Shown one piece after another: positions 1 through 40,708 of a stretch of 40,708 nt of DNA. The stretch is from positions 1 through 40,708 of IMG/VR virus record IMGVR_UViG_3300028706_000015; one strand, written 5' to 3'. How positions within the stretch are numbered: position 1 is the first letter of the stretch; every line of letters begins with the position of its first letter. The stretch is from a virus. The notes beneath the pieces are model-generated. The model was not told where the DNA came from and ran no database searches. It saw only the letters and a program-made list of their open reading frames with translations. Position numbers and translations under genes: made by a program.

Positions 1-241
1 TTCCATCGGCTCCATCGGCTCCTGCAGCTCCTGCAGCTCCTGTAGCTCCTGTAGCTCCTGTAGCTCCTGTAGCTCCTGTAGCCCCATCGGTTCCATCGGC
101 TCCATCAGCTCCATCAGCTCCTGCAGGGCCAGCATTACCTGCCGCAAAGCCAGCCCTAGGTATAGTAAGGGAAATGTCACCTGAGCCATCTTCAGGTGAT
201 AAAGTGATTGAGCCGCTAGTGCTCTTTAGTTTTATACTCAT
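1..241 (-). CDS. Tail fibre N-terminus with collagen-like repeats (partial, runs off left edge)
   Basis: The gene starts at ATG 241-239, seven bases after an AGGA ribosome site, and stays open to position 1. The first 35 or so residues (MSIKLKSTSGSITLSPEDGS onward) are a conserved-looking head, followed by Gly-X-Y collagen-like triplets such as GADGADGTDGATGATG. The DNA of these triplets is a near-perfect 9-base tandem repeat over roughly positions 17-80. Collagen-like stretches form trimeric stalks in phage tail fibres. The last base before the edge is the first base of a codon, and the gene at the right edge begins with codon positions 2 and 3 on the same strand, so the two pieces are probably one gene across a circular junction. 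That join is inference. Confidence 0.75.
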   Translation of the reverse strand, partial: MSIKLKSTSGSITLSPEDGSGDISLTIPRAGFAAGNAGPAGADGADGADGTDGATGATGATGATGATGAAGAAGADGADG

Positions 242-250
242 GTTTAATTC

Positions 251-796
251 CTATAATTGCCTTTGTGCGGCCCAAGTTTCTACTGTAAGCTCACTGCTCT
301 GAGGTATAGTTAATGTAATACCATCCTCAATAATAAAGTCTGAACCAGTAAGATATAGGGTATTATCATCTAAGACTTTATCAACACTAATAGTTTCACT
401 TTTGTAGAGAAGATGTTCAGAGGAAGCGCCATTAGTTATATTAACCTTACTACCGCTTCGGAAGTATTGGTCACCACCTGAGCCACCTTGGATCTCTCCA
501 GCATCTACTTCATTACCATCAGAAAACTTAATGACTAAATGATTATCAAAGTCAACAGTAGCATCAACGATTGAGATACCATCAGCTCCGTCGATGCCAT
601 CAGTACCTGAGTACCCCCTGTCACCTTTGTCACCTTTATGGCCTACACCATCAAGTCCTCTATCACCTTGCTCACCTTTGATACTTATACCATCAGCGCC
701 TCTAGCACCATCTTTGCCATGTTTAAGACGTAAGGCTTTTATCTGAGCTTCAAGATTATCAAAGATGGCAACTAATTTAACATCAGAACTTATCAT
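251..796 (-). CDS. Collagen-like structural protein, 181 aa
   Basis: Residues 1-25 look like a short coiled coil (VAIFDNLEAQIKALRLKHG). A stretch of Gly-X-Y triplets follows at about residues 26-72 (GKDGARGADGISIKGEQGDR and on), then a compact C-terminal domain ending in TWAAQRQL. This is the pattern of a trimeric tail or neck appendage: coiled-coil trimeriser, collagen stalk, globular tip. It follows the portal gene by 3 bases, and its ribosome site AGGAG lies inside the end of the portal gene, so the two are probably co-translated. Specific function is unknown; it could be a tail fibre, a fibre adaptor or a head decoration. Confidence 0.8.
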   Translation of the reverse strand: MISSDVKLVAIFDNLEAQIKALRLKHGKDGARGADGISIKGEQGDRGLDGVGHKGDKGDRGYSGTDGIDGADGISIVDATVDFDNHLVIKFSDGNEVDAGEIQGGSGGDQYFRSGSKVNITNGASSEHLLYKSETISVDKVLDDNTLYLTGSDFIIEDGITLTIPQSSELTVETWAAQRQL

Positions 797-799
797 CTC

Positions 800-2827
800 T
801 TATAGCTCCTGAGTAGTGGACTCCACAGGTACACCCTGTACAGGAGCCTGTAGGCGCTGTATTAAGGCGTTTTCAGCTTCGTTAGGTTTAGAGTCACGTT
901 CTTCTTTGCGTTCCTTAAGAATCACCTCACGCTCCTTCAGTACGCTTTCCGATATCCGCATACGGCGTTCAAACTCTTTATCGTCCTTATCACCTGCTTG
1001 TATATTCGTTGTAATAGCCTTAATACGTGCTATCTCAGTCTCTTTAGGTACTGCTAGAGCTTCCTCGTGTAACTTATGTGCCCTCATGTTGGATTCTTCA
1101 GCTTGTGAGTTAAGTGCGGAAGTTTGAGAGGCTTGGAAAGCTAATTCAGCTTGTCGAGTCTCTTCTTGAGCCTTCTGCTGCTCAGGTGTAGGCTGTGCTG
1201 CCTTATCAATAAGACCGATAAGTTCTTCACGGTTAGCCACGTTCATGTTGTCTACGATAGACTTGAGCATGATAGGATAATAAGGTGTATCTTTACCCAT
1301 GGTCTGCAGTAACTGTACCAACTGAGATACTTCGTACTCACGAGCAATAATACCCAGAGAACTAGTAGCTAAGAAGTTATAGTCAGATACTGGGTAGAGC
1401 TCAGGCTCATACTGCATATAACGCCAAGCTGCCTTCGATACGAATGGAATGAGGAAGGCTTCTTGGAAGTTAATCAAAGTGCGCTTATGTCGCTTGATAA
1501 TAGCGCCCAGAGACATCGAAATGCCAGCAGCAGTGGCTTCACCGTTAATTTGACCACCAACACCAGAAGAGTCCACAGCCCCTGTAGACTGTTGAACCAT
1601 GGACTGTAGTGCCTGAGCCTGAGCAAACGTAATCTGACTAACATTACCAAAGTTGAAGGGGTTGATGATCTCTTTAGGATCACCATTAGTCAATAATAAC
1701 TTACCAGCACGAATCTCTGGCTTAGTGCCTCTAGGGATACGTGTAGCGTCCATAGCAAGCATTGGGTGTACTGTAAGGGCCAGAGCGTCTATACGTGCGC
1801 GTAGCTCTGCATCTAGAGCCTTCTGGCTGTTGTATCCCTTCTCACATACACCACGACCATAGAAGCGGCTGGGTACAACGTCCCATGGGAATGCTACGAT
1901 AGGACGGTCTTTCATCATGTAAGGACTAGGTTCAGCTTTAAGCATGATACCTTCGTTACCAATGATAACTACAGCTTCTGTGTAGTAACCTTCCTTCTCG
2001 TCTTCATCAAGATCATAATCAAGTTCTTGTTCAAGGAGATGTGTAGGGACTAGACCATAATACTTGGTAAGCCGTACCTTATCATCTTGAGTAACTGTGA
2101 GCTCACTGTCAGGCTCTAGGTTGAAATCTTCTGAGGCATTACCTAGGTAAGCGTCTTTATAAACACCTTGTTCTTGTAGGATCTCTACCGTATGGGCTGA
2201 CACAAACTCGTCTACAGCTACGCCCAAAGCTTCCTCTACATTGGTAGCCACTGGGTCAATACGGAAGTTCTGAGGCAAGATGGGACGTAGGCGAACCACG
2301 GTACGCTTGGAGATATTAACACCCACAGCCTCCATAGCACCACCCATGACCTTCTCAGTCGCAGGCTTCATCTCGTTGATCTCTTCTAAAACTACCTCAG
2401 CAATACCATTACCGTAGACCGCTGCGTTGATCAAGCACTCACTCATGTCCCTGCGGATACGTGTACGTTCAAAGTCCTCATGTAGCTTGTTACGTAGGAA
2501 CTGAATGTCCTCAGTCTCTGAGTCACCTAGATTGTCTTTAATGTCAAAGTACTTACCACGACCAAAGGTAGCCTCTTCAATCTCAGCTACGTTAGACTCT
2601 ACGGCTTGCTGAAGGGCAGGGGCAATGATCTGTGATCTCTCTGCCTTACGTGTAGCATCTGAGGCATTCCAAATACCCCGCCAGAGGCGATAATACTCTT
2701 CATGCTTCTTGGCATAGTTATTCTCGTAGTAATCACCCCAATCGTTCACCTTGGTCATAACGAAGTCTATGAGGGACTGTTCGATAATAATAGGGTCTGT
2801 ACTCTCGTTATGGTCATTTAGTTGCAT
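800..2827 (-). CDS. Portal (head-tail connector) protein, 675 aa
   Basis: This is the expected dodecameric portal, the ring through which DNA enters and leaves the head. The call rests on position directly after the large terminase, on size, and on portal-like features: an acidic, aromatic N-terminal half, a central core with FPWDVVPSRFYGRGVCEKG, and a C-terminal helical, charged region (FERRMRISESVLKEREVILK) followed by a flexible tail. Portals of SIO1-like podoviruses are similar in length; the T7 portal is about 536 aa. No catalytic residues are expected. The order terminase small, terminase large, portal is the usual packaging cassette. Confidence 0.88.
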   Translation of the reverse strand: MQLNDHNESTDPIIIEQSLIDFVMTKVNDWGDYYENNYAKKHEEYYRLWRGIWNASDATRKAERSQIIAPALQQAVESNVAEIEEATFGRGKYFDIKDNLGDSETEDIQFLRNKLHEDFERTRIRRDMSECLINAAVYGNGIAEVVLEEINEMKPATEKVMGGAMEAVGVNISKRTVVRLRPILPQNFRIDPVATNVEEALGVAVDEFVSAHTVEILQEQGVYKDAYLGNASEDFNLEPDSELTVTQDDKVRLTKYYGLVPTHLLEQELDYDLDEDEKEGYYTEAVVIIGNEGIMLKAEPSPYMMKDRPIVAFPWDVVPSRFYGRGVCEKGYNSQKALDAELRARIDALALTVHPMLAMDATRIPRGTKPEIRAGKLLLTNGDPKEIINPFNFGNVSQITFAQAQALQSMVQQSTGAVDSSGVGGQINGEATAAGISMSLGAIIKRHKRTLINFQEAFLIPFVSKAAWRYMQYEPELYPVSDYNFLATSSLGIIAREYEVSQLVQLLQTMGKDTPYYPIMLKSIVDNMNVANREELIGLIDKAAQPTPEQQKAQEETRQAELAFQASQTSALNSQAEESNMRAHKLHEEALAVPKETEIARIKAITTNIQAGDKDDKEFERRMRISESVLKEREVILKERKEERDSKPNEAENALIQRLQAPVQGVPVESTTQEL

Positions 2828-2829
2828 GT

Positions 2830-4101
2830 TTAGTATCCACTGATTAAGTCTATGGTTTCAAATTCGTCATGTTCTTCAAAGTTACCTATATAGGCTACCT
2901 TGGCTAACTGGTCTATATAAGCCAGCGAGTCTATTAAGTCATCATGTGTTAAGGGGTCTGGGAACTGGAATAATTCATCACAGAAGCGTGAGTGCCATTC
3001 TTTAGACTTCTTGTTGATGGTTATTAGACCATGCTCAAAGCGTCCTTGAAGTGCCCACATTATCCTATCAGTCTTCTTCTGGTTACCGTGTGTAAGTTCC
3101 TCCACCCTGAAGAAGAAGGACTGACGTTTCATCATGTCCATGAGGGGTGACATTACAGCTTGTTTGGCAATACCTTTCTCTATACCTACAGAGAGTGGTC
3201 TGTAATCCTTTACAGCTTGGAATATCTTACGTGCTGTCTCGTCAAGAGTCCAACGCCCATATATGATATTCTCAACAAACCAGCCATCTTCATTGACATA
3301 AACTACAGCCATAGAGGTGTTGTCTAGTCGGCTTGTGTTTCCTTTCTTCTTAGAAACATCTTGGAAACCAGCGAGGTCAATAGCAATATAATAATCACCA
3401 TCACCAGTAGGTTTTGTGCCCGTCTGTAACCACTCTTCTTTAAACATCTCAGAGCCTTGGTTCTTGAAAGAAGCCATGAACTCTTGTTGGAAGGCGTGGG
3501 TTGACATACTCTTTTTAGCAATGTTGATCTCTTCAGGATCTAAGGTTTCATTGTCGTAGGAGGTGAAATGCCATGCAGAGAACGTAGGGTCATCCTCAGA
3601 TAGCTCTGCATACTTGTATAAGTCATAGAAGTGATTACGTCCCTTGGGTGTACCTATGAAGAGACAGGAACCCTTTTGGTCAGCTAGGGCTGGTCGTAGG
3701 ATCTCCTCAAATACCTCTGGTTTCATATCTGCATATTCGTCTAGACATAGAAACTTAAGGCTAACACCACGCATCGTATCGGGTCTATCAGCACCTTTAA
3801 GTGAGATAGTTGCACCATTGATCAGGGTGATTTGCATGTTGTTGATATGGGAGCTGCGTATTACTGGGTGACCTAATTCTATCAATAGGCCCCACATGAT
3901 GTCTCTGGCCTGCCCTTGGGTAGGTGCAACATAGAATACATGGGAGTTTGGTTTATCAGCTTGAAGGGCATTGACAATTAGAAGCCATGCAGCTAGTCGT
4001 GACTTACCACAACGTCTTCCTGCAGCCACTACCCTGAAGCGTGTAGGGTCTGCCCATACTTTCTTTTGCCAATCCAGAAGTTCAATCTGTAGATCACTCA
4101 T
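2830..4101 (-). CDS. Terminase large subunit, 423 aa
   Basis: The motor ATPase and nuclease that packages DNA into the head. The Walker A motif is GRRCGKS (residues 28-34). The Walker B motif with its catalytic acid is FLCLDEYAD (D121, E122). The C-terminal RNase H-like nuclease begins at YYIAIDLAG (about residues 235-243), with the later acidic motif THDDLIDSLAYI near residue 390. The length is short for the family but all motifs are present. The start overlaps the stop of the small terminase gene (ATGA type), so translation is coupled. It acts with the portal encoded just downstream. Confidence 0.95.
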   Translation of the reverse strand: MSDLQIELLDWQKKVWADPTRFRVVAAGRRCGKSRLAAWLLIVNALQADKPNSHVFYVAPTQGQARDIMWGLLIELGHPVIRSSHINNMQITLINGATISLKGADRPDTMRGVSLKFLCLDEYADMKPEVFEEILRPALADQKGSCLFIGTPKGRNHFYDLYKYAELSEDDPTFSAWHFTSYDNETLDPEEINIAKKSMSTHAFQQEFMASFKNQGSEMFKEEWLQTGTKPTGDGDYYIAIDLAGFQDVSKKKGNTSRLDNTSMAVVYVNEDGWFVENIIYGRWTLDETARKIFQAVKDYRPLSVGIEKGIAKQAVMSPLMDMMKRQSFFFRVEELTHGNQKKTDRIMWALQGRFEHGLITINKKSKEWHSRFCDELFQFPDPLTHDDLIDSLAYIDQLAKVAYIGNFEEHDEFETIDLISGY

Positions 4102-4520
4102 ACGACAGTGTACTCCGCATCACTTATGTCTTCATTGGAGACCTCTGTCTGACCTACACCAGTGATATTAATCTGTATAGCTGACTTAGCACTACCTTTG
4201 GTGATATCCTTCTCAAAGGCTGCTACAGGGGCTACACGGTCCATGACAAGTTTCCATGCTGATGCTTGGTTCTTATGATCATCGTTCAAGGCAGCATTAA
4301 AGATAGCCTCAAGTACTTTGGCTGACTTAGGGGACGCAAGCATCCTAGCTTTGTACTCGTTGATGATAGCAGCATCACCTTTAGGACGACCAATAATACC
4401 CTTAGGCTTCTTAAGAGCCGCCTTAGGTGGCCTACCTGTACGCTTCTTAGGTACTGTTCTACGGTCAACCCTGCCTGACTTGGTAAGCTTAGGTTCTTTA
4501 GGTTCTTCTTGTTCTGACAT
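4098..4520 (-). CDS. Terminase small subunit-like protein with AT-hook motifs, 140 aa
   Basis: First gene of the - strand late arm, directly before the large terminase and overlapping it by 4 bases. The N-terminal third is strongly basic and holds two AT-hook-like motifs, GRPPK (about residue 29) and GRPKG (about residue 45), which bind the minor groove of AT-rich DNA. A helical middle (EYKARMLASPKSAKVLEAIF) and an acidic C-terminus (NEDISDAEYTVV) follow. The small subunit normally recognises the packaging site and regulates the large subunit. The call is by position and DNA-binding character; there is no strong motif for the family. The mRNA would start near 4757, giving a leader of about 237 bases with a hairpin. 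Confidence 0.75.
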   Translation of the reverse strand: MSEQEEPKEPKLTKSGRVDRRTVPKKRTGRPPKAALKKPKGIIGRPKGDAAIINEYKARMLASPKSAKVLEAIFNAALNDDHKNQASAWKLVMDRVAPVAAFEKDITKGSAKSAIQINITGVGQTEVSNEDISDAEYTVV

Positions 4521-4647
4521 ATCTATGCAATTGCCTCTGTGTTGAGATTGCTACGGGGGGGTGGGGTTACTTAAGACTGACAATCTCTGTTAAGAGACAT
4601 AGGTGTCGCCTTAAGTATACTTAAGTGTCTTTATGTTTATTCTTTAA

Positions 4648-4691
4648 TTATAACTAAAAGTAACTACTAAAGTGTCTAAAGTAGTTACTTT
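4648..4691. repeat. Copy 1 of a 30-base repeat (4648-4677) overlapping a 12-bp hairpin
   Basis: Bases 4648-4677 are identical to 9046-9075, the leader of the SSB operon. In this copy the repeat also forms the left arm of a perfect hairpin: AAAGTAACTACT (4657-4668) pairs with AGTAGTTACTTT (4680-4691) around an 11-base loop. It lies in the expected 5' leader of the terminase transcript. There is no U-run, so it is not a typical terminator. A protein-binding operator or an RNA leader element is possible. Confidence 0.8.
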
Positions 4692-4763
4692 ATGTTTATA
4701 CTAAAAGAATAAACTGTAAGTGCCTTAGGGCCGCGTTAAGCTGCTAAAGCATACTATAGGTAT

Positions 4764-4792
4764 ATTATACCACATCTGAGCCTGAAAGTCAA
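4764..4792 (-). promoter_or_regulatory. Sigma-70 type promoter for the late (terminase-portal) operon
   Basis: On the - strand the sequence reads TTGACT, 17 bases, TATAAT: the -35 box is at 4792-4787 and the perfect -10 box at 4769-4764. Predicted start near 4757, firing towards the small terminase gene at 4520. The -35 context CTTGACTTT is shared with the second late promoter at 35901-35929. Confidence 0.85.
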
Positions 4793-4862
4793 GTAGTTTC
4801 TACAGTTTCTTCAGTATACTTAAGGTCATGTCCATAAGCCCCATGAATACCCTTGTGATGTT

Positions 4863-4881
4863 AATGAGAACTATTATCATT
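4863..4881. promoter_or_regulatory. Fur-box-like palindrome 1
   Basis: AATGAGAACTATTATCATT. Against the 7-1-7 Fur model (TGATAAT-N-ATTATCA) it matches 12 of 14 defined bases, with a perfect right half. It lies about 70 bases upstream of the leftward late promoter. A second, similar site is at 5729-5747. Binding by host Fur is inference. Confidence 0.4.
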
Positions 4882-4939
4882 CCCATGTATATCATAGGGT
4901 TATCTTATGTAACCTACAGTAATCTTTTGTTACTTACTA

Positions 4940-5008
4940 AAGCAGAATCACTCTTTTGTAAACTTAGGTTTTCTTCAGAAGCAGAATCACTCTTTTGTAA
5001 ACTTAGGT
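4940..5008. repeat. 30-base direct repeat, two copies, period 39
   Basis: Bases 4940-4969 recur exactly at 4979-5008, separated by 9 bases; the unit begins AAGCAGAATCACTC and ends AACTTAGGT. It lies immediately left of the DnaA-box array. It could be an iteron-like or operator pair; no protein is identified. Confidence 0.8.
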
Positions 5009-5056
5009 GCCTACCACAGTTATCCCAAGAATACTCCACGGCCCCTCCCCATTAAG

Positions 5057-5414
5057 TTATCCACAGGCACACGGAAGTGTCCACAGGTTATCCACAAGTC
5101 CTCAAGGCCCTGTGGATAACTCAAGTCCTTAAGTTATCCACAGGTTATCCACAGGCTACCGAAGTGTCCACAGGTTATCCACAAGTCCTTAGGTAGCCTG
5201 TGGATAACTTATCATGTGTCAAACTATTGACACCTAAGTCCTACTGTCAAACTATTGACACCTAAGGACTTGAGCATACTCGAGACACTTAAGCAAGCGT
5301 GACTACTCAAGGCTCATTTGTTTCATAAGTTGACAAGTGTAAGCCTAGGTGGGTGCCCTAGGACACACCAGAACCTGTGGATAACCTGTACATAAGTCAC
5401 ATAAGTTATCCACA
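5057..5414. promoter_or_regulatory. Array of nine perfect DnaA boxes (TTATCCACA), candidate origin of replication
   Basis: Perfect 9-mers lie at 5057, 5088, 5134, 5145, 5175 and 5406 on the + strand and as TGTGGATAA at 5111, 5199 and 5376 (leftmost base given). About 0.3 copies would be expected by chance in the whole window on both strands. Several share the wider context AGTTATCCACAGG. A 29-base unit is directly repeated at 5074-5102 and 5161-5189 (period 87), and a 16-base inverted pair occurs at 5145-5160 and 5192-5207. TTATCCACA is the strongest DnaA site of enteric oriC. The array could be an origin, a DnaA-titrating decoy, or a DnaA-responsive switch between the two arms. AT-rich DNA that could unwind flanks it on both sides. 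Confidence 0.85.
5216..5260. repeat. Two copies of an inverted repeat TGTCAA-ACTA-TTGACA
   Basis: The perfect palindromes lie at 5216-5233 (7-bp arms, with an extra G/C pair) and 5245-5260 (6-bp arms), inside a 22-base direct repeat (5217-5238 and 5245-5266) of 28-bp period. They sit inside the DnaA-box array. The arms contain TTGACA, but no -10 box lies at a workable distance in either direction, so a pair of operators for a dimeric regulator or initiator is more likely than promoters. Confidence 0.7.
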
Positions 5415-5507
5415 GGCTCCTTAAGCTGTCTAGAAGCTCGTCTAACGTATGCCAGTGTAAAACCTAGGCCATCATATGCCCAAAGTATTTACGTTGATTC
5501 TGTGATA

Positions 5508-5525
5508 TTGGCACGACTATTGCAT
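5508..5525 (+). promoter_or_regulatory. Consensus sigma-54 (RpoN) type promoter
   Basis: TTGGCACGACTATTGCAT matches the full -24/-12 consensus YTGGCACG-N4-TTGCW. The invariant GG (5510-5511) and GC (5522-5523) have exactly 10 bases between them. Predicted start near 5535, about 230 bases before the first early gene. Sigma-54 promoters need an enhancer-binding activator, none of which is encoded here, so a host activator would be needed. Function is inferred from the match only. Confidence 0.6.
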
Positions 5526-5663
5526 ACTCATGTATCCTTCTATCTATTATGTGCGCATACGCGAGTATCATGTTGTCTTGGTTGTTGTCAAGTATTATTT
5601 ATCCGAGCCCAAGGTAAAATCAATATCGAATATGTATATAACTTAGTGATCTAAAGACAACGC

Positions 5664-5691
5664 TTGACACTTCTGTAGTATCATTTATACT
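5664..5691 (+). promoter_or_regulatory. Sigma-70 type early promoter
   Basis: A perfect -35 TTGACA (5664-5669), a 16-base spacer and a -10 of TATACT (5686-5691). Predicted start near 5698, in front of the gene at 5765. The 12-base context AACGCTTGACAC (5659-5670) recurs exactly at the second + strand promoter (8975-8986). Confidence 0.8.
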
Positions 5692-5728
5692 TAACCCAAC
5701 AACAACGCAAACACAGCCCATAGGGCCT

Positions 5729-5747
5729 AATGCGAATCATTATCATT
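5729..5747. promoter_or_regulatory. Fur-box-like palindrome 2
   Basis: AATGCGAATCATTATCATT matches 12 of 14 bases of the 7-1-7 Fur model, with a perfect right half as in site 1. It lies about 30-50 bases downstream of the predicted early start and 17 bases before the first early start codon, where a bound repressor could block transcription. Fur binding is inference. Confidence 0.4.
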
Positions 5748-5764
5748 TAACGGAGCAAGACATT

Positions 5765-5971
5765 ATGACATATTCACAAGTAAAAGCAGCATGGTTTAAC
5801 GAGTCTAGCGACCTAGTTATGGCGACACAGGCACAGATTAGCAAGCTTGAGGCCGAGTTTGAGCGCACAGGCAACGAACATGGTGCTGACTGGTTACAAT
5901 CTCGCTATGATGATTTCAAAGAGGAAATGGCTTATGACATGTCAGAATTACTAGCCGAGTTTGCCTTATAA
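5765..5971 (+). CDS. Unknown small early protein, 68 aa
   Basis: First gene of the + strand arm, with a CGGAG ribosome site nine bases before the ATG. It is acidic and helical (KLEAEFERTGNEHGADWLQS, then EEMAYDMSELLAEFAL), with no cysteine pairs, signal or membrane segment. I do not recognise a family. Its place directly behind the strongest candidate early promoter fits an early host-takeover or anti-defence role, which is only positional inference. Confidence 0.7.
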   Translation: MTYSQVKAAWFNESSDLVMATQAQISKLEAEFERTGNEHGADWLQSRYDDFKEEMAYDMSELLAEFAL

Positions 5972-6017
5972 TCTAACCACTAACAACAAAGGGCCCACGG
6001 GCCCATAGGAGTACACC

Positions 6018-6170
6018 ATGCAGCTATTAACTAAAGCACAACTATGGCAAGCTTTTGCACCGGCCTTTAACTTTGAGCTAGATGAGGAACAATTGCTAGC
6101 CGAGGCCCTTAAGCGTGGGTTTGTAACTAAACATAGTGATGATCAATACTTAGTTAACGAAGATTATTGA
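6018..6170 (+). CDS. Unknown small protein, 50 aa
   Basis: Translates as MQLLTKAQLWQAFAPAFNFE onward and ends VNEDY. The leader GGAGTACACCATGCA, which includes the ribosome site and start codon, is repeated exactly at the gene starting at 6457; this supports both starts. It is acidic and helical. No family is recognised. Upstream, two GGGCCC palindromes (5991-6004) separate it from the preceding gene. Confidence 0.65.
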   Translation: MQLLTKAQLWQAFAPAFNFELDEEQLLAEALKRGFVTKHSDDQYLVNEDY

Positions 6171-6235
6171 TTGACCATAGAGCCTTAGATACCCTAGGGC
6201 TCTAGAGTAAACCAAGTAACTAACTGGAGTTTCCC

Positions 6236-6385
6236 ATGATGAATAGTAAAAAAATAGAAATGCAGATAGACGCTTTAAAGGCTAAAGCAGACCTAACTAA
6301 AGACGCGTCAACTCTTCAATACATTTTTGATGAAATATATGATTTAAAAACTTTAAAGAAAGAAATTCGCGATAATAACCTTTAA
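6236..6385 (+). CDS. Unknown small coiled-coil protein, 49 aa
   Basis: Starts MMNSKKIEMQIDALKAKADL; an ATG at 6236 or the adjacent one at 6239 could be used, with a GGAG ribosome site at 6225-6228. Nearly the whole length is charged helix with heptad-like spacing (IDALKAKADL, IFDEIYDLKTLKKEI). It sits between two other small genes on the same strand. Unknown function. Confidence 0.6.
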   Translation: MMNSKKIEMQIDALKAKADLTKDASTLQYIFDEIYDLKTLKKEIRDNNL

Positions 6386-6456
6386 CTGGCGGTAGTTGTT
6401 TTACTCAATGGCCCATTACTAGGCCATTCGTTAAACCAACCATAATGGAGTACACC

Positions 6457-7194
6457 ATGCAAACATTAAAGAAAGCACCTGCAACGCTAGGCTATACACT
6501 ATACCAAGGCCCCTCAGTACTCGACGGCGCACCTATCGCGGCCATCTTGACGCTAAAGACCAGTAACCGCAAAACGGGCAACATGGCGCAAGTATGGATC
6601 ATTCGCACCGATGATAATCCAGTAGCCATAAGCCAAGCTAAACTAGATGGTAGTATTTGTGGATCATGCCCTCACAAGCAATCGGTAGGCGGCGCGTGTT
6701 ATGTTAATATTGGTCAAGCCCCACTAGCAGTATACAAGGCTTTTAAGCGTGGTAGATACTCAAATGATCTAAGTGGTCTAGCGGATAAGCTGGCAGGTCG
6801 TATGCTTCGCCTTGGCGCTTATGGTGATCCAGCGGCTGTACCTTATGAGGTCTTAGCTTCAATAGCGGCCATGGCTAAAGGCCACACAGGCTACACGCAC
6901 CAAGTAACGCACAAGGCTTTTGATAATCGTTACCTAGGCCTCTGTATGGTATCAGCAGATACACCAAAGCAAGCATTAAAGTATCAAAAGCTAGGCGCTC
7001 ATACGTTTCGTGTGGCCTTAGAAGGTGATACACTGGCAGAAGATGAGCTAGAATGCTTAGCAGACGCACAAGGCCTTCAATGCGCTGATTGTGGCTTGTG
7101 TGATGGCACTAAGCGAAACATAGCTATTACTGTACATGGTTCACGCTCTAAACGTTTTAAGTCTAATCTAATTAGTCTAAAAGAAGTAGCATAA
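6457..7194 (+). CDS. Conserved phage protein with cysteine motifs, 245 aa (DUF7227-like)
   Basis: The start at 6457 is chosen over an in-frame ATG 12 bases earlier because the leader GGAGTACACCATGCA matches that of the gene at 6018. A cysteine cluster, ICGSCPHKQSVGGACYVNI at about residues 69-87, and a second, LQCADCGLCDG near residue 210, suggest a metal-binding or redox fold. The pattern of C-x-x-C-P-H followed by CYVN and a downstream RGRYS resembles a widespread phage family of unknown function, which I believe is DUF7227. The stop overlaps the next start (TAATG). Role unknown. Confidence 0.75.
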   Translation: MQTLKKAPATLGYTLYQGPSVLDGAPIAAILTLKTSNRKTGNMAQVWIIRTDDNPVAISQAKLDGSICGSCPHKQSVGGACYVNIGQAPLAVYKAFKRGRYSNDLSGLADKLAGRMLRLGAYGDPAAVPYEVLASIAAMAKGHTGYTHQVTHKAFDNRYLGLCMVSADTPKQALKYQKLGAHTFRVALEGDTLAEDELECLADAQGLQCADCGLCDGTKRNIAITVHGSRSKRFKSNLISLKEVA

Positions 7195-7571
7195 TGAATA
7201 AACACGACCAAACAATAGCTTACAAGATCATGGAGCTAAGCCCTTCGCCTAGTCACTATAAAACCTTATTCCATGGTAACGAGGGCTCTAGGTCCATACC
7301 GACGGACCAATGGGTAAAGGCTCAAGTACGGCCATACGCTAAAGATGGCACACAAAAGACTACATATGCTAGTGGCTGGCATACGTTACCCACGTATCAG
7401 GAGGCTTTAGACTACTTTGCTAAGTTTAAGAATAAAGAGAATAGGTGCATAGTATTATGTAATGTGTGTCAATCACGACCTAAAGCACATAGCCCTAGTA
7501 ATGTGTCATTGAGTGACTATATTTATATCATTGGTGAAGTTAAACGTAAACGCACAGGAGGCGTAGAATAA
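7194..7571 (+). CDS. Unknown protein, 125 aa
   Basis: Begins at the TAATG overlap with the previous gene, so it is translationally coupled to it. The middle (QVRPYAKDGTQKTTYASGWH, then TYQEALDYFAKFKN) and the cysteine-bearing stretch CIVLCNVCQSRPK are followed by a basic tail (EVKRKRTGGVE). It may be a partner of the cysteine-rich protein before it. No family is recognised with confidence. Confidence 0.7.
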   Translation: MNKHDQTIAYKIMELSPSPSHYKTLFHGNEGSRSIPTDQWVKAQVRPYAKDGTQKTTYASGWHTLPTYQEALDYFAKFKNKENRCIVLCNVCQSRPKAHSPSNVSLSDYIYIIGEVKRKRTGGVE

Positions 7572-7725
7572 TGAATATATATATGGATATACTTTACTTG
7601 CCATAGTCATTTTATACGTGGTATGGTTTAGTCATTGGCTTTATAAGCTAATAACTACGGACGAAATAACAGAAATGAACAAGGCACTAGAGAAAACTTT
7701 TGGAGGTGATAATAATGTTAACTAA
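7571..7725 (+). pseudogene. Small membrane protein gene, out of frame after an (AT)5 tract
   Basis: The ATG at 7571 overlaps the stop of the preceding gene (TAATG), but its own frame ends after 11 codons. The frame beginning at 7573 is open to the stop at 7723-7725 and encodes a plausible single-pass membrane protein (YGYTLLAIVILYVVWFSHWL, then a charged tail), with no start of its own. Loss of one AT unit from the tract at 7575-7584 would join the ATG to this frame and give about 50 residues. The choices are an assembly or sequencing error, a fixed mutation, or dinucleotide phase variation. Confidence 0.55.
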
Positions 7726-7927
7726 TACTAAACTAAAAAACCTATGCATGAACCACTTGCTTAAACGCGACACTACCAGTATACTAGTGCTTGAGGAATT
7801 ATATCTTGATTTCTTTAATGACTACCTGACACTGGCTTATGCAGCCGAAAACATGGGCGTACAAGAGGATTTACTAGGATACGCCATTGACCTAGGTAAA
7901 CAATTTAATCACAAGACTAGAGGGTAA
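7715..7927 (+). CDS. Unknown small protein, 70 aa
   Basis: The start at 7715 is chosen because a strong GGAGGT ribosome site (7701-7706) is correctly spaced; an upstream in-frame alternative at 7700 would hide that site inside the gene. The protein is helical (MLTNTKLKNLCMNHLLKRDT, then LEELYLDFFNDYLTLAYAAE). The sequence AAENMG..EDLLGYAID could be a small helix-turn-helix, but this is weak. It overlaps the end of the broken membrane gene. Confidence 0.65.
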   Translation: MLTNTKLKNLCMNHLLKRDTTSILVLEELYLDFFNDYLTLAYAAENMGVQEDLLGYAIDLGKQFNHKTRG

Positions 7928-7931
7928 GATA

Positions 7932-8138
7932 ATGATGATATTTAATTACAAAAGCAAAAAGCACTTAAGGGAACATATCGGCCAGCCTTTAAACTTTATA
8001 GAGACTAGCCTATTCGGGCCTGAATACTTAAGCAATGGCTCCATAGTAGGGGCCAATAGGCCACACGTTACGGGTATAGGCCGTGAGTTTTTTGCTACAG
8101 TAACACTAAAAGACGATATTATAACCAAGGTGGTATAA
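7932..8138 (+). CDS. Conserved small phage protein, 68 aa
   Basis: Features are YKSKKHLREHIGQPLNFIET, then SLFGPEYLSNGSIVGANRPH and a C-terminal strand FFATVTLKDDIITKVV. The pattern of a basic start, an ETS-FGPEY centre and a beta-rich FATVT end is, to my memory, shared by small proteins of several marine phages with no known role. It lies in a tightly spaced run of small early genes. Confidence 0.65.
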   Translation: MMIFNYKSKKHLREHIGQPLNFIETSLFGPEYLSNGSIVGANRPHVTGIGREFFATVTLKDDIITKVV

Positions 8139-8141
8139 ATT

Positions 8142-8432
8142 ATGCACAATCACACAGAAGCAGAGAGAGAATTATATAACGTGCTGTTAGATTTGAACTA
8201 TAGTGAACCATACATCACACTGGGCAGCCTTGCTAAGGTAACGGGCACATCAAGACGTCTATTAGCTCCCCTATTGGGTGATTTAGTAACTAAGGGTAAG
8301 GTACTGGCAGGGAATGAAGACGTCATGGGCGACATTATTCACACGTATACGCCTATTGTGTCCAGAGGCCTAGCATATGGCTACCCTTTAGATTATTATA
8401 CATATGAAGAATGGAGCGGGTTTGCATTATGA
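8142..8432 (+). CDS. Putative winged-helix DNA-binding protein, 96 aa
   Basis: Residues 5-60 read as a winged helix: AERELYNVLLDLNYSEPYIT, then LGSLAKVTGTSRRLLAPLLGDLVTKGKV as helix-turn-helix and wing start. A regulator of the phage or the host is possible, but the C-terminal part (YPLDYYTYEEWSGFAL) is not informative. It overlaps the next start by an ATGA. Confidence 0.6.
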   Translation: MHNHTEAERELYNVLLDLNYSEPYITLGSLAKVTGTSRRLLAPLLGDLVTKGKVLAGNEDVMGDIIHTYTPIVSRGLAYGYPLDYYTYEEWSGFAL

Positions 8433-8554
8433 GCTATTTATATGATATAGTTTACCTAATAGGCTTAGCTGTTGTATATACAGCGGTAATTATGAGCCTA
8501 GTAGCTGCAACAGCCGCAGGTGTGGCAGTATTATTAACATTATTAACTAAATAA
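8429..8554 (+). CDS. Small membrane protein, 41 aa
   Basis: Starts at an ATGA overlap with the previous gene. It reads MSYLYDIVYLIGLAVVYTAV and ends VLLTLLTK. Almost the whole chain is hydrophobic and can span the membrane once as a long helix or twice as a hairpin. It could be an early membrane effector such as a superinfection-exclusion or anti-host protein; holin genes are found elsewhere. No family is recognised. Confidence 0.6.
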   Translation: MSYLYDIVYLIGLAVVYTAVIMSLVAATAAGVAVLLTLLTK

Positions 8555-8565
8555 GGTGGTATACA

Positions 8566-8757
8566 ATGAGATGCAAAGCGTGTAATATGATCCTAAACGA
8601 CTATGAGTTAAGCCGTAAGGAAAAGGAAACCGAAGAATTTTTAGATTTGTGTGGTAAATGCTTGACAATCAGTAATGAGGCGGCATATAATGTCGTTATT
8701 GATGCGGGTGATTTTGACTTAGAAGAGGGTATTAATTATGGCACAAGCAACTTTTGA
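8566..8757 (+). CDS. Small zinc-ribbon protein, 63 aa
   Basis: Two cysteine pairs, CKAC (residues 3-6) and CGKC (about residues 29-32), flank a charged helix (SRKEKETEEFLDL), the layout of a small zinc ribbon. Similar proteins are common and unassigned in T7-like marine phages. A GGTGG-type ribosome site precedes the ATG. The next gene starts 20 bases before its end, in another frame. Confidence 0.65.
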   Translation: MRCKACNMILNDYELSRKEKETEEFLDLCGKCLTISNEAAYNVVIDAGDFDLEEGINYGTSNF

Positions 8758-8983
8758 CCTAGAGATAGGCGTAGGCACTTTAGAAGAGATGCTAATTAAC
8801 TTTGAGGTTGACTACTATATCGACCAAGATGCAGAGGTAGTTATTAATGACTACTATTGTTATTATATCAACGAGGCCGAGAGCGGCCTTAAGCATTACG
8901 AGAGGCTACCTAGGTGGCTAGAGAAAAAACTAGAAGGTGAGGTAGAAGACTATAAATATGAAATGATAGCAAATAACGCTTGA
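8738..8983 (+). CDS. Unknown acidic protein, 81 aa
   Basis: Rich in Glu, Asp and Tyr (FEVDYYIDQDAEVVINDYYC, later LPRWLEKKLEGEVEDYKYEM). The strong acidity would suit a DNA mimic, but nothing proves this. An AGAAGAGGG stretch within the preceding gene acts as its ribosome site. Its last codons overlap the -35 box of the replication promoter. Confidence 0.6.
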   Translation: MAQATFDLEIGVGTLEEMLINFEVDYYIDQDAEVVINDYYCYYINEAESGLKHYERLPRWLEKKLEGEVEDYKYEMIANNA

Positions 8984-9008
8984 CACGATTAAGCAACCTT
9001 GGTATAAT
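8980..9008 (+). promoter_or_regulatory. Perfect consensus sigma-70 promoter for the replication operon
   Basis: TTGACA (8980-8985), a 17-base spacer, and TATAAT (9003-9008): a full consensus match. Predicted start near 9015, which gives a structured leader of about 135 bases before the SSB gene. The same 12-base -35 context is found at the first early promoter. Confidence 0.92.
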
Positions 9009-9020
9009 ACTAAGGTAACC

Positions 9021-9076
9021 AAGACACTTTTAGTATATTCTTAGTTTATAACTAAAAGTAACTACTAAAGTGTCTT
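9021..9076 (+). repeat. Leader hairpin containing copy 2 of the 30-base repeat (9046-9075)
   Basis: AAGACACTTTTAGTA (9021-9035) pairs with TACTAAAGTGTCTT (9063-9076) with one bulged base, and an inner TTAGTT/AACTAA hairpin lies between them. The 30-base unit at 9046-9075 is identical to 4648-4677. The element begins a few bases after the predicted transcription start, so it is either an operator or a structured 5' end of the mRNA. Confidence 0.7.
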
Positions 9077-9149
9077 AAGTACAACTAAGGGCCATAAGGG
9101 CCTTTAGAACTAAAACCCACTATAGCCACTTAAGGCTAAGGATAATTTT

Positions 9150-9512
9150 ATGTCAGTAATTACAGGTAAAGTCGCTTTTGTCAATCTAGAAGAGCATGAG
9201 ATGTATCAAGGTCAGTCAACGGGTAAATACTCAGTGGTTGTCACACTAGACGAAGCGGAGGCGTCCAAGATGGAAGATCAAGGCGTTAAGCTGCGCGAGT
9301 ACGAAGGTAATAAGCAGAGAAAATTCGCTTCCAAATTTTCAGTCGATGTAGTAGACTTAGACGGTGAACCTGAAACGGCACGACTTACTCGCGGCTCTTT
9401 GATCCGTATTCAGTACTCAACAGGTCAACCGCACCCAGTGCATGGTATTACGCCTTATCTGGATAAGATCCGAGTACTTGAGCTAGCTAATCAGTCTGAT
9501 GACGACTTCTAG
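9150..9512 (+). CDS. Single-stranded DNA-binding protein, 120 aa
   Basis: First gene of the replication operon, directly before primase-helicase. The body is beta-rich (ITGKVAFVNLEEHEMY, YSVVVTLDEAEASKM, FSVDVVDLDGEPE, SLIRIQYSTGQ), as in an OB-fold. The C-terminus ends in the acidic, aromatic tip SDDDF, which in SSB proteins recruits replication partners. It coats single strands at the phage fork and in recombination. It does not resemble T7 gp2.5 closely; the call rests on fold pattern, tail and gene position. Confidence 0.75.
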   Translation: MSVITGKVAFVNLEEHEMYQGQSTGKYSVVVTLDEAEASKMEDQGVKLREYEGNKQRKFASKFSVDVVDLDGEPETARLTRGSLIRIQYSTGQPHPVHGITPYLDKIRVLELANQSDDDF

Positions 9513-9584
9513 AGGCTAACCCTAGGGCTTACTATAGGTAGGCCCTTAAAACCCCTTAGAACGCACCACAGGAGCTCACAGAGC

Positions 9585-11216
9585 ATGATACAAGTAGAAA
9601 GTACATTTGTTAAGCATGAACCATGCCCCTCGTGCGGCTCCAGTGATGCCTTAGCGAGGTATTCGGATAACCATGCAGTATGTTTCAAATGCCAGCACTA
9701 TATACACGGTGATGGTACAACAGCAACAGCAACCAACATAAGAGCGAGGCCACTGGAAATGACAGGCACAATAGCAGCCCTACAGGATAGACGTATATCC
9801 ATGGACGTATGTAAACGATATGGCGTAACAGTAGAATATGACGCCTCAGGGGTGATTAATAAACACCACTACCCATACCATAGTCTAGAGGATAGAACTA
9901 AAGTCGTAGGTACTAAGGTGCGAGGCGTCAAAGATAAACAATTCTACAGTACGGGAGACCTAACACAAGCAGGACTATTTGGTCAACAGATATTTGCGGA
10001 GGGAGGTAAATACATAACCATAACAGAAGGCGAGATAGACGCCATGGCTGTTAACGAGATGTTTGACGGTAAATGGCCAGCAGTGTCTATCAGGTCAGGA
10101 GCAGCGGCAGCAGCCAAGGACATTAAAGCCTCGCTTGAGTATCTAGAAACGTTTGATAATGTTATCATATGCTTTGATACAGACGAAGCTGGTGTAAAGG
10201 CCTCAGAAGCTGTTCTACCGCTCTTTAGCCCTCGTAAGGCTAAGGTATGCACTCTGCCTCTAAAAGACGCTGGTGATATGCTCAAGGCCAATAAGGTACG
10301 AGAGTTTACCCGATGCTGGTGGGATGCTAAGGCATTCAAACCTGAGGGTGTGGTAAGTTTAGGTGATGAGTCAGTATGGGATAAGTTTCTAAAGCGTGGT
10401 ACAGAAGAGGTGACACCGCTACCTGCTAGTTTTGGTTCACTAAATGCCATGATGAATGGGGGTATTGCAGCGGGAGAGGTGACAGTCATTGGTGCCTTGA
10501 CAAGTATTGGTAAGTCTACTATGGTGTACAACCTAGTACACGGTATGTACGTGGAGAGCTCTAAGAAAATAGGTTGTGTGTTCTTAGAGGCTGACGTAGG
10601 TGAGACAGTGGAGAAGCTTCTATCTGTCTATATGGGAACCAATATAAGCGACATAGAACAGAAGGACAGGGATTACAATCTGTACCATGAGAAGTACAAC
10701 GAGCTGGCCCAGAGTGATAAACTACATATCTTGGATCACCAAGGCGCTCTAGAAGCTGATGAACTATTCGCTAAGATGCAGTACTTGGTTAAAGGCTTAG
10801 ACTGTGATATAATTATCTTAGATCCGCTACAGGCAGCCGTGACTTCTAATGACAATGGTGTCATTGATGGCTTTATGGATAAATGTCTAAAGCTTGCAAA
10901 GAATACTGGAGTAAGTATTATCATTGTTAGTCATATGCGTAAGCCTAATGCTAAGAATGCACATGACGTAGGTGAGTATGATTTGAAAGGCTCAGGTTCA
11001 ATCAACCAAATAGCCTTCAACACTATCCTACTTAGTCGTGATAAGATGTCTGACGATGATTACGCACGTAACTGTACTCAGGTGCAACTAGTTAAGTGTA
11101 GACGTACAGGACGTACAGGGGTAGCTGGCTGGCTCTATTATGAGAACAACACCAGCCGTTTAGTAGCTACTCAGGCACCTGAAATTAAGAAGGCTAATGA
11201 TATAGAGGACTTTTAA
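9585..11216 (+). CDS. DNA primase-helicase, T7 gp4 type, 543 aa
   Basis: A bifunctional replication protein. An N-terminal zinc ribbon (CPSCGSSDALARYSDNHAVC, then FKC, residues 12-34) recognises primer sites. The TOPRIM primase core has ITEGEIDAMAV (about residue 145) and IICFDTDEAG (about residue 194). The C-terminal RecA-type hexameric helicase has a Walker A of GALTSIGKST (about residue 305), a Walker B of IIILDPLQA (about residue 410), the VSHMRKP switch and an LKGSGSINQ loop. The length is close to T7 gp4 (566 aa). The Walker A is slightly unusual, with TSIGKS where T7 has a Gly-rich loop. It works with the polymerase at 12410 and the SSB upstream. Confidence 0.95.
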   Translation: MIQVESTFVKHEPCPSCGSSDALARYSDNHAVCFKCQHYIHGDGTTATATNIRARPLEMTGTIAALQDRRISMDVCKRYGVTVEYDASGVINKHHYPYHSLEDRTKVVGTKVRGVKDKQFYSTGDLTQAGLFGQQIFAEGGKYITITEGEIDAMAVNEMFDGKWPAVSIRSGAAAAAKDIKASLEYLETFDNVIICFDTDEAGVKASEAVLPLFSPRKAKVCTLPLKDAGDMLKANKVREFTRCWWDAKAFKPEGVVSLGDESVWDKFLKRGTEEVTPLPASFGSLNAMMNGGIAAGEVTVIGALTSIGKSTMVYNLVHGMYVESSKKIGCVFLEADVGETVEKLLSVYMGTNISDIEQKDRDYNLYHEKYNELAQSDKLHILDHQGALEADELFAKMQYLVKGLDCDIIILDPLQAAVTSNDNGVIDGFMDKCLKLAKNTGVSIIIVSHMRKPNAKNAHDVGEYDLKGSGSINQIAFNTILLSRDKMSDDDYARNCTQVQLVKCRRTGRTGVAGWLYYENNTSRLVATQAPEIKKANDIEDF

Positions 11217-11923
11217 TGTGGCTATTACCGAAGAACTACCCACTGTCATTAGCTTTTGCAGCGGGTATGGTGGAATCGAAAGAGGACTTGATCTTACAGG
11301 ATTTAAACATCGAGTTATCGCTTATGTGGAAATCGAAGCCTTTGCGATTGCAAACTTACTATCGAAAATGGAAAGCGGGCAATTGGAACCAGCACCTATT
11401 TACACGAATCTTAAAACCTTCCCATCACACTTGTTTCGAGACAAGGTTAGCCTTATCACTGGGGGTTATCCCTGTCAACCCTTTAGCTCAAGTGGTAAGC
11501 GTAAAGGAAAGGATGACCCACGACACTTGTGGCCTTACATTAGAAAACATATGCAAGCTATCAGACCAAGAAAATGCTTCTTTGAGAATGTTGAAGGACA
11601 CATATCGCTTGGACTCTCCAGCGTCATCAGTGACATGGAAGAGGATGGTTATGGAGCAACGTGGGGGTTATTCTCAGCGCGTGAAGTATTCGCAGAGCAT
11701 CAAAGAAAACGAGTATTCATATTGGCCTACACCAACGGCACATATGGGAGGGGAAGGAGGATATCCAACGGAATGGACAAGGAATACGCCCACGTTGACA
11801 GCGGAGGCCATGAAGAGGGAGGGTTTACCTCACAGCAGTGGCTACCTGAACCCAGAGTGGGTAGAGTGGTTGATGGGTGTGCCGACAGGGTGGACAGACT
11901 TAGGATGCTGGGGAACGGAGTAG
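11216..11923 (+). CDS. Second open frame over the methyltransferase gene, with methyltransferase-like C-terminal motifs (235 aa, uncertain)
   Basis: An ATG at 11216 overlaps the primase stop (TAATG) and opens a 235-codon frame shifted from the methyltransferase frame. Its N-terminal half has no recognisable motif. Its last 65 residues read YWPTPTAHMGGEGGYPTEW and LNPEWVEWLMGVPTGWTDLG, a block I know from the ends of many phage and bacterial C5 cytosine methyltransferases. The same ribosome site serves both frames, whose starts are 2 bases apart. It may be a real overprinted product, a frameshift extension, or a relic of a past frame change. Confidence 0.3.
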   Translation: MWLLPKNYPLSLAFAAGMVESKEDLILQDLNIELSLMWKSKPLRLQTYYRKWKAGNWNQHLFTRILKPSHHTCFETRLALSLGVIPVNPLAQVVSVKERMTHDTCGLTLENICKLSDQENASLRMLKDTYRLDSPASSVTWKRMVMEQRGGYSQRVKYSQSIKENEYSYWPTPTAHMGGEGGYPTEWTRNTPTLTAEAMKREGLPHSSGYLNPEWVEWLMGVPTGWTDLGCWGTE

Positions 11924-11985
11924 TACCACAGACAGCAGCACTTGCGTGGCTTACATTAAACGAAAGACTGGAGACTGAGAAATGA
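11218..11985 (+). CDS. DNA (cytosine-5) methyltransferase, 255 aa
   Basis: Transfers a methyl group from S-adenosylmethionine to C5 of cytosine. Motifs in order: SAM-binding FCSGYGGIERGLDL (residues 13-26), catalytic GGYPCQPFSSSG (near residue 85, nucleophile Cys), FFENVEG (near 125), QRKRVFI (near 165) and C-terminal LGNGVVPQTAALAW (near 235). The start is a GTG inside the ATGTG after the primase stop, with AGAGG nine bases upstream. It is short for the family, with little room for a target-recognition domain. It probably protects phage DNA from host restriction. The stop overlaps the next start by ATGA. See the overlapping frame at 11216. Confidence 0.88.
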   Translation: MAITEELPTVISFCSGYGGIERGLDLTGFKHRVIAYVEIEAFAIANLLSKMESGQLEPAPIYTNLKTFPSHLFRDKVSLITGGYPCQPFSSSGKRKGKDDPRHLWPYIRKHMQAIRPRKCFFENVEGHISLGLSSVISDMEEDGYGATWGLFSAREVFAEHQRKRVFILAYTNGTYGRGRRISNGMDKEYAHVDSGGHEEGGFTSQQWLPEPRVGRVVDGCADRVDRLRMLGNGVVPQTAALAWLTLNERLETEK

Positions 11986-12395
11986 TAAGTGCAGCGGTCT
12001 TATGCATGGCTATGAACCTCTACCACGAGGCCAGAGGTGAGCCTTTAGCAGGCCAGTACGCAGTAGGGCAGAGCGTTATTAATCGTGTGAGGGACAAGAG
12101 GTATCCCAATACAGTTTGTGAGGTAGTACATCAGGCCAAGTACCGAGGGTGGGATCAGGTAAACCCCATACGTAACCAATGTCAATATAGTTGGTACTGT
12201 GACGGTAAACCTGACAACCCACAAAATGGTAAGGCTATGCTGGAGGCTACCATACTGGCCCAGTACATATTAGCCTCTACGGTAATAGACATTACAGAAG
12301 GTGCCACACATTACCATGCGTCATATGTACACCCATATTGGGCAGACCATATGACGACCACGGTACAGATAGGTACACATATATTTTATAGATAA
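11982..12395 (+). CDS. SleB-like cell wall hydrolase, 137 aa
   Basis: Matches the Hydrolase_2 / SleB pattern: NLYHEARGE (residues 12-20, with the catalytic Glu), QYAVGQSVINRVRDKRYPNT, VCEVVHQ, a central CQYSWYCDGKPD and a C-terminal ATHYHASYVHPYWA. These enzymes cleave the glycan strand of peptidoglycan. The N-terminus MISAAVLCMAMNLYHEARGE is hydrophobic only briefly, so no convincing signal peptide is seen. It lies between methyltransferase and polymerase rather than with the holin, and the phage has a second wall enzyme at 16095. Confidence 0.85.
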   Translation: MISAAVLCMAMNLYHEARGEPLAGQYAVGQSVINRVRDKRYPNTVCEVVHQAKYRGWDQVNPIRNQCQYSWYCDGKPDNPQNGKAMLEATILAQYILASTVIDITEGATHYHASYVHPYWADHMTTTVQIGTHIFYR

Positions 12396-12409
12396 TAGGA
12401 GCAAGTAAC

Positions 12410-14128
12410 ATGAGATTGATATTCGACATAGAAACAGACGGCCTTAAGCCTACAGTAGTTTGGGTTATCGTTACTAAGGATATTGATACTCAAGAAGTCA
12501 AGACTTTTTATAAACCATTTGATACTTTTAATGAATACATAAGCAAAGCTGAGGAGGTGATAGGGCACAACATCATTGGTTATGATATACCAGTGTGTGA
12601 GAGGCTACTGGGTACTACGTTTGACCATTGTAAGGTCACAGATACTCTGGTACTATCCAGATTAGCCAACCCACAAAGAGAAGCACACAGCCTAGATTAC
12701 TGGGGAGGAGTATTAGGGAATGCAAAAGGTACTTATTCGGATTGGTCACAGCTTACTCCAGAGATGGTGGTATACTGTAAGCAAGACGTTGATGTTAATG
12801 AACAAGTATACGAACGATTGCTATATGAGCTTGCTGATTTTGGAAGCGAAAGCTTACTTCTTGAGCATAAAGTACAGCATATCATCCAAAAGCAAATCAG
12901 GAACGGGTGGCTCTTAGATGAACCTAAGGCCCGTGACCTAGTAGCAGAACTAAAGGAAAAACAATATGATCTTGAAGAAAACGTACAAAAAGTATTCATA
13001 CCGCTGCCAACATTTATCAAAGAAGTTACACCAAAAGTTAAAAAAGATGGTACGATAAGTGTAGTAGGTTTAAAGTTTCTAGGTGAACGCTGGACAACAG
13101 TCGGTGGCCCCTTCAGTCGTATTGATTGGCCAGTGTTCAACCTAGGCTCTAGGAGGCAGATAGGGAGATACCTACAACACTTTGGGTGGAAGCCTAAAGT
13201 ATTTACAGAAACAGGACAGGCCATTGTGTCTGAGGACGTACTCAAGGACGTTAAAGGTATCCCTGAGGCTGAACTGATAGCATCCTACCTACTGGTACAG
13301 AAGCGCATAGCTCAGGTACGAAGTTGGCTAGAGGCTGTTGACGAAGACACTGGGAGGGTACATGGGTACGTTAACACTAATGGTGCGGTTACTGGACGTA
13401 TGACACACAGTAAGCCTAATTGTGCTCAGGTGCCTTCCTCCAGTAGTCTATATGGTCCTGAGTGCAGGGCTTGCTGGATTGTACCAGAGGATTATAAGCT
13501 TGTAGGTATCGACGCTTCTGGTTTAGAATTGCGAATGTTAGCCCACTTCATGAATGATCCTGAGTACACGAAAGAGATACTGGAGGGTGATATTCATACG
13601 GCTAACCAGAAAGCTGCTGGATTAGCAAATCGTAATTTAGCAAAGACTTTCATATACGCTTATTTGTACGGCGCAGGTGACGAGAAAATAGGCTCTATTG
13701 CTGGTGGCGGTAGGAACATGGGACGGAAGCTTAAGGCTAAGTTCCTTAAGGGTACACCAGCACTGGCGATACTTAAGGAAAATGTATCAATAGCAGCAGG
13801 AAAAGGTTACCTCAGGGGCTTGGATAAAAGAAAAGTATTTGTTAGATCAGAGCACTCGGCTTTAAATACACTTTTACAGTCAGCAGGGGCATTAGTTATG
13901 AAACAAGCCTTGATTATTCTTGATGAATATGCTATACTATGGGGTATAGACTATAAGTTTGTAGGTAATATCCATGATGAATTTCAGGTGGAGGTACGAG
14001 CGGATCAAGCAGAACGTTTCGGACAGTTAGCCTGCAGTTGTATTGAGGCCGCAGGGCTTGCCTTTAAGCTTAAATGCCCACTGGCTGGTGATTTTAACGT
14101 AGGAGATAGTTGGGCTGAGACCCATTAG
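12410..14128 (+). CDS. DNA polymerase, family A with 3'-5' exonuclease, 572 aa
   Basis: The replicative polymerase. The proofreading domain has Exo I FDIETDG (D6, E8), Exo II GHNIIGYDIPV and Exo III YCKQDVDVNEQVY. The polymerase domain has motif A VGIDASGLELRML (catalytic D368), motif B RNLAKTFIYAYLYGAG, with the T7-like tyrosine after FI, and motif C NIHDEFQVEV (H522, D523, E524). At 572 aa it is shorter than the T7 enzyme (704 aa), as in the SIO1-like group. The region that holds the thioredoxin-binding loop of T7 looks reduced, so a thioredoxin clamp may not be used; that is inference. Confidence 0.95.
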   Translation: MRLIFDIETDGLKPTVVWVIVTKDIDTQEVKTFYKPFDTFNEYISKAEEVIGHNIIGYDIPVCERLLGTTFDHCKVTDTLVLSRLANPQREAHSLDYWGGVLGNAKGTYSDWSQLTPEMVVYCKQDVDVNEQVYERLLYELADFGSESLLLEHKVQHIIQKQIRNGWLLDEPKARDLVAELKEKQYDLEENVQKVFIPLPTFIKEVTPKVKKDGTISVVGLKFLGERWTTVGGPFSRIDWPVFNLGSRRQIGRYLQHFGWKPKVFTETGQAIVSEDVLKDVKGIPEAELIASYLLVQKRIAQVRSWLEAVDEDTGRVHGYVNTNGAVTGRMTHSKPNCAQVPSSSSLYGPECRACWIVPEDYKLVGIDASGLELRMLAHFMNDPEYTKEILEGDIHTANQKAAGLANRNLAKTFIYAYLYGAGDEKIGSIAGGGRNMGRKLKAKFLKGTPALAILKENVSIAAGKGYLRGLDKRKVFVRSEHSALNTLLQSAGALVMKQALIILDEYAILWGIDYKFVGNIHDEFQVEVRADQAERFGQLACSCIEAAGLAFKLKCPLAGDFNVGDSWAETH

Positions 14129-14136
14129 GGGGAGTT

Positions 14137-14619
14137 ATGAATGCAGCAATGGAATTAACAAAAAAACAAATCAGTAACGCAAAGTATAATCCTAGGAATA
14201 ACGCAAGAAATAATCCTAGGAATAACCCTCAACGTATGTTTGTCAACGGTAAGTACGTACCTAAAAACCATCCCATGTGGAAAGCCGGAACCTATAGGAC
14301 ATTTAATGACGCAGCCTTTAGTTCCTTTACTAATTACGCTTCCTCAACCAAAGGTGATGTGTACATTGTCACTAACAAGGCGTGGCCTGAGTGGGTTAAG
14401 ATAGGTAAAGCTGTTGATGCTACAGATCGTCTTAAGGGTTACCAGACAAGTGACCCATTTAGAGCTTATGAGTTACATCATAGTGTCACTAAGGATAACA
14501 GACACACAGCAGAGGTAGAGGCGCACAAGGCACTTGAGGTCTTAAGTAAAGACAGGAAGAATGAGTGGTTTAAAGTAGACTTAGAGACAGCAGTAAGTTG
14601 TATAGAAGGTAACATATGA
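14137..14619 (+). CDS. GIY-YIG-like / T5orf172 domain protein, 160 aa
   Basis: The C-terminal two thirds follow the T5orf172 pattern of the GIY-YIG nuclease clan: GDVYIVTNKAWPEWVKIGKA, RLKGYQTSDPFRAYELHHSV, the glutamate in AEVEAHKALEV, and a final EWFKVDLETAV. The N-terminus carries a short repeat NPRNNARNNPRNNPQ encoded by duplicated DNA. A GGGGGAG ribosome site stands four bases before the ATG. It could be a homing-type or accessory nuclease, or a non-catalytic DNA-binding protein; it sits inside the replication operon without disrupting a neighbour. Confidence 0.75.
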   Translation: MNAAMELTKKQISNAKYNPRNNARNNPRNNPQRMFVNGKYVPKNHPMWKAGTYRTFNDAAFSSFTNYASSTKGDVYIVTNKAWPEWVKIGKAVDATDRLKGYQTSDPFRAYELHHSVTKDNRHTAEVEAHKALEVLSKDRKNEWFKVDLETAVSCIEGNI

Positions 14620-15368
14620 AACATAATAAAGGAAAGCCATTTGACATCTGTTTTGTTGATGCTGATAGTTTGATATATCGTATCGCACTTAAGACTGATA
14701 TAGACTTAAGCACAGCCAAGGAATACTACGATAAAGCCATAGAGGATATTGAGTGGAACACCTGCAGCACAGTGACTAAGGTAGCACTAAAGGGCGTAGG
14801 TAACTTCCGCTATGCTATAGCAGAGGATTACAAAGGCCAACGTAAAGTTAAAGAACAAGAGGAAGACCCTAATCCTGCGTTGACAGAGAGGCGTAAAGAA
14901 CTTAATGAGTATGCTTATGGCCTAGGGCACTTCGCTAGTGATAACTGTGAAGCAGACGATGTAGTATCTATATGGGCGCAGGAGGCTTTAGACGCTGGTG
15001 TAAACTATGTCATAGCACATATAGACAAAGACATTGACATGGTGGAAGGCTGGCATTATAACTTCACCAAAGAAACTTTGTACTACATTGATGCAGAGGA
15101 AGGTTGGTACAGGATGTGCATACAGATGCTTACGGGTGATTCTACGGACAACATACAAGGTCTTAAGGGTATTGGGCCTAAGAAAGCAGAGAAGCTACTG
15201 GCTGATGTTGCTAAGGCTGATATGCTGGCTAAAGTACAGGAGGCATGGCAAAAGGCTCACCCTGATGATTGGCATGATCGACTTGAGGTGTGTTGGAACT
15301 TATTGTACATGAGGCGTACTTGGGACGGCTTTAAGAGACTAACGATAGAGGATACTTTAGATGCTTAA
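14616..15368 (+). CDS. 5'-3' exonuclease, T7 gp6 / FEN-like, 250 aa
   Basis: Removes RNA primers and degrades DNA from 5' ends. N-terminal DICFVDADSLIYR gives the first metal-binding acids; ASDNCEADDVVSIWA (near residue 110) and IAHIDKDIDMVEG carry the central acids; GDSTDNIQGLKGIGPKKAEKLL (near residue 170) is the metal-binding and helix-hairpin-helix region. It overlaps the previous gene by 4 bases and the endonuclease I gene by 8, as expected for a coupled set. Host nucleotides released by this and endonuclease I could feed phage DNA synthesis. Confidence 0.92.
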   Translation: MKHNKGKPFDICFVDADSLIYRIALKTDIDLSTAKEYYDKAIEDIEWNTCSTVTKVALKGVGNFRYAIAEDYKGQRKVKEQEEDPNPALTERRKELNEYAYGLGHFASDNCEADDVVSIWAQEALDAGVNYVIAHIDKDIDMVEGWHYNFTKETLYYIDAEEGWYRMCIQMLTGDSTDNIQGLKGIGPKKAEKLLADVAKADMLAKVQEAWQKAHPDDWHDRLEVCWNLLYMRRTWDGFKRLTIEDTLDA

Positions 15369-15747
15369 AGAGCAAAAGTTTAGGTCAGGCCTAGAGAGTG
15401 CTTTTAGTGACGCTGTAGGCACTACGGGATTCCAGTATGAGCCTTACAGGATACCTTACATTATAAATAAGAAATACATACCTGACTTCATATGTGAACG
15501 TACAGGTGCCATGATAGAATGTAAAGGATTCTTTAGGGTTGGTGATACACAGAAGTATAAAGCTATTAGGGACGAGATTGATCGACCATTGATCTTCCTG
15601 TTCTCTGATTCAACTAAGAAGTTACGTAAAGGTTCTAAGATGACATTAGGGCAGTGGTGTGAGAAAGAAGGTTTAGCTCACTTCACCTTACGTACCGTAG
15701 ATAAGTTACTGGAGCATTTGAAATGTCTAGCACCTTTGAAGAATTAA
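15361..15747 (+). CDS. Endonuclease I (Holliday-junction resolvase), T7 gp3 type, 128 aa
   Basis: Strong match to the T7 endonuclease I pattern: RSGLES (E12), the FQYEPYRIPYII strand, PDF (D42), MIECKG (E53, K55), then FLFSDSTKKLRKGSKMTLGQ and WCEKEG. These correspond to T7 catalytic residues E20, D55, E65 and K67. The enzyme resolves branched DNA before packaging and helps degrade the host chromosome. The length is close to T7 gp3 (149 aa). It overlaps both neighbours. Confidence 0.93.
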   Translation: MLKEQKFRSGLESAFSDAVGTTGFQYEPYRIPYIINKKYIPDFICERTGAMIECKGFFRVGDTQKYKAIRDEIDRPLIFLFSDSTKKLRKGSKMTLGQWCEKEGLAHFTLRTVDKLLEHLKCLAPLKN

Positions 15748-15878
15748 AAGAGAAAGTACTCAAAGAGTTTGATGTTGACTTACTGTGTGAGCTTATGAAG
15801 ATTGACAGTGAACAGTTACTTGACCGCTTTGAGGATTTATTCATGAAGAACATGGAGCTATTTGAAGATGACGAATAA
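15723..15878 (+). CDS. Unknown small acidic protein, 51 aa
   Basis: Starts MSSTFEELKEKVLKEFDVDL and ends FEDDE. It begins 25 bases inside the end of endonuclease I and its own end overlaps the next gene. It is helical and strongly acidic, with no known domain. Similar short acidic proteins stand next to endonuclease I in related podoviruses, as far as I recall. Confidence 0.65.
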   Translation: MSSTFEELKEKVLKEFDVDLLCELMKIDSEQLLDRFEDLFMKNMELFEDDE

Positions 15879-16095
15879 TGCCTTGGACATACAAGTAGGC
15901 GGTGAGCATTACAATACACTGGGCATTCAACCTATAGAGTTTATTGTAAGCAACAATATGCCTTACTGTGAGGCCAATGTGATTAAGTATGTATCCCGCT
16001 GGCGAAGCAAGAATGGCCTAGAGGATCTACTTAAAGCTAAACACTATATTGACCTACTTATAGAATTTGAAGACTTACACGAGGGGAACCGATAA
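15868..16095 (+). CDS. DUF3310 domain protein, 75 aa
   Basis: Matches the DUF3310 pattern: VGGEHYNTLGIQPIEFIVSN, YCEANVIKYVSRWRSKNGLE, then DLLKAKHYIDLLIEFED. The family is common in phages, sometimes annotated as nucleotide-kinase-like, and its function is unproven. I place the start at ATG 15868; a TTG two codons earlier is also possible. It overlaps the previous gene by 11 bases, and the stop shares a base with the lysozyme start (TAATG). Confidence 0.85.
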   Translation: MTNNALDIQVGGEHYNTLGIQPIEFIVSNNMPYCEANVIKYVSRWRSKNGLEDLLKAKHYIDLLIEFEDLHEGNR

Positions 16096-16535
16096 TGCAG
16101 CTAATAGAGATGCTTAAGAAGCATGAGGGTGTTGAGACTCATGCGTATGTAGACACGGTAGGTAAGACGACCATAGGTGTAGGGCGTAATATAGACGCTG
16201 CAGACGGCCTAGGGCTCTCTGAGAAGGAGATTGATTACCTACTGCATAATGACATTGACAGGGTAGAGAATGAGCTTCTAAAGAGCTTACCTTGGGTTTC
16301 TAACCTAAACCCTGACCGTTTTGATGCTTTGGTTGACATATGCTTTAACTTAGGTTTACCACGGTTCCTTAAGTTTCAAAAGGCCTTGAATGCTCTGATG
16401 ACACATAACTATGAACTGGCAGCTATTGAGTTCTTAGATAGCCGTTGGGCTCAACAGGTAGGTGGTAGAGCTATTGAGTTAGCTGAGATGATTAGAACAG
16501 GTGTTTACCAAGAGGATTACAAGCATGATAGTTAA
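16095..16535 (+). CDS. Endolysin, T4-type lysozyme (GH24), 146 aa
   Basis: Cleaves the beta-1,4 bond between MurNAc and GlcNAc in peptidoglycan. The catalytic triad of T4 lysozyme is present at the very same positions: E11 (KKHEG), D20 (YVDTVG) and T26 (TTIGVG). DALVDICFNLGLPRFLKF and the C-terminal RAIELAEMIRTGVY complete the fold. There is no signal sequence, so it needs the holin (27908-28267). It lies in the + strand early/middle operon, so lysis timing probably depends on the late-arm holin. Confidence 0.95.
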   Translation: MQLIEMLKKHEGVETHAYVDTVGKTTIGVGRNIDAADGLGLSEKEIDYLLHNDIDRVENELLKSLPWVSNLNPDRFDALVDICFNLGLPRFLKFQKALNALMTHNYELAAIEFLDSRWAQQVGGRAIELAEMIRTGVYQEDYKHDS

Positions 16536-16818
16536 ATTATATACAGGTTCAAACTGTCCAGCGTGTGTCACACTCAAGGGACGTTTAGAAGGTCTAGGTA
16601 TTAGTAGCTACAAATATGAAGAGGCTAACGTTAATGTACCTGCGAATCGTGAGGAGGTTATTAAGCTAGGATTCCGAGGTGTTCCCTTGTTGGTACGTTA
16701 TGATATTGATGGGGAGGTTGTAGGTGCTCTAATGGGAGCCACTAAAGCGGATAGTGCTTACACTGATATCTTTAAAGGCGCGTGGGAGAGTCCTCATGTT
16801 ATTCATGAACCACTTTAA
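16525..16818 (+). CDS. Glutaredoxin/thioredoxin-like protein, 97 aa
   Basis: The N-terminus MIVKLYTGSNCPACVTLKGR gives a redox CPAC active site (C11, C14), and GFRGVPLLVRYDIDG holds the cis-proline loop (GVP), both hallmarks of the fold. The start at 16525 is chosen over an upstream GTG in frame because it is an ATG with AGGA spaced before it. It overlaps the lysozyme gene by 11 bases. A likely job is to re-reduce the C-terminal cysteines of the ribonucleotide reductase at 17948. Confidence 0.85.
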   Translation: MIVKLYTGSNCPACVTLKGRLEGLGISSYKYEEANVNVPANREEVIKLGFRGVPLLVRYDIDGEVVGALMGATKADSAYTDIFKGAWESPHVIHEPL

Positions 16819-16897
16819 AATGATTATGGAGGGTTTTGACTGTGACCTTAACACAGCTATTCAACTATATCAACGCGGTACTGTCTGGGAGGACTAA
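16805..16897 (+). CDS. Very small protein, 30 aa
   Basis: Reads MNHFKMIMEGFDCDLNTAIQ and ends GTVWED. It starts 14 bases inside the glutaredoxin gene and stops on the base before the ThyX start, so it fills an otherwise empty gap in a tightly packed operon. The last codons carry the GGGAGG ribosome site for ThyX. It may be a real peptide or a coupling leader for ThyX. Confidence 0.45.
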   Translation: MNHFKMIMEGFDCDLNTAIQLYQRGTVWED

Positions 16898-17536
16898 ATG
16901 AAGGCTGAATACATAAGTCATATGGGTGACGACCTGACTGTAGTGAATGCAGCAAGAGTATCATTTGATAAGGAGAGCGCAGAGGTTAGTTACAGTGACA
17001 CAAAACTAATCAAGTACCTAGCATCTCATGGTCACTGGACACCATTTAGTCACCCTCAGATCACCATGCGCTATACAGTGCCTATCTTTGTAGCTCGACA
17101 GGAGTTTAAACATATCGTAGGCTTCACACGTAACGAAGTGAGTCGTAGGTATGTTGATGATACCCCTGAGTTCTATATGCCAGAGGTGTGGCGTAGTCGG
17201 CCAGAGGGTAGCGTCAAGCAGGGTAGCGGTAGTAGTGTTAGTGAAGAAGATAATGCACAGATTAAACGTCATTATGAAGGCCAAATGCGTGAGTGTTTAG
17301 TCGCTTATACCAACCTTCTAAATAGGGGAGTAGCACCCGAACAAGCCCGTATGGTCTTACCACAGTCGATGTACACAAGCTACTACGTCACTGGCTCACT
17401 TGCAGCCTTTGCTCGTATGGTCAAGCAACGTACTGACCCTCATGCTCAGGTAGAGATTCAGGAGTTAGCCAAGGTGGTTGATAAGGTGATTAGACCGCTA
17501 TTCCCCATATCTTTTGCGGCGTTAGTGAATCCTTAA
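16898..17536 (+). CDS. thyX: Flavin-dependent thymidylate synthase, 212 aa
   Basis: Makes dTMP from dUMP with FAD, NADPH and methylene-tetrahydrofolate. Family features: VNAARVSFDKES near the start, the HGHWTPFSHPQIT helix (FAD and substrate contacts), RQEFKHIVGFTRNEVSRRYV, PEFYMPEVWR, and LLNRGVAPEQARMVLPQSMY with the conserved Q-A-R. The ThyX signature RHR-x7-S is altered: KHI replaces RHR and there is an extra residue before the NE-x-S part. I recall related phage enzymes with the same form. It is grouped with RNR and glutaredoxin as a dNTP supply unit. Confidence 0.93.
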   Translation: MKAEYISHMGDDLTVVNAARVSFDKESAEVSYSDTKLIKYLASHGHWTPFSHPQITMRYTVPIFVARQEFKHIVGFTRNEVSRRYVDDTPEFYMPEVWRSRPEGSVKQGSGSSVSEEDNAQIKRHYEGQMRECLVAYTNLLNRGVAPEQARMVLPQSMYTSYYVTGSLAAFARMVKQRTDPHAQVEIQELAKVVDKVIRPLFPISFAALVNP

Positions 17537-17563
17537 AGTGATCTAAAGTGTAGGAGAATGAAA

Positions 17564-17725
17564 ATGAGCAGAACAAAGAGAAAAGCCAAGACAGGAGCTA
17601 AGGCAGTATCAAGTAACTGTAGGAACCACGGAAGTTGTGACTACTGTAAAGGAAACAAGATGCACAGGCATTCTAAGAAACTAGTTAATGATAACGAGGA
17701 AGTAACATATTATGATGAACCTTAA
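17564..17725 (+). CDS. Small basic cysteine-rich protein, 53 aa
   Basis: Begins MSRTKRKAKTGAKAVSSNCR and contains CRNHGSCDYCKGNKMHRHSK, a cluster of three cysteines and several histidines suited to zinc binding, followed by an acidic end. TAGGAG lies seven bases before ATG 17564; an ATG six bases earlier is too close to that site. Similar short C-x-x-C-x-x-N-x-x-H peptides are frequent in phages and unassigned. It overlaps the next gene by 14 bases. Confidence 0.7.
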   Translation: MSRTKRKAKTGAKAVSSNCRNHGSCDYCKGNKMHRHSKKLVNDNEEVTYYDEP

Positions 17726-17948
17726 ATTGAAAGATTGTCAAATGGAACAGATCACCGTAACGTACTTAGATGGACTACACCATGATCTTAAAGAAGAACT
17801 TAAGGCTCATGATGCTGACCCGTACTTAGGTGCTCAAGAGGCACAGGACGTAATGTATACCTTGATTTCTATTGAAGTTGTAATGAAAGACCTTATGTTC
17901 ATGGATGCTTATTTAGATTGGAAGATGGAAAACGGAGTAGACCTGTAA
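17712..17948 (+). CDS. Unknown acidic helical protein, 78 aa
   Basis: Two adjacent ATGs (17712 and 17715) can start it. The middle, LDGLHHDLKEELKAHDADPY followed by AQEAQDVMYTLISIEVVMKD, is helical. No domain is recognised. Its stop shares a base with the RNR start (TAATG), so it is likely translated together with RNR and could be a small partner of it, but only position supports that. Confidence 0.7.
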   Translation: MMNLKLKDCQMEQITVTYLDGLHHDLKEELKAHDADPYLGAQEAQDVMYTLISIEVVMKDLMFMDAYLDWKMENGVDL

Positions 17949-19834
17949 TGAATGCACCAACTAACGTTAGTAGCGTATATGAAGATTACATTCACAAATC
18001 ACGTTATGCTCGATACCTGCCTCAAGAACAACGTAGAGAGACATGGGGCGAGACAGTTTCCCGTTACCTAGACTACTTTAAAGGACAAGGTAAGCTGGAT
18101 GACAGTACATATGACGAGCTATACACTGCTATCTATGACAAAGAAGTGATGCCCTCTATGAGAGCATTAATGACCGCTGGTGAGGCTCTAGACCGTGACA
18201 ATGTAGCAGGGTTCAATTGTAGCTACATGGCTATTGATCACCCCCGCGCCTTTGACGAGATGATGTATATTCTCATGTGTGGTACTGGCGCTGGTTTCTC
18301 AGTTGAACGACAGTACGTAGCTAAGTTGCCTGAGGTTGCTGAAGATATGCACCCTACTGACACCTGTATCCACGTAGCCGATAGTAAGATTGGGTGGGCT
18401 AAGAGCTTCCGTGAGCTGATCAGTCTGCTGTACTCAGGCCAAGTACCTACATGGGACGTTAGTAAGGTACGAGCAGCGGGTGAGCCTTTGAATACCTTTG
18501 GTGGTCGTGCGTCAGGACCAGAGCCTTTAGTTGATTTGTTTAAGTTTGCAGTAAGCTTATTCAAGGGAGCTAAGGGCCGTAAGTTGAGTAGTATTGAGGC
18601 TCATGACCTATGTTGTAAGATAGCACAGATTGTAGTCGTTGGTGGTGTACGTAGGTCTGCCTTGATTAGCTTAAGTAACTTAACGGATGATCGTATTCGC
18701 CGTAGTAAGCATGGTAACTGGTGGGAAACTGAACCACAACGGGGATTGGCTAATAACTCAGCTTGTTATACTGAAAAGCCTGACTTTGAAGCCTTTATGA
18801 GTGAGTGGAGTAGCTTGTATGAATCTCGTAGCGGTGAGCGTGGGTTCTTTAGTCGAGTAGCTAGTCAAAACCAAGCAGCTAAGAATGGACGTAGGGATGC
18901 TGAGCACGACTTTGGGACGAATCCGTGTTCGGAGATCATCTTACGCCCACAACAATTTTGTAATCTCAGCGAAGTAGTTGTACGTCATGATGATACCTTT
19001 GATACCCTTAAGAGCAAGGTACGTCTAGCATCTATCCTAGGGACGCTACAGGCTACGTTGACTGACTTCCGCTACCTACGTAAGAAGTGGCAGGATAATA
19101 CCGCAGAAGAAGCTTTGTTGGGTGTGAGCCTTACAGGTATACTTGATAATAAACGAATGGCTACAGTAGGGCCAAAGTTAGCTGGAGAGCTTGAGGAACT
19201 TAAGAATGAAGCAGTTAGAGTTAATAAGGATTGGGCCAAAAGATTGGGTATCAATCAGTCTACAGCCATTACGTGCGTTAAGCCGTCAGGTACAGTCTCA
19301 CAATTGGTCAACAGCGCCAGTGGAATCCATGGTCGGTTTGCTGACTATTATATTCGCAGGGTTCGTGCTGACAGTCGTGATCCCCTATGTACAGTCTTAG
19401 AGGCCGCAGGAGTCCCTGTAGAGGACGATGTGACCTCAAGCAGTACTAAGGTATTCAGTTTCCCTCAAAAGGCTCCTAAGGGCTCTACAATAGCTTCTAG
19501 ACAGTCTGGCATGGAACAGTTGCACCTTTGGGATATGTATCAACGTCATTGGTGCGAACATAAACCATCCATTACGGTTTACTATAAGGATAATGATTTC
19601 CTTGAGATTGGTAACTGGCTATTTAACAACTTTGATGAAGCCTCAGGGTTGAGCTTCTTACCTTTCAGTGAGCATACATATCAACAGGCACCTTATGAAG
19701 AGATTGATAAGGCTACCTATGAGGCTATGCTTAAGGTTACACCTACTGAGGTGAACTGGGATATTGTTGAAGCAAGTGACTTGACAGAAGGAGCACAGAC
19801 TCTGGCTTGTACTGGAGGTGCTTGCGAGATATAG
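17948..19834 (+). CDS. nrdJ: Ribonucleotide reductase, class II (adenosylcobalamin-dependent), monomeric type, 628 aa
   Basis: Reduces ribonucleotides to deoxyribonucleotides with a coenzyme B12 radical. The key residues of the monomeric Lactobacillus-type enzyme can be placed: C91 in FNCSYM, the NPCSE motif with C327 and E329, C338 exactly 11 residues on, and the C-terminal redox pair C621/C626 in ACTGGACEI. The order and spacing equal C119, C408, E410, C419, C731 and C736 of that enzyme. KPSGTVSQLVNSASGIHG is the phosphate-binding stretch. The start is taken at the TAATG with the previous gene; an upstream in-frame start is less likely. Last gene of the operon, before a terminator. It needs host cobalamin. 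Confidence 0.93.
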   Translation: MNAPTNVSSVYEDYIHKSRYARYLPQEQRRETWGETVSRYLDYFKGQGKLDDSTYDELYTAIYDKEVMPSMRALMTAGEALDRDNVAGFNCSYMAIDHPRAFDEMMYILMCGTGAGFSVERQYVAKLPEVAEDMHPTDTCIHVADSKIGWAKSFRELISLLYSGQVPTWDVSKVRAAGEPLNTFGGRASGPEPLVDLFKFAVSLFKGAKGRKLSSIEAHDLCCKIAQIVVVGGVRRSALISLSNLTDDRIRRSKHGNWWETEPQRGLANNSACYTEKPDFEAFMSEWSSLYESRSGERGFFSRVASQNQAAKNGRRDAEHDFGTNPCSEIILRPQQFCNLSEVVVRHDDTFDTLKSKVRLASILGTLQATLTDFRYLRKKWQDNTAEEALLGVSLTGILDNKRMATVGPKLAGELEELKNEAVRVNKDWAKRLGINQSTAITCVKPSGTVSQLVNSASGIHGRFADYYIRRVRADSRDPLCTVLEAAGVPVEDDVTSSSTKVFSFPQKAPKGSTIASRQSGMEQLHLWDMYQRHWCEHKPSITVYYKDNDFLEIGNWLFNNFDEASGLSFLPFSEHTYQQAPYEEIDKATYEAMLKVTPTEVNWDIVEASDLTEGAQTLACTGGACEI

Positions 19835-19843
19835 TAGACAAAC

Positions 19844-19879
19844 AAAAGGCCCCAAGGTGTGAACCAAGGGGCCTTTTTT
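19844..19879. terminator. Bidirectional Rho-independent terminator between the converging arms
   Basis: AAAAGGCCCC (19844-19853) pairs with GGGGCCTTTT (19868-19877), with an inner GGT/ACC pairing in the 14-base loop. T6 follows on the + strand and a T-run on the - strand. It ends the RNR transcript from the left and the ejection-protein transcript from the right. Confidence 0.93.
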
Positions 19880-19890
19880 GTGCTTAAGAT

Positions 19891-19992
19891 TTAACGGGCT
19901 CTTGTACGCGGTGGTAAGATTTGCCTAGGTGGTCTAGATTCTTCGGTGAAACGTTTTCCCGCCCACTCCGTAAGTTCATTAAAGAGGCTCAT
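19891..19992 (-). CDS. Very small basic protein, 33 aa
   Basis: Reads MSLFNELTEWAGKRFTEESR and ends PPRTRAR. It begins inside the last codons of the ejection-protein gene (14-base overlap), with GAGGTG five bases before the ATG, and ends just before the terminator. It is the last possible gene of the late arm. The basic, proline-rich tail is unremarkable; function unknown. Confidence 0.45.
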   Translation of the reverse strand: MSLFNELTEWAGKRFTEESRPPRQILPPRTRAR

Positions 19993-21766
19993 TACTCACC
20001 TCTTCTTCTGTAGAGGTTAGTGTATTCTTAGATAAATAATGCACAAGTACTGCTCTGTCTGCTTTGTAGAGATTAAGCTTAATAGGATCAGTCGTTTTTG
20101 CCATTACTTTACTCAGTGCTGTGAGGGAAGCCCCTACGTAACTACGCATGGAAGGTGATCTTAGTGTGTTAAAAGCCACAGACCCTGCACCGCCTAAGGC
20201 CAATCCCGTAGCTATAGCAGGAAACCATGGCTGTGCTAAGAAACTAGAGGCTAATAAAGCGTTACCTGCTATACTCGCGGGTGTCTTAGGTACTGTTATA
20301 CCTGTCTTATCACGAACATAGTGTTGTATTTTACCAAGTACGCCTAATATTTCAATATCAGCCTTAGGTACTAATACGTCGAGGTTCTGGTATAATCTAC
20401 TCTGGCGTGTTAATAAGCCCTGTGAAGCCCTATCGGGTATCATGGCTGCTACTTCCTTGTTTAATACACCCCTAGCTAGCTTCACTATCTTTGAACGAGA
20501 GTTAACAAGACCACCTTCAATGTCAGCAGGTTTCCAATCCTTAATAAAGGTATCAAAATCCTTACGTACTTGAAGTAGACCCGCAGTAGTACCATCAGAT
20601 GCTAGTATTAAATCCTTGAGGTGATCCATTAGAGAGGTTACTTGACTTTCAGCACCGTTTATAGCTTTCCACCCGTTAGAAGCAACCATTGATTCTACGT
20701 TAGAATCCAAGATATCAACAACAAGGTTCTTATTGATAGGAGGGTTACCCTCTGCGTAAATGTTCTCAATAACTCTATCGTTCAGCCTATCAATAGAGTT
20801 ATAAACTTGATCAACATTATAACCTACAGGAGCTTGGGGATCAAACTCAGGGACTTTCTTTAACTCTAGTAAGCGTTCAGCTTCTATTTTGGAAGGTGTC
20901 CAAGTTATCACACCACCTTTAGTTGTAGTGCGTGTACCTCTATCACTCTTCGACATATCCTTCTGGAGAGGCATCATCATTTTAAAGATACCTTCGTCCC
21001 TTTTAGTACGTTTACCTTGAGCCCCGAAGATAGACAATTCTTTACCCTTAAGAGCTACTTGAGCAGCTTGTGGTTTCTTGCCTTTGAAAGCTGCTACATT
21101 CACTATGGAAGATAACTGACGGGCTTGGCGTGGACTCAGATCAAGAAACTCCTTAGCTGCCTCCCAGCTTTTACTCATTGCTCCAGTAAAACCTTCCCAT
21201 GCCTCAGATTCACTAACGTCAAAGACAACGCCTTTAATAGCTTCAACTGTCGGTTTCTCTATAACATCAGGTGTAACATTACCTAATACCTCTAGAGCAG
21301 CATTAACGCCTTCTACGATAACACCACCCACAGCAGGGGCTACGCCTTCACCAGCTTGAAACAATAAAGCTTCTTCTCGTGACCGAGGTTCAGTAGTTCC
21401 GTCATCCTCTACATAAGGGCTTATCATTGCCCCAGCCATGAGAGGTACGCGAGATTGTGGAGGCACTGCTTGAAGCCCTCCTTCAATACCCTGTATAGTG
21501 CTTGTAGCTGTATCAACAGCACCTTGGACACCTTCATAAAGACCTTGCTTAATGTCTTCAAAAGGTGTCATTGAGGGTGTATGTTCAACAAAGGCTTCAC
21601 GCTCAGTAGCTAACTGTTGTTCTTCAAGAGCTGCTTGCTTCATTGCAGCAGCTTGTTTGATAGCCACCTTTGCGATAGCTGCGGCTAAGGCTTCATCACC
21701 TGCATTACGCGCTTTCAGTATCATAGCTTTGAGTTCAGGTATGGTTTTTGTATACTGTTGTGTCAT
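19979..21766 (-). CDS. Putative internal virion / ejection protein, 595 aa
   Basis: Last large gene of the tail-ejection cluster, with a strong AAAGGAGG ribosome site. The N-terminal 60 residues are Ala/Lys/Glu-rich helix (AIAKVAIKQAAAMKQAALEE). The middle is helical and the C-terminal part has Gly/Ala-rich hydrophobic stretches (ASIAGNALLASSFLAQPWFP, AIATGLALGGAGSVAF) that could insert in a membrane. In T7-like phages three internal proteins are ejected first and form a channel across the periplasm; by position and composition this is one of them. No lytic transglycosylase motif is seen. Confidence 0.65.
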   Translation of the reverse strand: MTQQYTKTIPELKAMILKARNAGDEALAAAIAKVAIKQAAAMKQAALEEQQLATEREAFVEHTPSMTPFEDIKQGLYEGVQGAVDTATSTIQGIEGGLQAVPPQSRVPLMAGAMISPYVEDDGTTEPRSREEALLFQAGEGVAPAVGGVIVEGVNAALEVLGNVTPDVIEKPTVEAIKGVVFDVSESEAWEGFTGAMSKSWEAAKEFLDLSPRQARQLSSIVNVAAFKGKKPQAAQVALKGKELSIFGAQGKRTKRDEGIFKMMMPLQKDMSKSDRGTRTTTKGGVITWTPSKIEAERLLELKKVPEFDPQAPVGYNVDQVYNSIDRLNDRVIENIYAEGNPPINKNLVVDILDSNVESMVASNGWKAINGAESQVTSLMDHLKDLILASDGTTAGLLQVRKDFDTFIKDWKPADIEGGLVNSRSKIVKLARGVLNKEVAAMIPDRASQGLLTRQSRLYQNLDVLVPKADIEILGVLGKIQHYVRDKTGITVPKTPASIAGNALLASSFLAQPWFPAIATGLALGGAGSVAFNTLRSPSMRSYVGASLTALSKVMAKTTDPIKLNLYKADRAVLVHYLSKNTLTSTEEEVSNEPL

Positions 21767-21780
21767 TATAACCTCCTTTA

Positions 21781-23322
21781 TTAATCGTCTAAAGCGTCTG
21801 CCAAGGCAAATAATTCTTGAGGGGTTTCTTTACCTGTTAAGACCCCACCACTTAGAGATACAACCCCTTCGCCTTTAGCCTCCGCCATCTGTTCGGCTGT
21901 CGGTAGGATTAGCATATTACTATCTTCCCATTCCTTTACAAACTCTCTCATCTCGAAACGCTTAGGTGTTTTACCGCCTTTACGCAGTGCGGCATATTTC
22001 TTGTTAATAAAAGCACCCCGATCCCTAACCCACTGCTCTGCTGCCATTGCAGTTTCAAGTAATAGTTTGTTACCAGCTACAGTTTTATCTAGACCAATAC
22101 TAGCTTTAGCAAAATCCTTCATCTCCTGCTGGCTTATGGAGCCTTTCGTTTCAGCAACACGCGCTAAAACAGCATCCATGATATTAGCCCTAAACATTTC
22201 TACGTTAGCGGCAGTAACCTCAACATCTTTAGGAGCTAATCCTGTAGCAATCAGTAGTTTTCGTACAGTCTGTAGAGCACCAGCACCTGTACCTGTATAG
22301 AGCCCTGCATCCAACATAGCTATTGATTGCTGATAACTCGCAAGGCGCTTACCAGAACTTAATGAGTCTTTATTTGCGTCCGTGAGATAAGAAGAGATAT
22401 TCTTACTATCCTGTTTTGCTGTCTCAGTAATGTTTGGATCAGTGGTCATACCTAACGCAGATTTAAGGTTATCTAACATCACAGCACCTGCCTGCTGGGT
22501 TATACCCCCTTTCTCTGGAGGTGTAGCCATTAACTCCGTGATTGACTGATTCCCTTCTGCAAAAGCGGCTAGTTTCTTCTCGGCGGTGGATAGTCCTTTA
22601 TCCTCACCCACCCATATGGCATCTGTAGGCATAGGTTTAGGTGTACCATCTGCACCGTAAACGTAACGTGCAGAGCCTTGAACAAAACCTGCAACCAAGC
22701 TACCATCAGCTAACCTGTAATTACCTTGTTTTGCCACCTTAGCTTCGTTCTCAGGGGCTAATAGTTTGTATGCTAATGTGATAGCCTCTGGCCGCCCAGC
22801 TTCTACCTGTGAGGCCAAGACGCCATGCTTCTCACGAATACTATCTGCTAGCTCAAGATTAGCCTCTCGTTCAAGACTTAACTGTAACTGCGCCTCCCGC
22901 TCCTGCTGTAGCATTACTTCGGTAGCTTTCGCATCCTTAAGACCTTCACGAGCCTGTATCACTAACTTACCACCATACTCATGATAACCAGCGTTAATCA
23001 TGGCCTGTCCCTCGGCTAGTTGCTCCTGTGGTGTACCTGTAAGAGCTTTAGAATAGCGACCTACGAAGTCTTGACGTTGTGCTTCCTTAGCCCTAATTTC
23101 TGCCAACTGTTGATCCTGACCACCGCCCACAGCACCACTTAAGGCCCTGCCAAGGGAAGAACCAAGTAAGCTGAATGCACGAGCCTTAGCTGGTGTACGT
23201 GAGCCTTGAGCAGCCTGAGCCATAAGCTGCTGTTGTAAGTTAGCAGCTCTTGTGTTACGTTTTTGTAATAGGTCTTCTACTGAAGGCCCTTGAGTAAATA
23301 ATCCTGCTTGTTGAGTAGCCAT
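21781..23322 (-). CDS. Putative internal virion / ejection protein, 513 aa
   Basis: Start at the ATG inside the TAATG overlap with the upstream gene; a start four codons earlier is less likely. It is rich in Ala, Gln and Glu with long helices (LQQQLMAQAAQ, QEREAQLQLSLEREANLELA) and a hydrophobic Gly/Ala patch (LLGSSLGRALSGAVGGGQ) near residues 45-65. Size, composition and order (between two similar genes after the tail tubes) fit an ejection protein of the T7 gp15 sort. There is no direct sequence motif. Confidence 0.62.
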   Translation of the reverse strand: MATQQAGLFTQGPSVEDLLQKRNTRAANLQQQLMAQAAQGSRTPAKARAFSLLGSSLGRALSGAVGGGQDQQLAEIRAKEAQRQDFVGRYSKALTGTPQEQLAEGQAMINAGYHEYGGKLVIQAREGLKDAKATEVMLQQEREAQLQLSLEREANLELADSIREKHGVLASQVEAGRPEAITLAYKLLAPENEAKVAKQGNYRLADGSLVAGFVQGSARYVYGADGTPKPMPTDAIWVGEDKGLSTAEKKLAAFAEGNQSITELMATPPEKGGITQQAGAVMLDNLKSALGMTTDPNITETAKQDSKNISSYLTDANKDSLSSGKRLASYQQSIAMLDAGLYTGTGAGALQTVRKLLIATGLAPKDVEVTAANVEMFRANIMDAVLARVAETKGSISQQEMKDFAKASIGLDKTVAGNKLLLETAMAAEQWVRDRGAFINKKYAALRKGGKTPKRFEMREFVKEWEDSNMLILPTAEQMAEAKGEGVVSLSGGVLTGKETPQELFALADALDD

Positions 23323-24488
23323 TATGAGAACCAACCTCCCTTACCAAAACCTTGTGATAACCAATTACTACCTGCGTCAGTACCTAAGAACGCTGATGCT
23401 AGACCAGTACCTGCGTCCCACCAAGGACTCTCTGTTTCACCACCACGCTCAAATGTCCTATCTTGTAAGTCTGCACCACGTAAGGCCAACTCATAGTTCT
23501 GACGTAGAGCCTCAAGACCTGTAAGGTTACCAAACAGTTGCTGTTGTGCTCCTTGGTTAGCTCCCCATTGTGATAAGTCTAAACCAGCACGTTGCATAGA
23601 CTCACCAAAGGCATCAGTAGATGACCGAGCAGCTAAGTCTGCCAGAGCTTGTGATTGTGCCTGACCAAGACCAAAGACATCTGGTTGTACCATACCTGAG
23701 CCAGCACCAGCGCCTTCACCTGCCAGACGTAGACCTAGGCGACCTGAGCCAAACATACCCTCTTGTAACTGAGCGCGTTGTTGAGCAAAAGCAGGCTGCA
23801 GTAAAGCTAAACGTTGGTCAAAGAGTTCCTGAGAACGTTGTGCAGGATCAAAGTTATAATTAAACTCATCAGGCTCACCCAACATACCTTCAGCTCTACC
23901 CATGAGGTCAGAGCCTATAGACGTACCTTCAGTACCTGTACCTTCAGTATCTGTAGCAGGTCTAAAGGTTACAGGTTTAAAAGTACCTGAATCAGCAGGG
24001 CCGCTAGGTACTGAGGCACCTCCAGTGCTTATAGCACCTCCTGAGCCTGTAGTCACAGGTGAGCCGTTGGAAGTAGTAAGACCACCCCCTACGTTAGCAC
24101 TGTCCTTGTATTGCTGTCTAGCCATTTGTACTAGTTCTGCTTGGGATAGACCAGCGTTAGCAGGGTCTGCTACCAACGCACCGTAGTTACCGGCAGCGGC
24201 TTCGTTCATCCCGTATTTAGATTGATTAAAAAGGTCACTGCCTACCTGTTTTACACCATAACCAATAGGGCCTGTAGCCATGCTAAGGTAATCCAACATA
24301 GAAGGAGTGGAGGTATTAGGCGCGGTGCCTTTTGGATAATAAGCGCCCGTACTGCTCTGTGTTATGGGGTATTGTTCACCCGCCTGAGCATACGCTAATT
24401 CCATTGTTTGTTGTTCTAACTGATCTGCAATACGTCGTGACTCTGCATTAGAGCCTGTCACGTTGGAATAGATATCTGGTTCTGGCAT
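23322..24488 (-). CDS. Putative internal virion protein, 388 aa
   Basis: The N-terminal 130 residues are helical and polar. A low-complexity Gly/Ser/Thr/Pro linker follows (about residues 130-195), then an Ala/Gln-rich helical C-terminal half (LFDQRLALLQPAFAQQRAQL, LAARSSTDAFGESMQRAGLD), with a final GKGGWFS. This looks like a T7 gp14-type ejection protein: the smallest of three, next to the tube and adhesin genes. It overlaps the next gene as TAATG. Confidence 0.6.
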   Translation of the reverse strand: MPEPDIYSNVTGSNAESRRIADQLEQQTMELAYAQAGEQYPITQSSTGAYYPKGTAPNTSTPSMLDYLSMATGPIGYGVKQVGSDLFNQSKYGMNEAAAGNYGALVADPANAGLSQAELVQMARQQYKDSANVGGGLTTSNGSPVTTGSGGAISTGGASVPSGPADSGTFKPVTFRPATDTEGTGTEGTSIGSDLMGRAEGMLGEPDEFNYNFDPAQRSQELFDQRLALLQPAFAQQRAQLQEGMFGSGRLGLRLAGEGAGAGSGMVQPDVFGLGQAQSQALADLAARSSTDAFGESMQRAGLDLSQWGANQGAQQQLFGNLTGLEALRQNYELALRGADLQDRTFERGGETESPWWDAGTGLASAFLGTDAGSNWLSQGFGKGGWFS

Positions 24489-24504
24489 AATAAAAATCTC
24501 TCTG

Positions 24505-25359
24505 TTAAATCTGTGTTACTGTGAATGAGCTTGGGTTATAATAATCGGCACCAGCAACACCGCCCGTACCTTCTTCCGACTCTAGTACGTGGGGGTCTGT
24601 ACCGTGATCACCTACAATATGTGAACCATCAGCACCAGATACTCCGTAAGTACCACCAGAGCCGCCTGAGCCACCACCAACTGTTCCATCGAAGCCTCCA
24701 GTACCGCCAGTACCAAATGAGGATATAGTGCCATCAGCACCGTTAGTACCACTATAGGTAGTAGAGCCTCCGTTACCACCAGAGCCTAGAGGATAACCAC
24801 CGCCTCCTCCACCGCCACCACTGTATGCTGTACCAACGTGAACAGCACCAGCGCCACCTCCGCCGCCTCCGCCACCACCACTAATAGTACCATTATTGTC
24901 AATGGTTACTGGTGTTTCAACGTGGATAGCTATACCACCGTCCGTACCATCAGTTGGTTGAGCAATTTGGTTATAAGAGTAACCATAACCAGCGTTACCA
25001 CCGTCACCACCCCGACCTAATATCTTACCATTGTTTTCAATCGTTAACTTTACATAAGTGGTTCCTGTCTTCAACGCATAACCGCTAGTGGAGCTTGCCA
25101 CCAATATAGCGTCGGAAGGAACAACAACCTTGACATTATGATATTTGTCTAAGCTAATTGTATCCAAGTCAACGTCTGTATGTGTACCTGAACTGAACGT
25201 GTATACAGACTCATATTCATAGGTGTTCTCCCATGTGCCTGATACTTTAGAGTAGCCTTTCTTGACTTTAGTCCAAGATCCACCTACCTTTACGTGGGGC
25301 TTCGCATCTGTCCAAGCCCCTGAGACTTTGACTTTAGTATTCAAACCATACATCTCCAT
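24505..25359 (-). CDS. Glycine-rich adhesin / tail fibre tip, 284 aa
   Basis: The N-terminal part has three short repeats ending in G-x-W (VKVSGAWTDAKPHVKVGGSW, KVSGTWENT), then a beta domain. From about residue 130 runs a glycine-rich region with runs of Gly up to nine long, like the receptor-binding tips of T-even gp38-type adhesins. The start is set at ATG 25359 with AAGG upstream; it lies inside the previous gene, in the +1 frame. The two may be one fibre: a +1 shift at the preceding stop would give WFEYKVKVSGAW. It probably determines host receptor choice. Confidence 0.75.
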   Translation of the reverse strand: MEMYGLNTKVKVSGAWTDAKPHVKVGGSWTKVKKGYSKVSGTWENTYEYESVYTFSSGTHTDVDLDTISLDKYHNVKVVVPSDAILVASSTSGYALKTGTTYVKLTIENNGKILGRGGDGGNAGYGYSYNQIAQPTDGTDGGIAIHVETPVTIDNNGTISGGGGGGGGGAGAVHVGTAYSGGGGGGGGYPLGSGGNGGSTTYSGTNGADGTISSFGTGGTGGFDGTVGGGSGGSGGTYGVSGADGSHIVGDHGTDPHVLESEEGTGGVAGADYYNPSSFTVTQI

Positions 25360-25699
25360 CGTTACCTTCTGAGGCAGGGGCATCATTATCAATATAGATA
25401 TTCTTACCTGTAGCACCAGAAGCACCATCAACGATCACAGTATCAATGCCCATAGCAGGGCTAGCTGCTTGTACAAAGGCCGTAGTGGCTACTTGAGTAG
25501 TATTAGTACCTGAGGCCGCTGTAGGCGCTGTAGGGGTTCCTGTGAGGGCTGGTGAGCTTGTATCAGCCTTAGAGTTAACTGATGTTTGAATACTAGTAAA
25601 TTCATCATCAATCTCAACACCACTTACGGTCTTGAGAGGGTTACCTGTTGTATAGGTATCCTTGGCTGCAAAGTTAGTTGCTTTAATATAATTAGACAT
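25334..25699 (-). CDS. Tail fibre N-terminal fragment, 121 aa
   Basis: MSNYIKATNFAAKDTYTTGN followed by a VSGVEIDDEFTSIQTSVNSK segment, the phage tail repeat (PALTGTPTAPTAASGTNTTQ, VATTAFVQA), then ATGKNIYIDNDAP and GDVWFEY at the stop. Such starts are, to my memory, common at the N-termini of long tail fibres in marine podoviruses, where they attach to the tail. At 121 aa it is only the base of a fibre; its natural continuation is the adhesin frame that begins before its end. Confidence 0.75.
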   Translation of the reverse strand: MSNYIKATNFAAKDTYTTGNPLKTVSGVEIDDEFTSIQTSVNSKADTSSPALTGTPTAPTAASGTNTTQVATTAFVQAASPAMGIDTVIVDGASGATGKNIYIDNDAPASEGNDGDVWFEY

Positions 25700-25701
25700 T
25701 G

Positions 25702-27258
25702 TTAGAGTACCTTACCTTGTTTGGCATAGATTGATAATTTCTGAAGTGACATAGGAGCACCATTGATTTCAGTGGTGAAGCCTATTTGTATAATGTTTCC
25801 TGCTCCTTGAGTAGAGGCTTTCTGATCATTGATAAGTACTGAGCCTGAGTACTCAGCTATACCGTACTCAGCCACTCCATACTCAAAGACAGTACCAGTT
25901 TCTAAGGTGAAGGTATAAGAATAATAAATAGGACTATACTCATAACCTACCTTAAGTGTGAAGGTTTGACCTGTGGCACCCACTGTGGTTGCTGCAAGCT
26001 TCTTCACTATCTTGTTAATGTTAGGCATCTCAAGATCAAAGTAGTTGCTGTAGTAAGCCATCTCGTACTTAAGACCATTATCTTGGTAACCAAAGTACTC
26101 TGCAATACCATCGGGTTGAGCAAAGTATAGATCAGAACCTGAGGATAGGAAAGCAGAGGGGGTCAGTGAGGGCCAAATGGTTACCCTGAATGAACCGTCC
26201 TGTAAAGGTGTTCTAGTATCAAAACAGAAGGTCTGTTGTGTACTTGGGAACGTCAGTAGATAGAACGCATTGACAGGGGAGTAGACTGACTTAACCAATG
26301 ATAGGTCTTCAGAGGTTACAGCTTGTATAATGTCATCCCTAATGTTCTTAGAGATATCACGCATTGGCTGAGACTTCTCTTGTACAGTACGGTTCAATGA
26401 ACGTACACCAGTGTTACTTAGGAATAAGATATCCTCACCAGTGTTCTGTACGGAGTCTCTGGCAATACAACCGACACCCTCAATGACCTCGACTAAGGTT
26501 AAGCTTGAAGTGGACATACCTAACTGGAAGTTGTCATTGTCACCATAGATGATAATGTTGTTCTTACAGAAGATAATTAAGTAACCGTTATGAGCACCTA
26601 GTGCTACAATCTCGTCCATGCCTTGAGTAAGGACACTTGAGATGTCAATAGAGCCTGACGTACCTGTTTGATACTTAGCACCGTCAAGTACATCAGTAAA
26701 CCATACTGTAGTCTTATTGGTTACCGTATCAGCAGCCCATAGGCGACCATAGGCCGCTAGAACTGTATTAGCTGAAGGCATTCCAGCAGTGGCGTGAGAA
26801 TGATTACTGTAGGACTCAAACTCTGAAGAGCCTGATTCAGTAGTGTAGATTAAAGGTTCATAACCCCTTTGGTAGAAGAAGTGATGATCATTCAGTGTTG
26901 CTGCCTGCCAATTACCTGTGGTGATTGTATCTGAAGTAGTTGGCGTGATTGTGGTTAAGTCTAAAGTCCCTTTGAAGAATGTAGTGTCATTCCACGATAG
27001 GCGGGTATTTACACCATTTATATCTTTGAAATCAGCGATACCTTTAAGGTCAACACCTACGTTAGCGTCTGCCACAGTGTCCTTAGAAGCACTACGCGTC
27101 ACCCAGCCCTTACGAGCACCTAAGCGTCCATACTTGTCAATGACACAGTTGTCTGCGTGTAGTGCAAAGCCCTCCTGTAGCGTTACACCAGACTCTTGGG
27201 TGTTTAAACCAAAGAATGCAGGTGCAGCAATGGAAGCTGCCAGTAGTTGTTTAGCCAT
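25702..27258 (-). CDS. Tail tube protein B (T7 gp12-like), 518 aa
   Basis: Forms the nozzle of the short tail. Recognised by its start (MAKQLLAASIAAPAFFGLNT, then a LHADNCVIDKYGRLGARKGW pattern typical of this family), its beta-propeller-like repeats in the middle, and its place directly after tail tube A. It is shorter than T7 gp12 (794 aa), which is usual for SIO1-like phages. Three bases separate it from the upstream gene. Confidence 0.85.
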   Translation of the reverse strand: MAKQLLAASIAAPAFFGLNTQESGVTLQEGFALHADNCVIDKYGRLGARKGWVTRSASKDTVADANVGVDLKGIADFKDINGVNTRLSWNDTTFFKGTLDLTTITPTTSDTITTGNWQAATLNDHHFFYQRGYEPLIYTTESGSSEFESYSNHSHATAGMPSANTVLAAYGRLWAADTVTNKTTVWFTDVLDGAKYQTGTSGSIDISSVLTQGMDEIVALGAHNGYLIIFCKNNIIIYGDNDNFQLGMSTSSLTLVEVIEGVGCIARDSVQNTGEDILFLSNTGVRSLNRTVQEKSQPMRDISKNIRDDIIQAVTSEDLSLVKSVYSPVNAFYLLTFPSTQQTFCFDTRTPLQDGSFRVTIWPSLTPSAFLSSGSDLYFAQPDGIAEYFGYQDNGLKYEMAYYSNYFDLEMPNINKIVKKLAATTVGATGQTFTLKVGYEYSPIYYSYTFTLETGTVFEYGVAEYGIAEYSGSVLINDQKASTQGAGNIIQIGFTTEINGAPMSLQKLSIYAKQGKVL

Positions 27259-27260
27259 CC

Positions 27261-27911
27261 TTAGGGTGCCTCCCAGATAAGTTCCTCAGGGTGCTTGTTA
27301 GCATCAAGTGCAATAGCGTCTGAGAGGTAGTTAGAGGCCAGTACCTTAGCTGAGGCTGCTGACATACCACCGTCTTCACCGCGCTCCTCTACAGCCATAG
27401 CGTAGGCCAAGGCTTGTATAGGTAGGTAAGGCACAGTGATGTTATCATCATCATTCACAAGGTCATGGCTACGTTTAATAACGTTAAAGAATAACTGATA
27501 AGCACCATCAGGGATAGGGTATATATCTACTTGTGTATCACCAGCGGTGTTGAAACCATTGAAGACGTAGTAACTGGGACTACCTACAATAGGATCATTA
27601 TTCAAGAAAGTGTTATTAAACCACTTAGGGTCTTTATACTGCATGAAAGTATTACTGGTGTTATTGACAACATCAAGAACTGCTGAACGATTACCTGAGT
27701 CTGTTAATACGTAGTTGAATACGTCAGCTTGTGTGTTCACAGTCAATGTTTCCCGAAGGGCTGACCAGTTCCAAGCATTCTCAACCATCTCTTTAGCATC
27801 ATGTACGAACAAACCTATGAGCTTTGAGTAACTGTTCTCATTGACAGTTGAAACTTCACGCTCCCTGAGTCGTATCAATACATTATTAACTATTTCTTTA
27901 TATGTTTTCAT
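27261..27911 (-). CDS. Tail tube protein A (T7 gp11-like), 216 aa
   Basis: The adaptor ring between portal and nozzle. The helical N-terminus (IVNNVLIRLREREVSTVNEN, then GLFVHDAKEMVENAWNWSAL) and the later YPIPDGAYQLFFNVIKRS strand pattern are typical of this family; T7 gp11 is 196 aa. It overlaps the holin gene by 4 bases. Confidence 0.88.
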   Translation of the reverse strand: MKTYKEIVNNVLIRLREREVSTVNENSYSKLIGLFVHDAKEMVENAWNWSALRETLTVNTQADVFNYVLTDSGNRSAVLDVVNNTSNTFMQYKDPKWFNNTFLNNDPIVGSPSYYVFNGFNTAGDTQVDIYPIPDGAYQLFFNVIKRSHDLVNDDDNITVPYLPIQALAYAMAVEERGEDGGMSAASAKVLASNYLSDAIALDANKHPEELIWEAP

Positions 27912-28267
27912 TTGTTACCTTTCTTCATTACGCTATCTGCTAGACCACCACCAAAGTAGAACATTACAATTGATAACATTATCCAATCTATTTGAAACTC
28001 TGCCAGTATACCTTGTACGCCTGTAACATCTTTACCTAAGAAGGTCATGACTATTACAGTTATATAAGTGCTGATATAAGTACCACCAAACATCAAAGCT
28101 AGGTAGCGTTGGGCTATCTTGAATGGAGCATAAGCCAGCATTAAATCAGCCTTGGCTTTGGTCTTAGCTTCAAGCATCTCTACATCAGAGGTATATGCGT
28201 CATCAATCAAGTCTAAACCTTTAGTGATTACGTCACCACTGCCGAATATTGTACTCAGTATACCCAT
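27908..28267 (-). CDS. Holin, 3-TM type, 119 aa
   Basis: An N-terminal amphipathic segment (MGILSTIFGSGDVITKGLDL) is followed by a charged helix, then three hydrophobic stretches around residues 50-70, 65-85 and 92-110 (ALMFGGTYISTYITVIVMTF, IDWIMLSIVMFYFGGGLADS), and a basic end KKGNK. This is the layout of the 3-TM holin family first described in gene transfer agents. It would make the membrane hole that releases the lysozyme encoded at 16095. A short gene with one membrane helix stands just before it. Confidence 0.78.
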   Translation of the reverse strand: MGILSTIFGSGDVITKGLDLIDDAYTSDVEMLEAKTKAKADLMLAYAPFKIAQRYLALMFGGTYISTYITVIVMTFLGKDVTGVQGILAEFQIDWIMLSIVMFYFGGGLADSVMKKGNK

Positions 28268-28271
28268 CGTA

Positions 28272-28547
28272 TTAACTCCTCAGCATAAATGCTAGACCAG
28301 TAACCAAAGCAGCTATGAGAATACGAATGAACCACTCGTTGCCTCCAGCCGCTTTAGATACTGTAGCCAGTTTAACAGCGTGATTATCAATAGTCTCTGA
28401 ATGTTTATTGAGCCTACTGTCCTGTGTGTTATTGTGTTTAAGAAGACCATCAATCTTTGTGTCAATCTCCACTAGTTTAACCATAGCATCTGCTAACTTA
28501 TCTAGCTTAGCTTCCAGCCTGTCGAACCTCTGTTCCATCATAATCAT
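28272..28547 (-). CDS. XhlA-like holin-associated membrane protein, 91 aa
   Basis: Residues 5-65 form a coiled coil with repeated LEAKLDKLADAMVKLVEIDT and SRLNKHSETIDNHAVKLATV patterns. A single C-terminal membrane helix (FIRILIAALVTGLAFMLRS) follows. This matches the XhlA type of holin partner. The start may be the second or third ATG (MMEQRF). It overlaps the upstream gene by ATGA and precedes the holin by 4 bases. Confidence 0.72.
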   Translation of the reverse strand: MIMMEQRFDRLEAKLDKLADAMVKLVEIDTKIDGLLKHNNTQDSRLNKHSETIDNHAVKLATVSKAAGGNEWFIRILIAALVTGLAFMLRS

Positions 28548-28978
28548 CTCAGATAGATAGCTGCACCAAAAAGTGCCGCCATTGTTACCAATAAGCCAGC
28601 CATAACTTTTATGCCTAGAGTTAATGCTTCTTCCATAGCCTGTTGCCTTTGGTACTTCTTACGTGCCCTAGCCTTAACTGCTTCTTTCTGATCTCTAGCA
28701 AACTGCGCTTTGAACTGTAAGAAGTCGTGGTATCCCATCATGGATTGTTTGTTGAGCATTTGCTTTAGTTCTTCTTCTTGCCGCATTAACTGCTGTTGAG
28801 CTTGGTAAGCTTCTAGTGCGTTAGTTTTACCCTTAGACGCAACCTCTTTGTTAATGGCACTGGAAGCTCCGAAGTAGTCGGTGACAGCCTTACCAGCATC
28901 AAGCAACTCTTTACCATTACAGAGAGTTTTCTTGATGATAGAAAAGGCCGCATTGGCTGCTGCTAGCTCGATTAACAT
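28544..28978 (-). CDS. Unknown membrane-anchored coiled-coil protein, 144 aa
   Basis: Central helices rich in Gln, Lys and Glu (EAYQAQQQLMRQEEELKQML, then FLQFKAQFARDQKEAVKARA) precede one C-terminal membrane helix (LGIKVMAGLLVTMAALFGAA). It stands before the XhlA-like and holin genes, so it may belong to the lysis unit, for example as a spanin-like part. No lipobox and no N-terminal signal are seen, so a classical spanin is not supported. Confidence 0.65.
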   Translation of the reverse strand: MLIELAAANAAFSIIKKTLCNGKELLDAGKAVTDYFGASSAINKEVASKGKTNALEAYQAQQQLMRQEEELKQMLNKQSMMGYHDFLQFKAQFARDQKEAVKARARKKYQRQQAMEEALTLGIKVMAGLLVTMAALFGAAIYLR

Positions 28979-29659
28979 TTAGCCACCCTTAACTTCATTA
29001 GGCGTAGCATCAACCACACCTTGCGCTGCGGCTCGTTCAGCTTCATCTTCCACAATCAATGGATTAGTGACTGTCTCAACGGTAGGCTCTGCGTCAATGT
29101 CGTCAGAGTAAACAGTCTGCTCAACAGTAGGCTCAACGGCTTCAATGGCACTCTGCACAACAACTTCGTGCATTACGTCATCCATCTCCATTGTTTCCTC
29201 GTTCCAGACTTGCTCACCCGTAGGCTGCATTTCTGTTAGCTCAGGGCGACCATCGGCAACCACGTACTGCTCTAGTCGAGCTGTGGCTTGCTTATAGGCT
29301 GCTAGTTGCTGTGCGAATAACTTATCTGCGGCTGCGGCTAGTAGCTCCTGCGGAACATCACCAATGGTCACGCCACCTGTTATGGTCTTAGGGAACTTCG
29401 CTTTGACTTCGGCTACGTGTGCGGCTTGAGTGCCATCTGCAATCATTCCTAACTGCTCACCTGTCGCTGCGTAACCCTCTGGGCCAGTGCGTAGTGCTAC
29501 ATAATCAGGTTCGATAATGTCAGCACCTTCGGGTAGGTTGCCATCGTTAATCCAATCAAGGATTAGTTGGTAGTGGCGGTTAGCTGGGTCGTTAGGTACA
29601 GACATAGTGCCGTTAACGAGATAACCGTGTTCTTGAAGTTTTACTGTTTGAATAGTCAT
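28979..29659 (-). CDS. Tail fibre-associated / assembly protein, 226 aa
   Basis: Contains HYQLILDWINDGNLPEGADI, a motif shared with tail-fibre assembly chaperones, and GEQLGMIADGTQAAHVAEVK followed by AKFPK, the EQLD-type helix seen in marine-phage fibre assembly proteins. The C-terminal 90 residues are acidic and of low complexity (VEPTVEQTVYSDDIDAEPTV). It follows two fibre genes on the same strand. A chaperone role for these fibres is inferred. Confidence 0.6.
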   Translation of the reverse strand: MTIQTVKLQEHGYLVNGTMSVPNDPANRHYQLILDWINDGNLPEGADIIEPDYVALRTGPEGYAATGEQLGMIADGTQAAHVAEVKAKFPKTITGGVTIGDVPQELLAAAADKLFAQQLAAYKQATARLEQYVVADGRPELTEMQPTGEQVWNEETMEMDDVMHEVVVQSAIEAVEPTVEQTVYSDDIDAEPTVETVTNPLIVEDEAERAAAQGVVDATPNEVKGG

Positions 29660-29660
29660 G

Positions 29661-30626
29661 TTATAGCTCCGCGTCTGCTGCTATGTAACCAGCCGTTGTG
29701 TCATCCCACCTAAATGGGGAAGTGCCATAAAAGCCAATATTGGAAGGAGAGCGATAATCAACAATACAACTCCCTGTTCCGTTCAAGAAAGTCACCGTGG
29801 GGCTAGTTCTCAGGGTTACAGGAAAAGTAACCGTGTCCCTATGATTACCTGTATCGTAAAGAGCTGACGCATAAACACCATTACTGATACCTGAGTCATG
29901 ATCCCATCTCCAAAAGTACCTCTGACACAACGCCAACTCTTCACCGTAACTCCGATGCTCGAAGTCTGTGGCTACTGAGCCTAGTTCTAGTTGTACTTGA
30001 GTGAACTCAATGTAGTCGCCAATAGCATGGGCTGTATTAGAGCCATCATAGGTAATAGGATATACACCTAATGCACTACCCCCAGTTGGAACAGTGAGTG
30101 TTACAGTCAGCTTTTCCCATGCCCCAGAGCCACTATGCCTACCCGAGTAAAACGCATTAGTTCCATCAGATATGTACAGTCCAGCTTCTGTCATATTACT
30201 TTTAACCCATGCCGATGCAGTGACCTGCCGCCCATGTAAGTTAGCGTAGTCCTCTAAAAGTTGTCGACCACCTATATAGCCTGTGGCTGCGCTTGTGGCT
30301 GTGTACTTGATAGACGTTCCATTGAGTCCGTTAGGCTGATTTGCTGTTATTGTTTGTGTTGTTGCTGTGACAACTGTAACGAATGATGACCACCTGTCTT
30401 GATAATAACTACCGTTTACTGTGGTAGCACTTGTATAGTCGCCCCTTTGACTAACCTGCATTGCACCATTAATAATAAGGTTCTTACGTCCAGCACCAAT
30501 CAGATCACGCTGCTCCTGCACAGTGTCAGCTCTTAGTACAGCTTCACCAGCGATACCACTAGGCTTGTCTAGCTCTGCCAACTTCTCACGTAAGTTTAGA
30601 GCTGGTTTACTTATATTAACTGTCAT
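29661..30626 (-). CDS. Tail fibre with carbohydrate-binding-like domain, 321 aa
   Basis: The N-terminal 45 residues form an attachment segment (REKLAELDKPSGIAGEAVLR, TVQEQRDLIGAG). NLIINGAMQVSQRGDY then opens a jelly-roll domain with a DRW...FVTVV pattern, LTVPTGGSALGVYPI and VQLELGSVATDFEHRSYGEE, as in many marine-phage fibres with carbohydrate-binding folds. CQRYFWRWDHD starts the distal beta domain. It probably binds a surface sugar. Confidence 0.75.
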   Translation of the reverse strand: MTVNISKPALNLREKLAELDKPSGIAGEAVLRADTVQEQRDLIGAGRKNLIINGAMQVSQRGDYTSATTVNGSYYQDRWSSFVTVVTATTQTITANQPNGLNGTSIKYTATSAATGYIGGRQLLEDYANLHGRQVTASAWVKSNMTEAGLYISDGTNAFYSGRHSGSGAWEKLTVTLTVPTGGSALGVYPITYDGSNTAHAIGDYIEFTQVQLELGSVATDFEHRSYGEELALCQRYFWRWDHDSGISNGVYASALYDTGNHRDTVTFPVTLRTSPTVTFLNGTGSCIVDYRSPSNIGFYGTSPFRWDDTTAGYIAADAEL

Positions 30627-30629
30627 AAT

Positions 30630-33479
30630 TTAATCCTCTACCACTAAGCCATTGGACGCTGAAATAGCTGCACCAACTGCGGTTGTTGTGTTATCTACTC
30701 TGCGTAATCCTTGGAACACTGAGCGACCTGAGCTTGTGCCTACGTGGAGTAAGTTGGTGTCTGAATCGTGAGCCAATGCGGTCACTGCGTCACTTGTGCC
30801 GTAGAGAGTTGCTTTGGCGTTCTCTTGGAACAGCACCTTTTCATCTTCGTAGATTTTGGCTATCTGTGAGGCGCTTGGGGCTGTGGCTGAGATACGTAAG
30901 AGGGCTAGGGAGCCTCTCATATAGCTGGAACTAGCTGTTATGTTATTACCTACGTTTAAAATTGCGTTGGTGTTAGTCAGGTCGTATACCGATGTTAATG
31001 CTAAAGAGCTATCGAGCTTACCATTTATATATAATGATAAGGTTGAGCCATCCCTAACGGCACTAACATGAACTGGGGTATTTGTTGGAACAGTAGACCC
31101 ATATAGATACTGACTTGAGCTATAACCATTAGGCGTGTGATTAAAAAACAATGTGCCGTCACTATTCATCCTAAAATTATAAGACGCCCCTAGACCTGAA
31201 TTATTGCTTGAGGTAGTACCCCTTTCTACTATGAAAGAATTAGCAGAGCCATCCCAGTTAATCCAAGCTGAAACTGAAAAGTCCCCTGTAAAGTCCAGAT
31301 TAGCGTTGTACGGCTGCTGTAAATAGTTACTGTTAGTAAACCCACTGTACGCCACAAGATCAGCACCCGTTGCTACAGCACTCTTGGTGATTGTTCCGTG
31401 TACTTGTAGGCCGTTTCCGTTGACGCTGCGGTCTGAGTCGGCTAGGCGAATGGTTATATCTATTGTGCCTAGCCCGCCTGTCGTGAACAACCCGAGCGAT
31501 GTGCCAGTGTAAACAAAAGTTTCTGATATAGAGCCATTAGCGGATAAGCGGGCGTTAGAACTAATACCGCCTTGTGTTGCAAAACCCATCTGACCAGAGC
31601 CGGAGTAATTAGATACTGCCAGAGTAATTGTGTAACGCTCCCCTGCAACCATACCAGAAGACATTCCATTTAAATAAGACAGTGATGTGTATGCAGTTAT
31701 TTGTGCCTGTGTTGTACTATTTAGCACCCACGTAGCATTAGCATCTGGCGTACCCGAATTCACAGTAGATAGCTCACTACCAGTCACATCAGTATCATCC
31801 GTGTCGCTGAGTGCGGCTAGTTTTATGTCGCCTACCATGTAGCCTGTTGAGTAGTCTGAGGTGATGTAGGCTACTGAGGAGTTTGCGTAATTACTTGTGT
31901 TTTCGATAAAGGTAATTACGCCTTTATTGGTGCCTATAGCATCCTTAGTTGCTTGTTGGGTGCCGCTAGTGGAGTTAGGGATGTATGCAAACCCAGAGTA
32001 ATCCCCTGTACTATTCAATTGTATTCCATGCCCTACGTTAGACCAGTTGCTTATACTCGTATCGGTTGTGGGTATATTATGTGTCCTATAGAAACGCCAA
32101 GCCGTTGAATCCATAACAAACCGCAACCTATTATCTTCTGTAAAAGATATGAGTTTGGTTTTTTCGTATGCGTCACCACTTGTGTTAGTTATATCAACCA
32201 CACTCCCATCATCCTTAATCACACTCACACCACCATCCGTTGCAACTGCAATCGTTGGAATGGGTAAGCCTGTTGCAGAGTCTATGGGGGCATTGGGTAG
32301 GACGGTCATTGCTATGTCGTTGCCGTTGTTGTTACATAATTGGCGTAAAGTTCCGTGATGCTCCCCAGATTGTATATTGCGTTTTGCTAATTCTTTGGTT
32401 GTATGAAAACCTCTCATACCATCATCATTTGACTGCCTAAGAATTTCAGAGGTTTCTTTAAGAAAATCTATCAAAACTAAGGCTTGACCGCCATTTTTTA
32501 CTGCACCCATAACACCATTACGGATTGCTACGGCTTCAACATTATTATTCTGGCCTAACATCGTGTGATTGCTAAAGCTACTACCGCCACCCTCAAAAAC
32601 CATCCACATAGGCATTGACGGGTCATCACCATCGTATATCTTGACCTTGCCACCCTCAGCGACAATCACAGCAACGCTGGGGAACTCTTTACGTGAACCC
32701 CTTGTGCTAGTGTTTAGTGTCTCGTTGTACCAAGAGGTTGCTTGTGTACGCTTACGCCATGCTCCACCGTCACTGTCTTTGCTTGTGTCGTAGATGAAAA
32801 CGTCTACGGCTGTGTCTGAGATTGAGGCGTCTATGGCTGCAACATTAATGTCATTCGCTGAACTGGCTGCTGCTAACTTAGAGACTAATGCGGCGGCGGC
32901 ACTTGCAGAGGCTTCACTTGCCTTTGTGGTTGCTGTACTCGCCTGAGTAGTCGCTGTACTTGCTGAACCACTCGCAGAACTTGCAGAACTGGCCGCATTG
33001 CTCGCTTGTGTGGTTGCTGTGCTGGCAGACGCTGTGGCGGATAGTGCTTGAGCGTTTGCAAGGTTGGCATACTGGATAGCCGCAGCACCAGAGGCAGCAG
33101 CATTACTGGCAAAGGTCTGAGCATCAGCTTCTGCTGATAGTGTTATTGCTTCGGCTGCTTGCGCTGATACCTTAGCTGCCTCTGCGGATACTACATCAGC
33201 GTTAGTTAGCAGTAAGTCTGCGGCTGATGCGGCTGCACTTATGCTTGCTTCACCAGCTTTAGCAGTTGCAGTAGATGCTTGAGTTGTAGCAGTAGTTGCT
33301 TTAGTCGTAGCAGTAGCTGCGGATGCTGCGGCCTCAGATGCTTTAGTCGTTGATGTTGATGCTGCGAGGGTGGCTGCCGAGGCACTGCTAGCTGCGTTGA
33401 CCGCTTGTTGTGTTACTTCGTTTAGAGAGGAGTCCTGAGTTGAATCCCCTGAACCTCCTGTACCGCGAAATATAGCCAT
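30630..33479 (-). CDS. Long tail fibre with Ala-rich shaft and LamG-like domain, 949 aa
   Basis: Residues 1-200 are an Ala/Ser/Thr-rich shaft with repeats such as ASTATTQASNAASSASSASG, expected to form a trimeric coiled coil. A middle beta region follows, with a spike-like IDASISDTAVDVFIYDTSKD segment. A concanavalin/LamG-type domain lies near residues 745-880 (DFTGDFSVSAWINWDGSANS, VHVSAVRDGSTLSLYINGKL, LALLRISATAPSASQIAKIY). This fold commonly binds polysaccharide. It is the first gene after the capsid terminator, so its level may be lower than that of capsid. The N-terminal GTGGSGDSTQ stretch has no known anchor. Confidence 0.8.
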   Translation of the reverse strand: MAIFRGTGGSGDSTQDSSLNEVTQQAVNAASSASAATLAASTSTTKASEAAASAATATTKATTATTQASTATAKAGEASISAAASAADLLLTNADVVSAEAAKVSAQAAEAITLSAEADAQTFASNAAASGAAAIQYANLANAQALSATASASTATTQASNAASSASSASGSASTATTQASTATTKASEASASAAAALVSKLAAASSANDINVAAIDASISDTAVDVFIYDTSKDSDGGAWRKRTQATSWYNETLNTSTRGSRKEFPSVAVIVAEGGKVKIYDGDDPSMPMWMVFEGGGSSFSNHTMLGQNNNVEAVAIRNGVMGAVKNGGQALVLIDFLKETSEILRQSNDDGMRGFHTTKELAKRNIQSGEHHGTLRQLCNNNGNDIAMTVLPNAPIDSATGLPIPTIAVATDGGVSVIKDDGSVVDITNTSGDAYEKTKLISFTEDNRLRFVMDSTAWRFYRTHNIPTTDTSISNWSNVGHGIQLNSTGDYSGFAYIPNSTSGTQQATKDAIGTNKGVITFIENTSNYANSSVAYITSDYSTGYMVGDIKLAALSDTDDTDVTGSELSTVNSGTPDANATWVLNSTTQAQITAYTSLSYLNGMSSGMVAGERYTITLAVSNYSGSGQMGFATQGGISSNARLSANGSISETFVYTGTSLGLFTTGGLGTIDITIRLADSDRSVNGNGLQVHGTITKSAVATGADLVAYSGFTNSNYLQQPYNANLDFTGDFSVSAWINWDGSANSFIVERGTTSSNNSGLGASYNFRMNSDGTLFFNHTPNGYSSSQYLYGSTVPTNTPVHVSAVRDGSTLSLYINGKLDSSLALTSVYDLTNTNAILNVGNNITASSSYMRGSLALLRISATAPSASQIAKIYEDEKVLFQENAKATLYGTSDAVTALAHDSDTNLLHVGTSSGRSVFQGLRRVDNTTTAVGAAISASNGLVVED

Positions 33480-33503
33480 TTGTTATTACCACTGTTTAGA
33501 AAG

Positions 33504-33528
33504 AAAAAAAAGGAGCCTTTCGACTCCT
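33504..33528 (-). terminator. Rho-independent terminator after the capsid gene
   Basis: On the - strand AGGAGTC, a GAAA tetraloop and GGCTCCT (33528-33511) are followed directly by a run of eight T (33511-33504). It lies 20 bases after the capsid stop and should limit read-through from capsid to the fibre genes. Confidence 0.9.
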
Positions 33529-33547
33529 CTTGTGTTTACAGTAATGA

Positions 33548-34501
33548 CTAACCGTTAACAGCCAGTACAAAACCTGTCTCTGGACGTAGTACCTGAGTAC
33601 CGTACAAACGGTCAGCAGTGTACAATGTACCTAAGAACTCTTGCTTGTACTGAGTCTGTGAACGTACACCTTGCTGCTCTGCAAGTACCATGGTGTCCTT
33701 ATGGCACAATAGAGCACCTCGGACAGCACCGCCAGCAGAGTTATCAGCAGCAGATTCTAGAGTAGGGCAGTTGGTAGATACATAAATATCCACACCATAC
33801 AACTCACCAATCTTGCCATTAACAACACCTTGGCCATTTACGAAGTCAGAAGACACATAACGATCAATACCCATGATGGCGTTACGTAGACTAGGTGGGA
33901 TTACTAGAGAACGACCGTCCATAGGTGCGTCACTGTCATCCATCTTCTGGATCATGTCACGTAGGAAAGCATCGGAGAAGGCATCACCAGCGGCTACAGT
34001 GTCAGCAGCATAAGCAGTAGTACCGCTAGATGCATCATTGTAGAAAGCTGCTGAGGTAGCCCAAGAGGTGCCATTACCGTCACCAAACTTCTTACCTAGT
34101 GTGAATAGGTCATCATCAACCTGCTTACCAAGGGCGTAACCAGCATCACCAGTGTAGAACTGACGAAGGGAAGCCAAGGCTTGTACGTTGGTGATATCCT
34201 CAATCAAACGTGAATATTCAAAGTGCTTGTCAATAGTTACTAGAACTTCTGACTCAACAGCATTCTGGATAGTTACTGCGGTGTTCTCTGCTTTAGCAGA
34301 AGCTACACCACGAGTAGGCTTAGGGATGTGAATAGTATCACCCTTCTTGCCTTGCATTGCAATCTTCTTAGTCAAAGGAGCTAAGACTAAAGATTTCTCA
34401 TAAGCTGCAATAACTTCATCGGACCAAATTTCGGGGATGAATGATGCTGCGCTAGTGTTGTCTACGGCACCGCCTTGTGCGGGATATACTGAAGTAGCCA
34501 T
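33548..34501 (-). CDS. Major capsid protein, 317 aa
   Basis: The shell protein, expected to have the HK97 fold. Recognised by FIPEIWSDEVIAAYEKSLVL near the start, GDTIHIPKPTRGVASAKAEN (typical of podovirus coat proteins), ITNVQALASLRQFYTGDAGY, and the C-terminal LYGVDIYVSTNCPTL and RPETGFVLAVNG. It directly follows the scaffold gene and is followed by a strong terminator, as expected for the most abundant late product. Confidence 0.9.
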   Translation of the reverse strand: MATSVYPAQGGAVDNTSAASFIPEIWSDEVIAAYEKSLVLAPLTKKIAMQGKKGDTIHIPKPTRGVASAKAENTAVTIQNAVESEVLVTIDKHFEYSRLIEDITNVQALASLRQFYTGDAGYALGKQVDDDLFTLGKKFGDGNGTSWATSAAFYNDASSGTTAYAADTVAAGDAFSDAFLRDMIQKMDDSDAPMDGRSLVIPPSLRNAIMGIDRYVSSDFVNGQGVVNGKIGELYGVDIYVSTNCPTLESAADNSAGGAVRGALLCHKDTMVLAEQQGVRSQTQYKQEFLGTLYTADRLYGTQVLRPETGFVLAVNG

Positions 34502-34526
34502 TTTTAATTCTCTCTATAATGTAAGG

Positions 34527-35351
34527 TTATTTGACCCGTTTCTCAGCGTATGCTAATTGAATATCGTCTGATAGAGCAAGGTAACGCTCTGGGTCTGTTT
34601 TCATAAGTTTAATAATATCAGCTCGTCTGTAGATTTTTTTGGAAGAACTAGAGTCTGGATTACCACGAGTGTAACCTGTTGACCCTTCCTTGACAGCCTT
34701 CTGTCTTCCCTCTTTCTCAGCCTGAAGTGTTTGATTGATAGCACCTGTACGTTCTTTCCAGTTAGAAAAGAGTTCGTCAGCCGCTTCCATGTCAAAGTGT
34801 TGGTCTGCCTGTACAAACAAACGAGTCCTAATCTTAGAGGCTTGAATCCACTCAGCGAACTTAGGATCTGCAACGATCTGTGGTATCTCTGGGTGATCCT
34901 TCTGTAAAGCGGCCATCGAAGTTTGCTTACGATAAGCGCGTGATGTTTGCTCTGCTTCCAGTACTTTAGGGTGTTTCTCAATTGCTCGACTGATAGCCTT
35001 TTCAGGATCAGAATAGAAATCTACTTCTTCATCTGTGTCGTCAGTTGCCGTTACGGGTTCCTGATCATTGAGTTGTGTGTTGATATAGCTATCGACTACT
35101 TTACGTAAGTCACCTACTTCTGAGCTTTGACGACCTAGGAGCTTCTCAGCCTCTTGGTGCATCCGAACTACATCTTCAAGTGATTTACCGCTGTACTTAT
35201 CTGGGATTGTATCCTCAGTGGTCTCTGCTGTAGCCTCAGGGGTGTCCTCTTGCGGAGGTTCCTGTTTGGTTGCTGAGTCCTGAGTTATATCATCTAAGCT
35301 ATCAAAACGCTCATCTTTGTTAAAGTCCTCATCGAGGATAACTGCTGCCAT
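34527..35351 (-). CDS. Capsid scaffolding protein, 274 aa
   Basis: Acidic N-terminal half (DEDFNKDERFDSLDDITQDS, then many Glu and Thr), a central coiled region (LEDVVRMHQEAEKLLGRQSS) and a basic C-terminal end (RRADIIKLMKTDPERYLALS, EKRVK), the usual charge pattern of scaffold proteins, whose basic C-terminus contacts the coat. It lies directly before the capsid gene, as in T7-like phages. The scaffold guides head assembly and then leaves. Confidence 0.82.
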   Translation of the reverse strand: MAAVILDEDFNKDERFDSLDDITQDSATKQEPPQEDTPEATAETTEDTIPDKYSGKSLEDVVRMHQEAEKLLGRQSSEVGDLRKVVDSYINTQLNDQEPVTATDDTDEEVDFYSDPEKAISRAIEKHPKVLEAEQTSRAYRKQTSMAALQKDHPEIPQIVADPKFAEWIQASKIRTRLFVQADQHFDMEAADELFSNWKERTGAINQTLQAEKEGRQKAVKEGSTGYTRGNPDSSSSKKIYRRADIIKLMKTDPERYLALSDDIQLAYAEKRVK

Positions 35352-35405
35352 ACTAAACTCCGTACCTTGGTATTATGGAGGTGAAACTAAAATAAAGGCT
35401 CCGAG

Positions 35406-35636
35406 TCATCGGTTAGCCTTCTCTGCTTTTGCTCTCTTACGTTCATGATCCTTAGCCCACTTTATTGTTGCCCCAGCAAAGTCGCCAGAGTGTGGGTCTA
35501 AAGAAGAACGAGGAGAGGAAAGTTGTCTGGTCGCATGAGCCCCGCAGGTTTTACACACCTGTGTATCTGGGGAACCCTTGACCATGTGTTCATTAACGTG
35601 CCCTAGGTCACATTTATAATCATAGAACTTAAACAT
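35406..35636 (-). CDS. Small zinc-ribbon protein (FmdB-like), 76 aa
   Basis: The start is set at ATG 35636, which begins MFKFYDYKCDLGHVNEHMVK; a farther upstream start would run deeply into the neighbouring gene. A CDLGH...CKTCG pattern (about residues 9-35) matches the FmdB zinc ribbon. The C-terminus is strongly basic (WAKDHERKRAKAEKANR). In phages such genes often stand next to head genes. Function unknown, possibly a head-completion or DNA-binding role. Confidence 0.7.
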   Translation of the reverse strand: MFKFYDYKCDLGHVNEHMVKGSPDTQVCKTCGAHATRQLSSPRSSLDPHSGDFAGATIKWAKDHERKRAKAEKANR

Positions 35637-35889
35637 GTACGTAATCGTCCTCAGGGGTCTCTTGTGAGGCCTCTTGTCCAATACGTGTAGTCTCTTCTAG
35701 ATTAAGTAAAGTACCTATGATGTTCAACTGACCCTTACGGAAGTTTAGGTCAGCCTCGTCTTTGGTCTTCTCTACGGAGTTAATGAGAGGGATATTGAGC
35801 CGCATCTCTTCAAGTAATGATAACCATCCTTTAGTACGGAATAGTTCGTTCATGTTCCTGAAGTACAGTTCTAATTCATTGTCTGTCAT
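35629..35889 (-). CDS. Unknown head-region protein, 86 aa
   Basis: Starts MTDNELELYFRNMNELFRTK and continues WLSLLEEMRLNIPLINSVEK, all helical and charged. It is the first gene behind the second late promoter and the start of the head cluster. Proteins of this shape precede scaffold and capsid in related podoviruses, as far as I recall, but no role is assigned. It overlaps the zinc-ribbon gene by 8 bases. Confidence 0.7.
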   Translation of the reverse strand: MTDNELELYFRNMNELFRTKGWLSLLEEMRLNIPLINSVEKTKDEADLNFRKGQLNIIGTLLNLEETTRIGQEASQETPEDDYVHV

Positions 35890-35900
35890 ATATACTACCT

Positions 35901-35929
35901 ATTATAACATAATTTCACATAAAAGTCAA
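35901..35929 (-). promoter_or_regulatory. Sigma-70 type late promoter for the head operon
   Basis: On the - strand: TTGACT (35929-35924), 17 bases, TATAAT (35906-35901). Predicted start near 35894, which would leave only a leader of about 6 bases before the ATG at 35889; that gene may be read mainly from upstream, or leaderless-like. The -35 context CTTGACTTT is the same as in the terminase promoter. The -35 box overlaps the end of the gene before it. Confidence 0.85.
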
Positions 35930-36075
35930 GATTTTTCTTTACTTTTGGTTGTTTTTGTGGTAGGTGCTGATAAACTCAATACTTGAGCCTCCAATACTTC
36001 CACCTTCTGTAATAAGGTAGCATAGCTCTGATTAATCTGCTCAACTACATTCTGTAAGTCTCTGTGGGATACCAT
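35926..36075 (-). CDS. Small coiled-coil protein, 49 aa
   Basis: Reads MVSHRDLQNVVEQINQSYAT, continues LLQKVEVLEAQVLSLSAPT and ends in a basic TKSKEKS tail. A strong AAGGAG ribosome site stands six bases before the ATG. Leucines and valines are spaced as in a coiled coil. Unknown role, possibly a small structural or assembly factor between tail and head genes. Confidence 0.65.
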   Translation of the reverse strand: MVSHRDLQNVVEQINQSYATLLQKVEVLEAQVLSLSAPTTKTTKSKEKS

Positions 36076-36084
36076 TATATCTCC

Positions 36085-36330
36085 TTAACTAGGTTTTGGG
36101 TATTTATCTTTAATAACCTTAATATCCGCTGCCCACGCGACAATGCCATTATGGTAAATGTTATCAAGCTGCTCTGCTATTGCAGGGTACTCGCTTAGAC
36201 GACCATCAAGCCACGCCCTTGCTTCAAGCTCGGCTTGTGCTGCTGCACCGTCTGCTAGACGTTGGTTGTTTTCTGCTGTGGTTAGCTCGATGCGCTCACC
36301 ATTTACTAGTTTAAATACGTTTGTGCTCAT
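36085..36330 (-). CDS. Tail-fibre assembly chaperone-like protein, 81 aa
   Basis: The C-terminal half, LSEYPAIAEQLDNIYHNGIV followed by WAADIKVIKDKYPKPS, is, to my memory, the typical end of small marine-phage proteins (YPSI-x-EQLD-x-(I/L)YH ... KDKYPKP) assigned to tail assembly chaperones. The N-terminus is FKLVNGERIELT. It follows three fibre-type genes, which fits a chaperone for them. Confidence 0.7.
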   Translation of the reverse strand: MSTNVFKLVNGERIELTTAENNQRLADGAAAQAELEARAWLDGRLSEYPAIAEQLDNIYHNGIVAWAADIKVIKDKYPKPS

Positions 36331-36352
36331 TTGCTTATTCCTTGTTTAATAA

Positions 36353-36979
36353 TTAAGAAGTTTTAATGCCGTAAAGAGTGAAATTACCCTTTGAAATCGT
36401 GTTTCCATTCCTACCCAAAATTTGCAACGCATCAATTGGGTCTGTCGCTAAATTTGTACCAGCGAAACGGGCTGTGCAAAGCATTATCGAAGATTGCCCT
36501 TGGTTGCTTTGGTTTTCGCTTGTATAAATACGCATATTTTTATTAGCTTTTCCATCATTAATATGGCCCAGTGTTAGTTCAAATTCGGCTACGGCGTAGG
36601 GTCTGGCCGTACTATTAAGGGGGATATAATTTGTTGAACTGCCACTCCAACTGCCAATGCTGGTCGAAGCCTCATTAAACCGCATAGCGTTAAATGAATA
36701 GTTGTTTCCGCTATCGAATGTTGAGCCATTATCTTGACTAAAACGCAGTGCGGGTCCACTGCCATTAACGGTGCAATCTACGTTTGTGCCAATCAATTTA
36801 TATGCAGTGTAACTGTTGCCGAGTCCTGTAAATGAAACGCTTGCAGTAGATGACGACACCACTTGATGTGACACAACCTCCCAAGCACCACCACCACCGC
36901 CTCCAGCGTTATCCAAAGCTCCTGCAACAACGTCACCGCTGGTATCTAGGAGTGCTGCTAAGTCTCTTGATTTGCTCAT
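36353..36979 (-). CDS. Tail protein, paralogue 3 of 3 (FTLYGIK family), 208 aa
   Basis: N-terminal SKSRDLAALLDTSGDVVAGA, a Gly-rich hinge (GGGGGGAWEVVSHQVVSSST) and a beta-rich domain that ends GNFTLYGIKTS. The hinge (GGGGAWEV) and the end (FTLYGIK) are shared with the next two genes upstream, but the domain between has diverged most here. Probably an alternative or additional receptor-binding protein, or a tail decoration. Confidence 0.7.
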   Translation of the reverse strand: MSKSRDLAALLDTSGDVVAGALDNAGGGGGGAWEVVSHQVVSSSTASVSFTGLGNSYTAYKLIGTNVDCTVNGSGPALRFSQDNGSTFDSGNNYSFNAMRFNEASTSIGSWSGSSTNYIPLNSTARPYAVAEFELTLGHINDGKANKNMRIYTSENQSNQGQSSIMLCTARFAGTNLATDPIDALQILGRNGNTISKGNFTLYGIKTS

Positions 36980-36988
36980 TGTTTTCTC

Positions 36989-37870
36989 CTATGAGTTCTT
37001 GATGCCGTAAAGGGTGAATGTGCCGCCTGTAATTGACCCGTTATTATTCCCTGTTAGCATGAATTTAACGGTATCTATCACCGAGGACTCAGCTACTGTA
37101 TAACCCCCACGAATATGATAAAGGCCATACTGGTCAGTAACGGTAGAGTTGTATGTGCCGTGTTTAGGATTCACTGATGCTTTATTACTCAACCTCAACA
37201 AACCCGCACTTGAGCCTTGATTGACGTTAAGATCACCAATTCCTAGATAGCTTGCGCTTGACGCGTTTGACGCATATGTCGTAGTTGTCCAGCTTAAATT
37301 CTTTAACTGGGTGTAGGTTATATTAGACGAGAAAGTAGAGCCGCCATCCGTTGAAAAATAGAATCGTATAAAATCGTAAGAAGTCTGATTTCCCTCAATG
37401 TCGTTATACGAAATAACGTAATCATCATACCCCGACAGCGACATTTCGACTGATGTAACAGTGCTAGTAACTGTTGTACTTGAAATAACCTCCCAAGCTC
37501 CACCACCGCCACCACCAGCACTCACAAGCACACCATAAGCCACAACCTGTAACGTGTCGCCTGTTGATGCCCCTGTGCCTAGCGTAACGGTTGTGCCATC
37601 GGTTGCCGTGTAATCAGCCGCGTCTAATAGCACTCCGTTAAGAAATACATGCAGGCTTGCTGCTGTGTAGGCTAGTGTCTTACTGCCCGTATCAGCCCCT
37701 GTGAATGCTGTCTGACCGCTGGTTGCTGTGTAGGTGTAACTCGTTGTGCCGCCCGTCTGCACTTCCCACGCTGACCCATTGTATTTGTAAGTCGTGCCTT
37801 TCATTGCTAACGTGTCGTCTGCGGCTGGGCTTGCTGGGAAACCACCGCTTGTGTAATCGTATGCTGCCAT
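36989..37870 (-). CDS. Tail protein, paralogue 2 of 3 (FTLYGIK family), 293 aa
   Basis: The N-terminal part has DTLAMKGTTYKYNGSAWEVQ, then a fibre domain (TSGQTAFTGADTG, VFLNGVLLDAADYTATDGTT, DTLQVVAYGVLV). After the GGGGGGAWEVISSTTV hinge comes the shared domain (LSGYDDYVISYNDIEGNQTS, FYFSTDGGSTFSSNITY, VIDTVKFMLTGNNNGSITGG) and FTLYGIKNS. The shared domain is close to paralogue 1 at protein and DNA level, which indicates a tandem duplication. The N-terminal part is not shared, as in modular fibres. Confidence 0.75.
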   Translation of the reverse strand: MAAYDYTSGGFPASPAADDTLAMKGTTYKYNGSAWEVQTGGTTSYTYTATSGQTAFTGADTGSKTLAYTAASLHVFLNGVLLDAADYTATDGTTVTLGTGASTGDTLQVVAYGVLVSAGGGGGGAWEVISSTTVTSTVTSVEMSLSGYDDYVISYNDIEGNQTSYDFIRFYFSTDGGSTFSSNITYTQLKNLSWTTTTYASNASSASYLGIGDLNVNQGSSAGLLRLSNKASVNPKHGTYNSTVTDQYGLYHIRGGYTVAESSVIDTVKFMLTGNNNGSITGGTFTLYGIKNS

Positions 37871-37879
37871 GTGTTTCTC

Positions 37880-38593
37880 CTATGAGTTCTTAATGCCGTA
37901 GAGGGTGAAAGTGCCGCCTGTAATTGAGGCATTATTATTTCCTTCTAAAGCGAACTTAACTACATCTATTACAGATGACTCTTGTATAACGAATGCACCT
38001 TGAAACCAATAATCTGTGGTAGAGCTTGAACTTACATTATTAAACGTACCGGTTTTAGGGTTCATTGCCGCAGTATTTCGGAGTGTGATAAAGCCAGTGG
38101 TAACACCACTTGCATAGTGCTCCCCCATCAGTACATAACCTGCCGAGAGACTACTTGCCACATGGGTATTTGTATTCATGGAATAATTGCGCTTGTAGAC
38201 ATAGCGGATATTAGATGAAAAGGTTGCACCATTATCAGTTGAAAAATATAAGCGACTAAGATCGTAAGAACTCTGGTTCCCCTCAACATTTGTGAACGAA
38301 ATAATGTAATCGTCATACCCTGATAGCGTCATAGACATGCTAGTGACTGAACTACTAACAGTGGTGCTTGAAATCACTTCCCAAGCTCCACCACCTCCAG
38401 CCGCTGCCGCTGCCGCCGTACCATTAGCAGATGATATATCCAACCATGCGGCGTCTGTTCCATCAGTAACACGTACATAAAGCACACCGTTTGCTGTGTC
38501 GTACCACTGATCGCCAGTGGATGGGCTGCTGGGTGCTGTGGCAACTGATGACAAATCAACACCAGCACTGATTAAATTACTTAAACTAGACAT
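37880..38593 (-). CDS. Tail protein, paralogue 1 of 3 (FTLYGIK family), 237 aa
   Basis: The N-terminal 65 residues include VATAPSSPSTGDQWYDTANG, then VLYVRVTDGTDAAWLDIS, a short attachment domain also seen in other phage fibres. After an Ala/Gly hinge and GGGGAWEVISSTTV comes the shared domain (LSGYDDYIISFTNVEGNQSS, SRLYFSTDNGATFSSNIRY, VIDVVKFALEGNNNASITGG) and FTLYGIKNS. It begins a base after the end of the giant repeat fibre, so it may form one assembly with it. Confidence 0.75.
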   Translation of the reverse strand: MSSLSNLISAGVDLSSVATAPSSPSTGDQWYDTANGVLYVRVTDGTDAAWLDISSANGTAAAAAAGGGGAWEVISSTTVSSSVTSMSMTLSGYDDYIISFTNVEGNQSSYDLSRLYFSTDNGATFSSNIRYVYKRNYSMNTNTHVASSLSAGYVLMGEHYASGVTTGFITLRNTAAMNPKTGTFNNVSSSSTTDYWFQGAFVIQESSVIDVVKFALEGNNNASITGGTFTLYGIKNS

Positions 38594-38594
38594 T

Positions 38595-40708
38595 TTATAC
38601 GCTCCATCCTATTGTTGTATTTATATAAACCATTCTTATCTCATTCCAGTCTAAGTTAAAAGTTAGTGCAGTGGCTGCTGACGCAATATTAGCACCACCG
38701 CCATTAACTGTGAATGATGTTGTAGATGCAGCACCTGTACCATCTTTAATTATTACGCTGTCACCAACACTTGGTGAACTAGGTAAAGTGATAGTGATAC
38801 TTCCTGCTCCAGCAACAACGATATCACCAGACGAAGCTGTGTAGTTGGCCGTTTTAACTAATGGAGATGCAGCACCACCACCTAATGCTGTGGCAGATCC
38901 GTTGACATATAGACCAGTGCTGTCGATCTTCAATCGTTCTGTAGTTCCTGCACCAATTAAGACAGTGGATGCCATCGCAGCAGTGCCGAATAAGCCGCCT
39001 ATAATTGTATTACTAGATCCTGTGGTGACTGAGTAACCAGCATTACGACCCAAACCCAAGTTGTAGGAGCCTGTAGTTAGATTCCTTAAACTAGATGCAC
39101 CGTATGCTGAGTTAAATTCACCTGTTGTGTTAGCCTGAAGACTGCTAGATCCGAAAGCTGCCACATATCGTCCAGAAGTATTAGACCTCAAAGAGTAATG
39201 GCCACTGGCTGTGTTATCATATCCATCAGTGTTGTTCTGTAAAGACCGCCACCCCGATGCTGCGTTATTCGTTCCAGTTGTGTTGCCAAATAGAGCCTGA
39301 TAACCACTTGCGGTGTTCCGATGACCAGTAGTGTTAGATTTTAAGGCTTGATAACCGAAGGCTGCATTACTAGCACCACCTGTACTAACATCCATAGCAC
39401 CATAACCCACAGCGGTGTTTCTAGCACCAGTGACTGCAGCTAAAGCATTAGTACCTAATCCAGTATTACCTGTACCTGATGTTGTACCATCAGTCAAACC
39501 ATTAATATCCGATGCGCCACCACCGCCTAATGCAGTAGTAGAACCATTAACATACAATCCAGTACTATCAATCTTTAAACGTTCGGTAGTACCTGCACCA
39601 ATAAGAACGGTGCTAGACATAGTTGTGGAACCCCCAAGAGTTCCTATAACAGTGTTGTTAGAACCAGTTGTGATAAGCAAGCCCGCATTGTAGCCTATAC
39701 CTATATTATTTCCACTATTACTTTCAAACAAAGCCCCCGAGCCTACTGCTGTATTGTAACCAGCAGTAGTAGTCTTATAGAGAGCTGTATTACCAACTGA
39801 TACATTGTGAGCACCAGTAGTTGCCCTATGACTAGCTGAATAACCAACTGCCGTACTATAGTAACCAGAAGTGTTACTCATCATACTTTGGACACCAAAA
39901 GAAGTGTTCCTATTGCCTGTAGTATTTCCGTGTAAAGATTTGTAACCAGTAGCTGTGTTATCCGCAGCTGTGGTGTTACTGGTTAAAGCATAAGCACCAC
40001 TAGCTGTGTTATTAGCACCTGTGGTATTAAGCTTTAAAGAATTCATACCGATGGCACTGTTATTGGTACCTGTGGAGTTCTCTATTAAAGCACTTTGACC
40101 TACCGCTGTGTTTTTACTACCTGTGGTGTTATACCTTAAAGCACCATAACCACTAGCTGTGTTATCACTACCTGTGTTAAGATTTAAAGCATAAGAACCA
40201 CTAGCTGTGTTCTTAGTACCTACGGTGTTAGCGTATAAAGCTTGATAACCAGTAGCTGTGTTCCTGTTACCTGTGGTGTTATTAGTTAAAGCGAATGTGC
40301 CTGTGGCTACGTTCCCATAACCTATGGTGTTAGCGTATAAAGCACTATAACCGGTAGCTGTGTTATAGTTAGCTGTGGTGTTAGTCAGTAAAGCTTCAAA
40401 ACCAGTAGCTGTGTTAAAATTGCCGGTGGTGTTAGCGTATAAAGCTTTATAACCACTAGCTGTGTTCCTGTTACCTGTGGTGTTCAACCTTAAAGCTAAA
40501 TGACCAGTAGCCGTGTTTTTATAGCCTGATGTGTTAGCGTATAAAGCACTTTGACCTACAGCTGTATTATTATTACTTGTGCCATCATCGCTAGCTAATG
40601 CACCATCACCTAAACCGACTGAACCACCCGAGAAATAGCCATCTGTCAACCCATCTATATCTGATGCGCCACCACCGCCTAATGCAGTAGTAGAACCATT
40701 AACATACA
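38595..40708 (-). CDS. Giant repeat tail fibre (partial, runs off right edge)
   Basis: The frame is open to the right edge: it begins YVNGSTTALGGGG at 40706, before the internal ATG at 40649. It consists of about 17 and then about 8 copies of a roughly 22-residue repeat with the core NTA-x-G-x-x-AL-x-x-NT-x-G, each block ended by a conserved cap (NTVIG, then STVLIGAGTTERLKIDSTGL and YVNGS). This suggests a long trimeric beta-roll like YadA-type heads. A C-terminal domain (ITLPSSPSVGDSVIIKDGTG) ends in MVYINTTIGWSV. The start is probably the piece at 1-241. Confidence 0.82.
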   Translation of the reverse strand, partial: YVNGSTTALGGGGASDIDGLTDGYFSGGSVGLGDGALASDDGTSNNNTAVGQSALYANTSGYKNTATGHLALRLNTTGNRNTASGYKALYANTTGNFNTATGFEALLTNTTANYNTATGYSALYANTIGYGNVATGTFALTNNTTGNRNTATGYQALYANTVGTKNTASGSYALNLNTGSDNTASGYGALRYNTTGSKNTAVGQSALIENSTGTNNSAIGMNSLKLNTTGANNTASGAYALTSNTTAADNTATGYKSLHGNTTGNRNTSFGVQSMMSNTSGYYSTAVGYSASHRATTGAHNVSVGNTALYKTTTAGYNTAVGSGALFESNSGNNIGIGYNAGLLITTGSNNTVIGTLGGSTTMSSTVLIGAGTTERLKIDSTGLYVNGSTTALGGGGASDINGLTDGTTSGTGNTGLGTNALAAVTGARNTAVGYGAMDVSTGGASNAAFGYQALKSNTTGHRNTASGYQALFGNTTGTNNAASGWRSLQNNTDGYDNTASGHYSLRSNTSGRYVAAFGSSSLQANTTGEFNSAYGASSLRNLTTGSYNLGLGRNAGYSVTTGSSNTIIGGLFGTAAMASTVLIGAGTTERLKIDSTGLYVNGSATALGGGAASPLVKTANYTASSGDIVVAGAGSITITLPSSPSVGDSVIIKDGTGAASTTSFTVNGGGANIASAATALTFNLDWNEIRMVYINTTIGWSV
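39511..39556. repeat. 46-base exact repeat, also at 40663-40708 (right edge)
   Basis: Bases 39511-39556 are identical to 40663-40708, the last bases of the window. They code for the linker ASD and YVNGSTTALGGGG of successive fibre modules. The sequence therefore stops inside a repeat, which is a usual place for an assembly to break or be circularised. Confidence 0.85.

Follow-up and report, generated by a model that had tools for sequence, protein, structure and literature searches.

The window, by which we mean the whole 40.7-kb virus record that was analyzed, carries terminase, portal and other virion genes on its minus strand, at the left end and again across the right half. Plus-strand genes between 5.8 and 19.8 kb specify an SSB-like protein, a T7-type primase-helicase, DNA polymerase, exonuclease, endonuclease, ThyX and ribonucleotide reductase. 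A 1.2-kb divergent intergenic region, bounded by the putative small-terminase gene and the first early ORF, holds the control features collected in Table 1. The nine DnaA boxes start at 5057 (+), 5088 (+), 5111 (−), 5134 (+), 5145 (+), 5175 (+), 5199 (−), 5376 (−) and 5406 (+), and the array is probably either an origin that depends on host DnaA or a DnaA-regulated promoter or region. Such an array is unusual in a phage with a T7-type primase-helicase. We also observed a 54-bp element that occurs twice in the window (4630-4683 and 9029-9081, 89% identical), upstream of the terminase genes and of the SSB-like gene; both copies are kept in the relatives L002 and L003.

Table 1. Coordinates of the control features and neighboring genes in the window
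Feature	Coordinates	Strand	Remarks
Portal / head-tail adaptor protein	800-2827	−	
Terminase large subunit	2830-4101	−	Used for the tree
140-aa ORF, putative small terminase	4098-4520	−	Assigned by position beside the terminase; no family match
DnaA-box array, nine exact TTATCCACA	5057-5414		Exact boxes; similar ones in relatives
FleQ-like palindrome GTCAAACTATTGAC, copy 1	5218-5231		11/12 to the FleQ box
FleQ-like palindrome GTCAAACTATTGAC, copy 2	5246-5259		28 bp beyond copy 1
Putative sigma-54 (RpoN) promoter core TTGGCACG-ACTA-TTGCA	5508-5524	+	Exact unique match; scored with the Salmonella PSSM; conserved
Exchangeable downstream cassette, −12 element to first early ORF	5527-5764	+	Defined by comparison with L002
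Sigma-70-like promoter TTGACA-N16-TATACT	5664-5691	+	11/12 matches
First early ORF, 68 aa	5765-5971	+	No family match
Conserved early gene phrog_2554	6445-7194	+	Anchor for finding relatives

The plus-strand sequence TTGGCACGACTATTGCA in this region matches the sigma-54 −24/−12 consensus exactly, and with the next base it forms the 18-mer TTGGCACGACTATTGCAT (5508-5525). As sigma-54-dependent promoters demand, the invariant GG (5510-5511) and GC (5522-5523) are 10 bp apart; from the GG and the TTGC at 5520-5523 a transcription start is predicted near 5535, with the start codon of the first early ORF 230 bp downstream. A pattern search for YTGGCACGN4TTGCW found this single exact match in the whole record and no match to the reversed pattern, and by our own arithmetic about 0.005 matches are expected by chance on both strands of 40.7 kb. 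When scored with a PSSM derived from 21 Salmonella sigma-54 promoters (list from PMC3844500), the site reached 22.3 bits, as compared with 15.1-23.2 bits for the Salmonella promoters themselves, 10.9 bits for the second-best place in the window and 19.9 bits for the best score anywhere in 60 simulated windows. The preliminary description had held that the site fits the consensus with exact GG/GC spacing, that the match is too good for chance and that it faces the early genes. The first two points were borne out by these searches and the third by the gene map, in which the minus-strand genes terS, terL and portal are on the left of the site and the plus-strand replication genes on its right. 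By sequence criteria, this is a real sigma-54-type site within the phage control region, pointing at the early genes.

Distribution and geometry of the sites among relatives

Conservation in related genomes had been proposed as a check on the site, and it was found. The exact 18-mer had nine matches in 2.9 million viral contigs, six of which are relatives of the window phage; where the neighbors could be read, the site stood beside a putative small-terminase gene or upstream of early genes. Further relatives were gathered by three protein searches, with phrog_2554 as one anchor. From each we took, as control region, the DNA that lies upstream of the small-terminase homologue, to a maximum of 1.5 kb; once redundancy had been removed, 84 regions comprising 123 kb were left. 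The motif TGGCAY-N5-TTGC occurred 80 times in these, spread over 29 of the 84 regions, with 63 sites oriented towards the early genes and 17 away from them. All other spacings from N1 to N11 pooled gave 2 sites in the same regions, and the reversed motif gave none. A tighter form of the motif was found at 78 sites in the 123 kb of control DNA, as compared with 3 in the remaining 520 kb, and records that are longer or nearly complete likewise showed the sites grouped in one place. The flanks, which had not been selected, fit the extended consensus mrNrY...R...W with p values of 3e-3 to 7e-9 per position when one site per region was counted; the window site itself misses the outermost m. Cores with one mismatch were at background level, no commoner than with the wrong spacing. 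We know of no protein other than the sigma-54 holoenzyme that would impose such properties on a site, and judged from the sequences, conservation that is specific to N5 and confined to control regions, together with the fit of the flanks, is what this holoenzyme would impose. Since the motif is missing from 55 of the 84 control regions, a sigma-54 site is not essential to the clade. The statement that phages rarely use RpoN promoters nevertheless has to be revised, as such sites are frequent in this clade and apparently in other phages too.

Nine of the 29 positive regions contain one site, nine contain two, five three, three four, one eight and two nine; the largest arrays pack up to nine sites into about 220 bp. 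Plus and minus sites alternate in three relatives (L139, L158 and L237), with −12 elements 4-5 bp apart, and one overlapping opposite pair is present in each of L174, L180 and L184. Because of these overlaps and of spacings below the polymerase footprint, all sites could not be occupied simultaneously; the opposite pairs could be bidirectional promoters that admit one polymerase at a time. Tandem sites on the same strand, in loci from within and outside the clade, are almost never less than 24 bp apart, and their spacings peak near 26, 36, 46 and 56 bp. These peaks hint at helical phasing, which was not significant when one spacing per region was used (p = 0.19). DnaA boxes are present in the control regions of 33 of the 84 relatives (121 on the plus and 35 on the minus strand). 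Arrays of sigma-54 sites and arrays of DnaA boxes tend to exclude each other, but this is no more than a trend (p = 0.09).

Exchange of the control region and candidate activator sites

On both flanks of a swapped segment, the window and its sibling L002 agree at about 99% of positions. Identity breaks off at 5526, past the −12 element, and returns exactly at 5765, the first early ATG. In place of 5527-5764, L002 has a segment that brings in three NtrC boxes and raises its number of sigma-54 sites by two, to three; a search of this cassette found no sigma-70 match like TTGACA-N16-TATACT. The window's own segment is partly common to L003, L004 and L091, which come from other samples. In L003 the DNA upstream of the site differs from that of the window while the sigma-54 core is retained. 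We also observed that the palindrome GTGACTAT-N10-ATAGTCAC occurs twice in L003 (5008-5033 and 5057-5082), ahead of the conserved sigma-54 site and in the place that is taken in the window by DnaA and FleQ-like sites; this pair is possibly a set of sites for another activator. When mapped onto a tree built from 71 large terminases, the presence of sigma-54 sites needs 18 changes, at least 14 of which are forced by well-supported branches; shuffled labels need about the same number (19.5-19.7). The relatives L222 and L219 have identical large terminases, yet the former has three sigma-54 sites and the latter none and seven DnaA boxes. Such a scattered presence is what would be expected of an exchangeable cassette. 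Taken together with the L222/L219 pair and the L002 swap, it indicates that the control region behaves as an exchangeable module. Any single contig could be a chimeric assembly, but every type of cassette was seen in several samples. The window and L002 constitute a natural experiment, in which the same phage can be compared with NtrC boxes and without them.

The NtrC box is TGCACCAnnnTGGTGCA, i.e. TGCACCA-N3-TGGTGCA (PMC8743547). Several relatives carry two to four palindromes of this type beside sigma-54 sites, among them the three boxes of L002 (GCACTACATTGGTGC, GCACTATATTGGTGC and GCACTATACTGGTGC); at least two boxes lie near a sigma-54 promoter in L002, L194, L043, L056 and others, roughly 30-180 bp upstream of the sigma-54 sites. 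In a set that had not been selected for NtrC boxes, two or more palindromes per region were found at the N7 spacing of NtrC and never at N1-N6 or N8-N13. When six related cassettes were compared, three of which had been found by a scan requiring one box and one promoter, the invariant columns amounted to 29/30 in the NtrC arms, 6/15 in the spacers and 68/275 in the rest. A blind scan for an NtrC box with a sigma-54 site returned 50 stretches, and 29 of the 49 that were read belong to the clade. The control scan with the box spacing lengthened by one base to N8 returned 10, one of which is a distant terminase relative. The nitrogen signal suggested in the preliminary description is supported for close relatives, which have NtrC boxes beside their sigma-54 sites, and not for the window: GCAC-N7-GTGC is absent from the whole window, and a relaxed form is absent from 4900-5770. 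Two other relatives, L057 and L059, contain three NtrC-type palindromes upstream of their early genes (about 2451-2517 and 4356-4422) and no intact sigma-54 core; TGGCATACGACTAAAG, downstream of these palindromes, may be a decayed sigma-54 site.

The window contains two palindromes, the sole copies of GTCAAACTATTGAC, that resemble the FleQ box GTCAAT-NN-ATTGAC (PMC10723142). They lie 275-305 bp upstream of the predicted start and are candidate upstream activator sites for the window promoter. A similar palindrome is present in L181, which has no sigma-54 sites, and for this reason the pair remains a candidate only. No consensus IHF site was found in the window.

Profile searches found no T7-type RNA polymerase (PF00940) in the window or the relatives searched, with NC_048161 as a positive control matched at 2e-106, and the sigma-54 activator domain (PF00158) was found in none of nine records. 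Without either protein from the phage, sigma-54 and its activator would both have to come from the host. The host search yielded four metagenome-assembled bins (two near relatives), placed in Sphingobacteriales and Verrucomicrobiales; these placements were not trusted, and neither order was accepted as host. Cultured phages have only distant replication and portal genes in common with the window, their large terminases are at most about 43% identical over part of the length, and no similarity to the control-region DNA was found in them.

Interpretation of the window site and its alternatives

Transcription dependent on sigma-54 requires an AAA+ activator and ATP and is lost without rpoN. The most probable reading, at about 0.77, is that the 5508 site is a genuine sigma-54 promoter and that host RpoN polymerase and a host activator drive the early genes from an exchangeable module. 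We infer that the host possesses rpoN. Its RpoN-RNA polymerase would bind the site, a host AAA+ enhancer-binding protein would open the complex, and the early genes would be transcribed rightward from about 5535, the phage encoding neither polymerase nor activator. The control region would be swapped as a module, of which clade members hold versions with one to nine sigma-54 sites, several with NtrC boxes, and early expression would be coupled to whatever host activator the current cassette recruits. In L002 and others this would be NtrC, responding to nitrogen limitation; in the window the two FleQ-like palindromes are the candidate sites. Several features count against this reading: 55 of the 84 control regions do without the motif, sites packed below a polymerase footprint or in overlapping opposite pairs could not all be filled together, the window has a single site and lacks an NtrC or consensus IHF site, and a sigma-70-like promoter lies 140 bp downstream.

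That sigma-70-like sequence may be a parallel early promoter alongside the sigma-54 site. In a stronger version, which we regard as unlikely although it is the most serious competitor, it is the main early promoter and the sigma-54 site a secondary, conditional input. Its 11/12 match and its position between the sigma-54 site and the first ORF favor this version, as does the fact that 55 of 84 relatives manage without sigma-54 sites. On the other side, L002, which is near-identical elsewhere, has no such match in its cassette, with its three sigma-54 sites and three NtrC boxes, and the best sigma-70 scores were not clearly different in regions that have sigma-54 sites and regions that lack them.

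Closed complexes of sigma-54 polymerase are stable even when no activator is present, and arrays of them might act as decoys or roadblocks that sequester holoenzyme or part early from late transcription. This stability and the density of the largest arrays, with their overlapping opposite pairs, would suit such a role. Against it, 63 of the 80 sites face the early genes, NtrC boxes adjoin the sites, and one or two sites are all that is present in 18 of the 29 positive regions, the window having one; we consider a decoy function improbable.

The motif adjoins the putative small-terminase gene and the DnaA-box array, sometimes in the form of inverted repeats, and might instead be read by another protein, such as the small terminase at a pac site or a replication initiator, its likeness to sigma-54 promoters being superficial. 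We give this very little credence: the flanks independently fit the sigma-54 consensus, phages with identical terminases differ in the motif, and NtrC boxes co-occur with it. What speaks against the terminase or pac-site form in particular, which was rejected, is the scatter of the motif over the terminase tree and its presence in contigs where no relative of the window's proteins could be detected. Finally, although one short motif was picked by eye from 40 kb, a chance match was ruled out by the spacing and reversed-motif controls, by a PSSM score that nothing else in the window approaches and no simulated window reaches, and by conservation, with the exact 18-mer in six relatives and enrichment at the N5 spacing in the clade.

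Sigma-54 sites beyond the clade and known systems

A blind scan for tandem sites returned at least 120 stretches, as compared with 3 when the spacing was increased by one. Among the matches listed, 116 tandem loci were read; 51 belong to the clade, and most of the others have no detectable relative of the window proteins. Four large phages (L298, L307, L324 and L355, in records G020, G021, G022 and G026; 94-223 kb) have 10-17 sigma-54-type sites each and no detectable relation to the window phage. Their sites are mostly grouped in one or a few kb-scale regions and fall mostly outside long ORFs in L307, L324 and L355 and mostly inside predicted ORFs in L298. The activator domain gave a weak match in one of the large records searched, and tracing of the unrelated large phages to isolates through an epimerase gene found no link. 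These sequence patterns point to a wider use of sigma-54 by phages. A tentative extension, to which we would give slightly less than an even chance, is that environmental phages in general use the sigma-54 status of the host as a switch for infection, several groups that are unrelated to one another doing so through exchangeable cassettes with activator-specific enhancer sites. If so, entry into early transcription would hinge on the nutrient or motility state of the host and could be re-wired by one recombination, the sigma-54 sites being arranged singly, in tandem arrays or as bidirectional pairs that overlap.

For the early genes of a phage one expects strong sigma-70 promoters, active in every cell that grows; sigma-54 sites are silent without a signal-activated host ATPase. 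An early region fronted by sigma-54 would make infection conditional on host physiology, and our data suggest that an uncultured marine phage family ties infection to the physiological state of its host. Sigma-54 promoters and the use of host nutrient regulators by phages are already known, the latter from NtcA and Pho boxes before genes of cyanophages (Sullivan et al. 2010, PMC3037559). In the open-access literature, to which our search was directed, we found no account of an exchangeable cassette for early control in phages that is made up of sigma-54 arrays and NtrC enhancers.

Like the cyanophage NtcA and Pho boxes, the sites described here place the targets of host nutrient-stress regulators ahead of the phage's own genes. 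NtcA differs in being a CRP-type activator, used by cyanomyoviruses, whereas sigma-54 and AAA+ activators would operate here, in a clade that is podovirus-like and has replication genes of the T7 type. The phage shock response (PspF/sigma-54) also ties sigma-54 and host stress to phage infection, but it is a host operon, while the present sites are phage-borne. Among cultured groups, the T7-like Autographiviridae have related DNA polymerase, primase-helicase and exonuclease genes, and differ from the window and the relatives searched in the T7-type RNA polymerase, which was found in neither of these. Bacterial sigma-54 promoters, such as those of Salmonella and of E. coli glnA, gltI and pspA, have the same −24/−12 core, 10-bp GG-GC spacing and flank preferences. 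Compared with these, the phage sites are multiplied up to nine times, partly arranged in overlapping opposite pairs, and swapped as cassettes.
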